DNA from: Haladaptatus paucihalophilus DX253 | Lineage (GTDB): Archaea > Halobacteriota > Halobacteria > Halobacteriales > Haladaptataceae | Assembly (NCBI RefSeq): GCF_000376445.1 | Contig: NZ_AQXI01000001.1 | Location: 124,001-188,000 of the forward strand | DNA: 64,000 nucleotides | Direction of reading: 5' to 3' | Shown here: positions 1 to 64,000 of the stretch, piece after piece | Numbering within the stretch: the first letter of the stretch is position 1 | Layout of the letters: each line of letters begins with the position of its first letter | Program-made: the position numbers and the translations under genes | Notes under the pieces: generated by a model | Told to the model about the DNA's origin: nothing | What the model saw: only the letters and a program-made list of their open reading frames with translations | Databases searched by the model: none

Positions 1-136
1 CGTTCGACACGGCGGCTTGGCCGCTGAGCTGTACTTGGTTGTCGTCCGCCACCGCGGCCGCGTTTCCGGCGAAGCCGACGGCGAACAGACTGGCGATAAC
101 CGTCATCGAAAGCAGGATTTTGAGCGTCTTTTTCAT
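1..136 (-). CDS. Secreted protein, N-terminal fragment (partial)
   Basis: Only the first 45 residues lie in the window; the gene continues past its left edge. The start is the ATG read on the minus strand at 136. The residues form a Sec-type signal peptide: two lysines after Met, a hydrophobic core (ILLSMTVIASLFAVGF) and a small-residue cleavage region (AGNAAAVA), followed by a polar stretch. The mature protein is therefore exported. No domain is visible, so the function is unknown. The roughly 360 bases up to the photolyase end hold only its upstream region and no other convincing gene. Confidence 0.7.
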   Translation of the reverse strand, partial: MKKTLKILLSMTVIASLFAVGFAGNAAAVADDNQVQLSGQAAVSN

Positions 137-501
137 GGTTTTCTCCGCGGGTGCGAGTTCACCTCCCGGTCCCCGTGGTTCGGTCGGTCCTCCCGCGGGT
201 CGGTCGGAAGGTGACGCAACCCTGTCCTCGCCTGTCGGGGGGTCGCTATTTCAACCCCGGTCACCGTTGAGCGGCGTCCACCGACTCCTTACCGACCGTC
301 TTCCGTATTACCGCGACGATAGCGGGAGTTACGACGCTCGCCGCATGCACGCACCGCCGCTGACAACGACGACAACGCGCCGACAATCGGCGATTGGTCC
401 GTCCGTCGAGCGTGAACGACGACGCTTCACGGCCGTTCAAAACGTGCTACGCGCGGTTGTGAACGCTACTCCCGTGGCGCTCACTTCCGCTATCCTCTGA
501 C

Positions 502-1896
502 CTACCCTCTCGCGTTCTCGAACATCGTGATAGCCATCTCGCGGCGCTCCGAGTGGTCCACGATGGGGTCGGGGTAGTCGGGTGCCAGTTCCCGACGTTC
601 GTCCGGGTCCAACTCGGTCCACTCGTGAACCGTCTTCGGGGGTACGTCCGCCAGTTCGGGGACGAACCGTTTGATGTACTCCGCGTCGGGGTCGAACCGT
701 TCGCCCTGCGTCGTGGGATTGAAGACGCGGAAGTAGGGTTGGGCGTCGGTGCCCGTCGAGGCCGCCCACTGCCACCCGCCGTTGTCGTTCGCGGTGTCGT
801 GGTCCACGAGTTTCCTCCGGTACCAGTCGTAGCCCTCGCGCCAGTCCACGAGCAGGTCCTTCGTCAGGAAGGAGGCGATTATCATGCGGACGCGGTTGTG
901 CACCCACGCCTCCTCGCGGAGTTGGCGCATCCCGGCGTCCACGATGGGATAGCCGGTCTCGCCGTCCTTCCACGCCCGCACGCCGTCGGGGTCGTCGCGC
1001 CACGCGATGTCGTACTGGTAGTCCTTGTAGTTCTCCACGACCACGGACGGGGTGTCGTCGAGGACGTGCGCGTAGAACTCCCGCCACGCGAGTTGTCCCT
1101 GAAACTCCTCGACGGATTCGGCCGCGTCCTCGCTCTCCGCGGCGTCTTTCGCCCGCTCGGTTGCCTCCCACACCTCCCGGATTCCGACGGTGCCGAACTT
1201 CAGATGCGGCGAGAGTCGAGAGGTCGATTCGCGGGCGGGGTAGTCGCGCGCCTTGTCGTACCGATACACGTCGTCCTCACAGAACGCCGAAAGCAGGTCG
1301 CGGGCCGCCTCGGTCCCGGCGGGGGGAATCTCGGCTTCCGGGTCCTCGAAGCCGAGGTCGGCGAGGGTCGGTATCTCGATGCCCTCTTCGACCACCTCGT
1401 CCGGGACGACGATTTCGTCGGGCGCGTCGAACGGCGCGTCCTTTGCCCCGTCGCGCCACTTCTTCCAGAAGTAGGTGTACACCGAGTAGTAGTCGCCCTG
1501 ATTCGTCGTGATGCTCCCCGGCGTGTGCAAGAGCGCGTCGTGGAACGCCCGCCGTTCGATTCCCGCATCCGAGAGCGCGTCCCGAACGTCGGCGTCGCGT
1601 TCCTTCGCCAGCCCGGAGTAATCTCGATTCCAGACCACGCGGTCGGCGTCGGCGGCCGCCGCGATTCGGGGAATCTCCTCGCGCGGGTCGCCGCGGAGGA
1701 CGAGCAGGTCGCCGCCGCGCTCGCGGTAGGACTCCCGGAGCGATTCGAGCGCGGACAGCATGAACGACACCCGAGGCGGGGCCGCGTGGGAGAGCACCGC
1801 CCCGTCGAAGACGAACACTGGAAGGACGGGGCTCCCCCTCGACAGCGCGCGGTTGTCCGCGACCCGAAGGTCGCGGCGGTGCCAATGGACGTGCAT
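502..1896 (-). CDS. phr: Deoxyribodipyrimidine photolyase
   Basis: Light-driven flavoprotein that splits UV-induced pyrimidine dimers, which suits an organism in bright brines. The N-terminus (MHVHWHRRDLRVADNRAL) is the classic photolyase alpha/beta start. The C-terminal half carries the FAD-binding and DNA-binding signature (RVRMIIASFLTKDLL, then DHDTANDNGGWQWAASTG and AQPYFRVFNP). Length is about 464 residues, normal for class I photolyases. An in-frame Met eight codons upstream exists, but the motif begins exactly at this Met, so this start was chosen. A blue-light-sensing cryptochrome is possible in principle, but the motif set and length fit a repair enzyme. Confidence 0.93.
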   Translation of the reverse strand: MHVHWHRRDLRVADNRALSRGSPVLPVFVFDGAVLSHAAPPRVSFMLSALESLRESYRERGGDLLVLRGDPREEIPRIAAAADADRVVWNRDYSGLAKERDADVRDALSDAGIERRAFHDALLHTPGSITTNQGDYYSVYTYFWKKWRDGAKDAPFDAPDEIVVPDEVVEEGIEIPTLADLGFEDPEAEIPPAGTEAARDLLSAFCEDDVYRYDKARDYPARESTSRLSPHLKFGTVGIREVWEATERAKDAAESEDAAESVEEFQGQLAWREFYAHVLDDTPSVVVENYKDYQYDIAWRDDPDGVRAWKDGETGYPIVDAGMRQLREEAWVHNRVRMIIASFLTKDLLVDWREGYDWYRRKLVDHDTANDNGGWQWAASTGTDAQPYFRVFNPTTQGERFDPDAEYIKRFVPELADVPPKTVHEWTELDPDERRELAPDYPDPIVDHSERREMAITMFENARG

Positions 1897-2010
1897 AGAG
1901 GACGAACGGCGACGACCCACTTAACCGTCGAACCCACTCAGTGGGGTTTTCTCGACGGTCCGGCGACGGAGTTAACAATGGTAATCCATCCCACAGGATT
2001 TTCCAGTGAT

Positions 2011-2021
2011 GTTTTATAATG
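2011..2021 (+). promoter_or_regulatory. TATA box of the acyl-CoA synthetase gene
   Basis: The sequence GTTTTATAATG lies about 25-30 bases ahead of the ATG at 2044, the spacing expected if transcription begins at or next to the start codon (leaderless mRNA, common in haloarchaea). No Shine-Dalgarno motif is seen before the ATG. Confidence 0.55.
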
Positions 2022-2043
2022 TGGGTCCTCGTTATAACTAGCC

Positions 2044-3600
2044 ATGGTAAATCTTACCGCGTCGGTTGCGGACACGGTTTCCGACCAGGCGGACTCCCCC
2101 GCCATCGTCACGGAGGAGCGAACGCTGACGTACGACGACCTCTGGGAGCGAATCAGCGGCTTCGCCGCGGGGTTGGAGGAGCGCGGCGTCGGCGTGGACG
2201 ACCGAGTTGCCATTTACCTGCCCAACGTACCCGAGTTCGTCCTGACGTTCCACGGGACGCTCGCGGCGGGCGGCGTCGTCGTCCCGATGAACCCACAGTA
2301 TCGGACGCGCGAAATCAGCCACCTGCTCGCCGACAGCGGTGCGAAGGTCGTCGTCACCCTTCCCGACCTCGTGCCCGTCGTGGACGCCGTCCGCGAGGAT
2401 ACGAACGTCGAGCACGTCGTCACCGTCGGCGAAAGCGAGGGAGACGCGGCGTTCTTCGGCGATTTCCTCGGCGACGGCGACGGCGAAATCGAACCGCGGG
2501 ACGACGACGACCTCGCGGTCCAACCGTACACGAGCGGGACGACAGGGACGCCGAAAGGTGTGAAACTGACCCACCACAACCTCACGTCGAACGCGCACGG
2601 AGCCGCGGCCCTCGCTCCGGGCGGCATCGACTCCGAGGACTCGCTGCTGGGCGTCCTCCCGCTGTTCCACATCTACGGGATGACGGTGTGCATGAACGCC
2701 ACCCTGTTCAGCGGCGGCGTCTTCTACCCCCTTCCGACGTGGGACGCTCAACAGGCCCTGTCGCTCATCGAGGAGGCGGAACTGACGCTGATGCACGGCG
2801 TGCCCGCGATGTACAACGACATCATCAACCAGCCGAACGCGGCCGACTTCGACCTCTCGTCCCTCCGACTCGCCGGGGTCGGCGGCGGCGGCATCCCCAT
2901 CGAAGTGCTCCGTCGATTCGAGGAGCTGTACGACGCGAAAATTTACGAGGGCTACGGCCTGACCGAGACGAGTCCGGTCACGCACTTCAACACGCCCGAG
3001 AAGGGTCGTCGGGTCGGCAGCATCGGTACGACCATCGACGGCGTTAGCGCCCGCATCGTGAACGACGACTTCGAGGAACTGCCGCCGGTCGAGAAGGGAC
3101 CGCTCGCCGAGGACGACGCGGAATTGGACGACGTGACCGGCGAAATCGTCATCGCCGGGCCGAACGTGATGGCCGGGTACGCCGGACTCCCCGACGCGAC
3201 GGCGGAGGCCTTCACGGAGGCGGACGGAAAGCGCTGGTTCCACACGGGCGACATCGGCTACTGGGACGAGGACGGCTTCTTCTACGTCGTGGACCGCAAG
3301 AAGCACATGATCAACACGGCGGGGTACAACGTCTATCCGCGTGAAGTCGAAGAGTTGCTCTTCGAGCACCCGGCCGTCGCGGACGCCGCCGTCGTCGGCA
3401 TTCCCGACGAGCGCCGGAACGAGACGGTCAAGGCCTTCGTCGTGACGGTGCCGGACGCGGACGTGACCGAAGAGGAGATTCAGGAGTACTGCCTCGACAA
3501 CCTCGCGGCGTACAAACATCCCCGCGAAGTCGCGTTCGTGGACGAACTCCCGCGAACGACGACCGGAAAGGTCCAAAAGTTCGAACTGCGACAGCAGTAG
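2044..3600 (+). CDS. Long-chain acyl-CoA synthetase (AMP-forming)
   Basis: ANL-superfamily adenylating enzyme that activates a fatty or other carboxylic acid with ATP and CoA. Visible core motifs in order: P-loop-like A3 motif YTSGTTGTPKGVKLTH (about residue 160), A5 YEGYGLTETSP (about 300), A7/A8 TGDIGYWDEDGFFYVVDRKK (about 410) and the C-terminal catalytic lysine in TTTGKVQKFELR. At 518 residues it is full length. No signal or membrane segment, so it is cytosolic. The gene stands alone with its own TATA box. Substrate cannot be read from sequence; medium- or long-chain fatty acids are the usual assignment. Confidence 0.9.
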   Translation: MVNLTASVADTVSDQADSPAIVTEERTLTYDDLWERISGFAAGLEERGVGVDDRVAIYLPNVPEFVLTFHGTLAAGGVVVPMNPQYRTREISHLLADSGAKVVVTLPDLVPVVDAVREDTNVEHVVTVGESEGDAAFFGDFLGDGDGEIEPRDDDDLAVQPYTSGTTGTPKGVKLTHHNLTSNAHGAAALAPGGIDSEDSLLGVLPLFHIYGMTVCMNATLFSGGVFYPLPTWDAQQALSLIEEAELTLMHGVPAMYNDIINQPNAADFDLSSLRLAGVGGGGIPIEVLRRFEELYDAKIYEGYGLTETSPVTHFNTPEKGRRVGSIGTTIDGVSARIVNDDFEELPPVEKGPLAEDDAELDDVTGEIVIAGPNVMAGYAGLPDATAEAFTEADGKRWFHTGDIGYWDEDGFFYVVDRKKHMINTAGYNVYPREVEELLFEHPAVADAAVVGIPDERRNETVKAFVVTVPDADVTEEEIQEYCLDNLAAYKHPREVAFVDELPRTTTGKVQKFELRQQ

Positions 3601-3752
3601 GCCGACACTGATAGAAAATTTGATAGTACCCGTGTCACAACGTGTCTGTGGCTGGCGTTCACCAGCCGCATCGTGACCGTTCGGACGCGAACGGTTTCCG
3701 TTGTTCATGGTTTCACGGGGCGGGATGCGCCACCAGATGGACATCCCGCTTC

Positions 3753-3800
3753 TTCGACGCGACACCTTTCTTCGACGCGACACCTTTCTTCGACGCGACG
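3753..3800. repeat. 18-bp tandem repeat (about 2.6 copies)
   Basis: The unit TTCGACGCGACACCTTTC occurs at 3753-3770 and 3771-3788, followed by a partial third copy to 3800. It lies in the 233-base gap between the acyl-CoA synthetase stop and the halocyanin stop (convergent genes), where no gene is seen. Confidence 0.8.
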
Positions 3801-3833
3801 CGACTCCGTGACTCCCTATTTCTCGACGGGACG

Positions 3834-4280
3834 CTACTCTTCGACGACGATATCCGCGACCATACCCATCGCCTTGTGCGGCTGACACCAGTAGTGGTAC
3901 TTCCCGGGTACCTCGAACGTGTAGTGGTACCGATACCCCGCGTCGTACACGTCGCTTCGACCGCCCGGCGTTCCGTCCCAGTTCGCGCCGTCCGGTTGCG
4001 ACCCGACGATGATGTTGTGCGTGTTCGACTTCCAGACCCAGAGGACGGTATCCCCCGTCGAAACGTGCAGCGGTTTTCCGGTGCCGGGTTCGAAGCCGTA
4101 CTCGTAGTCCGGCCCGACTTCGACCGTCGCGTCGGCGTCCACCGCGGTGGTCGGCGTCGTGGTCCCGCCGTCGGACGAACTGGTACACCCGGCGAGCCCC
4201 CCGATTACGCCGAGCGCTCCCGAAACCCCGATTCGCCGGAGGTACGCCCGGCGCGTCGTTCCGCTTTCGGATTCGGTCAT
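3834..4280 (-). CDS. Halocyanin-like blue copper lipoprotein
   Basis: Small membrane-anchored electron carrier of the plastocyanin/halocyanin family. The N-terminus has a Tat-type twin-arginine motif (TTRRAYLRRIG), a hydrophobic stretch and a lipobox (GGLAGC), so it should be exported folded and lipid-anchored on the outer face. The type I copper site is complete: His in SNTHNI, then Cys, His and Met in YHYWCQPHKAMGM near the C-terminus. Length (148 residues) is normal. It stands alone; its redox partners are not in the window. Confidence 0.92.
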   Translation of the reverse strand: MTESESGTTRRAYLRRIGVSGALGVIGGLAGCTSSSDGGTTTPTTAVDADATVEVGPDYEYGFEPGTGKPLHVSTGDTVLWVWKSNTHNIIVGSQPDGANWDGTPGGRSDVYDAGYRYHYTFEVPGKYHYWCQPHKAMGMVADIVVEE

Positions 4281-4481
4281 GAATCTCTCTCACTCTCCCC
4301 CACGAAGCACGCGTAAAAGTGGGGTTCGATTGCGTCGTCCTCGGAGTCGTCGATGCGAGCGTTCACGTTCGTTTTCGAGGGAAGACCACGCCATCAACTC
4401 TATCGTGAACATGTTCGTCCCCGCGAGCGCGGCGGGGAACGACGATTCCGGAATCGATTCCATCGTCGGCGACGCCGTTCG

Positions 4482-5456
4482 TCACAGCCACCCGATTCGT
4501 ATCTGTTCCTCGTAGTACTCCCGCGCTCGGCGAATCTTCCGGAACAGGTACGTCGCCACGAGGCCGGAAAAGACGAGCACGTACGCCAGCAGCCACAGCA
4601 ACACGTCGCCGCCGAAGATGGTGGCGAGCAAGTTCGTCACGAACCCGGCGGTCGAGTTGTAAAAGCCGTGGAGGAGTGCCGGAAGTGCGATTCCCTTGAT
4701 GACTATCGGCCCGCGGTTCGTGGGGACTATCTTCGCCAAGCCGAGGTAGTAGCCCGAGATGGCCGCCCAGAGGACGTGGTTCGGGCCGACGATGGCCCGC
4801 GTCACGGCGACGCCCGAGACGGTGACGGCGGTACCGCCGTGGGGACCCACCGACCCGACGACGTAGGTCAGGTTCTCGATGGTCGCAAAGCCCAGTCCGG
4901 CCATCGCGCCGTAGACGGCCCCATCGACGGCCGTTTGGAAGTGCGGCGTGCGGTAGGCGTGAAACCGGACCGCGAGCCACTTCACCGTCTCCTCGACTGG
5001 ACCGACGACGAAGAAGAAAAACGGAACGATGGCGAGCGCCTCCACGCCGACTTCGGACAACAGCCCGATTCCGACGGTGTTGATAATCGCGGCGAACGCG
5101 GCGAACACCACGCCGAGGAGGAAGGTGACGACGAGCGTCGGAATCGGTTCCCGTTCGGTCGGATCGACGCGCCAGATGTACACCGCGAGGAGCAACGCGG
5201 GGACGATAGAGAGGAACGAGAACAGGCCGAGAAGCGGACGACGCGAGAGCGTCGTCGCGACCAATCCGAGTTCGATGACGACGAACGTCAGCGCGAGCGC
5301 GAGCGTGACGATGCGAGTCGCTTCCGAGAGGAGGTGATATAAGCGAAGCGAGAGCTTGTCCATCCACGTTCGCGGCTCCCACGACTCGATGTCGTACGGG
5401 TCCTCTCCCCCCATCATCGTCCGCTCTTGTCCCTCGGTCCGGTCGTCCGGTCCCAT
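4482..5456 (-). CDS. PrsW-family intramembrane metalloprotease
   Basis: Polytopic membrane protein with about eight hydrophobic segments after a polar N-terminus. PrsW hallmarks are present: paired glutamates in GPVEETVKW (E155-E156), a third acidic site in GLGFATIEN (E194), and histidines in GPNHVLW (H227) and LLHGFYN (H263), consistent with a membrane-embedded zinc site. PrsW in Bacillus cleaves an anti-sigma factor; the archaeal substrate is unknown. Alternative starts lie at either end of the polar leader. Active-site completeness argues for a working enzyme. Confidence 0.85.
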   Translation of the reverse strand: MGPDDRTEGQERTMMGGEDPYDIESWEPRTWMDKLSLRLYHLLSEATRIVTLALALTFVVIELGLVATTLSRRPLLGLFSFLSIVPALLLAVYIWRVDPTEREPIPTLVVTFLLGVVFAAFAAIINTVGIGLLSEVGVEALAIVPFFFFVVGPVEETVKWLAVRFHAYRTPHFQTAVDGAVYGAMAGLGFATIENLTYVVGSVGPHGGTAVTVSGVAVTRAIVGPNHVLWAAISGYYLGLAKIVPTNRGPIVIKGIALPALLHGFYNSTAGFVTNLLATIFGGDVLLWLLAYVLVFSGLVATYLFRKIRRAREYYEEQIRIGWL

Positions 5457-5525
5457 CCGTTCTCCCCCATACTCGTCTTCGATACGGCCGCGAGCCTCAA
5501 AGGGTTTCCTCGCTCACGGGGCGAA

Positions 5526-6710
5526 TCAGTCGCCCGTCTCTCGAAGCGTGGCGCGCGTCACGTCCTCGAACGAGGTGTGACCCGAGAGCGCCAGCGTCAG
5601 GTCGAGGTCCGCGAGGAAGTTTCGAAGCACCCCTCGAACACCCTCCCGCCCCGCGATTGCGAGGCCGTAGATGTACGGTCGCCCGAGCAGAACGGCGTCG
5701 GCTCCGAGCGCGACCGCGCGGAACGCGTCGGCCCCGCGACGGACGCCGCTGTCGAAGAGGACCGGCACGTCGTCGCCGACGGCATCCACGACGTCGGGCA
5801 GGGCATCGAGTGCGCCGATAGCGCCGTCCACCTGCCGTCCACCGTGGTTCGAGACGACGAGTCCGTCCACGCCGCGTTCGACCGCTTCGCGCGCGTCGTC
5901 GGGATGGAGGATTCCCTTCAGCAGTATCGGCAGGTCGGTGTGTTCCCGGAGGAAATCGAGGTCGTCCCACGACAGCGACGGGTCCCCGAAAGTTTCGGTG
6001 AACCGCCAGAGTGCGGAACTCATGTCCTCCTCGGGCGGCGCGTCGAGCGCGTCGCGGAACGCGGGGTCGGAGAGGTAGTTCGCCACGCCCTCGCCGTCGA
6101 GGAACGGGAGGTAGGCGTGGTCCACGTCGCGTTCGCGCCAGCCCATCATCGGCGTGTCGAGCGTGACGACGATGGCCTCGTAGCCCGCGTCCTCGGCCCG
6201 CGAGACGAAACTCGCGGTCACGTCCCGGTCGGCACTCCAGTAGAGTTGGAACCAGCCGAGGGTGTCGCCCAACGCCTCGGCCACGTCCTCCATCGTCTCG
6301 GACGACGCCGAACTCAACACGAGGGGCACGTCGAGGTCCGCGGCGGTCCGCGCGGTGGCGAGTTCGCCCTCCTCGTGGATGATGGACTGGACGCCGACGG
6401 GCGCGAGCATGACCGGGACGGGAAGCGTTTGGCCCAGAATTTCGACCGAGAGGTCGCGCTCCGACACGTCGCGGAGCATCCGCGGGACGATTCGCCAGCG
6501 GTCGAACGCGCGGCGGTTCTCGCCCTTCGTGCTCTCGGACCCGGCCGACCCGGCGACGTAGGCGTGGGCTTCCGGCGGAAGATGCTCGCGCGCGAGGTCG
6601 GCGAGTTCGTCGGGTGAGGTCGGCAGGTCCGGCGTCTGGTCGGCGAGCATGCCGCCCGCGTACACCTCTCGCTGGCGGTTCGGTCCGAACGGTTTCGAGG
6701 GGTCGTTCAT
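5526..6710 (-). CDS. FMN-dependent alpha-hydroxy-acid oxidase (lactate 2-monooxygenase-like)
   Basis: TIM-barrel flavoenzyme of the glycolate oxidase/lactate monooxygenase family. Visible signatures: APVGVQSIIHEEGE, the FMN-phosphate region, and the active-site loop VSNHGGRQVDGAIGALDALP containing the catalytic His and substrate-binding Arg, followed by FDSGVRRGADAFRAVALGA and GRPYIYGLA. Length is 394 residues from the ATG at 6710; the longer frame upstream is low-complexity shadow sequence. The MOT1-type transporter ends 25 bases upstream on the same strand, so the two may be cotranscribed. The exact 2-hydroxyacid substrate is inferred only. Confidence 0.88.
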   Translation of the reverse strand: MNDPSKPFGPNRQREVYAGGMLADQTPDLPTSPDELADLAREHLPPEAHAYVAGSAGSESTKGENRRAFDRWRIVPRMLRDVSERDLSVEILGQTLPVPVMLAPVGVQSIIHEEGELATARTAADLDVPLVLSSASSETMEDVAEALGDTLGWFQLYWSADRDVTASFVSRAEDAGYEAIVVTLDTPMMGWRERDVDHAYLPFLDGEGVANYLSDPAFRDALDAPPEEDMSSALWRFTETFGDPSLSWDDLDFLREHTDLPILLKGILHPDDAREAVERGVDGLVVSNHGGRQVDGAIGALDALPDVVDAVGDDVPVLFDSGVRRGADAFRAVALGADAVLLGRPYIYGLAIAGREGVRGVLRNFLADLDLTLALSGHTSFEDVTRATLRETGD

Positions 6711-6735
6711 GGACGAACTGTCAGGTCGGGACGGA

Positions 6736-7812
6736 TTATAGCTTGTTCCGCACCCACCACGCGCCGACGCCGACGACGAACGCGATTCCGACGTTCGTGA
6801 GGAGGCCGAGCAGGCCCACGCCGACCGCGAACCACCGGTTCGTGGTGTCGAGTCCCGACCGAGCGAGCGAGAACGCGACGACGACGAGGACGACGCCCAA
6901 GACGGAGAGCGGGAAGGCGGCGACGACCGACGCCGCGAAAATCGCGGCCAGCGCGTACATGATTCCGAGGACGAGGTTGGCACCGGCGTTCCGCGCGCCG
7001 AAGGCGTACTTCCCGGCGACGCCGCCGCTCCCGTGGCACATCGGCATCGCGCCGAAGGGCACCGCGAGGAGGTTCATGACGCCCATGCTCGTCGCCAGTT
7101 CGTCCGGGGCCACGTCGGCGTCGAACAGGTCGGCGAGGAGGAGCGAGGTGGCGACCGCGGCGTTCCCGACCGTCATCGCCAGTTGCCCCAGCGTCGCCGA
7201 GAGGGTGGTTTCGGTCAGCGCGGGCGAGAATCCGAGCGCGAGTTGGGGAAGCCGGGGCGACGGCACGCCGACGCTCAGTTCCGCGAGCACCACGCCGAAC
7301 GCGAGGACGACCAACGCGCTCGCCCGGCGGTAGCCCAGCGCGACGACGACGCCCGTGATGAGGACGGCGACGAGCGCAACCGTCGGGTTTCCCGCCCCGA
7401 GTTCGACCCCGGTTCGGGCGAGCATGAGCGCCACCGCGACCTGGATGCCCCGTACCACCGGTTCGCCGACGTACGGCGTGATGCGAGAGAGCGTCCCCGT
7501 CCGGCCGACCGCGAGGAGGACGACTCCCGCGACTGCCCCGGCGGTCACGAACTCGCCGGTGGTGAGCGACCCCGCGATGACGAGCGCGGCGAGCGCCTTC
7601 ATCGGTTCGACCGAAATCGGGAGGTCGTAGTGAACCCCCCAGACGATTTGGAAGACGGCGAAGCCGAGGAGGAGGGTCGGAAGGTGCAGGTCGGTGAGCG
7701 CGGCCACGGCGACCACGATGGGAAGGACGGTTATCGAATCGCCGACCGCACCGGTCACGTCGGAAGCCGTGAGTTCGAACCGCGTGTCGTTTCCAAGCGC
7801 GACCTCTGTCAT
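6736..7812 (-). CDS. MOT1-type molybdate/sulfate transporter
   Basis: About ten to twelve hydrophobic segments and the family signatures SVEPMKALAAL (about residue 75) and PMCHGSGGVAGKYAFGARN (about 255), both characteristic of the putative sulfate/molybdate transporter group related to plant MOT1. It probably imports the oxyanion. The start at 7812 (MTEVALG) was chosen because upstream in-frame sequence is non-protein-like and AT-rich. Upstream lie paired dyads and a winged-helix regulator gene, which suggests local control; the FMN oxidase follows in the same direction. Confidence 0.82.
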   Translation of the reverse strand: MTEVALGNDTRFELTASDVTGAVGDSITVLPIVVAVAALTDLHLPTLLLGFAVFQIVWGVHYDLPISVEPMKALAALVIAGSLTTGEFVTAGAVAGVVLLAVGRTGTLSRITPYVGEPVVRGIQVAVALMLARTGVELGAGNPTVALVAVLITGVVVALGYRRASALVVLAFGVVLAELSVGVPSPRLPQLALGFSPALTETTLSATLGQLAMTVGNAAVATSLLLADLFDADVAPDELATSMGVMNLLAVPFGAMPMCHGSGGVAGKYAFGARNAGANLVLGIMYALAAIFAASVVAAFPLSVLGVVLVVVAFSLARSGLDTTNRWFAVGVGLLGLLTNVGIAFVVGVGAWWVRNKL

Positions 7813-7840
7813 CGGAGAGAGATACGAAATGAAGCGGTAA

Positions 7841-7899
7841 ATGGTTACGCAGAAACCGAATGCGGCTATTCTCAACCAATTTAGTAACCATATTCGGTT
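7841..7899. promoter_or_regulatory. Nested inverted repeats upstream of the MOT1-type transporter
   Basis: Two perfect 8-base inverted pairs are nested: ATGGTTAC (7841-7848) with GTAACCAT (7884-7891), and AACCGAAT (7854-7861) with ATTCGGTT (7892-7899). An A/T core TTTTAAAA follows at 7903-7910. Position between the transporter start and the end of a regulator gene suggests an operator region. Which protein binds is not known. Confidence 0.5.
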
Positions 7900-7985
7900 A
7901 CATTTTAAAAAGCTCGCACGGTGTCTTCGAAATCGTCGCTCGAATCTCCGTCCGCTATCGATACGGTCGCTGGCGAAGGCAGCCG

Positions 7986-8372
7986 TCAGAACCGATTCGG
8001 CGTCAGGTGGACGTGGAACAGTTTTTGACAGTCCCGTTCGCCGCAGACGGGACACGAATCGTCGGCCTCGTTCGCGTCGAACTCGGTCGCCGCCTCCGGC
8101 GTCGCCGCGGTGATGACCCGCGTTCCGGCGTGGCCCAACTCGTATCCAGAGTCGGTTTGCCGGACGAAGTACTCACAGAGTTTCGTCAGGTGGTAGTTGA
8201 ACTTGCCAGTGTCGCGGACGCCGACCCGCTCGCGGAGTTCGGTGAAAGAGAGCGACTCCGAAGCGTCGGCGAGTTCCCGGAGGATGGACATGCGAATCTC
8301 GTTGCCGAGAACGGCGAGTTCGTCCATCGAGGTGTCCGTCCCGTAGGTCATGTCGAAGTCGTTCGACGGCAT
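7986..8372 (-). CDS. Winged-helix transcriptional regulator with C-terminal zinc ribbon
   Basis: 128-residue protein. Residues about 15-70 match ArsR-like winged helices of haloarchaea (LAVLGNEIRMSILREL, then the recognition region GKFNYHLTKLCEYFV). The C-terminus has CPVCGERDC, a probable zinc-binding knuckle. It lies between a transporter it could control (same strand, 173 bases downstream) and a divergent MFS exporter beginning 80-90 bases away, so either or both could be its targets. The ligand is unknown. Confidence 0.8.
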   Translation of the reverse strand: MPSNDFDMTYGTDTSMDELAVLGNEIRMSILRELADASESLSFTELRERVGVRDTGKFNYHLTKLCEYFVRQTDSGYELGHAGTRVITAATPEAATEFDANEADDSCPVCGERDCQKLFHVHLTPNRF

Positions 8373-8451
8373 CTCCCATCAATCCCTCGCAAAATAGTAT
8401 GTATTCTTACAGAAGCGGCGTTCGCCGAATCCTCATTATCCGTGCGGCGCG

Positions 8452-9750
8452 ATGGTCCGTATGGAAGATGTCAATTCGTCGTCCGAATCGGCGGGGTGGC
8501 GCGAACGGTTCGGCGCGTCGAAGACGGGAACGTTGCTCGCGAACACGGGATTTCGCCGGTTGTATTTCGCTCGCATCGTCAACAGGGTCGGCGACAAACT
8601 GTACTCCATCGCGTCGATGTGGTTGGTGTATCAGCTAACTGGCTCGACGTTTTACACCGGACTCGCCGGATTTCTGTCCCGGCTTCCGGTGGTGTTCGGG
8701 TTTCTGTTCGGTCCCATCGTCGACCGCTCACGCATCTCCCGACTCCTCGTTCTCGTCGCAGCGGCGCAAGCCGTCGTCGTGCTCTCGATTCCCCTCGTCG
8801 CGTCCGTTCACACTCCGAGTGTCACTCTCGTCCTCGCCGTCGTCGGGGTGCTCGCACTGCTCGAACGAATCAACGCTCCGGCGGAAAAGGCCGCCCTCCC
8901 CCGACTCGTGGACGACGAACTCCTGCCGCGTGCGAACTCGCTCGATTCGGCGACGCACCAGACCATCGGGGCGGTGGCGCAAGCCCTGTCGGGGGCGCTC
9001 ATCGCCCTCTTCAGTGCCGTCGCGCTGTTCGCATTCGACGCGGCGACGTTCGTCGTGGGTGCCGTCTTTTTCGCCCTGCTGAACGTCCCCACGACCGAGA
9101 AGACCGGAACGTCACCGAGCGCCGCGGAGTACGTCGCCGACATCCGCGAGGGGTGCGACCTGATTCGGAACTCGGTCGTCGGACACATGGTCATCGCGGC
9201 GAGTCTCGTGAGCGCGTTCACGGGCGCATCGACGGCGGTGCTCCCGGCGTTCGCCGATTCGCTCGGCGGGGCGGAGACGTACGGATTGCTCATCGCGGCC
9301 ATGACCGTCGGTCTCCTCGTGGGGTCGCTCGTCGCGTCGCGGTTCGAGACGGTTCCGTTCGGTCGCTTCGTCGTCGTCGGCTTTCTGGTCGCCGCGGTCG
9401 GCAAACTCGGCGTCGTCTCGGTCGATTGGCTGCCCGCGGCGCTCCTCTGTTACGGAATCGCAACCATCCCTATCGGAATCTACAACGTCCTCGTCAGCGC
9501 GACGATTCAAACCGGCGTTCCGAACGACTTGCTCGCGCGGGTGAGTTCGACTATCGGGAGCCTCGTCGCCGCCATCGGCCCACTCGGGTACCTCGTCGGT
9601 GGCTTCCTCGGAGATGCGTACGGAAGCGCGACGGTCATCGGCCTCTCCGCGGTGGGGTACTGTCTGCTCGTCGGCTACTGGCTGGTCGTGCCGTCACTTC
9701 GTGCGTTCCCGCCCGTCACGGACATCGAGTCCAATTCGTTCGGCGTGTGA
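8452..9750 (+). CDS. MFS transporter (MFS_3/EntS-like exporter)
   Basis: About 12 membrane segments in 432 residues. The start of the first helix after LLANTGFRRLYFARIVNRVGD resembles the MFS_3 group (enterobactin exporter EntS and macrolide pumps), so drug or siderophore efflux is a reasonable guess. An alternative ATG three codons downstream (8461) would remove MVR. It is divergent from the winged-helix regulator at 7986-8372, an arrangement common for locally controlled exporters. Confidence 0.85.
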   Translation: MVRMEDVNSSSESAGWRERFGASKTGTLLANTGFRRLYFARIVNRVGDKLYSIASMWLVYQLTGSTFYTGLAGFLSRLPVVFGFLFGPIVDRSRISRLLVLVAAAQAVVVLSIPLVASVHTPSVTLVLAVVGVLALLERINAPAEKAALPRLVDDELLPRANSLDSATHQTIGAVAQALSGALIALFSAVALFAFDAATFVVGAVFFALLNVPTTEKTGTSPSAAEYVADIREGCDLIRNSVVGHMVIAASLVSAFTGASTAVLPAFADSLGGAETYGLLIAAMTVGLLVGSLVASRFETVPFGRFVVVGFLVAAVGKLGVVSVDWLPAALLCYGIATIPIGIYNVLVSATIQTGVPNDLLARVSSTIGSLVAAIGPLGYLVGGFLGDAYGSATVIGLSAVGYCLLVGYWLVVPSLRAFPPVTDIESNSFGV

Positions 9751-9840
9751 GGACGGTCGGAACCGGAAAAACAACTCCCGGAAACTGACGAATCGTGAAC
9801 ATCGACACTGATAGGTGTCCACACGAATCATTCGTAGGAA

Positions 9841-10842
9841 ATGCCTGCAAAGCAAACGGTGCATCTCCCGGTCGCGGCGCAACCGAGCGTGGACACGCTC
9901 GTGGACCTGACACGGACGGCGGAGGAGTTGGGGTACGACCACGCGTGGCTCCCCGAGACGTGGGGCCGCGACGCGGTGACGAGTCTGACCGCGATGGCGC
10001 TCGGGACCGACGAAATCGGTCTCGGGCCGTCCATCGTGAACGTCTACTCGCGGTCGCCCGCGCTCATCGGCCAGACCGCGGCGACGCTCCAAGAGGTGTC
10101 CGACGGGCGGTTTCGCGTCGGTATCGGCCCGAGCGGTCCGGCCGTCATCCAGGGCTGGCACGGCGAGGCGTTCGACCGCCCGCTCCGGCGCACCCGCGAA
10201 ACCATCGACATCGTTCGAAAGGTGCTCTCCGGCGAGACGGTGAACTACGACGGCGACTGTTTCACGCTGGGTGGCTTCCGACTGCGGTGTGACCCGCCGG
10301 AGACGCCGCCGCCGATAGACGCCGCCGGGATGGGGCCGAAGTCGGTGGAACTCGCCGGGCGGTTCGCCGACGGCTGGCACGCGACGCTGTTCACCCCCGA
10401 CGGCATGGAAGACCGACTCGACGACCTGCGCAGGGGCGTGGACCTCGGCGACCGCGACGAGGACGACGTGGAAGTGACGCTTTCGCTGACCTGCTGTGCA
10501 CTGGACGACGGCGAGCGCGCCCGAACCCTCGCCCGCCAGCACGCTGCCTTCTACATCGGCGGCATGGGAACGTACTACCGCGATTCGCTGGCCCGACAGG
10601 GCTACGAGGACGTCGCCTACGACATCTCGACGGCGTGGGGCAACGGCGACAAGGAGCGGGCGACCGAACTGGTGAACGACGACCTGTTGGACCACCTCTC
10701 TGCCGCTGGAACGCCCGAACGCGCCCGCGAGGAGTTCGAGAAGTTCGCCGACATCGACGGCGTCGATTCGGTCGCGGTCGGGTCCCCCCGCGGTGCGACG
10801 GTCGAGGAGGCGCGCGAGACCATGCGCGCGCTGGCTCCGTGA
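9841..10842 (+). CDS. LLM-class F420-dependent oxidoreductase (Mer-like)
   Basis: 333-residue TIM-barrel protein of the luciferase-like monooxygenase superfamily. The N-terminal region (DLTRTAEELGYDHAWLPETWGRD) and GLGPSIVNVYSRSPALIGQTAATLQE followed by GRFRVGIGPSG match the coenzyme-F420-dependent 5,10-methylenetetrahydromethanopterin-reductase-like group of haloarchaea (TIGR04024-type). In haloarchaea, which use folate rather than methanopterin, members may act as methylenetetrahydrofolate reductases, but this is inference. The start is the first ATG; no close neighbour is cotranscribed. Confidence 0.85.
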   Translation: MPAKQTVHLPVAAQPSVDTLVDLTRTAEELGYDHAWLPETWGRDAVTSLTAMALGTDEIGLGPSIVNVYSRSPALIGQTAATLQEVSDGRFRVGIGPSGPAVIQGWHGEAFDRPLRRTRETIDIVRKVLSGETVNYDGDCFTLGGFRLRCDPPETPPPIDAAGMGPKSVELAGRFADGWHATLFTPDGMEDRLDDLRRGVDLGDRDEDDVEVTLSLTCCALDDGERARTLARQHAAFYIGGMGTYYRDSLARQGYEDVAYDISTAWGNGDKERATELVNDDLLDHLSAAGTPERAREEFEKFADIDGVDSVAVGSPRGATVEEARETMRALAP

Positions 10843-10894
10843 CTCCCCAACTAGTTAGGAAATAGCAGTTTTTCCGTGGGATACCCAGTGGAAA

Positions 10895-10969
10895 CCGGGA
10901 CGTGTTCCCGGCGTCCCACACGTGCCTCATAGAGACTGCAACCACAGAACGGTGGCCCGCGACGGGCCA
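10895..10969 (+). other. Structured intergenic region with two perfect hairpins
   Basis: Within the 245-base gap before the ferredoxin gene, CCGGGA/TCCCGG (10895-10911, 5-base loop) and TGGCCCG/CGGGCCA (10953-10969, 3-base loop) form perfect stems. Neither is followed by a long T tract. They could be part of a small RNA, a 3' end of the F420 oxidoreductase transcript, or chance in GC-rich DNA. Confidence 0.35.
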
Positions 10970-11087
10970 TCTCTCTATTGCCACGCCCGGTTTCTTCGTA
11001 CCCGAACCGTCTCCGGAGCGACGACATCGTACCCGCGACGCGATTTTCCCGAAAGGAGCAAGCGTGCGTGCGACATAATAACATAGT

Positions 11088-11408
11088 ATGCCCACCGTCA
11101 GCTATCGCGGTCGGGAGATGGAGTGTGAGGAGGGGTCGGTGCTTCGAAACGTGTTGCTCGCCGCCGACGAGACGCCGCACAACGGGTCGGCGCACTATCT
11201 GAACTGCCGAGGAAACGCGGTCTGTGGAACGTGTGCCGTCGAGGTGGAAGGAGACGTGAGCGAGCAGAAATCGAGCGAGCGAAATCGGCTCTCGAAACCC
11301 CCCCACGACCCGGAGTCGGGGCTTCGACTCGCCTGTCAAACGCGGGTGCTCGGCGACGTAACGGTTCGAAAACACGGCGGCTTCTGGGGGCAAAAGGTGG
11401 AGCGATGA
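11088..11408 (+). CDS. 2Fe-2S ferredoxin
   Basis: 106-residue plant-type ferredoxin fold. The cluster ligands are visible as CRGNAVCGTC (Cys-x4-Cys-x2-Cys, about residues 44-53) and a fourth Cys in LRLACQTRV. It carries low-potential electrons in the cytosol. Between the third and fourth ligands there is the usual hydrophilic segment with several serines and lysines. Its stop overlaps the next start by four bases (ATGA), so it is translationally coupled to the DUF5519 protein. The A/T-rich stretch directly before the ATG is promoter-like. Confidence 0.9.
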   Translation: MPTVSYRGREMECEEGSVLRNVLLAADETPHNGSAHYLNCRGNAVCGTCAVEVEGDVSEQKSSERNRLSKPPHDPESGLRLACQTRVLGDVTVRKHGGFWGQKVER

Positions 11409-11815
11409 CCGCCGAAATCGACGCGCTCGTCGCGGACGTCTCGGAGTGGGACGGCGTGGAAATCGGCGAACACCGGTTCGGCGGGACGGAGTTCACGCTC
11501 GGCCCGCGGGAGATCGGCCACGTTCACGAGTGGGGTATCCTCGACATCGCGTTTCCGCGGCGCGTGCGCGACGAACTCGTCGCGGCGGGGCGAACGGAAC
11601 CCCACCACATCTATCCTGAATCGGGGTGGACGACCTTCCACGTCGGGGACTCGGACGACGTTGCCGACGCGCGCTGGCTCTTGCGACTGTCCTATCTCTC
11701 GCACGCGACGGCGATGGCGAACACCGCGGCCGGGGAGGACGCCCTGTCGGACCTCGACGTGGACGCGGAACTCGACGCCCTCGACCCCAGCGACGAACTG
11801 CGGGCGCTCCTCTAA
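11405..11815 (+). CDS. DUF5519 (luciferase-domain) protein
   Basis: 136 residues, start at the ATG overlapping the ferredoxin stop. The sequence GTEFTLGPREIGHVHEWGILDIAFPRRVRDELVAAG and HHIYPESGWTTFHV matches the small DUF5519 domain, named for weak similarity to a luciferase domain; the histidines HVH and HH and the phrase SGWTTFHV are its conserved core. Biochemical role is not established. Coupling to the ferredoxin may mean an electron-accepting partner, but that is inference. Convergent with the small genes that follow. Confidence 0.75.
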   Translation: MTAEIDALVADVSEWDGVEIGEHRFGGTEFTLGPREIGHVHEWGILDIAFPRRVRDELVAAGRTEPHHIYPESGWTTFHVGDSDDVADARWLLRLSYLSHATAMANTAAGEDALSDLDVDAELDALDPSDELRALL

Positions 11816-12042
11816 CTGGTCGCCCACTCGGTCGCCGCTTCCACGGCCTCGGCCCGCGAATCGGATTCGGCGATGGCGTGCCACTCGTCCTCGGGCACGT
11901 CGTAGGCGTAGACGGCGTATCCCTCGTCGCGGTAGGTCAGGTTCTCCACGTACAGTTCCCGCGCGCCGTCGTCGCTGCGCCAGATTCGAATCTGCTTGCC
12001 GCCCTCCAAATCCTCCCGCCGTCGCCACCCTTCGAGGGGCAC
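11812..12042 (-). CDS. Small conserved-type hypothetical protein (GTG start)
   Basis: 76 residues, acidic, no signal or membrane segment. The coding frame is convincing from MPLEGWRRREDLEGGKQ to the stop. The start is taken as the GTG at 12042, which overlaps the TAG stop of the zinc-ribbon gene upstream (TAGTG), a common coupling arrangement; the longer frame upstream is the shadow of that gene. The middle (ARELYVENLTYRDEGYAVYAYD) suggests a small beta-sheet protein. No function recognised. Confidence 0.6.
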   Translation of the reverse strand: MPLEGWRRREDLEGGKQIRIWRSDDGARELYVENLTYRDEGYAVYAYDVPEDEWHAIAESDSRAEAVEAATEWATS

Positions 12043-12185
12043 TACGCGGACCCCCAGTCCGTGATGCCGAGCACGCGGTCGCAGTCGGGACACGTCCAGA
12101 CCTTCGGCGTGCTCGCCGCGGCCCCGCGTTCGAGACGCTGTGCCCAGTCGGTGATGTCTTCCTCGCAGTAGGGACAAGTCGCCAT
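12042..12185 (-). CDS. 47-residue zinc-ribbon protein
   Basis: Very small protein with two Cys-x2-Cys knuckles, CPYC at residues 4-7 and CPDC near residue 33, enough to bind one zinc. Such micro-zinc-finger proteins are abundant in haloarchaea, usually of unknown function. The ATG at 12185 directly precedes the first knuckle; longer in-frame starts add only non-protein-like sequence. It is coupled by overlap to the 76-residue gene downstream. Confidence 0.7.
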   Translation of the reverse strand: MATCPYCEEDITDWAQRLERGAAASTPKVWTCPDCDRVLGITDWGSA

Positions 12186-12345
12186 GCGATTCGACACGAC
12201 GGCGTTCGACTTGTACGTTCGGGCGAGCCGGAGAGTCAACATTTTTAACACATTGTTCGGTGTCGGGAAACCAACTCGATACCCGCGAGTCCGCCGACCC
12301 GACCCCGACAAAACAGAGAGAACAGCTCCCGATTACCTCACCCGG

Positions 12346-13335
12346 TTATCCGCGGTAGTAGACGTTCCCGGAGACGACGACCGTTTCGGAGGAAGTCGCG
12401 CCGGGGAGCGAGCGGGACGGGCGGCGCGCGGCGACGACGCCGCGCTTGAGGGCCGCCCATTTCAGCAGGACGAACCCGGCGACGATGACGAGGAATCCCG
12501 TAATCGTGGCGTCGGTGATGGGTTCGCCGAGCAGGAGCGCCCCGAACAGCGTGGCGACCACGGGAACGACGTAGTTCACGAGGTTGGCCTCGTTCGCGCC
12601 GATGCCCTCCAACAGGTCGAAGTAGATGAAATACCCGACGATGCTGACGACCACCGCGAGATACGCCAACGAGACGAGGGCGGGTTGGGTGAACGAAACG
12701 CTCGGCCAACCGCGGAGCGCGGCGCTCGTCGCGTGCAGGACCAGCGCGCCGACGGCCATCATCCACGCCTGCTGGGAGAGGGCCGGGAGCGTCGTCCGGA
12801 GTCGCTGGGTCAGCACGGACGCCAGCGCGAAGACGGTCGCGGCGACGAACAGGAGGCCGACGCCGACGGTCGAACCGCCGAGCGAAGTCGGGTCGGCCAC
12901 GACGACGACGCCGACGAGCGCGAGCAGGACGCCCGCGACTTCGAGCGCGTTGAACCGCTCGTTCGGCAACAATGCTAGCGCGAACAGCGGCGTGACGACG
13001 GGCTTGAGGCTGAGGACGACGGCACCGACGCCGCTGGTGACGTACCGTTGGCCGGTGAAGACGAGCGCGAGGTAGAGGCCGAACATGAAGACGCCGCCGA
13101 TGCCGACGAGCGTCCAGTCGGTTCGCGTCACCGGCCGCCACTGGAAGTCGTCGCGTCGGCGTCCCAAGACGGCGACGGCGACCAACAGCAGCGCACCGGC
13201 GATGTCGTATCTGAGCGCCGCGAACAGCACGGGCGGAAGCGTTCGCAAGCCGGTTTCGATGGCGACGAACGACGAACCCCAGATGACCGCGAGCAGGGCG
13301 AACAACACCGCATTTCGATATCGTGATGGAATCAT
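12346..13335 (-). CDS. EamA/DMT-family transporter
   Basis: About 329 residues with ten predicted membrane segments arranged as two EamA repeats; the first begins VLFALLAVIWGSSFVAIE, the second near GVGLLFVAATVFALASVL. Members export amino acids or other small metabolites. The start at 13335 (MIPSRYRN) fits the short cytosolic leader; an upstream frame of 67 codons crosses promoter sequence. It is divergent from the ThDP enzyme gene, with a 166-base region rich in repeated motifs between them. Confidence 0.85.
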   Translation of the reverse strand: MIPSRYRNAVLFALLAVIWGSSFVAIETGLRTLPPVLFAALRYDIAGALLLVAVAVLGRRRDDFQWRPVTRTDWTLVGIGGVFMFGLYLALVFTGQRYVTSGVGAVVLSLKPVVTPLFALALLPNERFNALEVAGVLLALVGVVVVADPTSLGGSTVGVGLLFVAATVFALASVLTQRLRTTLPALSQQAWMMAVGALVLHATSAALRGWPSVSFTQPALVSLAYLAVVVSIVGYFIYFDLLEGIGANEANLVNYVVPVVATLFGALLLGEPITDATITGFLVIVAGFVLLKWAALKRGVVAARRPSRSLPGATSSETVVVSGNVYYRG

Positions 13336-13341
13336 GAGATC

Positions 13342-13448
13342 TTCTCGAACACCTTCGTTCAGTTGGTGACGGCCGTAGTAGGCCCTCACACTTGAAAATT
13401 CTCGAAGAGACGGTACCATGGTACACGGTTTTATCGTCCCTTCTCGAA
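13342..13448. promoter_or_regulatory. Divergent control region with three TTCTCGAA repeats and a palindrome
   Basis: TTCTCGAA occurs at 13342-13349, 13399-13406 and 13441-13448. Between the second and third lies the perfect 12-base palindrome GTACCATGGTAC (13413-13424), and a TATA-like GTTTTATC at about 13427-13434. The elements sit between two divergent genes, where a shared operator would be expected. No regulator gene is adjacent. Confidence 0.45.
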
Positions 13449-13501
13449 AAATAGTTACATACATCCAGAACTCCTTTGGTGGCTCGCATCCAGTCACCGC
13501 C

Positions 13502-15190
13502 ATGGCAGACTCACGGACGGGAGCCGAGTTGTTCACCGACGTCCTCGAATCCTACGGCGTTCGGTACGTCTTCGGCAACCCCGGAACGACCGAACTTCCC
13601 GTCATGGAGGCGTTGAGCGGGAGCGAACTGGAGTACGTCCTCGCGCCGCACGAGGACATCGCGGTCGGAATGGCGGCCGGGTACGCGAGCACGAAGAACT
13701 ACCGCGCCGACGAGGACGGCAGTCCGGTCGGCGTCGTCAACCTCCACGTCGCGCCGGGCGTGGCCCACGGCCTCGGGAACCTCTACGGCGCGTCGGTGAC
13801 CGGCGCACCGCTCGTCGTCACGGCCGGGGCACACAGCCTCGACTTCCGCCACGAGGAACCCATCCTGTCGGGCGACGTGCTCGCCATGACGGAGCAGTTC
13901 ACGAAGTGGAGCGCAGAAGTGACCGACGTGGAATCCGTCCCGACGATGCTCCGGCGGGCGTTCCGCGTGGCCCAAACGCCGCCCACGGGTCCGGTCTTCC
14001 TCTCGCTCCCGCTTGACGTGATGATGGACGAGACCGACGCCGAACCCGAACGGCTCGGCCGGATTCAGAACCCCGGCGCGGGCGACCCGACCGCCATCGC
14101 GCGGGCCGCCGAGCTGCTCGCGGAGGCGGACGACCCCGTGCTCGTCGTCGGCGACCACATCCCGCGACACAATGCGTACTCGGACGCCGACGCGCTGGAC
14201 GCGGCGGTTCGGTTGGCGGAGGCGACGGGTGCGCGCGTTCACGCCGAGATTCTGGCCTGCGAGGTGGACTTCCCCGGCGACCACGAGCAGTGGGTCTCCC
14301 ACGTCCCGCCGGACGAGAACATCGCCGCGGCGACGATGAACAGCGATACCCTCGTCTTCGCTGGCTGTTCGACCAACACGACCCTCACGCGCCACGACCG
14401 CGACCTCGTGCCCGACGACGCGACCCTCATCGACCTGAACGACGAACCGTGGCAGGTCGGCAAGAACACGCCCGCCGACGTTGCCGTGACCGGCGACTTG
14501 GGTCTCGTGATGGACGAACTCGCCGAGGCGGTCGAGCTATCGGACGACGAACTCGCGGGACGGTTGGAACGCGTCCGACAGTTCAAGGAGTTCGCCGGAC
14601 AGCAGATGGCGTCGATGGGCGAGGGGAGCGGGGACGACCCGCGCGCGTCGAAAGCCGAACTCGTCGATACCCTCCGCGAAACGCTGTCGTCCCCCTACAT
14701 CGTGGACGAAGGCATCACCTCGAAGTACGTCATGCTCCTCCGCTGGCCCTTCGAACGCGAGTCCTACATCTCGAACAAGGGCGGCGGCCTCGGCTACGGT
14801 CTCCCCGCCGCGGTCGGTGCCGCGATGGCCGAAGCCGAGACGGACGACCCGCGGCGGGTCGTCGGGTTCGTCGGCGACGGGTCGTATCTCTACTACCCCC
14901 ACACGCTCTACTCGGCGGCGCGGTACGACGTGGACCTGACCGTCGTCGTCCCCGACAACCGCAACTATCGCATCCTGAAGGACAACACGCTGAAGCTGTT
15001 CGGCGGCGAGGACGACGACCACGAGTACGTCGGCATGGACTTCGAACCCCCCGTCGATATTCCGACGAACGCGGAGAGCCACGGCGCGTCCGGCTATCTC
15101 GTCGAGTCACCGGAGGACATCGCGGAGACGCTGGAGACGGCCCTCGCGGAGGACGGGCCGAGCGTCGTAGACGTGTTGGTTCACGACTGA
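13502..15190 (+). CDS. ThDP-dependent enzyme (acetolactate synthase/benzoylformate decarboxylase family)
   Basis: 562 residues in three domains: N-terminal pyrimidine-binding domain with the catalytic glutamate in LAPHEDIAVGMAAGYAS, a central domain, and a C-terminal pyrophosphate-binding domain with GDGS (VGFVGDGSYLYYP) and the metal-binding Asn about 27 residues later (DNRNYRIL). Without the FAD-type signature or a partner regulatory subunit nearby it is more like a 2-oxoacid decarboxylase than a biosynthetic acetolactate synthase. Start is the ATG at 13502; an 84-base extension to a palindrome-embedded ATG is less likely. Confidence 0.85.
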   Translation: MADSRTGAELFTDVLESYGVRYVFGNPGTTELPVMEALSGSELEYVLAPHEDIAVGMAAGYASTKNYRADEDGSPVGVVNLHVAPGVAHGLGNLYGASVTGAPLVVTAGAHSLDFRHEEPILSGDVLAMTEQFTKWSAEVTDVESVPTMLRRAFRVAQTPPTGPVFLSLPLDVMMDETDAEPERLGRIQNPGAGDPTAIARAAELLAEADDPVLVVGDHIPRHNAYSDADALDAAVRLAEATGARVHAEILACEVDFPGDHEQWVSHVPPDENIAAATMNSDTLVFAGCSTNTTLTRHDRDLVPDDATLIDLNDEPWQVGKNTPADVAVTGDLGLVMDELAEAVELSDDELAGRLERVRQFKEFAGQQMASMGEGSGDDPRASKAELVDTLRETLSSPYIVDEGITSKYVMLLRWPFERESYISNKGGGLGYGLPAAVGAAMAEAETDDPRRVVGFVGDGSYLYYPHTLYSAARYDVDLTVVVPDNRNYRILKDNTLKLFGGEDDDHEYVGMDFEPPVDIPTNAESHGASGYLVESPEDIAETLETALAEDGPSVVDVLVHD

Positions 15191-15244
15191 GAAGGGGAAT
15201 CGGCCGACGAAGGAGAATCGGAGGGCTCGACGGAATCGGCCGAA

Positions 15245-15892
15245 TCAATTGGGTCGAAACACCCGAAGCGTGTCCCGGTCGAGGGGTTCGGAATCGATTT
15301 CGACGAACCCGCGCTTGGTGAAGATGCGGTTCCAGTTTCGATAGTACAGCGGGAACTCGTCGCGGACGTAGTTCACGTCCGTTTCGTCCGGTTCCTCGTC
15401 CCCATTTTCATCCTCTGCTTCGTCTTCCTCTCCGTTTCCCCCCTCGTTTTCGACGGTGATGAGGCGGTCGTCGGTTATCCGGGACAGTTCGTCGAACACC
15501 CACTCGTCGTCGGGGTGGAGGTGTTGGAGGGTCTCGACGGAAAACACCACGTCGAACCGACCGTCGTCGAACTCGGGGACGGTGTTCTCGATGGAATCGA
15601 TGTGGAACGTTCCCTCCTCGGCGAGGGTCGGATACGTGTCCTCCATCACCGAGAGCGCTTCGTCGTTGATTTCGATGCCGTGGAGGTTCTCGTACCCCGC
15701 CTCGCGGAGGTGGGCGAGGTGCCGACCCGAACTACAGCCGAGTTCGAGAATCGACGCGTCCGGCGCGACGGCGGCGTCGAGGCGGGCGCGTATCAGTTCG
15801 CTCGTCTCGTTGGGGCCGTAGTAGGCGTAGTAGTCCGGCGAGTACTCTCCCGACCGTTTTGCCCACTGTTGGCGGACGCTGTTGGGGTCCAT
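15245..15892 (-). CDS. Class I SAM-dependent methyltransferase
   Basis: 215 residues. Motif I ILELGCSSGRHLAHL (about residue 48), acidic motif II GIEINDEAL, and FDVVFSVETLQHL identify a Rossmann-fold methyltransferase; substrate unknown. Unusual: between the core strand ITDDRLITVENEG and the final part there is an acidic low-complexity insert (about 20 residues of Glu, Asp, Asn, Gly), likely a surface loop in high salt. Start MDPNSVRQQW at 15892. Confidence 0.82.
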   Translation of the reverse strand: MDPNSVRQQWAKRSGEYSPDYYAYYGPNETSELIRARLDAAVAPDASILELGCSSGRHLAHLREAGYENLHGIEINDEALSVMEDTYPTLAEEGTFHIDSIENTVPEFDDGRFDVVFSVETLQHLHPDDEWVFDELSRITDDRLITVENEGGNGEEDEAEDENGDEEPDETDVNYVRDEFPLYYRNWNRIFTKRGFVEIDSEPLDRDTLRVFRPN

Positions 15893-16018
15893 CCGTCTCC
15901 CTATGTGGTCCACCCGTAAAACCCCCCGACGTTCGGAACCGTCCCGGCGTTTTTCCCGGTTCTTTTTAGCCAATTCGATGCCGATATTGTTTTATCACCT
16001 ACTATCATTCTATGTGAT

Positions 16019-16291
16019 ATGGATTTGCGTGGGGAATGTCAGAACGGCACACGTACATCTGGAGCGACCCCCTCCTCGGCGGAGCCGTCGGCGCGCGGTA
16101 CCCCGATCAGCTGGGAACTCGGAGACCACCTCTCGGACTGTAACGACGTTCCGCGCGTGACGGAACGGACCGAATCGGGTCGGACGAAGACCATCTACGA
16201 CCTCACCGAGGAGACCTACCTCGTGCAGACGCGAACCCCCGTCGGACGCGAGCGCTACCGGGAAGTGCCGAAACGCGACCTCGACGCCTGA
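16019..16291 (+). CDS. Small hypothetical protein, probably frameshifted near its middle
   Basis: The C-terminal half (WELGDHLSDC to KRDLDA) is coding-like, with the phrase TIYDLTEETYLVQTRTPVGRERY. Upstream of about 16110 this frame has poor third-position bias and reads like shadow sequence, whereas the -1-shifted frame beginning at ATG 16036 reads MSERHTYIWSDPLLGGAVGA and has strong G/C third positions up to about 16115, then stops at 16143. The two halves would join if one base were absent from the GGG run at 16113-16115. Either a sequencing error, a recent pseudogene, or frameshifting. Function unknown. Confidence 0.5.
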   Translation: MDLRGECQNGTRTSGATPSSAEPSARGTPISWELGDHLSDCNDVPRVTERTESGRTKTIYDLTEETYLVQTRTPVGRERYREVPKRDLDA

Positions 16292-16302
16292 GGCTCGGCG
16301 GT

Positions 16303-17712
16303 TCAGTTCTCGATTCGCCCGCCATCGACTGTCTCGGGGAACATCTTCCCCGGATTGAGCGTGTCGTTCGGGTCGAGCGCGCGCTTTAGCCGTCGCATCG
16401 CCTCGACGCTCTCCTCGCCGTGTTCCAGTTCGAGGTACTCCCGTTTTCCGCGTCCGATACCGTGTTCGCCGGTGCAGGTACCGCCCCACTCGATGGCGGT
16501 GTGGACGATTTCGGTCTGTGCCTCGCGCGCGCGTTCGATGTGGTCGTCGTCGGATTCGTCCACCAAAACGGAGTAGTGGAGGTTGCCGTCCCCGGCGTGG
16601 CCGAAACAGGGAATCAATAGATCGAGTTCGTCGGCGAGTCGCCGCACGAGACGGACCATCTCGGGGTACTCGCTGATGGGAACCGTCACGTCGCCGAGGT
16701 GGAGCGGCGAGAGGTCGGGGTCGTACGCTTCGACCGCGAAGGCCATCTCCCGCCGAATTTGCCAGAGGTCGTCCATCTCCTCCTCGTCCCCGACCTCGAA
16801 TCGGGACACGTCGTGGGCTTCGAACACCGAGCGACAGAACGCGATTTCGTCCTCGATGCCGTGGTTCGCGTGGAATTCGAGGAACACCATCGGGATGTCG
16901 GGCAGCGACGACCCCGTGTACGCGTTCGCCATCGTCGCGCTCGTCTCGTCCACGAGTTCTATCTTCGCCACGTCCACGCCGGAGCGTACCGCATCGGAAA
17001 TCGCGTCCACGGCGTCCGAAAAGGAGTCGAAGATGGCGCGGCCGCCGCGAATCTGTTCGGGTCGTCCGGCGAGTTCGAGCGTCGCACGGGTGACGACCGC
17101 GAGCGTCCCCTCGCTCCCGACGAGCAGGTCCTTGAGGTTGTACCCGCTCGACGTTTTGACCGCCTTGCTCCCCGCCGTGACGACCGACCCGTCGGCGAGG
17201 ACGGCTTCCAGTTCGAGCACCCAGTCGTGAATCTCGCCGTACTTCACCGTCTGCATCCCGCTCGCGTCGTTGGCTATCATCCCGCCGACCGTCGAGATGT
17301 CGCCGGAGGAGGGGAGCGGCGGGAAGAACAGGCCGTGTTTGGCGACCGCTTCGTCCACGGCCGTTCCCATGATTCCCGGTTCGACGTCCACCTGAAAGTC
17401 GTCCGGCCGCACGTCGAGCACCGCGTCCATCCGCGTCATGTCGAGGCTGATGCCGCCGCGGGTCGGTGCCGCGTTGCCCTCCAGTCCCGTTCCGGCGGCG
17501 TAGGGCGTCACCGGAACGCCTCGCTCGTCCGCCGCCGCGAGCACCGCCGACACCTCCGCCGTGGATTCCGGCCAGACGACGGCATCCGGTCGTACCTCCT
17601 CCGTCTCCCGCGTTCCCCAATCGCCCGCGTGTCCGGCGCGGTGTGAGTCGCCGAAGGAGTATCGGTCGTCGTCTAACGGCAGGTCGCGGAGAAACGAACA
17701 GTCGTGCGTCAT
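16303..17712 (-). CDS. FAD-linked oxidase (GlcD/D-lactate dehydrogenase type)
   Basis: 469 residues. N-terminal FAD-binding_4 domain with PYAAGTGLEGNAAPTRGG, LPSSGDISTVGGMIANDASG and SSGYNLKDLLVGSEGTLAVV; C-terminal FAD-oxidase domain with GHAGDGNLHYSV and EHGIGRGKREYLE. These match glycolate oxidase subunit D and D-lactate dehydrogenases that oxidise D-2-hydroxyacids. No Fe-S partner subunit (GlcF) is adjacent. No signal peptide. Possibly membrane-associated through the respiratory chain, which is family knowledge rather than seen here. Confidence 0.88.
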   Translation of the reverse strand: MTHDCSFLRDLPLDDDRYSFGDSHRAGHAGDWGTRETEEVRPDAVVWPESTAEVSAVLAAADERGVPVTPYAAGTGLEGNAAPTRGGISLDMTRMDAVLDVRPDDFQVDVEPGIMGTAVDEAVAKHGLFFPPLPSSGDISTVGGMIANDASGMQTVKYGEIHDWVLELEAVLADGSVVTAGSKAVKTSSGYNLKDLLVGSEGTLAVVTRATLELAGRPEQIRGGRAIFDSFSDAVDAISDAVRSGVDVAKIELVDETSATMANAYTGSSLPDIPMVFLEFHANHGIEDEIAFCRSVFEAHDVSRFEVGDEEEMDDLWQIRREMAFAVEAYDPDLSPLHLGDVTVPISEYPEMVRLVRRLADELDLLIPCFGHAGDGNLHYSVLVDESDDDHIERAREAQTEIVHTAIEWGGTCTGEHGIGRGKREYLELEHGEESVEAMRRLKRALDPNDTLNPGKMFPETVDGGRIEN

Positions 17713-17775
17713 GCGGTAGCACTCGACGGCCTATGAAATAAACCTGTTCGACCGTCGGTGAAGAAACGGGGCCGC

Positions 17776-18336
17776 TCAGCCGTCCAGTTCCTCGACGACC
17801 GTCGCCGGATTCCCACCGACGACCGTGTTCTCCGGAACGTCGTCGGTCACTACGGCACCGGCGGCGACGACGGCCCCGTCGCCGACCGTCACGCCAGGGG
17901 TGATGACCGCCCTGCCGCCGACCCAAACGTCGTCGCCCATCGCCACCGGTTTCCCGTACTCCGGGCCTTGGACCCGCGTTTCGGCGTCGAGCGGATGCGT
18001 CGCCGTGTACACGTGGACGCTCGGACCGAGCCAGCAGTTCCGTCCCATCTCGACGGGACACACGTCCAGAATCACGCAGTCGAAGTTCGCGTAGAAGCCG
18101 TTCCCGACGTGGATGTTGTACCCGTAATCGCACCGAAACGGCGGTTCGACGTGCGGCTGCTCCCCCGTCGAACCGAACAATTCCTGTACCAGCGATTCTC
18201 GCGTCTCGGTTTCCGTCTCGTCCGTCGCGTTGAACCGTCGCGTGAGTTCCCGCGCCCGCCGTCGCTCGTCCGCGAGTTCCGGGTCGGCAGGGTCGTACAA
18301 CTCGCCCGCCAGCATCTTTTCCTTCTCGGAAACCAT
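17776..18336 (-). CDS. Maltose/galactoside O-acetyltransferase-like protein
   Basis: 186-residue left-handed beta-helix acyltransferase. N-terminal helical mac domain (SEKEKMLAGELYDPADPELADERRRA), then hexapeptide repeats (NIHVGNGFYANFDCVILD through GDGAVVAAGAVVTDDVPENTVVGG). The catalytic His lies in TATHPLDAETR. It transfers acetyl from acetyl-CoA to a sugar. Full length. Neighbours do not indicate a polysaccharide cluster. Confidence 0.9.
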   Translation of the reverse strand: MVSEKEKMLAGELYDPADPELADERRRARELTRRFNATDETETETRESLVQELFGSTGEQPHVEPPFRCDYGYNIHVGNGFYANFDCVILDVCPVEMGRNCWLGPSVHVYTATHPLDAETRVQGPEYGKPVAMGDDVWVGGRAVITPGVTVGDGAVVAAGAVVTDDVPENTVVGGNPATVVEELDG

Positions 18337-18403
18337 CGTCCGAGTCGCTTTCTCGCCGACGCACTAAAATCATCCTTCGGTTCCAGTCGTCGCCCGACCC
18401 CGA

Positions 18404-19123
18404 TTATCGGTCGAATCCCGATACGTCGGCGTCGATGGCTTTCCGCCGACCGTCCAGTACGGAGAACCGCTCGTCCCGCCGCCGTTCCAACCAGTACAGG
18501 AGGCGTTCCGCCCAGTCGAGTTTTCGCCGCTTCATCGAATCGACGCTCGGGTCGTCGAAGTCCCATCCGGGGAAGACCAGTTCGCTCGCCCCGAAGTGGT
18601 CGGCGAGGAACGCCGCCCGGTCGCCGTCCGTGAACCCGCCGAAGTTCTCGACCGCCTCCCGCGGTTTCGCTTGCGTCGTCGCCAACACGTTGTCCGCGTC
18701 GAACGTGGCGACGTAGGTTCGAATCGCGGGGATGTTGTCCCCGTGCGCGTGTGCCGCGACCGGAACCCCCCGTTTGCTCAATTCGCGGGCCGTCTCGGGG
18801 TTCTTGTCGAGGTCCGTCACCATGCAGTCCACGTCGATTCCGGCGTCGAGGAGGACGTCGGCCGCCGTCGATGCGGCGAACACGACGTCCGCCGCCCGAG
18901 CCACGTCGAGTTCGTCCGCGAGCGACGGAGCGGCACCGGCGACGGCGACGGTGCTCCCCGAAACGGAATCGAACCGAGCGTGGTCGAACGGGAGCGCGAA
19001 GTCGGCGAGCACGTCGCGGGCGTGCTCGTCCCGGTCGCGGGAAAACCCGAAATCGGAGAGGATTGCGCGATAGGCCGGTTCCCACTCGGCGAACTTCACG
19101 AGGTTCCTCCGAACCGACGCCAT
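18404..19123 (-). CDS. mptE: MptE-like 6-hydroxymethyl-pterin diphosphokinase
   Basis: 239 residues. The middle region DCMVTDLDKNPETARELSKRG and VAAHAHGDNIPAIRTY matches the archaeal DUF115/MptE family that pyrophosphorylates 6-hydroxymethyl-7,8-dihydropterin, replacing bacterial FolK. It starts four bases after the folP stop on the same strand, and the two catalyse consecutive steps toward dihydropteroate, strong context support. Substrate pterin type (folate branch in haloarchaea) is inferred. Confidence 0.88.
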   Translation of the reverse strand: MASVRRNLVKFAEWEPAYRAILSDFGFSRDRDEHARDVLADFALPFDHARFDSVSGSTVAVAGAAPSLADELDVARAADVVFAASTAADVLLDAGIDVDCMVTDLDKNPETARELSKRGVPVAAHAHGDNIPAIRTYVATFDADNVLATTQAKPREAVENFGGFTDGDRAAFLADHFGASELVFPGWDFDDPSVDSMKRRKLDWAERLLYWLERRRDERFSVLDGRRKAIDADVSGFDR

Positions 19124-19127
19124 CGCG

Positions 19128-19946
19128 TCATTGGCGCTCCCGACCGAACGCGTGGCCGATGAGGGCGGCGTCGCGCGTCTCCGCCACGTCGTGCGTTCGG
19201 ATGACGTCCGCGCCGCGTTCGACCGCCAGCGCCGTCGCGGCGAGGCTGGCCGGAAGGCGCTCTTCCGTGTCCCGTCCCACCACGTCGCCGATGAAGTTCT
19301 TCCGATTGATGGAGACGAGGATGGGACGGCCCAGTTCTCGGAACTCGCCGAGTCGGTGGAACGTCTCCCTGTCGTCGGCGAGCGTCTTCGCTTCGCTCCA
19401 CCCGCCGAACGCCGGGTCGAGGATGGTCTTGTCCGTCAGCGGTTCGGACGCCAGCGCGTCGTAGATGTCGTCCACGCGTTCGATGGCACCCGGTCGGGTC
19501 AAATCCGGCGGGCTAGCCATCTTCACGACCGCGGCGTCGTGTCGCTCACAGACCGTCGCCATCTCAGGGTCCGCGAAGCCACAGATGTCGTTCACCATGT
19601 CGAACCCGCCCGACAGCGCCTCGTCAGCGACCTCGGCGTAGCGGGTTTCGATGGAGAAGACGGGATTCCCTTCGACGAGTTCGATGGTTTCGAGGGCGGT
19701 ACCAAGTCGGTCGAGTTCCTCCTCGGCGGATAGCACGTCGAAGCGTTTGTTCGCCGACTCCAGACCGACGTCCACGATGTCCGCGCCTTCTCCGACGAGT
19801 TCTTCGTCCACGTACTCCGCGGCGTCAGCCGGGTCGTCGTACACGCTCGGGTCGTACGGCGACTCCTCGCTGACGTTCAACACACCCATGATTCGCGGCG
19901 GATGTTCCGGCCCGATGCCAAGTCCCGCGGCGACAACGTTCTGCAT
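19128..19946 (-). CDS. folP: Dihydropteroate synthase
   Basis: 272-residue TIM barrel. Landmarks: RIMGVLNVSEESPYD (phosphate/pterin loop, divergent from the bacterial NVTPDSF), FDMVNDICGF, AAVVKMAS, and near the end SINRKNFIGDVVGR followed by GADVIRTHDVAET. It condenses the pterin diphosphate with an aminobenzoate-type substrate. The divergent first loop leaves open a DHPS-related function, but the coupled mptE-like gene supports a pterin role. TTTTTAT about 28 bases before the ATG provides its own leaderless promoter. Confidence 0.85.
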   Translation of the reverse strand: MQNVVAAGLGIGPEHPPRIMGVLNVSEESPYDPSVYDDPADAAEYVDEELVGEGADIVDVGLESANKRFDVLSAEEELDRLGTALETIELVEGNPVFSIETRYAEVADEALSGGFDMVNDICGFADPEMATVCERHDAAVVKMASPPDLTRPGAIERVDDIYDALASEPLTDKTILDPAFGGWSEAKTLADDRETFHRLGEFRELGRPILVSINRKNFIGDVVGRDTEERLPASLAATALAVERGADVIRTHDVAETRDAALIGHAFGRERQ

Positions 19947-19971
19947 ACCAGAAATAGGGGGAACGAAGGGA

Positions 19972-19978
19972 TAAAAAT
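19972..19978 (-). promoter_or_regulatory. TATA box of folP-mptE
   Basis: TTTTTAT on the minus strand lies about 26-32 bases before the folP ATG and only 8 bases beyond the stop of the CHAT gene, so folP-mptE is probably a separate transcription unit from the CHAT operon. Confidence 0.5.
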
Positions 19979-19986
19979 CGGCCCTT

Positions 19987-22095
19987 TCAGTGCAGGTCCG
20001 CGGCGGTGATATCCTCGCTCCAGTACAGTTCCCCTTCGTATTCGATCGGCATCGACTGCTCGCACACCCCCGCCTCGAACTCGTCCCCCGTCATCTCGAA
20101 CGTGGTGTGCGATTTGGGCGCTAAATACAGTTTGGCGTCGTCGTCCCAGATCGACCCGCTCATCGACCCGGCGCTGTAGCGTGGTGTCCTGTACGGTTTC
20201 AGCCGAACGGTGTAGATTCCGTCGCGGATGTCCTCGATGTGGACCATCGAAGTGGTGCCCGAAAACGGAAGACAGAGACACATTCCGCCGTCGCCGATAG
20301 TCACGTACCGGTCACCTAACAGCGTCTGTGACTGTGCGATGGAGAGTGCGGTTCGAAACGAGAGCGCCGACCCGAGTCCGCGAGCGATTAAGCAACCCAT
20401 TTTGGTGGCCGGTTCGTTGGGCACTTCGGAGAGCGTGGCGACGCCCGCACGACTGCCTTTCTCCACCAGCGTGGCCCCCTGTTCGTAGGAGCGACAGGCG
20501 TTGAGCAGGAACGATTCGACGTTCACGGTGTCGAGCGTTCTCGTGTCGAGCACGCCGTCGATACACTCGATTCCGTCGTGGTTGACGTGACCGATGTAGT
20601 GAAGGAAGTCAACCTCCGTGGCGAACAGGGACCGAAGTTCGTCCGTCGTCACGCCGTACGCGATATCGACCTCGTGGCATGTCGAATCCCCGAACTGATA
20701 GCGCTCTCGTACCGTTCCCTCGGCTTTCATCATCGGGTCGTTACAGACGATTTGGACGTGAATCGTCGAGCGATTCGACGTCTCGGAATCGACGCGACGA
20801 CGGTAGGATTCGACCGTCGCTTTGTTACTCCCCATCGGAACGCCGTCGCCGACCCAGACGTGTTCTATCGTCTCCACCGGCTCCGGGCTCACGGGCCGCG
20901 TTTCGAGCGGCTCACTCGTTTCCGTCCGGGGGCTTCGACAAAAGTCGGTTATCTCCGTCGGTTGCGCCTCGACGCGGCTCGCTGTCGTCGGCGTCGGACA
21001 TCGAATCAGCGGGAGCTCGTCGGCGACGAACGGAAGCACGTCGGCGTTTTCCGCCGACGGAACGATGTCCATGGTCAGGTGCCACGGCGGTAGAACGGCC
21101 TCGATGGCGTCGAACGGCACGGACAGATACGCGTCCAACTGTTCCGGGAGCGATTTCGCATACAGGTCGTCGAAGTCGAACTCGACGAGGGGTTCGACCT
21201 GCTGGCGCTCGTAGACCGGGACGTCGTAGAACCCCTCCTCCCGGATGACACAATCGAAGAAGAAGACGTGCTGAAACACGCGGGGAACCTCGGCTTCGAA
21301 CCCGTCGAAACCCCCACCGCCCGCTAACGAATACTCGCCCACCGGGGTTTCGAGCCTCGGGGTGTCGCCGGGAACCACCTCGGCACCTAGATAGTACGCG
21401 AGCGACGTGGCGGCGTAGACGTACCGTCGTTCCGGCGGGAGCACCAGTCGAACCTCCGAGTCGGGACGGGTGATGTGCGAGGGGACGGAAAACTCCTCCC
21501 CGCGTTCGATGAGCGGTGGGTGGCCGCGCAAACTGGGAAACGACCGCTCGGGCGAGAGCGTCTTCAGTGCGGACCCGAACAGCGAAACGGCCCGCATCAC
21601 GTCCTCGATGTCGTCCGTGACGGTTATCGTTCCCGCCGGTGACTCGTTGAGCGACCGACAGCCGATGGAAATCGTCCGTTCGGCGTCCAGTTCCACGCAC
21701 ATCGAGCCGTCCCGCTCTCGGATGGTGAGGTCACAACCGACGCGGATGTAGATTTTCACCGCGGTGGACGGCAGTTCGAGGTATTCGACGGGTTCCGAGG
21801 ACTGCCAGCCGTCGCCGGACGGGAAAACCTGCTCGGAGACTCCTTCCGGGGAGTTCCAGACGTTGAAATCGATACGCTCGGGAATTTCGAGTTCGCTCGT
21901 TCGGAATTCGACGGCGGAGTCCAACGGAACGACGAAATCTTCCGTCTCACCCGGCCGGAGCGAAACCGGGGATGGTGTCAGAAAGACGAAGCTCCCCTTG
22001 TCGATGGGGTCCCAAATTCTAACCCCTGGCGCGTCGGGGTTGGATTCGAACGTCGGTACGCCGAGCGGCTCTTCGGTGTCCCACTCGAAACTCAT
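19987..22095 (-). CDS. CHAT-domain (caspase-like) protease-like protein
   Basis: 702 residues, no signal or membrane segment. Residues about 1-330 are beta-rich with no recognised domain. The C-terminal 250 residues fit the CHAT fold of clan CD cysteine peptidases: VDFLHYIGHVNHDG carries the presumed catalytic His503 (H499 also near) and SFLLNACRSYEQG carries presumed Cys534, spacing as in CHAT proteins, followed by GLGSALSFRTAL and LLGDRYVTIGDG. There are no TPR repeats, unlike the bacterial TPR-CHAT. Its ATG overlaps the stop of the DUF7504-like gene (ATGA), so the two are coupled. Substrate and biology unknown; a signalling or death effector is inference. Confidence 0.72.
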   Translation of the reverse strand: MSFEWDTEEPLGVPTFESNPDAPGVRIWDPIDKGSFVFLTPSPVSLRPGETEDFVVPLDSAVEFRTSELEIPERIDFNVWNSPEGVSEQVFPSGDGWQSSEPVEYLELPSTAVKIYIRVGCDLTIRERDGSMCVELDAERTISIGCRSLNESPAGTITVTDDIEDVMRAVSLFGSALKTLSPERSFPSLRGHPPLIERGEEFSVPSHITRPDSEVRLVLPPERRYVYAATSLAYYLGAEVVPGDTPRLETPVGEYSLAGGGGFDGFEAEVPRVFQHVFFFDCVIREEGFYDVPVYERQQVEPLVEFDFDDLYAKSLPEQLDAYLSVPFDAIEAVLPPWHLTMDIVPSAENADVLPFVADELPLIRCPTPTTASRVEAQPTEITDFCRSPRTETSEPLETRPVSPEPVETIEHVWVGDGVPMGSNKATVESYRRRVDSETSNRSTIHVQIVCNDPMMKAEGTVRERYQFGDSTCHEVDIAYGVTTDELRSLFATEVDFLHYIGHVNHDGIECIDGVLDTRTLDTVNVESFLLNACRSYEQGATLVEKGSRAGVATLSEVPNEPATKMGCLIARGLGSALSFRTALSIAQSQTLLGDRYVTIGDGGMCLCLPFSGTTSMVHIEDIRDGIYTVRLKPYRTPRYSAGSMSGSIWDDDAKLYLAPKSHTTFEMTGDEFEAGVCEQSMPIEYEGELYWSEDITAADLH

Positions 22096-22793
22096 AGTCG
22101 AACCCAGTTGGTCGTCTGGCCGTATTCCGGGATGTGCCAGCGCTGTTCCGGAACCAGCCCGTTCGTCTGTCGGAGTTCGACGCGCGCGTCGAACAGCGGC
22201 GTGAGTTCCTGCACCACCGAATTCGAATCGGGTACCGGAAGATGGTAGTGTGCCATCCCGGAGACCCCCCGAACGAGGGCCGTGACGGTTCTGAGGAACT
22301 GCTCGACCGTCTCCTGCTCACACTGTTCGAGCGGTTTGATGAGCGAGTCGAACGAAAGCCGTAACTCGGACGTGGACAGCCCGTCGGCCCATTCGTCGAA
22401 GAAGCTGACGGCGGTAACGATGTCGCCCCGGAGTTCCCGTAGTGACTCCTCGGAAGAGACCGTAACGCCCGGTTGCGACGGTGCCGCCATCGACCGCGAA
22501 GCCGCGCGCTCGTCATCGCCCCAATCGATGACCCAGACGTCCGGGTCGTCGGCGTTCGTCCCGCCGGGGAGCTTCGAGTTCGCGTACCGGGCCACGGTGT
22601 CGGTGAGGACGAGGATGCGTTTCCGTTCCTCGGTGGACGCTCCCAACAGTTGCATCGTCGTCCTGTTCGTCGTCGTCTCAGAGACTCGGCCGGTGACGAG
22701 GATGTTACAGCCCCGCCGTTTGAGGTCGGAGAGAACGTCGTGGAACTTCGGCGAATCATCCCCACCACGGAACGAAATCTCTGCAGAACGCAT
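22092..22793 (-). CDS. DUF7504-like protein (degenerate RecA/KaiC-type fold)
   Basis: 233 residues from ATG 22793. The layout resembles haloarchaeal DUF7504 proteins: DLKRRGCNILVTGRV near the start, RKRILVLTDT, a central acidic strand LSFDSLIKPL, then GMAHYHLPVP, PLFDARVELR and a terminal QRWHIPEYGQTT motif. The position of the Walker A loop reads VTGRVSETTTNRT, without GKT/S, so ATP hydrolysis is doubtful. A longer frame to 22862 exists, but the TATA box lies in it. First gene of the CHAT operon; it may sense a signal or hold the protease in check (inference). Confidence 0.7.
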   Translation of the reverse strand: MRSAEISFRGGDDSPKFHDVLSDLKRRGCNILVTGRVSETTTNRTTMQLLGASTEERKRILVLTDTVARYANSKLPGGTNADDPDVWVIDWGDDERAASRSMAAPSQPGVTVSSEESLRELRGDIVTAVSFFDEWADGLSTSELRLSFDSLIKPLEQCEQETVEQFLRTVTALVRGVSGMAHYHLPVPDSNSVVQELTPLFDARVELRQTNGLVPEQRWHIPEYGQTTNWVRL

Positions 22794-22817
22794 TGTTTGA
22801 TACGAGATTCGGGTGAA

Positions 22818-22828
22818 AGATGATAAAC
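22818..22828 (-). promoter_or_regulatory. TATA box of the DUF7504-CHAT operon
   Basis: TTTATCATC on the minus strand is about 26-34 bases before the ATG at 22793, fitting a leaderless transcript. This also supports that start over the longer in-frame Met. Confidence 0.5.
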
Positions 22829-22997
22829 ATTCGGATGGATGGTGGAGCGTTCGATCCGCCATCTCGGCCCTACACCTCCTTCACGTCTCGAATTGCTCCC
22901 GTTTGCTCGACGACCAGTTCGAGACCGGTTTCGATGCGTTCGCACGCACGCCCCGCAGACATGCTCTTTTTGTCCTTCCGGTCGCTACGGGAACGTG

Positions 22998-23522
22998 ATG
23001 GGTAAAGTGAGCATCGGACTTCGCGGGTGGCGATTCGACGAGGAGGAGGTGTTCACCGAGAACGGTGAATACCGACCGATGGACGACATGGACGAGGACA
23101 CGCGGACGCGGCTCTTTCGGCTGTCGGCGCTCGTGGGGTCCCCGTGCCACGCCTGCTGGTTAATACACGGCGACGAGAACATCACGATGTGTAACGTGAT
23201 GGAAGTCGTCTACGGCGAACCGCTGGCGGAGGTCGGCGTCTGTTCGGACCACGAGACCGACTTCCTCTACTGGTACTTCGAGGAGGGCGGCGACCGGTTC
23301 CGCGGCGAGGAGGAACTGCAGGACGAGTTCCTCGAATGGTTCGCCGACGGCGGGCGCGCGCCGGACGGGTACGAAGGGATGGAACACGTGGATACCGACC
23401 CGGACGACCTGCCGGAACCGCCGGAGGCCGACCAGAGCGAACTGAACGTAGACCTCCCCGAGGAGGAACAGGAGCGAATCGACTTGCGGGACGTGGACAT
23501 GTCCCGAGAGTATCCGAAATGA
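22998..23522 (+). CDS. Conserved-type hypothetical protein with Cys cluster, coupled to trmJ
   Basis: 174 acidic residues. Early region MGKVSIGLRGWRFDEEEVFT, then PCHACWLIHGDENITMCN and VGVCSDHETDFLYWYFEEGG, giving four Cys plus His that could bind a metal. The C-terminal 50 residues are Glu/Asp/Pro-rich and probably disordered. Its stop overlaps the start of trmJ by ATGA, so the pair is one translational unit; a link to RNA modification is inferred only from this. No named family recognised. Confidence 0.75.
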   Translation: MGKVSIGLRGWRFDEEEVFTENGEYRPMDDMDEDTRTRLFRLSALVGSPCHACWLIHGDENITMCNVMEVVYGEPLAEVGVCSDHETDFLYWYFEEGGDRFRGEEELQDEFLEWFADGGRAPDGYEGMEHVDTDPDDLPEPPEADQSELNVDLPEEEQERIDLRDVDMSREYPK

Positions 23523-24268
23523 AACCCGCGGTCGCCATCGTCGAACCGAAGACGCCCGGCAACATCGGGACCATCGCACGCGCGATGAAAAATTTCGGAA
23601 TGGACGACCTGAAACTCGTGAATCCGCCGGAGTTCGGCCGCGACAGCGAGGCCTACGGCTTCGCTGGACAGGCCCGCGAGGACGTATTGCCGAACTACGA
23701 CGAGGTGACGTTCGACGAGTTGATCGAGAACTACCACACCGTCGGGATGACGGCGACGACGAACGAGGACGCGAGCCACCACGTTCGGTTCCCGTTCAAG
23801 ACGCCGCGCGAACTCGCCGAAAGCTTGCAGGACGTGACGACGGATACCGTCCTCATCTTCGGCCGGGAGGCGAACGGCCTGACGAACGAGGAACTCTCGC
23901 GCATCGACGAGGTGTGTTCGATTCCCGCCAGCGCGTCGTACCCGGCGTTGAACCTCGGACAGGCGGCGACCGTCACCCTCTACGAACTCCGAACGCTGAC
24001 GGTCGAGGAGACCCAACTCCCGGACGTCTCGCGGGAGCGTGCGGACGAAGCGGAAATTGAGGGGTTTTACGGAGCGTTCTCCGACCTGCTCGAAACCGTC
24101 GGCCAACCGACCGAGAAACACGAGAAGAACATGCGGATGATTCGGCGCGTGTTCGGCCGCGCGCATCCCACCGGCAGGGAAATAGCGACACTGCGAGGAA
24201 TCGTTCGACGGGCGAACCAGCGGGCGTCAGCGTCGGACACGCCGCGGACGTCCCGCAACGATAAGTAA
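23519..24268 (+). CDS. trmJ: tRNA (Cm32) 2'-O-methyltransferase, TrmJ type
   Basis: 249 residues. SPOUT-class RNA methyltransferase: N-terminal VAIVEPKTPGNIGTIARAMKNFG, the SAM-binding knot FGREANGLTNEELSRIDEVC and PALNLGQAATVTLYEL. A helical C-terminal extension (KHEKNMRMIRRVFGRA) is typical of TrmJ homologues, which methylate the ribose of residue 32 in tRNA. The start overlaps the preceding stop. Archaeal TrmJ usually acts on Cm32; exact targets are family knowledge. Confidence 0.88.
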   Translation: MKPAVAIVEPKTPGNIGTIARAMKNFGMDDLKLVNPPEFGRDSEAYGFAGQAREDVLPNYDEVTFDELIENYHTVGMTATTNEDASHHVRFPFKTPRELAESLQDVTTDTVLIFGREANGLTNEELSRIDEVCSIPASASYPALNLGQAATVTLYELRTLTVEETQLPDVSRERADEAEIEGFYGAFSDLLETVGQPTEKHEKNMRMIRRVFGRAHPTGREIATLRGIVRRANQRASASDTPRTSRNDK

Positions 24269-24304
24269 CTTCTTTATATTCTGTCGATAAAGTAGGGTGT
24301 AGCG

Positions 24305-25141
24305 ATGCTTCCCGCCCTCCAATTTCATTCCCTCCCGCTCGGGACGCAGTTTACCCTCCTCGTCGCTGTACCGAGCGTTCTCGTGATGTTCGTCGGCAAG
24401 CAGGTGTTCTTGCCGGAGGAACGACTCACGACCCTCCTCCGAGACTTCCTCAAGACCGACTGGAAATACCTCGGCGTCGCGTGGGTCGTCACACAGGCCG
24501 TCAACAGCGTCGCGCTCCACTTCCACGTGGGGCGGACCTTCACCGGGTTCGTCTACGCCATCGAAGGCGCGACCGTCGCCACGTTCCAAACCGTGGCCTC
24601 GCAACCGCTCACACTCGCGTTTACCGCCGTGTACCTCGTGGGCTTCCCGTTCGCCGTGCTGTTCACGTACTTCAAACTGAAGGCCCACGACGAGGAAGAG
24701 GCACACCGCTACGCGCTGGCGTACGTCATCCTCGTCACGCTGGCGGTTCCGTTCTTCGTCCTCTTCCCGGTGAAGGTGTCGTCGCTGTATCTGACCTCGG
24801 TACAACCGCTGATGTACCAACTCAGCCCCGCCATCCAGTACGGTATCTTCTCGACGGATACGCTGGTGAAGGCATTCCCCAGCCTCCACACCGGCCTGTC
24901 GGTACTCGCGGCGCTCTATGCTCGAAAAGCCGATACAGCGTACGCCTACACGATGGCCTTCCTCTCGACGGCCATCGTCGTGTCCACGCTCTATCTGGGC
25001 GTCCACTGGTTGACCGACGCGGCCTTCGCCCTCGTCCTCGTCGCCTGTGCGTACACGCTTTCGCGCCAGTTCAGCGAACCGCGCTGGTCGGTCGTCTCGC
25101 GCGAGGCGGTTGCGGCAGTTCGCCGCACGACCAACCGATAG
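24305..25141 (+). CDS. PAP2-superfamily membrane phosphatase
   Basis: 278 residues, about six membrane segments. The phosphatase motifs are partly visible as PSLHTGLSVLAAL (motif with catalytic His) and LYLGVHWLTDAAFALVL (second His). It likely dephosphorylates a lipid or acts as an inositol-phosphate transferase-type lipid enzyme, as annotated for related haloarchaeal proteins. Preceded by TCTTTATATTC at 24271-24281, a TATA box about 28 bases before the ATG. Confidence 0.82.
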   Translation: MLPALQFHSLPLGTQFTLLVAVPSVLVMFVGKQVFLPEERLTTLLRDFLKTDWKYLGVAWVVTQAVNSVALHFHVGRTFTGFVYAIEGATVATFQTVASQPLTLAFTAVYLVGFPFAVLFTYFKLKAHDEEEAHRYALAYVILVTLAVPFFVLFPVKVSSLYLTSVQPLMYQLSPAIQYGIFSTDTLVKAFPSLHTGLSVLAALYARKADTAYAYTMAFLSTAIVVSTLYLGVHWLTDAAFALVLVACAYTLSRQFSEPRWSVVSREAVAAVRRTTNR

Positions 25142-25158
25142 CGTCGCGCCGCGCGACG
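25142..25158 (+). other. Perfect hairpin directly after the PAP2 stop
   Basis: CGTCGCG-CCG-CGCGACG forms a 7-base-pair stem with a 3-base loop immediately after the stop codon, in the 128-base convergent gap before the potA-like stop. It may stabilise the 3' end; no T run follows, so a terminator function is not evident. Confidence 0.4.
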
Positions 25159-25269
25159 GGCCACGACCGCTGTTAGGCTGTCGCTCGTTCATCCAGCCGT
25201 GCGGTTGATGTAACTCGTCGCCGAGCGACGCGATTCGACGCCAAACGCGCTGAATAGAAACGAGAGCGA

Positions 25270-26334
25270 CTACGCCTCGAAGACGACCGGCGCGCCGTCC
25301 CGAACGTCGAACGCCGCGCGTTCACCGCGCGAGACCGGCGATTCGCGGCCCTGCATCACGACGCGAACGTCCGACAGGGATTCCGAGTCGGGTTCGACGA
25401 TGTAGTTCGTCTGATCACCTTGGAAGTAGCGCTCGACGATTCGTCCCTTGACGGGTCCGTTACCGTCCGTGAGGACGAACTCCTCGGGTCGAATCGAGAC
25501 GGTAACGGGACCGTCGCGGACGCTTTCCTCGGCGACGAACGAGAAATCCCGGTCGATATCGACCGTCGTCGCGCCGTTCTGGGTTCGCGCCTCCCCGTCG
25601 AAGAGGTTGGTGTCGCCGATGAAGTCGGCGACGAAGGGGCTGGCGGGGTTGCGATAGATGTCCTCGGGCTTGCCGACCTGTTCGATGGTGCCGTCGTTCA
25701 TCACGGCCATCCGGTCGGAGAGCGTCATGGCGACCTCCTGGTCGTGGGTGACGTAGAAAAAGGAGCCTTGCGTCTTCTCGTGAATTTTCCTGAGTTCGAC
25801 CTGCATCTGCTTGCGGAGTTTCCGGTCGAGGCTCGACAGCGGTTCGTCGAACAGGAGGACGCTGGGTTCGTTGACGAGGGCACGGGCGAGGGCGACCCGC
25901 TGTTGCTGGCCGCCGGACAACTCGTCGGGACGGCGGTCCTCGTAGCCGCCCAGATTCACGAGTTCGAGGTAGTCGCTCACTTTCCGTTCCCGCGTCGTCG
26001 AATCGATGCCCGCCTTCTTCAGACCGTAGGCCACGTTCTCCCCGACGCTCATGTGGGGGAACAGCGAGAGGTGCTGGAAGACGAGGTTGGTGTCCCGAGC
26101 GTTGGGGGGGACGCCGGTCATGTCCTCGCCGTTGAGCGAGACGCGTCCTTGCGTCGGCGTCTCGAAGCCGCTTATCATGCGGAGCGTGGTCGTCTTGCCG
26201 CACCCGGACGGACCGACGAGCGAGAAGAACTCCCCGCGCCGGATGGTGAAATCGATGCTCTCGACCGCCGTCACCTCGTCGTACTCCTTTCTGACCGCCT
26301 GCAGATCGATGAGGACATCGTTATCATCTACCAT
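25270..26334 (-). CDS. potA: Polyamine-type ABC transporter ATP-binding protein
   Basis: 354 residues. Walker A SLVGPSGCGKTTTLRMI (about residue 40), Q-loop, signature LSGGQQQRVALARAL, Walker B LLFDEPLSSLD, switch His FYVTHDQEVAM, and a C-terminal TOBE-like regulatory region (from about residue 240). Energises import with the divergent binding protein and two permeases. Substrate by homology spermidine/putrescine, but other small cations or oligoamines are possible. The ATPase being encoded on the opposite strand from its partners, separated by 135 bases, suggests shared control. Confidence 0.88.
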   Translation of the reverse strand: MVDDNDVLIDLQAVRKEYDEVTAVESIDFTIRRGEFFSLVGPSGCGKTTTLRMISGFETPTQGRVSLNGEDMTGVPPNARDTNLVFQHLSLFPHMSVGENVAYGLKKAGIDSTTRERKVSDYLELVNLGGYEDRRPDELSGGQQQRVALARALVNEPSVLLFDEPLSSLDRKLRKQMQVELRKIHEKTQGSFFYVTHDQEVAMTLSDRMAVMNDGTIEQVGKPEDIYRNPASPFVADFIGDTNLFDGEARTQNGATTVDIDRDFSFVAEESVRDGPVTVSIRPEEFVLTDGNGPVKGRIVERYFQGDQTNYIVEPDSESLSDVRVVMQGRESPVSRGERAAFDVRDGAPVVFEA

Positions 26335-26398
26335 GTGCTACCCACTATCAGCACTTGGTATAAACCTACTGGGGAAATTTAGGTAATTACTTCAGTAG

Positions 26399-26445
26399 TA
26401 TTAATTATTAATTGCCGAGTAACGGTTATGTGCCGAAGAATTAAT
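26399..26445. promoter_or_regulatory. AT-rich divergent promoter region of the polyamine transporter
   Basis: ATTAAT occurs at 26400-26405, 26407-26412 and 26440-26445, and TGCCGA at 26413-26418 and 26431-26436, in the 135-base gap between the ATPase and the binding-protein genes. A TATA-like TATAAACC also lies near 26360, toward the ATPase. Likely contains both promoters and possibly an operator. Confidence 0.45.
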
Positions 26446-26469
26446 ATCATGTGAATCCGTGACTTTCTC

Positions 26470-27639
26470 ATGAGTATGGATGACAAAGACATGGGTGGAG
26501 AAAACATGACGAATAGTAGCACGGGGAGCGGTCGTCGAACGTTCCTGAAGGCCGCGGGAACGGCGGGTGCGGTCGGAATTACCGGTCTCTCGGGATGTCT
26601 CTTCAGCGGCGGTGGCGGAAGCGGCGGCGGTAACACCATCAACATCCTCACGTGGGAGGAGTACGCGGACCTGAAAAAGGAGATAGAGGACCGCTTGGAC
26701 GTGACCGTCAAATTCACCAAATCTACGTCCTCTTCGAACATGTTCACCGGGTGGAAGTCCGGGAAGGACGAACAGTTCGACATCGCGGTTCCGAACAACA
26801 ACTACGTCCCGAAGATGATGGACGCGGGACTCGTGGAACCGGTGCCCGACGACATCGTGACAAACAAGTCCGACATCTACGACACGTTCAAAGGGTTCAG
26901 CGAGAACCAGTTCACGAAGGACGGCGAGCAGTACGGCGTTCCCATCCGATTCGGCTGGTACGGCTACTCCTACGACTCGCGCAAGATTCCCGAGGACCAC
27001 GAACAGAGCTACGACGTGCTGTTCAGTGACGAGTACAAGGGGACCGACCTGAACGGGAAGGTCGTCATGTACGACAACCACTTCAAGGCGATGAGCGCGA
27101 CGGCGCTGTACCTCGGGTACAAGAAGGCCTTCGAAGGCAACAAAGTGACCCTCTCGGAAAAGCAGATACAGAAGGTCAAAAAGACCCTCATCGAGCAGAA
27201 GCCGAAGCTGCAGGGGTACATCGCGGCCGACCCGACGTACATCAAATCGTTCAAGCAGGGCAACTTCCTGGTCGGCCAATCCGGCCGCAACGAAATCGTC
27301 GAGATGTGGTCGAACGGCACCGAGTGGCCGAAGATGGCGACGCCGAAGGAGGGGTCGCTCGCGTGGTTCGAGTCCGCCGTCGTCTCGAAGAAGTCCGAGA
27401 ACAAGGACCTCGCGTGGAAGGTGATAAACGAGTTCATCGCGCCGAAACTCGGTGCCGACCTCGCCAAGGCGGGCTACTCGCCGAGCTGTAACCCGAAGAC
27501 GCAGGAACACCTCTCGAAGGAACAGAACGACATGTTCGGGTCCATCAAGCCGTCACGCTTGGAGGACTTCATCCCGTTCAAGGCCGTCGAGAACGAGGAC
27601 GCGTGGCAGAACGCGTGGGACGAAGTGAAAACGGCATAA
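26470..27639 (+). CDS. potD: Polyamine-type ABC transporter substrate-binding lipoprotein
   Basis: 389 residues. Twin-arginine signal (GSGRRTFLKAAG), hydrophobic stretch and lipobox TGLSGC, then a Gly/Ser linker and a type-2 periplasmic-binding fold beginning INILTWEEYADLKKE, close to PotD. It captures the substrate outside the cell. Alternative starts exist within the first 15 residues. The two permeases follow directly, the first only nine bases after its stop. Confidence 0.85.
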   Translation: MSMDDKDMGGENMTNSSTGSGRRTFLKAAGTAGAVGITGLSGCLFSGGGGSGGGNTINILTWEEYADLKKEIEDRLDVTVKFTKSTSSSNMFTGWKSGKDEQFDIAVPNNNYVPKMMDAGLVEPVPDDIVTNKSDIYDTFKGFSENQFTKDGEQYGVPIRFGWYGYSYDSRKIPEDHEQSYDVLFSDEYKGTDLNGKVVMYDNHFKAMSATALYLGYKKAFEGNKVTLSEKQIQKVKKTLIEQKPKLQGYIAADPTYIKSFKQGNFLVGQSGRNEIVEMWSNGTEWPKMATPKEGSLAWFESAVVSKKSENKDLAWKVINEFIAPKLGADLAKAGYSPSCNPKTQEHLSKEQNDMFGSIKPSRLEDFIPFKAVENEDAWQNAWDEVKTA

Positions 27640-27648
27640 CCACCCACA

Positions 27649-28572
27649 ATGTCTTCCGATACTTCAGGGTCCAAACGCCAAGCAGTCATCAGTGCCTTCG
27701 CCTCGCGGAAGCGAACGCTCGGCTTCACGCTCAGTCCCAGCCTACTCTGGCTGTTGCTCCTGTTGATGGCGCCGCTGACGTTCATGGTGGTCATCAGCTT
27801 CATGAGCATCAACGACGCCTACGAAATCGTCTGGCAGCCGACGATGGCCAACTACTCGGGGCTGTTCACGGGGAGCGGGCCGTTCTGGGAGACGCCGTTT
27901 TTCCACTCGCTCATGCTCTCGTACGCGATTGCGGGCATCACCACTATCCTCTGTCTGGTGATGGCGTTCCCGCTCGCGTACTTCCTCGCCCGTCGCGGCG
28001 GCCGAACGTTCAAGGTAATCATCTTCCTCGTGCTGTTGCCGTTCTTCACGATGTACCTCGTACGTGCGTACTCGTGGTACCTCATGTTCGGTCCGAGCGG
28101 CGTCATCAACCGAACGCTGCTGAAAACCGGCATCGTGAACGGTCCCATCGGGCTGTTCAACTACGGCATCCCGGCCATCGTGGTCGGTCTGGTGCACGCC
28201 TACTTCCCGTACATGCTCCTCTCGCTGTACGCGAGCATGGAGGGGCTGGACTTCTCGCTCGTCGAGGCGGCGCGCGATTTAGGGGCGTCCCGGACGGGAA
28301 CGCTTCGTGACGTCATTCTGCCGCTGACCTTGCCGGGAATCATCAGCGGAAGCCTGTTCGTGTTCGTCCCCGCGCTCGGCGCGTTCATCACGCCGCGGTT
28401 CCTCGGGCAGGGGAGGGTGTTGATGGTCGGGCAACTCATCGAGGGACGAATCACGGGACAGTACGCCATCGACTACGGAAGCGCGGCGTCGATGTTCATC
28501 GTCGTCTCCATCGTGGTCGCCTTCGCGCTCGCGTTCCGCTACGTCAGCATCGAAGAGTTGGGAGGTGTCTGA
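27649..28572 (+). CDS. potB: Polyamine-type ABC transporter permease 1
   Basis: 307 residues with six membrane segments. Binding-protein-dependent transport EAA loop visible as LVEAARDLGASRTGTLRDVI, followed by LPLTLPGIISG. It forms the channel with the next gene product. It begins nine bases after the binding protein stop and overlaps or touches the start of the second permease, marking one operon. Confidence 0.87.
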   Translation: MSSDTSGSKRQAVISAFASRKRTLGFTLSPSLLWLLLLLMAPLTFMVVISFMSINDAYEIVWQPTMANYSGLFTGSGPFWETPFFHSLMLSYAIAGITTILCLVMAFPLAYFLARRGGRTFKVIIFLVLLPFFTMYLVRAYSWYLMFGPSGVINRTLLKTGIVNGPIGLFNYGIPAIVVGLVHAYFPYMLLSLYASMEGLDFSLVEAARDLGASRTGTLRDVILPLTLPGIISGSLFVFVPALGAFITPRFLGQGRVLMVGQLIEGRITGQYAIDYGSAASMFIVVSIVVAFALAFRYVSIEELGGV

Positions 28573-28573
28573 G

Positions 28574-29461
28574 ATGGCTGCCGAAACCGGAACCACGACG
28601 GAGCGAGCCGACGAGTCGAGTGAATCGCCGACGTTCGGACACGAGCGGAGACAGCGACTGCTCCGCCGCGGCCTGTACGTCATCGTGGGACTGCTGTTGG
28701 TGTTCCTGTGGATACCGCTGGTCGCCATGATGTTCCTCTCGTTCGCCGTCAACTCCAGCACGTTCTTCCCGTTCCAAGGGTTCACGTTCGCCCACTACAC
28801 GGCGACGTTCGCCGACGGGTCGCTGATGACCGCGCTGTTGAACAGCGTCCAAGTGGCGACGTTCTCGGCGCTGATAGCGACGGTTCTCGGCGTGCTGGCG
28901 AGCTTCGCCCTCGTCCGCTACGACTTCCCGCTCAAGGAGCTGTACCGGACGTTCGGCATCCTCCCGATGGTCATTCCGGGCGTCGTGTTGGGCATCGCGC
29001 TCATCATCTACTTCCAGACGGTCCTCGGGATGACCATGGGACCCATCACGCTCATCCTCACCCACAGCATCTACGGCTTCCCGTTCGTCCTGTTGATGGT
29101 GACGGCCCGCCTCTACACCTTCGACAGGTCGTTGGAGGACGCGGCGCGCGATTTGGGGGCCGACCCGCTCACGACGTTCTGGGACGTGACGCTCCCCATC
29201 GTCGCCCCCGCCATCGGTGCCGGATTCCTCTTCGCGTGGATTCGGTCGTTCGAGGACTTCATCCGGGCGCACTTCGTCGGCGGCACGATGAACGTCATAA
29301 CCGTGTCGATGTACTCGATGATAAAGTACGGAACCGCGCCGAAGATGAACGCCATCTCGACGTTCATCGTCTTCGTCATCGCCGTCGCGCTGGCGGTGGC
29401 GATGAACGTCGGCAACGTCACCGGCTACGTGGCCGGGACGGGCGGCGGAGAAGAAGAGTAG
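28574..29461 (+). CDS. potC: Polyamine-type ABC transporter permease 2
   Basis: 295 residues, six membrane segments, EAA loop LEDAARDLGADPLTTFWDVT. Partner of the preceding permease. The start is chosen as ATG 28574 because GGAGGTG at 28561-28567 is a Shine-Dalgarno site about eight bases before it; a GTG at 28565 lies in the same frame but inside that site. The last residues are Gly-Glu rich. Convergent with gatE. Confidence 0.87.
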   Translation: MAAETGTTTERADESSESPTFGHERRQRLLRRGLYVIVGLLLVFLWIPLVAMMFLSFAVNSSTFFPFQGFTFAHYTATFADGSLMTALLNSVQVATFSALIATVLGVLASFALVRYDFPLKELYRTFGILPMVIPGVVLGIALIIYFQTVLGMTMGPITLILTHSIYGFPFVLLMVTARLYTFDRSLEDAARDLGADPLTTFWDVTLPIVAPAIGAGFLFAWIRSFEDFIRAHFVGGTMNVITVSMYSMIKYGTAPKMNAISTFIVFVIAVALAVAMNVGNVTGYVAGTGGGEEE

Positions 29462-29477
29462 CGAGCTGATTTCTTTT

Positions 29478-31346
29478 CTAGGCGCGCTTTTGGATTTCCT
29501 CGCGCAGAAGCTGACTCACGAGGTCGCCGTCCGCCTTCCCGCGAAGGCTTCCCATGCATTCACCCATCAGCCCGGAGAAGGCACCCATTCCCTCCTCTTC
29601 GACCTGTTCTTCGTTGCGCTCGACGACTTCGACCACCGCTTCTCGAACCTCCTCGTCGTCCACGCCGGAGAGCCCCGCTTCTTCGACGGCCTCTTCCGCC
29701 GTCAGTTCGGGGTTCTCCGCCAGCAGCGTCATCACGTCGTTGACGCCTTCCTTCGCCAACTCGCCGTCGGTGACGAGCGCGATGACGGCGAGGAAGTGCT
29801 CGTCGTCGAGATTTTCGACCGGCACGTCGTCGCGCCGGAGTTCCGTCACCGTGCTCTCGACCAGTCCGGCGACGAACGTCGGGTCAGCACCGGTTTCGAC
29901 CGCCCGCTCGAACAGCGGCATCCGGCGGCCGTAGGCGACCTGTTCGGCGAGTCCCGCGCCGAGCGAGAACTCGGACTGGTAGCGTTCGACCTTCTCGGTG
30001 AGCAGTTCGGGCGTCTCGACCTCCGTCGGGTCCAAATCGACCGGCGGAACGTCGGTTTCGGGGTACATCCGCGCCGCGCCGGGGAGCGGACGGAGGTAGC
30101 CCGAGGTGCCGTCCTCGTTCGCGCCGCGGGTCTCCTCGGGGACTGCTTCGATGGCGACTGCCGCGCGCTCCGCGGCGGCCTCGATGGCCCCGTCAGCGAC
30201 CTCGGGGCTGGCGGCGACGATGGCGACTGCATCCTCCTCGCCCGCGTCCACCGCGTCTCGGAGCGCATCGACTTCCTCCTCCGTGACGCCGTAGGCGGGC
30301 AGTTCGTCGGTGTGGAAGATGCCACCCGCGCCGTGGCGCTTGGCGTGGTCAGACAGTTCCGTGCCGAGGCGTCGGTCGGGCTGAATCTCCCGGCCGACGA
30401 GGCCGTCGAAGCCGAAGAGGGGAACCGCGGTGACTTTCCCACCGCTGTCGAGCGCGCCCTCGATGACGCCGCTTTCCGTCCCCTCGAACACGTCCGTCAC
30501 GTCTTGTACCTCGCCGACCTCGGCGTCGCGCGACTGGAGTTCGTCGCGGATGTCGAGGAGTTCGACCTGTCGGCCGACCTCCAACCGAACGAGGTCGTCG
30601 ATGTCGTCCAGACTCTGGACACCCTTCATCTCCACGCGTGCGCCGTCCTCGATGGAGACGTTCACGTCCTGGCGGATAGTCCCGAGACCGCGTTTGACGT
30701 GGCCGGTCGAGCGGAGGAGCATACCGATGCGTTCTGCGGCCTCACGAGCCTGTTCGGGCGAACTGATGTCAGGGCTGGTGCCGATTTCGACCAGCGGGAT
30801 TCCGAGGCGGTCGAGGCTGAAGGTAACGCCGTCCTCGCGCTCCTCGACGCGCTGGGCGCTCTCCTCTTCGAGCATCAGGTCCTCGACGCCGACCGGACCG
30901 TCGCTGGTCTGGATTTCGCCGCCGGTTGCGACGAGCGTGGACCGCTGGAATCCCGAGGTGTTCGACCCGTCAACGACGATTTTTCGCATGATGTGCGCTT
31001 GGTCCACCACGTCCATGTCGAGCAGTTGGGCGATTTCGAGGACGACCTGCTGGGCTTCCCCGTCCAGTCGGTGTGGCGGTTCGTCGTCGGCCTCCACGAG
31101 ACAAGTGGAGTCGTAGCCGAGATATTCGAATTCGCGGTCGATTTGGCTCTCTTCGAGGGCCGCTTCGTCTATCTCGCCGAGTTCGCTCCGCGTCGGATGG
31201 AGATAGCGGGTGAACGTTCGGGACGACTCCTCGGGGTCGCGTAGTTCGGTCGGACAGCCACAGAACAACTTCGTCTCGGTGTCGAGTTGCTGGTGTATCT
31301 CCAGCCCCGCCACGAGACCGAGGTTCTCGTAGTCGTACTCACTCAT
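29478..31346 (-). CDS. gatE: Glutamyl-tRNA(Gln) amidotransferase subunit E
   Basis: 622 residues. The archaeal GatDE complex converts Glu-tRNA(Gln) to Gln-tRNA(Gln). Start LGLVAGLEIHQQLDTETKLFCGCPTEL is the GatB/E cradle signature; DRLGIPLVEIGTSPDISSPEQA is conserved; the region from about residue 270 to 400 holds the GAD insertion seen in GatE but not GatB; the C-terminal YqeY-like tail ends GECMGSLRGKADGDLVSQLL. GatD is not in the window. TTTTTTA at about 31373 upstream serves as a promoter. Confidence 0.95.
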   Translation of the reverse strand: MSEYDYENLGLVAGLEIHQQLDTETKLFCGCPTELRDPEESSRTFTRYLHPTRSELGEIDEAALEESQIDREFEYLGYDSTCLVEADDEPPHRLDGEAQQVVLEIAQLLDMDVVDQAHIMRKIVVDGSNTSGFQRSTLVATGGEIQTSDGPVGVEDLMLEEESAQRVEEREDGVTFSLDRLGIPLVEIGTSPDISSPEQAREAAERIGMLLRSTGHVKRGLGTIRQDVNVSIEDGARVEMKGVQSLDDIDDLVRLEVGRQVELLDIRDELQSRDAEVGEVQDVTDVFEGTESGVIEGALDSGGKVTAVPLFGFDGLVGREIQPDRRLGTELSDHAKRHGAGGIFHTDELPAYGVTEEEVDALRDAVDAGEEDAVAIVAASPEVADGAIEAAAERAAVAIEAVPEETRGANEDGTSGYLRPLPGAARMYPETDVPPVDLDPTEVETPELLTEKVERYQSEFSLGAGLAEQVAYGRRMPLFERAVETGADPTFVAGLVESTVTELRRDDVPVENLDDEHFLAVIALVTDGELAKEGVNDVMTLLAENPELTAEEAVEEAGLSGVDDEEVREAVVEVVERNEEQVEEEGMGAFSGLMGECMGSLRGKADGDLVSQLLREEIQKRA

Positions 31347-31594
31347 TGGTCGGACATGAGATGTGGAGGGGTAAAAAACCGACCAGTTCGGGCGAGTCTG
31401 TCCATTCGAACCGTCGACAAGAGGTCCGAAACGTGGGGCCGTGACCGGGCGCGGACGTACCGCGGAACCGTCGGGTCACGGTTCGCGCACGCCACCGACG
31501 AGCGAGAGGGACGACCGCATAAATGACACGCAAATGCTTACTCATTCGTGAATTTCTTCGAAGATATGAATTCGATATCGGCATGCTCCCCATA

Positions 31595-31605
31595 GATATA
31601 AAAAT
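31595..31605 (+). promoter_or_regulatory. TATA box of the REC-PAS gene
   Basis: GATATAAAAAT centred about 27 bases before the ATG at 31627, a clear leaderless promoter. The 280-base gap from gatE to here contains no other recognised gene. Confidence 0.6.
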
Positions 31606-31626
31606 GATACGAACAGTAAACCGGAT

Positions 31627-32808
31627 ATGAACGATTTCCTCGCGTCGAGGAATCCAACAGCGGACGCGCCGATTCGTATCCTCCACGTCGATGACGACCC
31701 GGCACGGTTGCGCCTCTCCGACCCGTTGCTGTCCGAACACATCTCCGATATCGCCGTTTACACCGAAACGGCACCCACGAAAGCCATCGACCGTCTCGAT
31801 TCCCTCACGGTGGATTGTATCGTCAGCGATTTCGACATGGGGTCGATGGACGGACTCGAATTCTTGGAAGCGGTTCGTGAGCGCTCGCCCGAACTGCCGT
31901 TCATCCTCTTCACCGGCAAAGGGAGCGAAGAGATAGCCAGCGAAGCCATCTCCGCGGGCGTCACCGACTACCTCCAGAAGGGCGGCCCCGACAGATACGC
32001 GGTGCTGGCGAACCGCATCGAAAACGTCGTCAGCCGCCATCGCGCCGAACGAGCGACGGACGCGTACCGACGGCACATGAACGCCGTCTACGACCGGGTG
32101 ACGGACGCGTTTTTAGCGTTGGACGCCGACTGGCGGTTCACGTTCGTCAACGCGCGCGGCGAGGAACTGCTCGACCGTCCCGAGGCGGACCTCCTCGGAA
32201 ACGTCGTCTGGGAGGAGTTCCCCGAATCGGTCAACTCGACGTTCGAATCGGAGTACCGACGGGCGATGGAGCGACAGGAACCGACCACGTTCGAAGCCTA
32301 CTTCGAACCCCTCGAAACCCTGTTCGAAGTCCACGCCTACCCCTCGACGGAAGGGTTGTCGGTGTACTTCCGCGACGTCACCGACGAAACCCGGATTCGG
32401 AAGGAACACCGCCGCGAGCGGGAGCTGCTCGAACGCGTGTTCGAAACGAGTCCCGTCGGCATCATCATCCTCGACACGGACGGTGAGATAGAGCGGGTCA
32501 ACGAGCGGATGGCCGAAATGCTGGCACTTCCGAAGGAGCGAATCACGAACAGGAATTACGACTCCTCGGAGTGGACGGTGACTGACGAGGACGGGACACC
32601 CATCGGAGAGAACGGCCACCCGTTGACGACGATTTTCGAGGACGAAACGACGCTTCGTGGCGTGCGGACGCGATACCGGACCCCGGACGGGGAGTGGCGT
32701 CACTTCTCCGTGAACGGGGCACCCGTCCACGCCGAGGACGGCACCGTGGAACGAATCGTCTTCATCGTCGAGGACGTGACCGACTCGGAAATCGACCCGG
32801 CGTGTTGA
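31627..32808 (+). CDS. Response-regulator receiver protein with two PAS domains, no output domain
   Basis: 393 residues. Residues about 15-135 form a receiver: acidic pocket VDDDP (21-25), presumed phospho-acceptor D68 in CIVSDFDMGSMDGLEFL, and conserved Thr/Lys in FTGKGSEE (K98). Then two PAS domains (about 145-250 and 270-390) with typical WRFTFVNARGEEL and GIIILDTDGEIERVNERM. It stops straight after the second PAS: no HisKA/HATPase kinase or DNA-binding domain. Such orphan sensor-relay proteins are common in haloarchaea; the partner kinase is elsewhere. Possibly a truncated hybrid kinase. Confidence 0.85.
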   Translation: MNDFLASRNPTADAPIRILHVDDDPARLRLSDPLLSEHISDIAVYTETAPTKAIDRLDSLTVDCIVSDFDMGSMDGLEFLEAVRERSPELPFILFTGKGSEEIASEAISAGVTDYLQKGGPDRYAVLANRIENVVSRHRAERATDAYRRHMNAVYDRVTDAFLALDADWRFTFVNARGEELLDRPEADLLGNVVWEEFPESVNSTFESEYRRAMERQEPTTFEAYFEPLETLFEVHAYPSTEGLSVYFRDVTDETRIRKEHRRERELLERVFETSPVGIIILDTDGEIERVNERMAEMLALPKERITNRNYDSSEWTVTDEDGTPIGENGHPLTTIFEDETTLRGVRTRYRTPDGEWRHFSVNGAPVHAEDGTVERIVFIVEDVTDSEIDPAC

Positions 32809-32840
32809 CGACCCGATGGCCGACCGTGGAGACGCGGAAA

Positions 32841-34358
32841 TCAGTCGTTTTCGGAGTCCGTCGGTTGGTCTGACACCGCTTCCGCCCGTTTTCGTCCGCC
32901 CTCTCGACCGCGTTCGGTCCGCCTGCGTTTCACCGCTCGGCCGAGACGACGGGCCACCAGTTCACGGAGTTCGGCCGCGTCGTCGGCGTCCACGTCGGCG
33001 GCGTGTGAGTCCTTGCTTCGAAAGCCGATGGAACTCGCGGTGTCCACGACGACCGTCGCCAACGACCACCGTCGCTGGAAGAGCGTTTCGCGCTGGATAA
33101 CCGTCTGCACCCGATAGTAGGGCACGATGCGCGTCGTCCGTCGCCAAAATCCGTTTCGCGTCACGACGTGTTCGTCGCCGACGTGATAGCCGCGATGTTT
33201 CCACTGATACAGTCCGGCGACCGGTGCGAGAAGCAGGAGGGCGAGCGGCGCGTACCAGAAATCGACGAAGCCGGTGAATCGGTCGATACCGTAGGCGACG
33301 CCGGTCAGGAGCGCGGCCGCGATGGCGTAGCGGACGGTGTAACGCCGTCGCGCCCGCTTCGGCGGGCGCTGGAACGTCGGGTCCTCGAACGATTCGAGCG
33401 AGTGGGCGAGCGAGCGGACGCGGCTTCGGACCGCGAGGGGAATCGCCGCCTCGGACCCGCCGGAGGCGGAGGGTCCCTGTCCGGGTGCGTAGCCCGCCGT
33501 TTCGACGGAGAGCGCCGCGTAACCGGCCAATCGCATGACGGGGTTTTCCCGGACCGTGAGCGTCTGTATCTTGTCTATCGGGATGCTCCCGTCGTAGCGC
33601 TGGAGCAATCCCCGTTCGTAGCGGAGTTCGTCGCCGACGCGTGTCAGCCGAAAGCCGTAGTGGCGCGCGAACGTTATCATCCCGCTGCTCACCCACAGGA
33701 TGAGCGCGGAGAACACTATCTGGGCGAGACCGACGAGGAACGTCACGCTGGCGAGGTCCACCGTGCTCGTGACGAACGGGACGATGAGAAACACCAATCC
33801 GACGGCGCGCGGCTCGATCGAAACGGCCGAGAGCAACAGCAGTTCCTCCGAACTGATCTCGTACAACACTTCCTCGTCGGGACCGTCGGTTTCGTCTTCC
33901 GCCTCCCGACCGGTCGAGATTCCGTTCTTTCGGCGCTGTATCTCGCGTTGGAGTCGTCGCGCCTCCTCGTAGGCGACGTATTCGAGGCTGGCTTCGGTTT
34001 CGCCGCCGCCCGCGGTTTCCAGTCCGAGCGAGGCGATTCCGGCGATTCGCTGGACGACGTTCCGGTGGATGTCCACGTTCTGTACTCGTCGGAGCGGAAT
34101 CTCCCGCCGTCGACGCGAGAAGACGCCGGATTCGATGTCGAGCGAGTTGTCCGTGAGTTCGTACTCGAACCGGCGGTGGTAGGCGACTTCCCAGGCCATC
34201 ACGATGAGCAGGACGGCGAGCAGGAGGACCGCGAAGAGTTCGAGATTCAACCACTCTATCGCGCCGATGGCCGCGAATCCGGCGAACAAAACGGTGGAAA
34301 CGACGCGGCCACCGCGGGTGAGCATCCGATAGGGGAGCGAGCGGGGGTGTAACTTCAT
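32841..34358 (-). CDS. Large bacterial-PH-domain membrane protein (YdbT-like)
   Basis: 505 residues. Three bPH2-type repeats: [33 protein letters not shown], then [30 protein letters not shown], then [24 protein letters not shown], each preceded by membrane helices. The C-terminus is Arg/Glu rich. Starts at 34358 and overlaps the end of the 153-residue PH protein by four bases, matching the YdbS/YdbT pairing of Bacillus, implicated in resistance to certain bacteriocins. Function in archaea unknown. Confidence 0.85.
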
Positions 34359-34816
34359 ACCGCGTCCTCGTACTCGCTCTCGACCGCGAGGTTCCGAAGA
34401 CGGCCCTGTAGTTCGCTCGCCCGTTCGGGCGTGAGTCCGGGTATCGTCACGTCCGCTCCCCGCGACCCGGCGGTGTAGACGACGACGCTGCCGAGGCCGA
34501 GCAGTCGCTCGATGGGACCGCGTTGCGTATCGACGTGTTGAACGCGGACGAAGGGAACGACGGTCGTGACGCGGGTGAAAACCCCGCGTTCGAGGTACAG
34601 GTCGTCGTCGCGGATTTCGAACCGCCACGTGCGATACTTGAACAGGACGTACGCGACCCCGATGACGGCAGCGGCGAGAACGCCCGCGCCGACGAGGGTG
34701 AGCGCGAACTCGACGAGAAACCGACGAACCCCGGCGAGCACACCGCCGACGAGCGCCGCGAGGACGAGGACGCTCACGAACCAAACGACGCGGACGCGGG
34801 GGTTGAGTGTCTCCAT
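34355..34816 (-). CDS. Small bacterial-PH-domain membrane protein (YdbS-like)
   Basis: 153 residues with two N-terminal membrane helices followed by a bPH2 domain ([36 protein letters not shown], then [22 protein letters not shown]). It is the partner of the larger PH protein, whose start overlaps its stop. Likely a membrane-surface complex. Confidence 0.85.
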
Positions 34817-35053
34817 ATCTACACGACAGGGTGGATAGGGGATAAAGGTAGGCGTGGTCTACCGGTCGCGTCGTCGAACGAACGCACCCCCGAGCCGGGG
34901 CACGACCTTGGAAAGGTATGTCACACTTACTGTGCCGGAATACCACCCGTACCGGAGGAGTACGGATTCCCTACCGTTTCGTTCGGCTGGTACTGATTTC
35001 AGTCAGTCGGCGTGGAACAAAGACGCCGGGAAATCGTACATTTCGTGGACAGC

Positions 35054-35977
35054 ATGACCGAGAACTCGCCCACTATCAACCGTCGCCGATTCGTTCAGGC
35101 GACTGTCGCCTCGACTGCCATACTCGGAGGCGTCTCGTCGGCAAATGCCCAATCCGGGGGGAACGCCCAGTTCTCCATCGAACAGGACGGGAAATGCATC
35201 CCCATCGAACCGCTCTCGATGTCGGGACTACCGGTCGAGGAGTTTTACGACTACCGAACGCCGGACACCGACCCGTCGTCGTACAAGTACGCCTCCTTCG
35301 GGACGCAAAACCTCCAACGAAAGGACACCAGCATCCTCTTCCTCTATCAGGGACCGAAGGGGCTGAGCCTCGTGATGATTCACGACAAGATCGACGCCGG
35401 TGCGGGAGGTGCGGTGACGTTCCGCATAACCAACCTCCCCGTCAAGGGGAAGTTCATCGTCAAAGATGACTCCTACGACGCCTCGACGAACCGAGACACG
35501 TTCGACTACTCGAAACATCGCAACTGGAACGGGAAGGAAAGCGCAAGTGCGAACGTCAGTTGGACGTGGCAGGAGGGTCGCGCCGACGGTGCCGTCTATC
35601 GCAGTCTAGGTAAAGATTTCAAGATCACTATCAACCCGCAGTTCAACGAGAAGGCGGTACTGGCGGGGGAAGGAGGGGTGTACGACGGTAAAATCAAGAA
35701 ATGGGAGGTGCTGTCGGGTGACGTGAACAACCCCACCCGCACGAAGCTGAACATGAACAAGCCCATCACCATCTCCTCGAAAGCGTGTCAGTCCGAAACG
35801 ACGACGCAGACGACCCAGCAGACGACGGAAGGGTCGGGGGAGACGACCACTCCGATGGAGGGGACGACGACGACGACTCCGCCCTCCAACGAGAGTCAAG
35901 GCTTCTTCGGCAAGCTCTGGAGCGGGTTCGTCTCCCTCATCGAAGGGGTCGTATCCTTCTTCACCAGCTTGTTCTGA
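35054..35977 (+). CDS. Tat-exported hypothetical protein with C-terminal hydrophobic anchor
   Basis: 307 residues. Twin-arginine signal (TINRRRFVQATVAS) and a cleavage region SANAQS. The mature part is beta-rich, without recognised domain; contains Tyr/Asp rich stretches. A Thr-rich linker (about residues 255-290) precedes a hydrophobic C-terminus SGFVSLIEGVVSFF that could anchor it in the membrane. Start at 35054 because the signal begins there; 14 upstream codons are non-signal-like. About 237 bases upstream hold nothing convincing. Confidence 0.7.
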   Translation: MTENSPTINRRRFVQATVASTAILGGVSSANAQSGGNAQFSIEQDGKCIPIEPLSMSGLPVEEFYDYRTPDTDPSSYKYASFGTQNLQRKDTSILFLYQGPKGLSLVMIHDKIDAGAGGAVTFRITNLPVKGKFIVKDDSYDASTNRDTFDYSKHRNWNGKESASANVSWTWQEGRADGAVYRSLGKDFKITINPQFNEKAVLAGEGGVYDGKIKKWEVLSGDVNNPTRTKLNMNKPITISSKACQSETTTQTTQQTTEGSGETTTPMEGTTTTTPPSNESQGFFGKLWSGFVSLIEGVVSFFTSLF

Positions 35978-36031
35978 CGCGGAGAAACGTTTTTCGCGGC
36001 AGACGCGCCGAATAAAAAACGGGACGGCTGT

Positions 36032-37444
36032 TTACTCGTCCTGTCCGAGGATGCCGCGGTGAGTCATCGCTTCGGGGTCGATGATCTCGTTCGCTTCCTC
36101 CTCGCTCAGGTAGCCCTTCTCGATGACGACCTGCCGGACGGTCTTGTCCTCCTTGAGCGCCTCCTTCGCGGCTTTCGACGCCTTGTCGTAGCCGATGTGC
36201 GGGTTGAGCGCCGTGGCGAGCGCCATGCTCTGTTCGACCTGCTCCTCGCAATACTCCGCGTCGACGTCGAGTTTTCGAACGAACTTGTCCGCGAACGTCT
36301 CGCTGACGTTCGAGAGGAGTTCCGCCGATTCGAGGAAGTTGTGCGCGAGGACGGGTTTGTACAGGTTGAGGTCTATCTGGCCCTCGGCCGCGCCGTACTC
36401 GACGGTGGTGTCGTTACCGACGACCTGCTTGTGAACCTGATTGACGGCTTCCGCGACGACGGGGTTGATCTTGCCGGGCATGATGGAACTGCCGGGCTGG
36501 TTCTCGGGCTGGTCGATTTCGCCGAGTCCGTTGCGCGGTCCCGACGCCAGCAGGCGGAGGTCGTTCGCTATCTTGTTGAGCGACCCGGCGACGGTGCGGA
36601 GCGCGCCGTGCGCCTCGGCCATCGCGTCGTGGGCGGCCTGCGCCTCGAAGTGGTTGTCGGCCTCGCGGAATCGGATGCCGGTCTCCTCGCTGATGTAGTC
36701 GGCGGCGAGCGCGGGGAACTCGGGGTGGGTGTTCAGCCCCGTCCCGACCGCCGTTCCGCCGAGCGCGAGTTCGCTTAGGTGGTCCCTAACGTGGTCGACG
36801 CGGGAGAGTCCCTTCTCTATCTGCGAGCGGTAGCCGCCGAACTCCTGCCCGACGCGGACGGGGGTGGCGTCCTGCAGGTGCGTGCGGCCCGTCTTCACCA
36901 CGCCGTCGTACTCCTCTTCTTTCTCCGCGAGCGCCTCGCGGAGGGTGTCGAGGGCCGGAAGCACGTCCTTTTCGACGGCTTCGAGCGCGGAGACGTGCAT
37001 CGCGGTCGGAATCACGTCGTTGCTCGACTGGCCGAAGTTAACGTGGTCGTTCGGGTGAATCACGCGGTCCCCGATTTCCTCCCCGTAGATTTCGGCGGCG
37101 CGGTTGGCGATGACCTCGTTCGCGTTCATGTTCGAGGACGTACCGGACCCGGTTTGGAAGACGTCCACCGGGAACTGGTCGTCGTGTTCGCCCGCGATAA
37201 CCTCGTCGGCGGCCTCGACGATGGCTTCCGCTTCGTCCTCTTCTATCATCCCGAGTTCCTCGTTCGCCTGCGCGGCGGCCTTCTTCACGATTCCGAGCGC
37301 GCGGATGAACCGCCGCCCGAACGTGATTCCCGAGATGGGGAAGTTTTCGACCGCGCGCTGGGTCTGTGCGCCCCAGTAGGCGTCCGCCGGAACTTTCATC
37401 TCCCCGAGGCTGTCCTCCTCGATTCGATAATCCTCGTCGCTCAT
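36032..37444 (-). CDS. fumC: Class II fumarate hydratase
   Basis: 470 residues of the aspartase/fumarase superfamily; reversible hydration of fumarate to malate in the TCA cycle. Signatures: TGSGTSSNMNANEVIANRA, the catalytic loop GSSIMPGKINPV (signature GSSxMPxKxNP), and HVNFGQSSNDVIPTAMH. Full length, cytosolic, stand-alone gene convergent with the preceding secreted protein. Confidence 0.95.
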   Translation of the reverse strand: MSDEDYRIEEDSLGEMKVPADAYWGAQTQRAVENFPISGITFGRRFIRALGIVKKAAAQANEELGMIEEDEAEAIVEAADEVIAGEHDDQFPVDVFQTGSGTSSNMNANEVIANRAAEIYGEEIGDRVIHPNDHVNFGQSSNDVIPTAMHVSALEAVEKDVLPALDTLREALAEKEEEYDGVVKTGRTHLQDATPVRVGQEFGGYRSQIEKGLSRVDHVRDHLSELALGGTAVGTGLNTHPEFPALAADYISEETGIRFREADNHFEAQAAHDAMAEAHGALRTVAGSLNKIANDLRLLASGPRNGLGEIDQPENQPGSSIMPGKINPVVAEAVNQVHKQVVGNDTTVEYGAAEGQIDLNLYKPVLAHNFLESAELLSNVSETFADKFVRKLDVDAEYCEEQVEQSMALATALNPHIGYDKASKAAKEALKEDKTVRQVVIEKGYLSEEEANEIIDPEAMTHRGILGQDE

Positions 37445-37568
37445 GCGTGTGGAGGGTCGATGTGGGCGAGCGTAAAACCCATCGAAACGGGGCTACCGAA
37501 ATGGGGCTACGAGGCCGAAACAACTGAATTCAAACACTATCCTGGCTGTAAGCATTCACTCGGAGTAG

Positions 37569-37611
37569 AATTAATTTAAAAATAATTAAGTAGCTCTTAC
37601 CGAATAGGTAA
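37569..37611 (+). promoter_or_regulatory. Promoter and dyad upstream of the sugar ABC operon
   Basis: AT-rich TTAATTTAAAAATAATTAA (37571-37589) is a 6-base inverted repeat around a TATA-like core. It is followed by the palindrome TTACCGAATAGGTAA (37597-37611: 5-base arms TTACC/GGTAA around GAATA). The dyad lies 24 bases before the ATG at 37636, where a repressor would block initiation. Confidence 0.5.
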
Positions 37612-37635
37612 ATAGACGCATACCGAGGCATCAAT

Positions 37636-38991
37636 ATGACAGGCAATAACGACAACGGATTGAATCGACGGACGTACGTCAAAGGAATGGGTCTCGCCGG
37701 TACTGCCGGAGTCGCTGGTCTCGCCGGATGCACCGGCGGCGGTGACGACGACAACGGCGGCGACAACGAAAACAAGAACGACGACGGAAGCGGAAAGGAC
37801 GGTAAGACGGACTACAAGAAGCTCGAACTCCAGCACTGGTGGACGGGCGGCGACGGTCACGCCGCGATTACGGCCCTCCTCGACGGATTCAAGGAGGAGT
37901 ACCCGGACATCGAAGTCAAACCGAACCCCATCGCGGGTGGTGCGGGACAGAACCTGAAAGACGTCGTGAAAAAGCGCGTCCTCCAAGGCAAGCCGCCGAG
38001 CTCGTGGCAGGCGTGGCCCGGAAAGAACCTCACGCCCTACGTCGACAACGACATCCTTCACGACATCAGCGATTCGGTCTGGTCGGAAAACGGAATGAAG
38101 GACGCCTATCGGAGCGGTCCGAAGGAGGTCGCCAAGCTGGACGGGAAGTTCGTCGCCGTTCCGCTGAACATCCACCGGCTGAACAACCTCTTTTACAACA
38201 CGAAGGTCGTCGAAGACGCGGGCGTCGATCCGAAATCCATCTCGAAGCCGTCCGACCTCACCGCCGCGATGAAGAAGGTGGAGAGCAACACGGATGCGGT
38301 CGGGATGGCCCAGCAGACGAAATCGCCGTGGTCCACCCTCCAACTGTGGGCGCAGGTCCTCCTCGGCGAGTCGGGCGTGAAGACCTACAACGCCGTGATG
38401 AGCGGCAAGGTCGACGCGAACAAGAAGGCCGTGAAAAACGCCCTCTCCATCGTCAAGGAGTACAAGGCGCACTTCAACAAGGACTCCGGGTCGCTCGACT
38501 GGCAACAGGCCAACAAGAAGATCCTCAAGGGCGAGGCGGCGTTCTTCCACCAAGGCGACTGGGCGGCGAGCATGTACCGCGAACAGGAGAACTTCGAGTA
38601 TGAAAAGCAGTGGAACCACGTTCCGTTCCCCGGAACCGAGAAGATGTACGCGCTCAACATGGACTCGTTCCCCTTCCCGAAACAGAACCCGTCGCCGGAG
38701 GCGACCAAGAAGTTCCTCCAGTACGTGGGTTCGAAGGACGCACAGGAGCGGTTCAACCCCAAGAAGGGGTCGATTCCGCCGCGGACCGACATCTCCAAGG
38801 AGAAGTTCGGGCCGTTCCTCTCCCAGCAGATGGATGACTTCAAGAACTCGAAATCGCAGCCGCCGTCCGTCGCCCACGGATTGGCGACGACGCCGGAAAC
38901 GTTGACGAACCTGAAAGACGCAACGGCGTCGTTCATCTCGAACTGGAACGTCGATAAAACGGCCAACCAGTTCTCGAATTCGTTCAACTAA
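37636..38991 (+). CDS. Sugar ABC transporter substrate-binding lipoprotein
   Basis: 451 residues. Twin-arginine-like signal (LNRRTYVKGMGLAG), lipobox AGLAGC, a Gly/Asp-rich linker (about 38-58), then a type-1 binding fold (ELQHWWTGGDGHAAITALLDGFKEEYPDIEVK), characteristic of CUT1 sugar-binding proteins. Followed by two permeases and an ATPase on the same strand with short gaps. The sugar is unknown. Confidence 0.88.
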   Translation: MTGNNDNGLNRRTYVKGMGLAGTAGVAGLAGCTGGGDDDNGGDNENKNDDGSGKDGKTDYKKLELQHWWTGGDGHAAITALLDGFKEEYPDIEVKPNPIAGGAGQNLKDVVKKRVLQGKPPSSWQAWPGKNLTPYVDNDILHDISDSVWSENGMKDAYRSGPKEVAKLDGKFVAVPLNIHRLNNLFYNTKVVEDAGVDPKSISKPSDLTAAMKKVESNTDAVGMAQQTKSPWSTLQLWAQVLLGESGVKTYNAVMSGKVDANKKAVKNALSIVKEYKAHFNKDSGSLDWQQANKKILKGEAAFFHQGDWAASMYREQENFEYEKQWNHVPFPGTEKMYALNMDSFPFPKQNPSPEATKKFLQYVGSKDAQERFNPKKGSIPPRTDISKEKFGPFLSQQMDDFKNSKSQPPSVAHGLATTPETLTNLKDATASFISNWNVDKTANQFSNSFN

Positions 38992-39019
38992 ATCCGAAAC
39001 GCACACCAAACTTTTCCAC

Positions 39020-40006
39020 ATGCAACGAATATACAGAAAATTGAAGCGGTTGGTATCCGGCGAGGACGAATCGCTCCGCGCCGACGGCGGAACGACGGTC
39101 GAGCACGCGGAGAGCGAGTCACTGCTATCGAGCGAGTTCGTCCAGAGCCTCCCGTTCTGGTTGCCGCCGTTCCTGTTGATGGGCTTTTTCGTGTACGGTG
39201 CCATCGGCTGGAACTTCATCATCTCGCTTACGGATTTCGAGACGTTCCAACTGCCGACGTACAAACTCTCGGCGCTCGATTTCGAGATGTACCGGCAGTT
39301 GTTCAACGACCCGGGATTCTGGACGGCGGCGCGGAACACGCTCGTCCTGCTCGTCGCGTTCACCGGGTTGTGTCTCGTCTTCGGGTTGATCCTGGCCATC
39401 ATCGTCGACCGGGACATCCGGTTCGAGAACACGTTCCGAACCATCTACTTGCTCCCCATGAGCCTCTCGTTCGTGGTGACGGCGAAGTTCTGGGCGTGGA
39501 TGTACAACTTCAACAGCGGGATGATCAACGTCACCTTCCGGAGCTTCGGTCTCGACTTTCTGGCCCACCAGTGGATAAGCGACCCGACGACGAAGTTGGC
39601 CGCGGTCATCTTCGCGCTCATCTGGCAGTTCAGCGGGTACGCGATGGTCGTCTACCTCGCGGGCTTGCGGGCGATTCCGGACGAGCACTTCGAGGCGGCG
39701 CGGGTCGACGGCGCGAGCACGTGGCGCATGTACCGCCGCGTCATCGTGCCGCAGCTTCGGGCCTCGACCGTCAGCGCGGCGGTCGTGCTCATGGTCTTCG
39801 CGCTGAAGGCGTTCGACTTCCTGTACGTGATGTTCGGCCGTCAGCCCGGTCCCGCCGCGGACATCCTCGCGACGATGATGTACCGCGAGGCGTTCGGCTC
39901 GCTTCACTGGGCGTACGGGTCCGCCATCGCCATCGTCCTCTTCGTGATGGCGCTGGCAGTCGTGACGCCGTACCTGTACAACGAATATCGACGAGGTGAA
40001 CTATGA
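39020..40006 (+). CDS. Sugar ABC transporter permease 1 (MalF-like)
   Basis: 328 residues, six membrane helices after a polar N-terminus (about 40 residues). EAA loop HFEAARVDGASTWRMYRRVIVP. Inner-membrane channel subunit; cotranscribed with the second permease, whose start is 25 bases downstream. Confidence 0.88.
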   Translation: MQRIYRKLKRLVSGEDESLRADGGTTVEHAESESLLSSEFVQSLPFWLPPFLLMGFFVYGAIGWNFIISLTDFETFQLPTYKLSALDFEMYRQLFNDPGFWTAARNTLVLLVAFTGLCLVFGLILAIIVDRDIRFENTFRTIYLLPMSLSFVVTAKFWAWMYNFNSGMINVTFRSFGLDFLAHQWISDPTTKLAAVIFALIWQFSGYAMVVYLAGLRAIPDEHFEAARVDGASTWRMYRRVIVPQLRASTVSAAVVLMVFALKAFDFLYVMFGRQPGPAADILATMMYREAFGSLHWAYGSAIAIVLFVMALAVVTPYLYNEYRRGEL

Positions 40007-40031
40007 CGACACGACTTCAACGGAGGCAGCG

Positions 40032-40967
40032 ATGAGCGGAACACCGGCCGCACCCGACCCCGAAAATCGGACGTGGACGGACCGGGTGAGACGCAGCGTT
40101 CGAACGACGAGCACGAGCAGGGCGCTGTTGTACGTCGTGTTGTTCGCGCTCGTCGCGTTCTACCTCGCACCGCTGGAAGCGGGTATCATGACGGCGTTCA
40201 AGACCCAAAACGCGTTCAACACGTCGCTGCCGTTCTTCCCCCCGCTCGGAGACGGGTTCACGCTCGAAGCGTGGCGCGTCGCGTTGGACAAACTTCAGTC
40301 CGGGTTGGTGAACAGCCTGCTGTTGGCCATCCCGGCGACCGTCCTGTCGGCGACGCTCGGTAGTTTCGCCGCCTACGGCATCACCAACGTCGATTGGAAG
40401 TACCAGATGCCCATCGTCGCGCTGTTCGTCGCGGGTATCTTCATCCCGTATCAGGCGGTGCTGGTGCCGCTCGCACGGTTGTTCACCATCGTGGACACGC
40501 AGGCGCTTCTCTCGCCGCTGTGGGGACTGCCGTTCATGCACGAGTACTACGCGAACCTCATCAATCTCATCATCGCGCACACGGCGTACGGGATTCCCAT
40601 CACGTTCCTGCTGTTCCGGTCGTACTACCGGAACTTCTCGGACGAGATGTTGGAGGCGGCGCGACTCGACGGCGCGAGCGTGTTCAGCATCTACCGGAAC
40701 ATCGTCCTTCCGCTGTCGAAGCCGATGTTCGCCGTGACGCTCATTTACCAGTTCACGCAGGTCTGGAACGACCTCCTGTTCGCGCTGGTCATCATCCCGA
40801 GCGGGAGCGGTTCGTCGGCACCGGTGACGGTCGCGTTGAACAACTTGAGCGGCGGTATCATCCAATCGTTCGGCCTGCAGATGGCCGGGGCGTTCATCGC
40901 GGCGATACCCACGCTCATCGTCTACGTCCTGTTCGGAGACCAGTTCGCAAAAGGAGTTGCAAGCTAA
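40032..40967 (+). CDS. Sugar ABC transporter permease 2 (MalG-like)
   Basis: 311 residues, six membrane helices, EAA loop MLEAARLDGASVFSIYRNIV. The start was set at ATG 40032 because GGAGG lies five bases before it (40022-40026); an upstream GTG at 39996 is in frame and overlaps the previous gene. Partner of the preceding permease. Confidence 0.85.
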   Translation: MSGTPAAPDPENRTWTDRVRRSVRTTSTSRALLYVVLFALVAFYLAPLEAGIMTAFKTQNAFNTSLPFFPPLGDGFTLEAWRVALDKLQSGLVNSLLLAIPATVLSATLGSFAAYGITNVDWKYQMPIVALFVAGIFIPYQAVLVPLARLFTIVDTQALLSPLWGLPFMHEYYANLINLIIAHTAYGIPITFLLFRSYYRNFSDEMLEAARLDGASVFSIYRNIVLPLSKPMFAVTLIYQFTQVWNDLLFALVIIPSGSGSSAPVTVALNNLSGGIIQSFGLQMAGAFIAAIPTLIVYVLFGDQFAKGVAS

Positions 40968-41003
40968 TGATATCGATATACACGACACAACGGAGGAGTA
41001 CGG

Positions 41004-42161
41004 ATGGCTAAGCTCACACTCGACGGCGTGACGAAGGTGTTCGACGACGGCGGCGACGACATCGTTGCGGTCGATTCGGCGGACGTCGACATCGACGACG
41101 GCGAATTCCTCGTCCTCGTCGGTCCGTCCGGATGCGGAAAATCGACGACGCTCCGCATGATAGCGGGGCTCGAAACCGTCTCGACTGGCGAGATTCGCCT
41201 CGGCGAGACGGTCATCAACGACCAACCGCCGACGGCGCGCAACATCGCCATGGTGTTCCAGTCCTACGCGCTCTATCCGCACATGACCGTGCGCCAGAAC
41301 ATGAGCTTCGGGCTGGAGGAATCGACGGACATGCCGAAAAGCGAAATCACGCAGACTGTCGAGGACGCCGCCGAGATGCTCGGCATCGCGGACCTCCTCG
41401 ACCGCAAACCCGGCGAACTTTCCGGCGGGCAACAACAGCGCGTCGCGCTCGGCCGCGCCATCGTCCGGGACCCGGAAGTGTTCCTGATGGACGAGCCGCT
41501 GTCGAACCTCGACGCGAAGCTTCGGTCGCAGATGCGCACCGAACTCCAGCGGTTGCAGGAGGACCTCGGCGTGACGACCGTCTACGTCACCCACGACCAG
41601 ACGGAGGCGATGACGATGGGCGATAAAATCGCCATCCTCAACGACGGGAAACTCCAGCAGGTCGCCACCCCCATCGAGGCGTATCACCAACCGGCGAACC
41701 GATTCGTCGCCGGGTTCATCGGCGAGCCGTCGATGAACTTCTTCGAGATGGAGCGGAACGGCGATTCGCTCGTCGGCGAGTGGTTCGAATATCCGCTGTC
41801 CTCGGAGACGGCAGCGGAACTCGACGACGCCGAGCGCGTGACGCTCGGCGTCCGACCCGAGGACGTGGAACTCGTCGCCAGCGGCAGCGGCGACCACGAA
41901 TTCCGGACCGTCGTCGATGTCGTCGAACCGATGGGTAACGAGAACAACGTCTACCTTCGGTTCGCGGGCGGCGACGAGTCGAAACCGATGGAGGAACGGG
42001 AAACCTTCGTCGCGACGCTCAGCGGAATGCGGACCATCGAGGACGGGCAGGAGGTCATCGCCCGGATTCCCGAGGAAGCGATACACCTGTTCGATGCCGA
42101 GACGGGAACGGCGCTTCGCAACCGGCGTCTCGACCAAGAGGCGACGATTCCGAATCGCTGA
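41004..42161 (+). CDS. Sugar ABC transporter ATP-binding protein (MalK/UgpC-like)
   Basis: 385 residues. Walker A VLVGPSGCGKSTTLRMI, signature LSGGQQQRVALGRAI, Walker B VFLMDEPLSNLD, switch His VTHDQTEAMTMGD, and a C-terminal TOBE-like half (from about 245) typical of CUT1 ATPases, which may bind a regulator. Completes the importer. Confidence 0.9.
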   Translation: MAKLTLDGVTKVFDDGGDDIVAVDSADVDIDDGEFLVLVGPSGCGKSTTLRMIAGLETVSTGEIRLGETVINDQPPTARNIAMVFQSYALYPHMTVRQNMSFGLEESTDMPKSEITQTVEDAAEMLGIADLLDRKPGELSGGQQQRVALGRAIVRDPEVFLMDEPLSNLDAKLRSQMRTELQRLQEDLGVTTVYVTHDQTEAMTMGDKIAILNDGKLQQVATPIEAYHQPANRFVAGFIGEPSMNFFEMERNGDSLVGEWFEYPLSSETAAELDDAERVTLGVRPEDVELVASGSGDHEFRTVVDVVEPMGNENNVYLRFAGGDESKPMEERETFVATLSGMRTIEDGQEVIARIPEEAIHLFDAETGTALRNRRLDQEATIPNR

Positions 42162-42188
42162 CCCCGAATCGGTATTTGAAATCCCGAC

Positions 42189-42437
42189 CTACCGCTGGTC
42201 GTACTCTTCTGGCGTGTACGTTTTCAGTTCGAGCGCGTGGATATCCGTCGTCATGTGGTCGCCGAGCGCGTCGTAGACCAACTGGTGTTGTTCGACCAGC
42301 GTCTTGCCCTCGAACGCCGGGGAGACGACGGTCGCGGCGAGGTGGTCTTCGTCGTGGACGCCCCGCGGGTGGCTCACGGTCGCGTCCGCGTCGTTCAGTT
42401 CGGATTCGATGAGTTCGGCGACTTCGTTCGCGTTCAT
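42189..42437 (-). CDS. bolA: BolA-family protein
   Basis: 82 residues with the class II KH-like BolA fold: ELNDADATVSHPRGVHDEDHLAATVVSPAFEGKTLVEQHQLVYDAL. The conserved His in the second half is visible (LVEQHQLVYDALGDHMTTDIHALELKTYTP). BolA works with monothiol glutaredoxins on Fe-S or redox tasks in bacteria and eukaryotes; in archaea the role is open. Start MNANEVA at 42437. Confidence 0.88.
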   Translation of the reverse strand: MNANEVAELIESELNDADATVSHPRGVHDEDHLAATVVSPAFEGKTLVEQHQLVYDALGDHMTTDIHALELKTYTPEEYDQR

Positions 42438-42497
42438 GAACGACCCTTTTCCGTCGGCGACCAAAAGACGACGGGTTCGAACACGCCGACGGTCGAA

Positions 42498-42794
42498 TCA
42501 GGCGCGGACTATTTCGTCGAGTCGCCCGACCGTTTTCGCGTCCGGTTCCGTCCCGTTGCGGTCGCCCGACAGTTCGACGCGCTCGACGGGAGGTCGTCTG
42601 TATTCGGTGTAGACGTTCCAGACGGTCCCGTCGTCGGCTTCGACGGTGAACTCCTGAACGTCGTCGTCAGGTTGCCAAACGCGGGTAATCTTCCCCTCGA
42701 CGGTTCCGCCGCCGCTCGACTTTTCGGGCGACCAGTCGAACGCGACCGCCATCCCTTCCGTTACTTCGTTCGGTTCGAGCGTCCTGTCAGTCAT
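42498..42794 (-). CDS. Small hypothetical protein
   Basis: 98 residues, acidic, cytosolic. Reads like a small beta-barrel: MAVAFDWSPEKSSGGGTVEGKITRVW, FTVEADDGTVWNVYTEYRRPP. A Met directly before the chosen one is also possible. The 40-base spacing to fen1 (upstream, same strand) suggests cotranscription. No family recognised. Confidence 0.65.
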   Translation of the reverse strand: MTDRTLEPNEVTEGMAVAFDWSPEKSSGGGTVEGKITRVWQPDDDVQEFTVEADDGTVWNVYTEYRRPPVERVELSGDRNGTEPDAKTVGRLDEIVRA

Positions 42795-42834
42795 CATCGA
42801 CCGTAGCGCCTCGACCACCCTGAACGTACTGGCC

Positions 42835-43815
42835 CTACGTCCACTGGTCGAGGCCGGTCTGGGTGATGCTCTCTTCGATGCGCTCGAAGCCGCGCGCCAC
42901 CTCGTCCTCGCGGATGTCCCACTCCTCGGTGACGTACTCGCGCGCCGCCTCGATGTCCGGGTCCATCTCCGGGTCGAACTCGAACTCGTCGGTCACGTCG
43001 GGTTCGAGGAACATCCCGCGGATGACGTCCACGTTCTCGATGTACGCGTCCCGTTCTTCGAGGACGCCCCAGAGGTCGCCGTGCTCTGTGACGCCCTTGA
43101 GCGCCGTCTTCGGGCCGACGCCGGAGACACCTTCGTTGAAGTCGGTGCCACAGAGGATGGCGATATCGACCAACTGCTCCCACGTGATGTCGTGTTCGTC
43201 GAGCGTCGCCTCGAAGTCCATCAGTTCGGGATTCCCCTTGCTCGTCAGTTGACGAAGGGTGAGCGGCGCGCCCAGCAAGAGCGCGTCGTAATCCTCGGTC
43301 CCGGCGTAATCGACCGCGCCGGTTCGCGCCATGTGCGCCGCCTGCGCCTCGCCCTCCGCGGGCGCTTCGATGACCGGCACGTCGAGCAGGTCGAGCAGTT
43401 CCCGCGTCGTCTCCTGAATGACGGGGGTGAGTCGCTGGGTGTGGGCGTCGAGCCGCGCGACTTCGATTGCGTCGCCCTCCTCGCGCGCCTCCTCAAGTCG
43501 CTCCTCCAGTTTCTCGCGCTGTTCGCGCCGGTCCTCGATTTCGTCGCTCTTGAGGTCGGTCACGTGGCCGTCGAAGACGAACACCGGCGTCAGGTCGTGC
43601 TCGAAGAATTTCGGTAAGCCCTGGACGACGCCGACGAGATTTGCGACTTCGGTGCCGTCCTCGGTGGTGTACACCTCGTCTCGCGTCCATTTCACCGTCG
43701 TCGTGAGGTAGCGATAGAGCCAGTTGTGCGCGTCGATGGCGACGAGCGACCCCTCGATGTCGTCGAAGCTGATCTCTTCGAGGGATGCGAGCTGTCGAAG
43801 TGCGGAGTTTCCCAT
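42835..43815 (-). CDS. fen: Flap endonuclease 1
   Basis: 326 residues. Structure-specific nuclease that removes RNA-primed flaps during Okazaki maturation and repair. N-domain motif [19 protein letters not shown] and [11 protein letters not shown]-domain motif [13 protein letters not shown] and the metal-binding acids [30 protein letters not shown]. The extreme C-terminus TQTGLDQWT is a PIP-box-like peptide that binds PCNA. Complete. Confidence 0.95.
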
Positions 43816-43920
43816 TTGGCGACGCTACGGGCGGGAAGGGCTTCAAAGCACCCTCTTCGACGCGCCGAGGGGAGGTCCGTGGCACGGAAAACGACGAAAA
43901 TGAGCGAAAAACCCGCCCGA

Positions 43921-44934
43921 CTAACTGCCGGAGTCGGTCGTCGTGGTCGTGGTAGTCGTCGTCCCGGAACCGTCGTCGGTCGTGGTTGTCGTGTCGCTCG
44001 TCCCCGTCGTTGTAGTCGTATTCGTCGTCGTTGTGGTTGTATTCGTGGTGGTCGTGTCGGAGTCGTCGCCGTTCGTCGTAGTCGTCGTGGTCGTTTCGGA
44101 ATCCGACCCCGACCCACGTCCGAGCGCGGCGTCGAGTTGCGCTTTCGTCTTCTTCGGGTTCACCGTCGGTGCCGTCACCGTGTCGCCGACGACGATGCGG
44201 GGAACGGCCGAAATCGGAATCTCGTGTACCTGGTCCATCGTCCGTTCGATTTGGGACTGGTACTTTTTCGCCTCGATTTGCGAGGTGATTTTGGAGAGGT
44301 GGCTCACGTCGGCCTCCTCGGCGATGCGGACGAGCGTCTCCGTCGTCGCCCACCCCGGCGAACTGTTCTGGTTCTGGAACATCGTACCGAAGTACGTCCA
44401 GTAGGATTCGGGGTCCTCGTTCCAGACAGACAGTCCGGCGCGTGCGGCGCGGGGTTCGTCCGGGCCGTGGAACCCTTCGCCGTCCTCGTAGGCGACTGCG
44501 CGGAACTCGATGGCCACGTCGCCGGGTTTCACGTACTCCTCGATGAAGGTCGGTAGGATGTTCAGGACGAAGTCGTGGGTGTACGGGCACTTCCACGCGC
44601 CGTAAAACTTCGCCGTCACCGAGGCGTCGTCGTCGCCCATCGTCGCGTACTCGTTCTCGGTCGGCTTGCTCGGCAGCGGAACCGACCGGTACGCTTTCGG
44701 CGACGGTTCGACCTTCTCCGGGGGACCCTCGTCGGACGCCGACTTCGAGTCGTTTTCGGTGTCGGTCGTCTCCGGGGCCGCCGGGCCCTCCTCCGTGGTA
44801 GTCGACTGTTCGCCGCCGGACCGTTCGCCCGTCGTCTCGGGACTCCCGTCCTTCGAGAAGGCCGAACACCCCGCAATTCCGGCCGAGAGTCCCGCCCCGA
44901 TGACGCCGAGCACTCTTCTTCTATCGTCTCTCAC
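43921..44934 (-). CDS. DsbA-fold lipoprotein with threonine-rich tail
   Basis: 337 residues. Tat-like leader (RDDRRRVLGVIG) and lipobox GIAGC (Cys23), a low-complexity Ser/Glu/Thr linker to about residue 95, then a thioredoxin-like DsbA domain (FYGAWKCPYTHDFVLNILPTF; cis-Pro in SAVPRIVVG). Active site is CPYT, with only one Cys (C116). The tail of about 60 residues is almost only Thr, Asp, Asn and Ser in TTTTT-like runs, perhaps a glycosylated cell-surface stalk. Faces the outside. Confidence 0.8.
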   Translation of the reverse strand: MRDDRRRVLGVIGAGLSAGIAGCSAFSKDGSPETTGERSGGEQSTTTEEGPAAPETTDTENDSKSASDEGPPEKVEPSPKAYRSVPLPSKPTENEYATMGDDDASVTAKFYGAWKCPYTHDFVLNILPTFIEEYVKPGDVAIEFRAVAYEDGEGFHGPDEPRAARAGLSVWNEDPESYWTYFGTMFQNQNSSPGWATTETLVRIAEEADVSHLSKITSQIEAKKYQSQIERTMDQVHEIPISAVPRIVVGDTVTAPTVNPKKTKAQLDAALGRGSGSDSETTTTTTTNGDDSDTTTTNTTTTTTNTTTTTGTSDTTTTTDDGSGTTTTTTTTTDSGS

Positions 44935-45047
44935 TACGATACGGAAAGAGATACTCCACCTTCGTTAATAGGGCGTTAATAGCTGAATGAACGGGTCGAG
45001 GACCGCGAACGCGCACCGCACTCGAATCGGGCGAGGGACCTCGAAAT

Positions 45048-45626
45048 TCACTCCCGCGGGGGAGTCGCTCCCTCCTTCGACGCAAGAAATGCTTGTTCCC
45101 CCGACGAGAGGTCGCGCTCGCGGTAGCGGTCCAAGCCGTCCTGATAGCGCTCGCGCCCCGCTACGGGACGTGGATGTTCCAAGACGAGTTCGGCCAACCC
45201 GGTGTCCTCGCCGGTGAACCCGAACCCCGCCCGGTAGAGCGCTTGGTACGCGTAGGGGTTGTTTACCGCGATTTTCACGCGGTGATATCCCCGGTCGTGA
45301 ATCCGCTCCGTCGTGAATCGGGCGAGTTTCGGGCCGATTCCCTCGCCGCGTCGGTCGGCGTGCACGGTCACGTACCGGAGCCACATCGTCCCGTCGTCGG
45401 TTCGGTCCTCGTTGAACGCGATGGCTGCGACGACCGATTCGTCGCCGAAGCTCACCGGCGGGCGTTCCGACGGCCGCTCGGCGCGGACGACGGCCTTCCC
45501 CGTGTTCGACATCACGAACTTGCCCGCGTAGCTGAACCGCTCGTAGTCGAGGCGTATCTTCGGCCCGTCGTCCGGCCAGCCCAATACCGCATACTCCATG
45601 TCATCCGGTTTCGACGCGACGTACAT
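45048..45626 (-). CDS. GNAT-family N-acetyltransferase
   Basis: 192 residues. Central acetyl-CoA motif TVHADRRGEGIGPKLARFTTERI, followed by VKIAVNNPYAYQALYRAGF, typical of GNAT. Divergent from the methyltransferase gene, separated by about 78 bases. Substrate unknown. Confidence 0.85.
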   Translation of the reverse strand: MYVASKPDDMEYAVLGWPDDGPKIRLDYERFSYAGKFVMSNTGKAVVRAERPSERPPVSFGDESVVAAIAFNEDRTDDGTMWLRYVTVHADRRGEGIGPKLARFTTERIHDRGYHRVKIAVNNPYAYQALYRAGFGFTGEDTGLAELVLEHPRPVAGRERYQDGLDRYRERDLSSGEQAFLASKEGATPPRE

Positions 45627-45704
45627 CCATCCATCGGGGCGGTCGCGGGAGAACGGATGTCGGTCCCCCGCCGGATTTTATGTGGTCGCATTCGTTGTTC
45701 CGAT

Positions 45705-46295
45705 ATGACCCCTACCGACGGCGACATCGGGCACTTCGACCGCATCGCGCGCTTTTACGACTCCTTCTCGCCGGAATCGGACTCCGACGTCCTCCGCGAG
45801 GGACTCGAACAGGCGGAGCGTCCGATAGAGCGAATCGCCGACGTCGCCGGGGGAACCGGTCGTGCCGTTCGGGCCTTGGATGTCAACGAGGAGGTCGTGG
45901 TCGATGCGTCGGCGGGGATGCTCGCACAGGCCCACAGTCACGGCTTGGCCTGCGTGCGCGGCGACGCTACGAGACTGCCGCTGGCGAGCGAGTCCGTCGA
46001 TGCCGCCGTCATCTCCGACGCGCTGCATCACATCGGCGACCCGGACGCGACGCTCGCGGAGGTCGAGCGAATCCTCCGTCCGGGCGGCGTGCTCATCGTC
46101 CGCGAGTACAACCCGGCGACGGTCCGCGGGTGGTTCCTCGTCCGCGGCGAACACCTGCTGGGGATGGACTCGACGTTCGTCACGCCGGAGGCCTTGGTTC
46201 GGAAGTTGGACGCCGCGAATCTCGTCCCGCGCGTTCGAAATCGCGGATTCGACTACACCGTCGCGGGCGTCAAGCCGACACCGGGAACGCCATAA
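45705..46295 (+). CDS. Class I SAM-dependent methyltransferase (Methyltransf_11)
   Basis: 196 residues. Motif I DVAGGTGRAVRAL, then VVDASAGML, GDATRLPLASESVDAAVISDALHHI, and LRPGGVLIV, the standard small-molecule methyltransferase signature. Start is ATG 45705, preceded by an AT-rich TTTTATG stretch. Target unknown; the UbiE/menaquinone group shows similar sequence, but other functions are possible. Confidence 0.85.
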   Translation: MTPTDGDIGHFDRIARFYDSFSPESDSDVLREGLEQAERPIERIADVAGGTGRAVRALDVNEEVVVDASAGMLAQAHSHGLACVRGDATRLPLASESVDAAVISDALHHIGDPDATLAEVERILRPGGVLIVREYNPATVRGWFLVRGEHLLGMDSTFVTPEALVRKLDAANLVPRVRNRGFDYTVAGVKPTPGTP

Positions 46296-46317
46296 CCCCG
46301 GCGTTCCAACACCGTGT

Positions 46318-46737
46318 ATGAGCAGTGCGTTCGGCACCCGACGGTTCGACCGCTCGTCAACCACGGCAGGACTGGTCATCGGCGACGTGATGGTGTTGGT
46401 CGTCCTCCTCGGAATCGGGAGTATGAACCACAACGAGAACATCATCGGGAATCCCGGCTACTTCGCCGGGACCGTCGCGCCGTTCCTCATCGGGTGGATA
46501 ATCGCGTCGCTCGTCGTCGGACTGTACAGTTCACGCGCGCGTCGGTCGGTCCGCAGTTCGGTGCTGTTAGCGGACGGAACGTGGGTCATCGCCGCGCTCA
46601 TCGGAGCGGGCCTTCGCGCGACGTCGTTCTTCCACGGCGAGTCGCCGCTCACGTTCGTCCTCGTCATGCTCGGCTTCGGACTGCTCTTCATGACCGTCTG
46701 GCGACTCGTGGCGAGCGTCGCGTCGAACGCGTTGTAA
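46318..46737 (+). CDS. DUF3054 membrane protein
   Basis: 139 residues, four membrane helices. Matches the DUF3054 layout (GLVIGDVMVLVVLLGIGSMNH, AGTVAPFLIGWIIAS, then LRATSFFHG). Follows the methyltransferase by 22 bases on the same strand. Role unknown. Confidence 0.8.
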   Translation: MSSAFGTRRFDRSSTTAGLVIGDVMVLVVLLGIGSMNHNENIIGNPGYFAGTVAPFLIGWIIASLVVGLYSSRARRSVRSSVLLADGTWVIAALIGAGLRATSFFHGESPLTFVLVMLGFGLLFMTVWRLVASVASNAL

Positions 46738-46811
46738 CCTCCCCGTTCCGCCGGTCGAAGGCTGGCTCCGCGGCCCGTAGCGTGAAGTGACTCCCGACTG
46801 TGGATTTCGTG

Positions 46812-47213
46812 ATGTCATCCATCCCGACGGAGTTTCAGGAGTTGTTCGAGAAGCCGGTGTTCGCGTACTTCGCCACGCTCACGCCGGACGGCCTGCCGCA
46901 CGTAACGCCGGTGTGGGTCGATTACGACGCCGACGAGGACAGAGTGCTGGTCAACACCGAACGCGGTCGGCGCAAGGAGCGAAACGTACGAGAGAATCCG
47001 AAAGTCGGAATGGGGATGACGGACCCCGACGACCGCTACCGGGCGCTCTCCGTCCTCGGCGAGGTGGACGAAGTAACCGAAGACGGTGCCCGGGAACACA
47101 TCGACGACCTCTCACGACGATACACCGGCGAGGAGTACCAACCGGAGATTCGAACGGCGCGGGTCCTCCTCAAAATTCGCCCCGACGAGGTTATCGCTCA
47201 CGGCGGGGACTGA
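46812..47213 (+). CDS. PPOX-class F420-dependent protein
   Basis: 133-residue split beta-barrel. FAYFATLTPDGLPHVTPVWVDYDADEDRVLVNT, RRKERNVRENPKVGMGM and RALSVLGEVDEVT match the pyridoxamine-5-phosphate-oxidase-like, F420-binding group. Binds flavin or F420 and reduces unknown substrates. ATG at 46812. Confidence 0.85.
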   Translation: MSSIPTEFQELFEKPVFAYFATLTPDGLPHVTPVWVDYDADEDRVLVNTERGRRKERNVRENPKVGMGMTDPDDRYRALSVLGEVDEVTEDGAREHIDDLSRRYTGEEYQPEIRTARVLLKIRPDEVIAHGGD

Positions 47214-47223
47214 CGGAACGCGT

Positions 47224-47865
47224 TCAGACGGTGACGCGCCGGTATTCGACGTAGGAGTACACCGTGAGGTAGACGGAGGCGAGAAGCACCGGCCCGACCA
47301 TCAGGTAGATGGCGTACTGCGGGACAAAGACGGCGAGGACGGCGAGGACGCCCGCCAGTTTGAACAGCGGCCCGGCGCGCGTATGCGTCTTCTTCCACAC
47401 GTCGTCGTTCGAGAGCGTCCACGGGGTCTTGATGCCGACGAACCAGTTGCGCTCGACGCGATTCATGAGCGCGCCGATGAAGTAGAACAACACGCCCATC
47501 GCCGGGGCGAGGACGGTCGTGAAGTTGAACCGGTAGCCGAGGTTCCACAGGATGGTCAGCAGATGGACGTACAGCATGAAGGCGACGAACAGGACGACGA
47601 ACAGGTCGTAGTACTCCCGAAACGCCGCGACGTTCTTCCGGAGCGGGTCGATGCGCGGAAGCGCGGCGAGCAGGACGAGGAGTCCCGCGGTCAGCGTCGG
47701 AAGAAGCAGTAGGCCCCACAGTTTCGGCATCGTCCCGTCGGCGGCACCGCTCGCGTTCCAGTGGGTCGCCATCTGTCCCGGCATTCGGGGATAGAAGTAC
47801 GCGCTGAGGCCGAACGAAACGACGACGAGCGCGAGCGCGATGAAGTACGATTTTCTCCCCTTCAT
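47224..47865 (-). CDS. SdpI/DUF1648 membrane protein
   Basis: 213 residues, about six helices. N-terminal DUF1648 region (YPRMPGQMATHWNASGAADGTMPKLWGLLLLPTL) and C-terminal SdpI region with GALMNRVERNWFVGIKTPWTLSNDDVWKKTHT. In Bacillus SdpI gives immunity to the SdpC toxin; here no toxin gene is adjacent, so the task is uncertain. Start chosen at MKGRKSYF. Confidence 0.85.
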   Translation of the reverse strand: MKGRKSYFIALALVVVSFGLSAYFYPRMPGQMATHWNASGAADGTMPKLWGLLLLPTLTAGLLVLLAALPRIDPLRKNVAAFREYYDLFVVLFVAFMLYVHLLTILWNLGYRFNFTTVLAPAMGVLFYFIGALMNRVERNWFVGIKTPWTLSNDDVWKKTHTRAGPLFKLAGVLAVLAVFVPQYAIYLMVGPVLLASVYLTVYSYVEYRRVTV

Positions 47866-47952
47866 AGACGATAATTGTTCTCGTACCAATATAAACCTAC
47901 GCGGGTTTCCTCAAACACAATCCTGATTGACCTCCGGTCGGTCCGTTTCGCC

Positions 47953-49209
47953 ATGAGTACTACCGATATCGATTATTCTGCACGTGCGAAAGACGTGCTC
48001 GGCTTCTCCAGATGGTGGCAGGTCGCCGCCGCCGTCGTGATGATGGGGCTCGTCAGTCCCTATCAGTACGTCTGGTCGTCCATCCGTTCGCCGATGGCGA
48101 ACCGCCTCGCCATCGACCCGGCGGCGCTCGGCGCGGTGTTCACCCTCTTCGTCATCTTTCAGGCGGGGTCGCAGTTCCCGGTCGGTTGGTGGCGCGACAG
48201 ACACGGCCCGCGTGCGCTGACGCTACTGGCCGGACTCCTCGCGGGAGGCGGCTACCTCGGCCTCTCGCGTGCGACGAGCGTCTGGCAGTTGTACGTCCTC
48301 TACTCGCTCGGTGCCGTCGGGGTCGGCATCGTCTACACGGTCGCGGTGAACACGGCGCTGAAGTGGTTCCCGGACCGTCGCGGCCTGACGACCGGACTCG
48401 GGACGATGGCTTTCGCGGGCGGCAGTGCGCTGGTCGTTCCGTACGTCCGGGCGAACGCGACGGCCGCGAACTATCCCGGCGTCCTCCGGAACATGGGCCT
48501 GCTCATCGGAATCGGAATCATCGTCGGCGCGGTCGTGCTTCGGGACCCGCCGAAGGGGTGGCTCGAAGCGACGACGAACGGGGGCGACGACGCCGGTTCC
48601 GACGCCGACCCGACCGCGAGAAAGCAGTACACGTGGCGCGAGATGGCGGGAACGTGGCAGTTCTGGGTGATGTACGTCATGTTCGTCTGCGCCAGCGGAG
48701 CCGGACTGATGCTGACCGCGAAGGTCGTCTCCTTCGCCGAAAACCTCGGTTTGGCGGCCGTCATCGCGACGGTTTCGGCGACGGTGTTGCCGGTCGCGGG
48801 CGGCGTCGGCCGTCTGGTCGTCGGGGACGCCTCGGACCGTCTCGACCGCGAAAAGGCGATGGCGGCGTCCTTTTTCCTCTGTGGAATCGGCCTGTTCGCC
48901 GTCGTCTGGTTCGCGCGCGCGGAATCGAACGTCGGATTCATCCTCGCGGTCATCGTCGCCACGTTCTTCTGGAGTCCGCAGTACACGCTGTTCCCGAGCG
49001 TCGTAGGTGACTACTACGGCCGAGAACACTCGTCCGCGAACTACGCGCTCCTCTACTCCGGCAAGATGTGGGGCGGGGTGTTCGGCGGGGCGGTCACGGG
49101 CTTTCTCATCACCGCGACGGGGTGGACGACGGCGTTCCTCGTCGGGGGCGTGCTCGCAATCGTGGCGGCGGTCGGCGCGCTGTTCCTCCGTCCGCCGACG
49201 GACAGCTAA
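47953..49209 (+). CDS. OFA-type MFS transporter
   Basis: 418 residues, 12 helices. Motifs: WWQVAAAVVMMGLVSPYQYVWSSI at the first helix, GWWRDRHGPRALTLLAGLLAGGGY (loop 2/3), ALKWFPDRRGLTTGLGTMAFAGGSALVVP (characteristic of the oxalate/formate antiporter family). Likely an organic-acid carrier. The ATG at 47953 precedes MSTTDIDYS. Divergent from the SdpI gene. Confidence 0.87.
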   Translation: MSTTDIDYSARAKDVLGFSRWWQVAAAVVMMGLVSPYQYVWSSIRSPMANRLAIDPAALGAVFTLFVIFQAGSQFPVGWWRDRHGPRALTLLAGLLAGGGYLGLSRATSVWQLYVLYSLGAVGVGIVYTVAVNTALKWFPDRRGLTTGLGTMAFAGGSALVVPYVRANATAANYPGVLRNMGLLIGIGIIVGAVVLRDPPKGWLEATTNGGDDAGSDADPTARKQYTWREMAGTWQFWVMYVMFVCASGAGLMLTAKVVSFAENLGLAAVIATVSATVLPVAGGVGRLVVGDASDRLDREKAMAASFFLCGIGLFAVVWFARAESNVGFILAVIVATFFWSPQYTLFPSVVGDYYGREHSSANYALLYSGKMWGGVFGGAVTGFLITATGWTTAFLVGGVLAIVAAVGALFLRPPTDS

Positions 49210-49450
49210 TTGTTCGAACCAATTCTCTCCGTAATTTTCTTCCAGTGGTTAGCACGGTTATCAGTGACACGATTTGGGCGATTGGTGGATTACTACTGGG
49301 CATCGACGAACCCCTCGAAAGGCCAATATTCGCGCTTCTCTGCCTCCGTATTCCAGATGCATCTCCATAAGTTATGAGTACTATTTCCGTAGATTCCTTA
49401 GAGCATTCCCAAGGCATACAGGAAACAGCTGCTTTTCCTACGGGAAACAG

Positions 49451-49458
49451 TTATATAC
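49451..49458 (+). promoter_or_regulatory. TATA box of the small membrane protein
   Basis: TTATATAC about 27-34 bases before ATG 49485. The preceding 275-base gap (49210-49484) is otherwise without gene; it is less GC-rich than neighbouring genes. Confidence 0.55.
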
Positions 49459-49484
49459 CTGCACCGCATATTATAGAATACATT

Positions 49485-49706
49485 ATGACTGGATACTACG
49501 ACCTCATTCTCGGACTGATCCCGCTCGCACTCGTCGGCGTAACCGGAGCGTTCAGCGCGGCCGGGCTCGCACTGACCACTGCAGTACCCCTCGGAGCGAC
49601 CGTCTCGGTCCTCCTCATCGGACACGCGCTGTTCGTGAACGGTCCCGTCGATGAAACGCCCGCCCCGAACCCCCAGTCATCCACGCCAATCAACTCCGCT
49701 GACTGA
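49485..49706 (+). CDS. Small membrane protein (73 residues)
   Basis: Starts MTGYYDLILGLIPLALVG and has two hydrophobic segments, ending with a short Pro/Ser tail (VDETPAPNPQ). A longer frame from 49374 exists, but the TATA box and poor leader make ATG 49485 more likely. No family named; probably a leaderless transcript. Confidence 0.6.
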   Translation: MTGYYDLILGLIPLALVGVTGAFSAAGLALTTAVPLGATVSVLLIGHALFVNGPVDETPAPNPQSSTPINSAD

Positions 49707-49707
49707 A

Positions 49708-49790
49708 TCCCTTCGATTTCCCTCTCTCCTCTTCTCTCTTCCTTCGATTCCCGTTACCGTTCCTTCCCTCAATTCCCTTCGATACCCGTC
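49708..49790 (+). repeat. Polypyrimidine tract with repeated CTTCGAT
   Basis: Nearly all-C/T region in the 182-base gap downstream of the small membrane protein. CCCTTCGAT occurs at 49709-49717 and 49775-49783, with CCTTCGATTCCC at 49741-49752. T-rich segments may end transcription. No gene visible. Confidence 0.6.
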
Positions 49791-49888
49791 AGAGTCCCGA
49801 CTCTCCATCGCGTCTCCGGTTCCCGGTCCGGTCGGTTCCCGCTTCCCGTTCCTCAACGGTTTTGTCGCTGGCATCCGTTTTGTGAGCC

Positions 49889-50887
49889 ATGACCGAGACG
49901 CTGTTTTTGACGAGCGACGACGTTGCAGGACTGGCCGGAATGGACGAGTTCGTCGATGCCGTGCGCGACGGCTACCGCCAGCGGGGGACGGGCGCGCCCG
50001 CGAAACCCCGAACGACGCTGGTGAACGACGAACCGGCGGGGATGTTGACCGGCTACTCGGCGATTCTCCCCGAAACCGGCGCGATGGGGGGGTACATGTA
50101 CTCGGCCGGATTCGGCGCGGGCGATGCGTGGTTCATGACGCCGCTGTTCGACGCCGAGAGCGGCCAGCCCCTCGCGCTCATCGACGGCGCGAGCATGAAT
50201 CCGTTCAAGACGGGCGCGGCGGGTGCAGTCGGACTCGACGCGCTCGCCCGCGAGGACGCGACCTCCCTCGCAATCATCGGTAGCGGCGCACAGGCGCGCG
50301 GACAACTCAAAGCCGCCGTGACCGTCCGCGACATCGAAACCGTCTCCGTCTTCTCGCCGACGAAGGAGAGTCGCGAGTCGTTCGCGGCCGAGATGAACGA
50401 GGCGCTCTCCGCGTCGGTCGCCGCCGTCGCCAGCAGCGCCGCGGCAGTCGAGGACGCGGACATCGTTATCACCGCGACGACGGCCAGCGAACCGGTGTTC
50501 GACGGCGACATCCTCGAAGACGGGACGCACGTCACCGCGATGGGACAGTATCATCCCGAAAAGAGCGAACTCGACGAGACGACGATAGAGCGCTCGAAAT
50601 ACGTCCCCGACTTGCGAGAGCGGGCGACGCAGGACGCCGGGTCGTTCCTCGCGGCGCTGGAGTCGGGTGCGGTGGACGAGGACCACATCCACGCCGAACT
50701 CGGCGAGGTGGTCGCGGGCGAGAAACCGGGTCGTGAATCCGAAGACGAGATAACCGTCTTCGACAGCGGCGGGACCGGCATCGAAACCGTCGCCTCGGCG
50801 TACATGCTCTACGAGAAGGCGACGGCGGAGGAACTCGGCTCGACGATTTCGCTGTCGCCCGCGAGCGAAGCGTTGACCGGGGAATAG
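49889..50887 (+). CDS. Ornithine cyclodeaminase/mu-crystallin family protein
   Basis: 332 residues. NAD-binding motif SLAIIGSGAQARGQLKAAV (about residue 128) and preceding substrate region LIDGASMNPFKTGAAGAVGLDALA. Members include ornithine cyclodeaminase, alanine dehydrogenase and ketimine reductase; specific activity cannot be read. Confidence 0.86.
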   Translation: MTETLFLTSDDVAGLAGMDEFVDAVRDGYRQRGTGAPAKPRTTLVNDEPAGMLTGYSAILPETGAMGGYMYSAGFGAGDAWFMTPLFDAESGQPLALIDGASMNPFKTGAAGAVGLDALAREDATSLAIIGSGAQARGQLKAAVTVRDIETVSVFSPTKESRESFAAEMNEALSASVAAVASSAAAVEDADIVITATTASEPVFDGDILEDGTHVTAMGQYHPEKSELDETTIERSKYVPDLRERATQDAGSFLAALESGAVDEDHIHAELGEVVAGEKPGRESEDEITVFDSGGTGIETVASAYMLYEKATAEELGSTISLSPASEALTGE

Positions 50888-50894
50888 CGTCCGT

Positions 50895-51317
50895 TTACGA
50901 CCGCGACCCGACCCACGCGCCGAGGGCGATGCCGTAGATGGCGTGTCCGGCGTGGAATATCGTCGATTCGTCCTCTTCGAGCGTCATCCCTACCAACCGA
51001 CCGAGCATGACGCGCTCGCCGAAAATAGAGAGGAGCAGTCCGTAACCGAGGCCAGCGATGGTCCCCTCCGTTTCGGCGTCGAGCGCCGAGTTCGACCCCT
51101 CGCCGAACGCGACGCTGAAGAAACCGCCAGCGACGGCACCGTACAGCGCGTGGAGGAAGAAGGCACCCAGCGGATGCTCGTCAGGGTTGCCACCGACGTA
51201 TCGTGCGAGAAAGTCCGCCGTCGGCGGGTACGATACGGAGACGGACTCTCGAAACACGGTCATGACGACGGTGCTGAAAAGTCCGCCCACGAATCCGTTT
51301 TTGACGTTCGAAGCCAT
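50895..51317 (-). CDS. Small membrane protein
   Basis: 140 residues, about four membrane helices (FVGGLFSTVVMTVFRESV, LGAFFLHALYGAVAGGFFSV, GTIAGLGYGLLLSIFG, HAIYGIALGAWVGS). Two His positions (HALYG, HAIYG) repeat the same context, suggesting an internal duplication. Start MASNVKNG. Function unknown. Confidence 0.7.
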   Translation of the reverse strand: MASNVKNGFVGGLFSTVVMTVFRESVSVSYPPTADFLARYVGGNPDEHPLGAFFLHALYGAVAGGFFSVAFGEGSNSALDAETEGTIAGLGYGLLLSIFGERVMLGRLVGMTLEEDESTIFHAGHAIYGIALGAWVGSRS

Positions 51318-51377
51318 ACGGCGGTTCCACGGGGTCCGCGTCGATAGCTGTGGTGGCAAAGCGGACGGCGAACGCGC

Positions 51378-51638
51378 TTACGCCGACCAGCCGACCTGCT
51401 CTTTCGCCTTCTCGATGGCTCCCTCGACCTTCTTTTCGAGTTCGTCGATGGAGCGCTCGACGTGGTGGACTCGCTCGCGCGGTATGCGTCGAACCACGTC
51501 GTCCCCGTCGTCGTTTTCCCCGACCTTGACGAGCCAGTGGTCGTCGAAGTACACGATGTCGTCGTTCTCGACCGCTCGTTCCTGTACCTTTCCGTCCGGG
51601 TCGTCGTAGACGATAGTCGCGGTGCCTGTGTCCGGCAT
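51378..51638 (-). CDS. Small acidic hypothetical protein
   Basis: 86 residues. Beta-rich N-terminal part (ATIVYDDPDGKVQERAVENDDIVYFDDHWLVKVG) and an amphipathic C-terminal helix (SIDELEKKVEGAIEKAKEQVG), possibly a coiled coil. Cytosolic. It lies 51 bases after the ATP-grasp/protease fusion, so cotranscription is possible. Confidence 0.65.
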   Translation of the reverse strand: MPDTGTATIVYDDPDGKVQERAVENDDIVYFDDHWLVKVGENDDGDDVVRRIPRERVHHVERSIDELEKKVEGAIEKAKEQVGWSA

Positions 51639-51689
51639 CGTTCGTTCGTGGGACGACTGAACTGAAACCTCCTTCGGCCGGAACGAAAC

Positions 51690-53006
51690 TCACTCCTCGT
51701 TCGCCCGGCGACGGATATCGACGCGATAGTCCGAAAGCACGTCCCGCCCGAGGATGAGGTGGTGGCGCATGTGGCTTCTGTCCTCGACGCTGGCCGTGAC
51801 GCGGTGCCACCGCCCGCCGATGCCGATGTCCACGTCCACCAACGGCCGTGTTTTGCTCGTTTTCCCGCTGCCGAACTTCACGGCGGCGCTGCTCTTGACG
51901 GGTCCCGCGCCGACGCGCGACGCGAGGTCGATGCCGATGCTCGTTCGGGTCGCGCCGGTGTCCGCCTTGGCGACGACCGACGCCGCCTCGCGCATGCCGT
52001 TGACCGTCACCCACTCCGTGTAGCCGACCGTCCGCCGTCCGTTCGCCGCGGCCGAATCGACCGGCTTGCAGTTCGGAATCGAGTCGTCGAGCGTCCTCGC
52101 AACCGCTTCGACCCGTTCGCTGGCGACCTCGCCGCCAGCGCATTCGATGGCGTACCGGGCGATGAACGGGGCCGCGCTGCTGCCGGTCGCGCGGAAGAGG
52201 CCGGTAAACCCCGCCGTCGGGTTCACTTCGAGGACGTACCAGTCGCCGTTCCACTCCATCACGTCGACACCGGCGACGTCGAGACCGAGGACGTGCGTCG
52301 CCTCGCGTGCGATGGTTCGAACCTCGTCGGGAATCTCGTCCGTCGCGTCTTCCGGCGTTCCCCCGCGCGCAACGTTCGTCCGCCAGTCGCCGTTCGGGGC
52401 CGAGCGTCGCATCGCGCCGACGATTTCGTCGCCGACGACGTAGACGCGGACGTCGGACTGTCTCCCGTCTTGGTCGAGAAACCGCTGGAGGAACGTGTGT
52501 CTGTTGCCGACCATCGGCGTCGGCCGTTTGCCCGTCCCGACCTTCCACGCGGCTTCGCCGTGAGTTCCGATTCCCGCCTTCTGGAGTATCGGCCCGCCGA
52601 CGAAGCGACGACCCTCCGCGAACGTGGCGGCGGACAGTCCGAGGAACGAATCCGGCGTCCTGATGCCGTGGTTCGAGAGGCGGACCGCGGTCGCGTACTT
52701 GTGAATCGCGGTCAGCACGGCGTCCGGCCGGTTGACCATCGGGCGGAGTCCGGCGACCGCGTTAGCGATTTCGAGGTGTTCCAGCGGGTGTTCCGCGGTC
52801 GTCAACAGCAGCCGATTGACGACGATATCCACGTCCGGGGCGAACCGCGGCTCGTCGTCGAGTATCTGAATCCGGGTGTTTCCCTTCCGTAACCAGACCG
52901 GCGTGTAACCGAGGTCCTCAACCGCGTTCAAAATGGCCTTCGTCTCCTTGCTGTTGTGAAAACTGAGGACGCCGACCCGAATCGGGGCGTCGTCTGTGCG
53001 AGCCAT
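51690..53006 (-). CDS. ATP-grasp (RimK-type) and retropepsin-like protease fusion
   Basis: 438 residues. Residues 1-310 are a RimK-like ATP-grasp ligase: RPMVNRPDAVLTAIHKYATAV, QRFLDQDGRQSDVRVYVVGD, and metal-binding WYVLEVNPTAGF (E260, N262). Residues about 325-430 resemble the RimK-associated aspartyl (so-called zinc) protease domain: Asp-Thr-Gly in KADTGATRTSI (349-351) and terminal HHLILGRDVL. Fusing a peptide-forming ligase with a putative protease suggests making and trimming amino-acid tags. Substrate unknown. Confidence 0.83.
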   Translation of the reverse strand: MARTDDAPIRVGVLSFHNSKETKAILNAVEDLGYTPVWLRKGNTRIQILDDEPRFAPDVDIVVNRLLLTTAEHPLEHLEIANAVAGLRPMVNRPDAVLTAIHKYATAVRLSNHGIRTPDSFLGLSAATFAEGRRFVGGPILQKAGIGTHGEAAWKVGTGKRPTPMVGNRHTFLQRFLDQDGRQSDVRVYVVGDEIVGAMRRSAPNGDWRTNVARGGTPEDATDEIPDEVRTIAREATHVLGLDVAGVDVMEWNGDWYVLEVNPTAGFTGLFRATGSSAAPFIARYAIECAGGEVASERVEAVARTLDDSIPNCKPVDSAAANGRRTVGYTEWVTVNGMREAASVVAKADTGATRTSIGIDLASRVGAGPVKSSAAVKFGSGKTSKTRPLVDVDIGIGGRWHRVTASVEDRSHMRHHLILGRDVLSDYRVDIRRRANEE

Positions 53007-53079
53007 ACGCACTCTAGGCGTGGAACGAGCCTGTCGGTTTCGTCGGTCAGAAACCAGGAGAGGTCCGAAAACGGTCGTG

Positions 53080-54108
53080 TTACAGTCCGAGGGCTTTCAG
53101 CAGCGGGATACCGCTCGCCAGCGCGCCGACGAGGTACCCGCCGATAGCGCCGCCGTTCAGGAGCGGCAGTCCGGCGTGTGCCCGACCCTTCATCACCATC
53201 CAGAGCAGGACGACCAGTCCGACGAGCGTCCCGACCATCGCGGTCAGCGCGGGCAGGTTGAGCGCGATACCCGAGAGAAGCGGTTCGGCCGGGGAGAAGA
53301 AGGCCGCGCTGGCGACCATCACGGTCGGCATGACGGCATCGCCGAGTCCGATGAAGAACGCGTCCCGGTCGTGAGCACCGCTTCCGGCCTCGTCCGTCTC
53401 GACGTCCTCGCCGCCGTCCACCGCCTGTTCGTCGGCCGACGCCGCCACCTCGTCCTCGTTCACCGCACCCTCGCTGGTGGCCTGCACCGCGTCTTCGAGG
53501 AAGGAGTAGGAGAGCGACAGCGGAATCACGAGGATGACGGGTATCTTCAGGTCCATCACGCCCGAGGCGAGCGTCAGCATGTGTTCCGTGCCGTAGACGC
53601 TGATGGCGTCGTACACCGCGAGCACCGCGAGCAGGAGAATCGCGGGGAGCAGGCCGAAACTGATGCCGAACAGTCCGGCCGACCCGGCCCCCATCACGAC
53701 GCCCGCCGAGTCGATGACGTACCATTCGGGATAGAGCAACAGCGCGACCGAAACGAGCGCGGCGGCGGCCCACGCGAGGACGTTGACCTGTGACCCATCG
53801 ACCGTGACGGTGACGACGGCCGGAATCACCACGGTGAAGACGTACAGCGAGAGCATCCCGCTCGTGAGGATGATTATCGCGCGGAGAATCCACTCCACGC
53901 CGAGTTTGATGACCAACAACATTCCCGCCGTGAAGACGAGGATAACGCCGATGTAGACGAGGCTGTTCGTCGGATTGGAGGGGTCCTTGACCGTCTGGTA
54001 GCCCGCCGTCTTGAACGGCCCCACCAGCGCCAGCGCGCCGAGTTGCACCGCCAGAAAGATGGCGACGGTGAACCCGGAGGCGACGAACTCCCGCGTTCGA
54101 GTATCCAT
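53080..54108 (-). CDS. Presenilin-family intramembrane aspartyl protease
   Basis: 342 residues, about nine membrane helices. Catalytic aspartates: D167 in LAVYDAISVY and D257 in IGLGDAVMP; the GLPLLNGG motif at 313-320 substitutes for the PAL motif. A hydrophilic acidic loop (about 205-250) lies between the catalytic helices. Archaeal homologue of presenilin/signal peptide peptidase, cutting membrane-bound peptides. It is near gar1 and srp19 on the same strand. Confidence 0.9.
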   Translation of the reverse strand: MDTRTREFVASGFTVAIFLAVQLGALALVGPFKTAGYQTVKDPSNPTNSLVYIGVILVFTAGMLLVIKLGVEWILRAIIILTSGMLSLYVFTVVIPAVVTVTVDGSQVNVLAWAAAALVSVALLLYPEWYVIDSAGVVMGAGSAGLFGISFGLLPAILLLAVLAVYDAISVYGTEHMLTLASGVMDLKIPVILVIPLSLSYSFLEDAVQATSEGAVNEDEVAASADEQAVDGGEDVETDEAGSGAHDRDAFFIGLGDAVMPTVMVASAAFFSPAEPLLSGIALNLPALTAMVGTLVGLVVLLWMVMKGRAHAGLPLLNGGAIGGYLVGALASGIPLLKALGL

Positions 54109-54188
54109 ATGCGGAGAAGGAAGTGCCCCCTCTTTGTGGTTTTGGGTTCGTCGGACGGCTGGTAGTTCGTGAACCGAGCGCGAAACCG

Positions 54189-54416
54189 CTAGCGGGCGTA
54201 GAGCTTCGACCCGACAAGCATCGCCAGTTGCGCGTCCTCGTCCGGCGACACCGCCACGTACGGCCGCGACACCGGCCCGAACACGTCCACGACCCGACCG
54301 ACTTCCGACAGCCCTTCGTCCACCACCGTCGTCCCGATGTTCGGGTACTCATCGCTCGGCGACCGCACGATGGCGAGTCCTTGGGCCGTCCGGACGACCT
54401 GTCCCAACCGCTGCAT
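54189..54416 (-). CDS. gar1: H/ACA ribonucleoprotein subunit Gar1
   Basis: 75-residue beta-barrel: RLGQVVRTAQGLAIVRSP, IGTTVVDEGLSEVGRVVDVFGPVSRPYVAV (the Gar1 core). Part of the H/ACA pseudouridylation complex with Cbf5, Nop10 and L7Ae. Its ATG overlaps the TGA of srp19 (TGATG), so both are made from one transcript. Confidence 0.92.
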   Translation of the reverse strand: MQRLGQVVRTAQGLAIVRSPSDEYPNIGTTVVDEGLSEVGRVVDVFGPVSRPYVAVSPDEDAQLAMLVGSKLYAR

Positions 54417-54697
54417 CAGTTGCGCATGGCCGTGACGTACGCGGCGACGGCCTGAATGAGGTCGTTCTTCGAGGAGTCGTCGGCGTTCTGCACCAACACG
54501 CGACCGCGCGCCGTCCACCCCTCGCGGGAGTAGGCTTTGTCGCGTTCGATGACGGTATCGTAGCCGACTTGTTGCACCGCTCGGGCGATCTCGTCCACCG
54601 TCGGGTCCTCGACGGCGGATTCCTGGGGCACCCGCCGCCCCTCGCCGCGGGTCAACTCCGCGTCGATGTAGGCGGGCCAGATGACTATCTCGACCAT
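54416..54697 (-). CDS. srp19: Signal recognition particle 19-kDa protein
   Basis: 93 residues. [42 protein letters not shown] is a clear SRP19 N-terminus; binds 7S RNA and helps SRP54 dock. The C-terminus ends [10 protein letters not shown]. Short for the eukaryotic protein, normal for archaea. Upstream lies the 10-bp-periodic AT-rich tract. Confidence 0.93.
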
Positions 54698-54800
54698 ACC
54701 TACCTCTCCACAGTCCCGCGTTAAACGCCTTTTCGTGTCACGCCGAGGCGGGAACCGATGTCGGTCGTGGGTCCGCTTCCGTTACGGACGATACGGAATA

Positions 54801-54940
54801 GTAGAATACAGTATATGAAGATGGAAGAAAGTAGATGGAAGTGTAGAGTAGCAGAAAACAGTAGAGAGCAGTAGAAAACAGTGTAGAACAGTGTAAAATA
54901 GTATAAAATAGTATGAGGACAGAGGATTCAGTAGTAGTAC
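54801..54940. repeat. 10-bp periodic AT-rich tandem repeat
   Basis: About 14 degenerate decamers in strict 10-base register; examples: GTAGAATACA (54801), GCAGAAAACA (54851), GTAGAAAACA (54871), GTGTAGAACA (54881), GTGTAAAATA (54891), GTATAAAATA (54901). Lies in the 334-base gap 54698-55031 between btuF and srp19, which contains no supported gene. A-runs spaced by one helical turn would bend DNA. Far more AT-rich than flanking genes. Confidence 0.85.
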
Positions 54941-55031
54941 AACAACATTCAGTACTTTTCACTACGCTTTAGTAGATTACCTTGGCGGTCACGGTGAGGG
55001 CAGCAGGGAAAGTCGGGGGATTTCGAACCGC

Positions 55032-56111
55032 TCAGTCGCGCCGCGCCAGCAGTCCGACCAGCGCGACGGCGGCGACGGCGACGGGAACGCCGAGTCCGGG
55101 TTGGCCGTTCGATTCCGTCGTCGTGGCGGCAGTAGTCGTGGTCGTTTTCGAGTCGGTGCCGCTCGTGTCCGTGTTCGTGGTTTCAGTCGTCGTGGTGACG
55201 TTGGCCTGTGCGTACGCCTCCGGGTGGAGCGTCTTCGCCAGTTTCGTGATGGGTGTCACGATTTGCGGGGCGGGTTGGCTCACGTAGTTCGGGTTCAGCG
55301 AGACGGTCCGGTTCTCCTTCGCGGCCGGGGTTTCGCCATAATCGTCGGGAATCTTCGAACCGGCCGAGAGGATGAACCAGTCGGGTTGCTGTTCGACGAC
55401 GACTTCGCTGCTGATCGGCTGATAGCTCTTTATTCCCGCCTCGGCCGCGACGTTCGTTCCGCCCGCTTGCGTGATGATGGTGTCCATGAAGGTTCCCGAC
55501 CCGGCGGTGTACCCGCCGCTCATCACGTACATGACCTTAGGGCTGTCCTCGCCCTCGACGGCCTGATGGACGGTTTCGATGCGGTCTTTCATCCACGAGA
55601 CGGTCCGTTGTGCGCCGTCGCACTCGCCGGTGAGTCGCCCCGTGAGTTCGGTTTTCGCGTAGATGTCGTCGATGGACTTCGACTCGCGGAACTTGTACAC
55701 CGTCAGCCCCGCATCGCGGAGCTTCTTCACCGTCTCGTCCGAGATGACGTTGGGCGCGAGAACGAGGTCGGGTTCCTGCGCGACGACCTTCTCGGGGACG
55801 GCCGCCGTCATCCCGGAACCCGAGACGTTCGCCTTCGCGCTCGCGCCGTCGAGGTACGCGGAGTACTTCGAGACGCCGACGACTTTCTCCTTCCCGCCGA
55901 TCTTCCACATCGTCTGGGCCGCGCTCGGCGAGAGCGTGACGATCCGACTCGGTTCTTCCTCTATCGTGACGTTCGTGCCCGTCGCGTCGGTCTTCGTGAC
56001 CGGGTACGTGCAGGTCTCCTGTGCACCGGCGACGCCCGCGCCGAGGCCGACTCCGAGGGAGCCGACGACCGCGGCGACGAGCACCAGTGCCGACAGCAGT
56101 ACGCGTCTCAT
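55032..56111 (-). CDS. btuF: Cobalamin-type ABC transporter substrate-binding protein with C-terminal anchor
   Basis: 359 residues. Sec signal (RRVLLSALVLVAAVVGSLGVG), then a BtuF/FepB fold: RIVTLSPSAAQTMWKIGG, VVAQEPDLVLAPN, and KVMYVMSGGYTAGSGTFMDTIITQAGG. After about residue 300 comes a Thr/Ser-rich stretch and a C-terminal PGLGVPVAVAAVALVGLLARR of PGF-CTERM style, so it is anchored by archaeosortase rather than by a lipobox. Divergent from btuC. Ligand by homology is a corrinoid; haem or siderophore are alternatives. Confidence 0.86.
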   Translation of the reverse strand: MRRVLLSALVLVAAVVGSLGVGLGAGVAGAQETCTYPVTKTDATGTNVTIEEEPSRIVTLSPSAAQTMWKIGGKEKVVGVSKYSAYLDGASAKANVSGSGMTAAVPEKVVAQEPDLVLAPNVISDETVKKLRDAGLTVYKFRESKSIDDIYAKTELTGRLTGECDGAQRTVSWMKDRIETVHQAVEGEDSPKVMYVMSGGYTAGSGTFMDTIITQAGGTNVAAEAGIKSYQPISSEVVVEQQPDWFILSAGSKIPDDYGETPAAKENRTVSLNPNYVSQPAPQIVTPITKLAKTLHPEAYAQANVTTTTETTNTDTSGTDSKTTTTTAATTTESNGQPGLGVPVAVAAVALVGLLARRD

Positions 56112-56171
56112 ACATCGGCCGTCGAGCGTATTCAATAAATATTTACCTAAAGCAACTTCACTTTCAAAGAG
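56112..56171. promoter_or_regulatory. Short divergent promoter of btuF and btuCD
   Basis: Only 60 bases separate the two starts. The AT-rich core AATAAATATTTACC (about 56134-56147) can serve TATA function for either strand. A shared regulator is likely given the overlap. Confidence 0.5.
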
Positions 56172-57281
56172 ATGCGATACGGGACGCGCGTGACGACGTG
56201 GTGTGCGGGGTTGGCGGCGACGCTCGTCGCCGTCGTGCTGGTGAGCGCGGCCATCGGTCCGACCTCGCTCTCGCCTGTCGTCGTCGGCAAGGCCATTCTC
56301 AACGCGGTGGCGGTGCCGACCGGCGTCCGGCTCGGCAAGCAGGCGCTCGTCGTGCCCGGCGGACTGACCATCGGGGTTCCCGCGCTGGACCTTCGGTACG
56401 GTCACGTCTTCTCGTTCGCGGTTCCACACACCGCCGAGGTCATCGTCGTTCGACTTCGACTGCCGCGAATCGCCCTCGCCGGAGTCGTGGGCTTCGCCCT
56501 CGCAACCGCGGGCGTCGTGATGCAGGGTTTCTTCCGCAACCCGATGGCGGACCCGTCCATCATCGGCGTCTCCTCCGGCGCGGCGGTCGGCGCGGTGGCG
56601 ACCATCGCGCTCTCGATTTCCATCCCCTTCGCGCTCCCCCTCTTCTCGTTCGGCGGTGCAATCGCCGCCGCCTTCAGCGTCTACCTGCTGGCGACGCAGA
56701 ACGGGCGAACCCCCGTCGCCACCCTCCTCCTCGCCGGTGTCGCGGTACAGACGCTCCTCGGTGCCGTCGTCTCCTTCCTCCTCCTCCGGAGCGGCAGAAG
56801 CCTCCGCGAGGCCGTGCTGTGGCTGATGGGTCACCTCCACAACGCGTCGTGGACGAAGGTCGGCCTCGCGCTCCCCGTCTCCGTCCTCGGATTCGCCGTC
56901 CTCCTCGCGTTCGCGGCCGACCTCAACGTTCTCCTGCTCGGCGAGGAGGACGCCCACAACCTCGGCGTGGAAGTCGAGCGGACGAAGCGCCTCCTTCTCA
57001 CCGTCGCCAGCGTCGTCACCGCCGCCGCGGTTTCGGTGTCCGGCGTCATCGGGTTCGTCGGCCTCGTCGTCCCGCACATCATGCGCCTGCTGGTCGGTCC
57101 CGACCACCGCATCCTGCTCCCCACCAGCGCGCTCGCCGGGGCCGTCTTTCTGGTCGCAACCGATACCGTCGCTCGCTCCGCCGTCGGCGCGGTGGACCTC
57201 CCCGTCGGCATCGTCACCGCCTTCCTCGGCGCGCCCTTCTTCCTCTATCTGCTCCGCAAACGCGAGGTGCGCTCGCTGTGA
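56172..57281 (+). CDS. btuC: Cobalamin-type ABC transporter permease
   Basis: 369 residues, about ten helices, FecCD family. Conserved region [42 protein letters not shown] and [23 protein letters not shown] are clear. Its stop overlaps the btuD GTG start. Confidence 0.92.
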
Positions 57282-58564
57282 TTCGAATCGAGGACGTCTC
57301 GATAACGCTCGGCGAAAACGAGGTCCTCGACGGCGTGTCGGCGTCCATCGACGAAGGGCGTTTCGTCGGCCTCGTCGGGCCGAACGGGGCGGGCAAGACG
57401 ACCCTCCTCCGCGCGACCAACGGCGTCCTTTCGCCCGATTCGGGCCGCGTGGTCGTGGACGACGACGCTATCGCGGACCTCTCCTCGAAGGCCGCCAGCC
57501 GTCGCGTGGCGACCGTACCACAGGACACCTCTCTCTCGTTCGATTTCGACGTGCGCAACGTGGTGGCGATGGGTCGGAACCCGTACCGGACCCGGTTCGG
57601 GAGCGAAATAGGCGCGAAACCCGCGGGGAGCGACGGATTCGGCGGGGAAAGGGGGACCGATGTGGTGGAACGCGCGATGGACCGAACCGAGGTGTCGGCG
57701 TTCGCCGACCGCTCCATCACCGAGGTCAGCGGCGGCGAGCGCCAGCGCGTGTTACTGGCGCGGGCGCTCGCACAGGACACCCCCGTCCTCCTGTTGGACG
57801 AACCGACCGCCAGCCTCGACATCAATCACCAAGTCCGCACGTTCGAACTCGTCCGCGAACTCGTCGCCGACGGGAAGACCGTCGTCGCCGCGATTCACGA
57901 CTTGAACCTCGCCGCCCACTACTGCGACGAACTCCTGCTCCTCGCGGACGGGTCCGTGCTCGCCGACGGAACCCCCACCGAGGTACTCGCCGAGGAGACC
58001 CTCCGCGAGGCGTTCGACACTCGCGCGGTGGTCTCCAGACACCCCGTGACCGGTTCGACCTACGTGACCGCGCTCCCCGAGCGAACCGCCGGAACCGACG
58101 GCAATGGCGACCGCGAGGACGATGGGAGCGGTCGGGTGCACGTCATCGGCGGCGGCGGAACCGTCTCACGACTCCTCTACTTGCTCTCGGCGGCGGGCCA
58201 CGAGGTGTCCGTCGGCGTGTTGAACGAGGGCGACTCGGACCTCGAAACCGCCCGCCACCTCGGACTGGAGACGGTCGCCGAAGAGCCCTTCGCGCCCATC
58301 GGCCCCGAGGCGCGAACCGCCGTCGAGCGGCGCATCCGCGAGGCCGACGTGACCGTCCTCGCCGACGTCGAAATTGGGACGGGCAACGTGGCGAACCTGG
58401 ACGCCGCCGCCGAGGCGGAATCGGTCGTCGTCGTGGAGGAACGACCCTTCGAGGACAGGAACTACGCCGGAAGCGAGGCGGCGGTTCGGTACCGGTCGCT
58501 CCGCGAGCGCGGAACGGTGGTGTCCCCGGACGACCTCCTCTCGGCGGTCGCCGACGCGGTGTGA
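57278..58564 (+). CDS. btuD: Cobalamin-type ABC transporter ATPase with C-terminal extension
   Basis: 428 residues. GTG start overlapping btuC TGA (GTGA). Walker [17 protein letters not shown], signature [19 protein letters not shown], Walker [13 protein letters not shown], His [15 protein letters not shown]. After residue about 265 an additional domain of about 160 residues begins [21 protein letters not shown] and has a Rossmann-like look ([35 protein letters not shown]). This extension is seen in haloarchaeal BtuD proteins; role unknown. Confidence 0.9.
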
Positions 58565-58637
58565 CCGCCGTCGGAATCTCGGTTTTGTGTCACACTCTCC
58601 GTCGCCGTTTGTCCGCGTACAAGGGACGCTTACGCCG

Positions 58638-58946
58638 TCACGACCGGTTCGCGTAGCGCCGTTGTGCCAGTTCGAACAGCATCAGCGCGGCGAAGGCGCT
58701 CGCGGCGAGCATGACGATGGCCGCGATGCCGACCGGCACGGACGGCGCGATGACGGCCGCGGTTCCCAGCAGGGCACCCGAAACGAGCGCGGTGAGAAAC
58801 CGCTTGATGCCGGTGAACGAGGCGAACTTCTGTGCGACCGTCGGGTCGAGCCCCACGATTCGGGACCAGACGACGTAGAGCGAGACGACGACGAGAAACG
58901 ACAGCGCGGCGACACCCAACAACAGAAAGAATGCGTCAAGTTCCAC
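58638..58946 (-). CDS. Small membrane protein
   Basis: 102 residues with three membrane helices (FFLLLGVAALSFLVVVSLYVVW, FLTALVSGALLGTAAVI, AAIVMLAASAFAALMLFEL). No family recognised. Convergent with btuD. Confidence 0.65.
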   Translation of the reverse strand: MELDAFFLLLGVAALSFLVVVSLYVVWSRIVGLDPTVAQKFASFTGIKRFLTALVSGALLGTAAVIAPSVPVGIAAIVMLAASAFAALMLFELAQRRYANRS

Positions 58947-59057
58947 GTGGGTTCGACTCTGTTGCTACTCAGGGTGGGGCACGCGGACATAAGTCTACCG
59001 AATGATAGTATCGAAAGCAAGGGAGATAGCGCAGTGTGGGGTCTACGGTATCTCGGG

Positions 59058-59153
59058 ATGAGAACTTACGTGAGAGGATTGGTGACACTTTGGGAGGAAG
59101 CCAACCTCCCGCCAGAGCCTCCGGCACCGCCGAGATACGCGTGCTCACACTGA
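59058..59153 (+). CDS. Possible 31-residue peptide
   Basis: Starts MRTYVRGLVTLWEEANLPPE, then Pro-rich, ending RYACSH. An AT-rich stretch near 59000-59015 could be a promoter. It could be a stand-alone micropeptide or the remains of a small Cys-rich protein, since the last residues include one Cys and one His only. It lies in the 363-base gap 58947-59309, which otherwise holds only the crtD promoter. Confidence 0.25.
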   Translation: MRTYVRGLVTLWEEANLPPEPPAPPRYACSH

Positions 59154-59278
59154 CTGACGCGCCCGAGTCAGGAAGGGGCGCATCCGTTTCTATGACTTCC
59201 GCCACCTTTGTTATACGCCCGCTAAACCACCGAAAAACCGACCTTATCCACACCGGAACCCAACACGTCGGGGAGTCG

Positions 59279-59286
59279 TTTTTATC
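59279..59286 (+). promoter_or_regulatory. TATA box of the bacterioruberin cluster
   Basis: TTTTTATC 25-31 bases before ATG 59310, fitting a leaderless transcript of the three carotenoid genes. Confidence 0.55.
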
Positions 59287-59309
59287 AGTTTCGCGCCCCC
59301 ATATCCGGT

Positions 59310-60839
59310 ATGAATCTCGCGGACAGCACCGTCGTCGTCGTGGGGAGCGGCTTCGGCGGGCTTTCGACTGCGTGCTATCTCGCCGACGCGGGCGCGGACG
59401 TGACGGTTCTCGAAAAGAACGAACAGCTCGGCGGCCGCGCGAGCAGACTGGAGGAAGACGGCTTCCGGTTCGACATGGGTCCGTCGTGGTACCTCATGCC
59501 CGACGTGTTCGAACGCTTTTTCGGTCACTTCGACCGCACGCCGAGCGACTACTACCGACTGGAGCGACTCGACCCGCACTACCGTATCTTCTTCAAGGAC
59601 GGCGACGGGCGGGGGAGCGAAAACGGAGATGGGAGCGAGAACGGAACCGAAGGGGTCGATTTCGTCGATATCCTCCCGGAGTTGGAGAAGAACAAGGAGC
59701 TGTTCGAGTCGTTCGAACCGGGCGCTGGCGAGGCGCTCCAGCGCTATCTCGACCAATCCGAACGGAACTACGGCGTCGGAATGGAGCACTTCGTCTACAC
59801 CGACCGCTCCCGGTTCCGGGATTACGTCTCGATGGACGTTGCGCGGAACGCCCGCGGGCTGAACCTCCTCGGGTCGATGCAGGACCACGTGGAGCAGTAC
59901 TTCGACGACCCGCGACTCCAGCAGATAATGCAGTACACGCTGGTCTTCCTCGGCGGGTCGCCGAAGAACACGCCCGCCATCTACAACCTGATGAGCCACG
60001 TCGATTTCAACCTCGGCGTCTACTACCCGGAAAACGGTCTCGGCGGCGTCGTGGACGGTATCGTCGAACTCGCCGAGGAACTGGGCGTCGAGTTCCGAAC
60101 CGACTACGAAGTGACGGACATCACGGGTCACGAGGGCGATTTCTTCGTCCACAGCGCCGACGAGAGAATCGCGGCTGACCTCGTGGTGAGCGACGCGGAC
60201 TACCCCCACACGGAACAGGAACTCCTCCCACCGGAGTCCCGCCAGTACGACGCCGACTACTGGGAGTCGCGGACCTACGCGCCGTCGGCGTTCCTCCTGT
60301 ACCTCGGCGTCGAGGGCGACGTGGAACCGCTCGCCCACCACACGCTCGTCCTGCCCGAGGACTGGAACGAGCACTTCGACCGGATATTCGATACCCCGTC
60401 GTGGCCCGACGACCCGGCCTACTACCTCTGCGTTCCGAGCGAGACCGACGATTCGGTCGCGCCCGAGGGACACAGCAACCTGTTCGCGCTCGTCCCCATC
60501 GCGCCCGGACTGCCCGACGGCCCGGCGATACGCGAGAACTTCCGCGAGAAGCTGTTGGACGACATCGAGGCGAACACGGGCGTCTCGCTCCGCGACCGCA
60601 TCGTCTTCGAGGAGTCCTTCTCCGTCTCGGAGTTCGCCGACCGCTACAACAGCACGAAGGGAACCGCGCTCGGCCTCGCCCACACGCTCCTGCAGACCGG
60701 ACCGATGCGCCCCGGCCACCGGTCGCCGACGGTCGATGGCCTGTATTTCACCGGGTCGTACACAACGCCCGGCATCGGCGTCCCGATGTGCCTCATCAGC
60801 GGCCAACACACCGCGGACGCCATGGTCGAGGACCACTAA
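59310..60839 (+). CDS. crtD: Carotenoid 3,4-desaturase (phytoene desaturase family)
   Basis: 509 residues. FAD-binding dinucleotide motif VVVVGSGFGGLSTACYLADAGADVTVLEKNEQLGGRAS at the N-terminus; GPSWYLMPDVFERFF; and C-terminal LYFTGSYTTPGIGVPMCLISGQHTAD, typical of CrtI-family enzymes. Neighbouring lyeJ and cruF genes identify it as CrtD of the bacterioruberin pathway. A Gly/Asn/Glu-rich insert at about residues 100-115 is unusual. Confidence 0.9.
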   Translation: MNLADSTVVVVGSGFGGLSTACYLADAGADVTVLEKNEQLGGRASRLEEDGFRFDMGPSWYLMPDVFERFFGHFDRTPSDYYRLERLDPHYRIFFKDGDGRGSENGDGSENGTEGVDFVDILPELEKNKELFESFEPGAGEALQRYLDQSERNYGVGMEHFVYTDRSRFRDYVSMDVARNARGLNLLGSMQDHVEQYFDDPRLQQIMQYTLVFLGGSPKNTPAIYNLMSHVDFNLGVYYPENGLGGVVDGIVELAEELGVEFRTDYEVTDITGHEGDFFVHSADERIAADLVVSDADYPHTEQELLPPESRQYDADYWESRTYAPSAFLLYLGVEGDVEPLAHHTLVLPEDWNEHFDRIFDTPSWPDDPAYYLCVPSETDDSVAPEGHSNLFALVPIAPGLPDGPAIRENFREKLLDDIEANTGVSLRDRIVFEESFSVSEFADRYNSTKGTALGLAHTLLQTGPMRPGHRSPTVDGLYFTGSYTTPGIGVPMCLISGQHTADAMVEDH

Positions 60840-60858
60840 CGTCGAGTACCGACACACG

Positions 60859-61686
60859 ATGATCCGTTCCTTCCTCACGCTGTCGCGGCCGCGATTCTGG
60901 CTCTATCTCGCCGGGCCGGTACTGGTGGGTTTGGCTTACGGCGCATCGACCGTCGGCGACCTCCTCTCCCCCGTCTCGGTCGCCCTGTTCGTCTACTTCC
61001 TGTTCCCGGCCAACGTCTTCCTCTACGGCATCAACGACGTGTTCGACGCCGACGTGGACGAGGAGAATCCGAAGAAAGAGGGGCGAGAGTCGCGGTATCG
61101 AGGGGACCGAGCGGTTCCCGTCGCAGTCGCGGTCTGTGCCGCGCTCGGCGTCGGGTTCCTGTTCGTCACGCCGTCCGCGGCGTGGCCGTGGCTCGTCGGC
61201 TTCCTCCTCCTCGGCGCGGAGTACTCCGCACCGCCGCTCCGGTTCAAGACGACGCCGTTCATCGACTCGCTCTCGAACGGGCTGTACGTCCTCCCGGGCG
61301 CGGCGGCCTACGCGGCGCTCGCCGGGAGTCAGCCCCCACTCCTCGCCGTGGTCGGCGGGTGGCTCTGGGCGATGGGAATGCACACGTTCTCCGCGATACC
61401 CGAAATCGAACCCGACCGTCGCGCCGGGATTCGGACGACGGCGACGGCGCTCGGGGAGTCCCGAACCCTCGCCTACTGTGCCGTCTGCTGGCTCCTCGCG
61501 GCGGGGCTGTTCGCGCTCCTCGACGTCCGCGCGGGACTGCTCCTGCTGGCGTACCCCCTGCTCGTCGTCGCGTGGGTCACCCGCGACGTGGACATCGCAC
61601 GCGCCTACTGGTGGTATCCGGCCATCAACACCGCCGTCGGGGCCGTGTTGACCGTGGGCGGCCTGTGGGGTGTCGTCCGTGGATAG
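60859..61686 (+). CDS. lyeJ: Lycopene elongase (UbiA prenyltransferase)
   Basis: 275 residues, about eight helices. Prenyl-diphosphate site YGINDVFDADVDEENPKKEGRESR (NDxxDxDxD style) and second site AIPEIEPDRRAGIRTTATALG. Adds C5 units to lycopene to make C50 carotenoids. Sits 19 bases after crtD and overlaps cruF. Confidence 0.9.
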   Translation: MIRSFLTLSRPRFWLYLAGPVLVGLAYGASTVGDLLSPVSVALFVYFLFPANVFLYGINDVFDADVDEENPKKEGRESRYRGDRAVPVAVAVCAALGVGFLFVTPSAAWPWLVGFLLLGAEYSAPPLRFKTTPFIDSLSNGLYVLPGAAAYAALAGSQPPLLAVVGGWLWAMGMHTFSAIPEIEPDRRAGIRTTATALGESRTLAYCAVCWLLAAGLFALLDVRAGLLLLAYPLLVVAWVTRDVDIARAYWWYPAINTAVGAVLTVGGLWGVVRG

Positions 61687-62512
61687 ACGCGCCGCGGAGG
61701 CGCGGCTTTCCGCGCTCGTCCGCGAGAACCGGTTCACCATCGCGGTCGTCTTTCCGCTCATCGGTGCCGCGCTGTTCGTGGTGGGGTACGAGGCGTGGCT
61801 CCCGGCGTGGCTCGCGCGGAACCCCTTCCTCATCATCTTCGGGACGCTCGTCATGCGCTCGCCGCTCGTGGCCGGGTTGACGCCGCTCGTGGACCGACGG
61901 GCGGGTATCGCGCTCCTCCTGTTGACGGCCTACACGTACGCCATCGAGTTCCTCGGCGTGACGACAGGGTTCCCGTACGGGAAGTTCCACTACGTCCTCG
62001 AACTCGGCCCGATGCTGTTCGGGACGGTTCCGGCGGGGCTTCCGGTGTTTTTCTTCCCGCTCGTGCTGAACAGCTACCTGCTCTGTCTCCTGTTGCTCGG
62101 CCCGCGGGCGGACTCCCGCCTCGCCCGCTTTGCGGCCTCGCTCGCCGTCGTCGTCGTCATCGACCTCGTGTTGGACCCGGCGGCCGTCGCGCTCCGGTTC
62201 TGGGCGTACGCCGACGGCGGCGCGTACTACGGCGTCCCGCTCTCGAACTACCTCGGCTGGGTCGTCAGCGGCGCTGTCGCCGTCGGACTCGTCGAACTCG
62301 GATTCGATTGGCGGGCGCTCCGCGACAGACTCGACTCCTGTGAGTTCATGCTGGACGACATGGTGAGCTTCGTCATCCTCTGGGGTGCGATGAACCTCTA
62401 CTTCGAACACTGGATTCCGGTCGTCGTGGCCGCCCTCCTGTTCGTCGGCCTCAGAAAGATAGACCGCTTCGACTTCGCCGTCTTTCGACCGGCGACTGGA
62501 CTCTCCCGCTGA
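61670..62512 (+). CDS. cruF: Bisanhydrobacterioruberin hydratase CruF
   Basis: 280 residues, about seven helices. TAYTYAIEFLGVTTGFPYGKFHYVLELGPMLFGTVPAGLPVFFFPLVLNSYLL and LVLDPAAVALRFWAYADGGAYYGVPLSNYLGWVVSG are the CruF/DUF422 signature. Adds water to the end groups, final step to bacterioruberin. GTG start at 61670, overlapping lyeJ; a second GTG at 61679 is possible. Confidence 0.88.
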   Translation: MSSVDRRAAEARLSALVRENRFTIAVVFPLIGAALFVVGYEAWLPAWLARNPFLIIFGTLVMRSPLVAGLTPLVDRRAGIALLLLTAYTYAIEFLGVTTGFPYGKFHYVLELGPMLFGTVPAGLPVFFFPLVLNSYLLCLLLLGPRADSRLARFAASLAVVVVIDLVLDPAAVALRFWAYADGGAYYGVPLSNYLGWVVSGAVAVGLVELGFDWRALRDRLDSCEFMLDDMVSFVILWGAMNLYFEHWIPVVVAALLFVGLRKIDRFDFAVFRPATGLSR

Positions 62513-62528
62513 CCGGACGGTCGGGTTC

Positions 62529-62843
62529 TCAGACGCGACGACGCACGAGCAGGCCGATGGCGATACCGAGACCGAGGGCCGCGAGCGTTCGCCGCGACTC
62601 CGAAAACCGCACGAATCGCGTCCCTTCGGGCGACACTTCGAGCGCGCCGATTGGGGCCGCCCCCGCACCGCCGCCCATTCGACTGCCGTCCGAACCGCCG
62701 ACGCCGCCGAACCCGTAGCTCACCTTCGCTATCGGGATGATTGTTCGGTTGCCGACCTGTATCGGCGTTCCGTACACCGTTTCGGCACCCACGTTTCGAC
62801 GGAATTGCTGCAGGAGGGCTTCGAGTCGCTCGAATACGTCCAT
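62529..62843 (-). CDS. GerW-family (YtfJ-like) protein
   Basis: 104 residues. NVGAETVYGTPIQVGNRTIIPIAKVSYGFGGVGG is the GerW signature; a Gly-rich loop, then GALEVSPEGTRFVRF, and a final hydrophobic helix (TLAALGLGIAIGLLV). In spore formers GerW is needed for germination; archaeal role unknown. Convergent with cruF. Confidence 0.85.
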   Translation of the reverse strand: MDVFERLEALLQQFRRNVGAETVYGTPIQVGNRTIIPIAKVSYGFGGVGGSDGSRMGGGAGAAPIGALEVSPEGTRFVRFSESRRTLAALGLGIAIGLLVRRRV

Positions 62844-63089
62844 ACCCCTTCGAAAACGAAGCAGGAACAAATGATTTCGGGTGTTGACACGCGTCGAAGC
62901 GGGTACCGTCCGCTATTGGGACGTATATAGTACAACTAGTGACGTTTTTCTATCGCCCGTGCCAGCCACGAACTGTGGCGCACACGGCGTTGTCGTAACA
63001 TATCGAACATCATCCACCACCAACCACTACCAGCCAGCACCTCGCGCCACACCATCTCCTTGCCACCGCACCGCTATCCGTCGGTTTTT

Positions 63090-63371
63090 CTACCCTTCTG
63101 TTCGGCCCTGTAACAAGAATCCGACGCCGAGCGACCAGCACCCGATTCCGACGCCCAGAAGTCCGAGCGAGAGCGGCGTCCACGAGTCTCGGTGTACCGC
63201 CTCGACCGGAGCGAGGTGAATCAGCACGTCTATCGCCGTCGTAATCGACGCCGCGTCGGCGAGAACGTCGGCGACGCCCACGATGACGAGCGGAAGCGAG
63301 AGGACGACCAACGCCGCTCCGAACGCGATGGCGCGTGTCCCGGCCCAGTGGACGGTTCTTCGGTCGAACAT
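63090..63371 (-). CDS. Small membrane protein
   Basis: 93 residues, three helices (IAFGAALVVLSLPLVIVGVADV, ITTAIDVLIHL weak, LSLGLLGVGIGCWSLGVGFLL). Upstream neighbour is the truncated gene at the edge, 30 bases away on the same strand, so they may be cotranscribed. The 246 bases to the left up to GerW include TATATAG near 62925 but no gene. Confidence 0.6.
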   Translation of the reverse strand: MFDRRTVHWAGTRAIAFGAALVVLSLPLVIVGVADVLADAASITTAIDVLIHLAPVEAVHRDSWTPLSLGLLGVGIGCWSLGVGFLLQGRTEG

Positions 63372-63401
63372 CGGCCGTCCTCAGAGACGACCCCGAGAGG
63401 C

Positions 63402-64000
63402 TTAGCGTTGCCCGCTCCGTTTCTCCCGGCGATACCAGACGAAGAAAGCGAGCACGAGAATCAGCGCGCCACCGGCGAAAAAGAGCGCTCCGGGTGGGAT
63501 ACCGGCACCCGACGCGCTCTCGGCGATGGTCCGCGTCGTGCTGGTCGTGCTCGCATGCAGCGCGGTCGTCGTCTTGTCCGCGACCGTCGTCGCGGCTTCC
63601 GCCGTCGTCCGGGCCGCCTCGTGGGTCGTTCCGCCGTCGGCGGGTGCGTGGGTCGTCGTCGCCGCGTTTCCGGCGCTGCCGCCCGCGTCGGCGCTTCGTG
63701 CCGTCGTCGTCGCTACCTTCTCGCCGCTGTCAGTGTTGCCGCTCGACCCCATCTGGAAGATGGGTCCGATGATCGGTCTGTTCGTGGCGAGTCGCTGGAC
63801 GACGAGGCTCGCCAGCCCGAGGATGCCGAGACCGCCGAACAGGTTCGAGAGGGCGGATTTCAGTCCGACGGTATCCGACTCGTTCCCGGCGAAGAGGACG
63901 AGCGGTTCCGCGGTCGGCGCGTACACCTTCATTTCGCGCCCCTTGCTGGAGTAGGCCGTGTCCGCGACCTCGACGAGGTTGCCGTCTTCCAACTTTCCGA
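63402..64000 (-). CDS. Membrane protein with Thr/Ala-rich stalk (partial)
   Basis: The gene continues past the right edge; the last 199 residues lie here. A folded part (NLVEVADTAYSSKGREMKVYAPTAEPLVLFAGN), a hydrophobic stretch SALSNLFGGLGILGLASLVV, a low-complexity Thr/Ala/Ser region (about 70 residues, TTTARSADAGG to TTSTTRTIAE) and a C-terminal membrane helix GALFFAGGALILVLAFFVWYRREK. Function unknown. Confidence 0.65.
   Translation of the reverse strand, partial: GKLEDGNLVEVADTAYSSKGREMKVYAPTAEPLVLFAGNESDTVGLKSALSNLFGGLGILGLASLVVQRLATNRPIIGPIFQMGSSGNTDSGEKVATTTARSADAGGSAGNAATTTHAPADGGTTHEAARTTAEAATTVADKTTTALHASTTSTTRTIAESASGAGIPPGALFFAGGALILVLAFFVWYRREKRSGQR

Follow-up and report, generated by a model that had tools for sequence, protein, structure and literature searches.

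The parC centromeres of ParR/parC plasmid systems are built from tandem direct repeats, of 10 bp in pB171, 11 bp in R1 and 20 bp in pSK41, which are bound by the ribbon-helix-helix adaptor ParR and thereby organised into a higher-order nucleoprotein structure (PMC9426499), and in the parH site of plasmid TP228 the protein ParG coats a series of tetramer boxes that are degenerate and separated by AT-rich spacers (PMC7308502). The tract described here, found in a window of 64,000 nucleotides (the whole stretch of Haladaptatus paucihalophilus DX253 DNA that was analysed), resembles both in its anatomy: like parC it consists of tandem direct repeats with a unit of about 10 bp, and like parH it combines a short conserved core with AT-rich spacers. 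Unlike parC, which is one plasmid locus beside the parM and parR genes, it belongs to a set of 27 dispersed chromosomal arrays, and unlike parH, which is a single plasmid site with ACTC boxes at a pitch of 8 bp, these arrays have a pitch of 10 bp and an ACTR core.

In Bacillus subtilis the binding sites for Noc are specific sites scattered round the chromosome that provide a link to division and to the membrane (PMC4331003). The present arrays share with them the scattering of specific sites over a chromosome. Each Noc site is a single palindrome recognised by a ParB-like protein, whereas the sites described here are direct-repeat arrays in an archaeon. Methanocella conradii and Leptospira interrogans carry dispersed satellites, i.e. 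non-coding repeat families found through the genome with repeats of more than 30 nt (PMC6749651); our arrays are likewise non-coding and genome-dispersed, but differ in that no more than half of the 10-bp unit is conserved and in the wide minimum distance between arrays. At a larger scale, self-interacting domains 25-570 kb in size have been mapped in the chromosome of Haloferax together with about 70 loops, the mechanism of looping being described as not fully resolved and the domain boundaries correlating with highly expressed genes (PMC9764264), and histones are not regarded as the dominant packaging proteins of haloarchaea (PMC10626798).

The phased tract between btuF and srp19

The tract lies inside the 334-bp gap between the stop of its upstream neighbour, a btuF-like periplasmic binding protein gene (55032-56111, supported by tblastn synteny), and the start of its downstream neighbour, a called gene (54416-54697) that we take to be srp19 on the basis of the preliminary description and knowledge of the protein family; both genes are on the minus strand. 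A position-weight scan with a matrix built from the other arrays of the genome (see below) located 14 decamers in exact 10-bp register at 54794-54933 on the minus strand with a score of 73.5, compared with a background of at most 18. About three additional decamers (TACTAAAGCG TAGTGAAAAG TACTGAATGT), whose register is shifted by one base relative to the main array, are found at 54945-54974 on the same strand from a score of 24.9 and direct reading. The preliminary description reported about 14 decamers in exact 10-base register at 54801-54940, AT-rich in GC-rich surroundings and situated between btuF and srp19. Register, composition and position were all correct, and the limits were near, although the array proper is 54794-54933 and its out-of-register extension reaches 54974.

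The periodicity far exceeds chance, since 76 of 130 positions over 54791-54930 are identical at a lag of 10 bases, whereas 5000 dinucleotide-preserving shuffles of the tract had a mean of 42.9, an SD of 5.4 and a maximum of 61. TRF reported periods of 10 and 20, and at the periods tested the tract is the strongest periodic 140-bp stretch in the window. With an AT content of approximately 57-70%, it is richer in A and T than the window as a whole (36%). Its minus-strand unit is YACTRWWWNN (e.g. TACTATTTTA), and GTRTARAAYA, the consensus proposed earlier, corresponds to one frame of its reverse complement; the conserved part is, however, the YACTR core and not the runs of A.

Being AT-rich and 10-bp periodic, and with a T-rich stretch downstream of btuF on the btuF coding strand, the tract could be a locally acting element, and the preliminary description had suggested a bend caused by phased A runs, an upstream promoter element for srp19 or a terminator for btuF. 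Using a dinucleotide wedge model, we found the tract to be no more curved than its own shuffles (z = -0.4) and the predicted curvature of 25 arrays to be mixed, and intrinsically curved phased A-tract DNA was rejected on these grounds. With respect to srp19, a box outside the array, GACACGAAAAGGCGTTTAACG (54719-54739, minus strand), lies upstream of the gene, is kept in all nine genomes of the genus and is probably the srp19 core promoter. This CACGAAAAGG-GTTTAACG box, which separates the array from the nearby gene start, is kept whether a genome has the array or not, and as seven of the eight congeners have no array here, the proposed promoter element is contradicted. A terminator function is at odds with the other arrays, which lie between convergent, divergent and codirectional genes and in both orientations, though at this single locus the tract may still terminate btuF. 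The tract also has no match in Rfam. We therefore regard a locally acting curved element, srp19 promoter element or btuF terminator as very improbable.

A dispersed family of arrays

Since one window cannot show a family, the 27 dispersed arrays to which the tract belongs had been missed. A genome-wide pattern search ruled out that the tract is a single-locus oddity: three consecutive YACTRNNNNN units match 46 times in the genome and once with the reversed-pattern control, a four-unit pattern with up to two mismatches 76 times and once, respectively, and a five-unit pattern with up to three mismatches 68 times without any match for the control. After clustering, the pattern matches correspond to at least 27 arrays, 24 of them on contig C1 (2.95 Mb) and three on contig C3 (0.36 Mb). 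All 27 arrays (25 in the first check, later joined by L411 and L412) lie between genes as called by a simple codon-usage script. In the weight-matrix scan the arrays score 38-74, whereas the array-free sequence sampled, 520 kb from C1 and 100 kb from C2, does not exceed 18 except at one AT-rich low-complexity locus; with scores in this range and a sampled background that is almost never above 18, the arrays are discrete. No decayed array remnants were found by the same scan in the 520 kb of C1. A short and nearly pure AT palindrome (TATAATATAGTATTAAAAATTTCTATTATTTACTATTATATAGTATTAAATATTATA) is present at C1:221735-221800 (in L453) in the otherwise GC-rich chromosome.

In 189 units, positions 2-4 (A, C and T) are conserved at 97, 98 and 94%, a pyrimidine (T or C) stands at position 1 and a purine (G or A) at position 5, and A or T prevails at positions 6-8. 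Because a unit had to match the five-base core in four or more positions to be counted, part of the contrast between core and spacer follows from the selection, while the strict register does not. Same-strand distances from one YACTR to the next are 10 bp in 78 cases, 9 bp in one case and 11 bp in none, a strict 10-bp register that falls within the tandem direct repeats of about 10-11 bp typical of ParMRC-type sites. In the present genome, adjacent units share 1.91 of 5 spacer positions compared to 1.74 of 5 for units of different arrays, and 122 of 2000 permutations were as high. Since ACT is kept while the spacers diverge, and adjacent spacers are not more alike than others, the arrays do not stem from recent tandem duplication, and simple tandem duplication was rejected as their origin. 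Something appears to maintain the ACT in most units and to let the spacer drift.

The same comparison bears on the possibility that the arrays form an interspersed minisatellite family without function, spreading or arising repeatedly in intergenic DNA. Prokaryotic satellite families exist (PMC6749651), the distribution of the arrays among species is patchy, and local duplications are seen in L169, L172 and the arrays of genome G022 (see below). In the H. paucihalophilus genome, neighbouring units are not more alike, as those of a minisatellite should be; the core is kept while even adjacent spacers are unlike each other, the arrays have no common flanks, they are discrete and without remnants in the part of C1 scanned, and a selfish repeat would not be expected to keep its copies so far apart. 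A minisatellite family of this kind thus appears rather unlikely to us.

Neighbouring genes and flanks

Among 25 arrays, nine lie between convergent, seven between divergent and nine between codirectional genes, and they occur in either orientation, which is random relative to the genes. The neighbours are unrelated housekeeping genes, including purL, hisF, srp19, btuF and genes for EngB-like, HflX-like and ferredoxin proteins. In an all-against-all comparison no neighbour gene was common to arrays of different species except at btuF-srp19, and the idea of a common neighbour gene encoding the binding protein was rejected from the same comparison. If the arrays were operators of a cooperatively binding transcription factor or silencer controlling the adjacent genes as a regulon, then phased cooperative sites would be typical, and many arrays do have a gene start less than 200 bp away. 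Yet the nine arrays between convergent genes have no start nearby, the orientation is random with respect to the genes, the neighbours have no shared function, and a spacing of at least 46 kb (see below) is not expected of operators, so that we consider a regulon unlikely.

Among the direct neighbours listed for the arrays other than L411 and L412, inspection by eye revealed no parM/parR-like pair, i.e. an actin-like ATPase with a ribbon-helix-helix partner. Since no partition genes were seen beside the arrays read, the arrays cannot be counted as parC sites.

No common flanking element was found at the array edges, and without a shared flank at a fixed distance, a transposon-borne array or mobile insertion element was rejected. 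A longer dispersed repeat, unrelated to the arrays, is present near a few of them, and its distance and orientation differ from one array to the next. This type of intergenic repeat, up to about 130 bp long and possibly a MITE-like element, was seen in the 5' flanks of L164, L178, L179 and L182 (88% identity between L164 and L178), and its GGTTGGGGAGG(G)TGTGG motif was also noticed by eye upstream of srp19 in the congener G007 and at purL-hisF in the congener G008.

Spacing and direction of the arrays

On C1 the 24 arrays are evenly spaced, with a smallest gap of 46.6 kb and a largest of 354 kb. The spacing and alternation statistics that follow were devised after seeing the data, on one draft genome of six contigs and with too few arrays in the relatives for replication; read in this light, none of 100,000 random placements reached a minimum gap of 46.6 kb on C1 (P < 1e-5), C1 and C3 together gave 1e-5, the first 22 arrays alone gave P = 0.0001, and the minimum still held once two further arrays had been added. 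Adjacent arrays are opposite in direction at 17 of 23 steps on C1 (P = 0.017-0.029), and inclusion of C3 with two of two steps gives a post hoc P of about 0.007-0.03, which makes the alternation suggestive only. A quantised spacing of about 60 kb with "missing" arrays was rejected, as two gaps among those of about 200 and 350 kb contained no decayed arrays when scanned with the weight matrix.

The arrays are confined to C1 and C3; C2 and C4-C6, which together make up 1.0 Mb, are free of them (P = 0.0013). The GC content of C2 and C3 is like that of the chromosome, and the DNA of C4 is shared mainly with Haladaptatus plasmids. Since three of the arrays are on C3, a contig that lacks tRNA genes, a restriction to the main chromosome is not proven. 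Sites for replication, recombination or repair, e.g. replication-fork or topoisomerase sites, might show such wide spacing and such absence from C2 and C4-C6. An Orc1/Cdc6-like gene, however, adjoins one array only (L175), and close relatives have few or no arrays in spite of a shared replication machinery, which leaves this explanation quite improbable.

Occurrence in relatives

In eight congeners the pattern of three YACTRNNNNN units was found zero or one time each, except for G007 with six matches. The preliminary description had looked to relatives for the same tract at srp19; a short array is indeed present at the syntenic site in G007, as one of five arrays in that genome and in the same orientation, whereas the other seven congeners have none there. 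The gap between btuF and srp19 is 39-73 bp in six congeners and 721 bp in the sister G008, all of them arrayless. In G003 there are two weak arrays, and G008 has one decayed copy, at purL-hisF, where ACT is broken in some units. At two other orthologous sites G008 is without arrays, and the intergenic DNA is shorter there. As these close relatives live with few or no arrays, the role of the arrays is not essential in the genus. A single decamer-phased sequence, approximately CACTGCARACTACTAAAATGTACTTTCGGRTACTGTAACGTACT, is common to G002 (L413 4024-4073), G004 (C3:80511) and G005 (C1:756669), three congeners otherwise without dispersed arrays.

Outside the genus, G022, which belongs to another genus of the same family, contains six arrays of a related type, with the core TACTG (L343-L348) and with 10/10/9 or 10/9 spacing, some of which are tandem-duplicated as super-repeats of 29 or 19 bp. 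When 392 genomes of the class were searched with four exact units, a dispersed set was found only in H. paucihalophilus and G022, and most of the other matches were microsatellites or isolated tandem repeats. Among the matches listed in scans of genome and viral contigs, of which those in Natrialba and the viral ones with at least 50% GC were read individually, the sequences looked like microsatellites, VNTRs or chance matches.

Proposed function

We tentatively favour the reading, which we consider quite possible, that the tract is one of a dispersed set of phased binding sites for a putative oligomerising protein and has a chromosome-organising role. The array family follows directly from the sequence, and the protein, its oligomerisation and its role are inferred. 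The arrays are present in many copies, are chromosomal, widely spaced and independent of genes, as chromosome-organising sites should be, and their abundance, their mutual distances and their disregard of gene content speak for a role at the chromosome scale. The earlier idea of a chromatin-positioning element survives in part, since the tract is still best classed among protein-organising DNA elements, while the local proposals of a bend, a promoter or a terminator fail.

Each array would probably offer a series of weak sites, all on a single face of the DNA and one for every helical turn. One conserved trinucleotide per 10 bp, on the same strand throughout an array, suits a small protein aligned on one face of the helix, and such an oligomerising DNA-binding protein may fill the array cooperatively, reading the ACT in YACTR and tolerating the AT-rich spacers. 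As the arrays are spaced 47-354 kb apart on the main chromosome regardless of the neighbouring genes, they most likely act at the chromosome scale, where they could serve as loop or domain anchors, or as a distributed centromere-like or membrane-tethering site. Their spacing is inside the range of 25-570 kb reported for Haloferax domains (PMC9764264). The adjacent arrays tend to alternate in direction, as might be expected of directional loop anchors, and the arrays might be anchors with a defined direction in a distributed system for chromosome folding or segregation, with a reader protein that polymerises along one helical face, a proposal that we regard as doubtful.

To our knowledge, sequence-defined architectural sites are hardly known in archaea. 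Dispersed, discrete and widely spaced sites of which one species has a full set and its sister hardly any would make chromosome folding directly accessible: an array could be used as bait for the protein, the protein could be mapped, and folding could be compared with and without arrays.

Other features of the window

The window also contains a degenerate (GTC)n trinucleotide tract of approximately 52 copies at 43937-44094, and its highest predicted curvature starts near 43810, just before this tract. Closer to the array, an ORF on the minus strand (51690-53006) appears by eye to encode a RimK-type ATP-grasp ligase-like protein fused to a retropepsin-like (RimB-type) domain.
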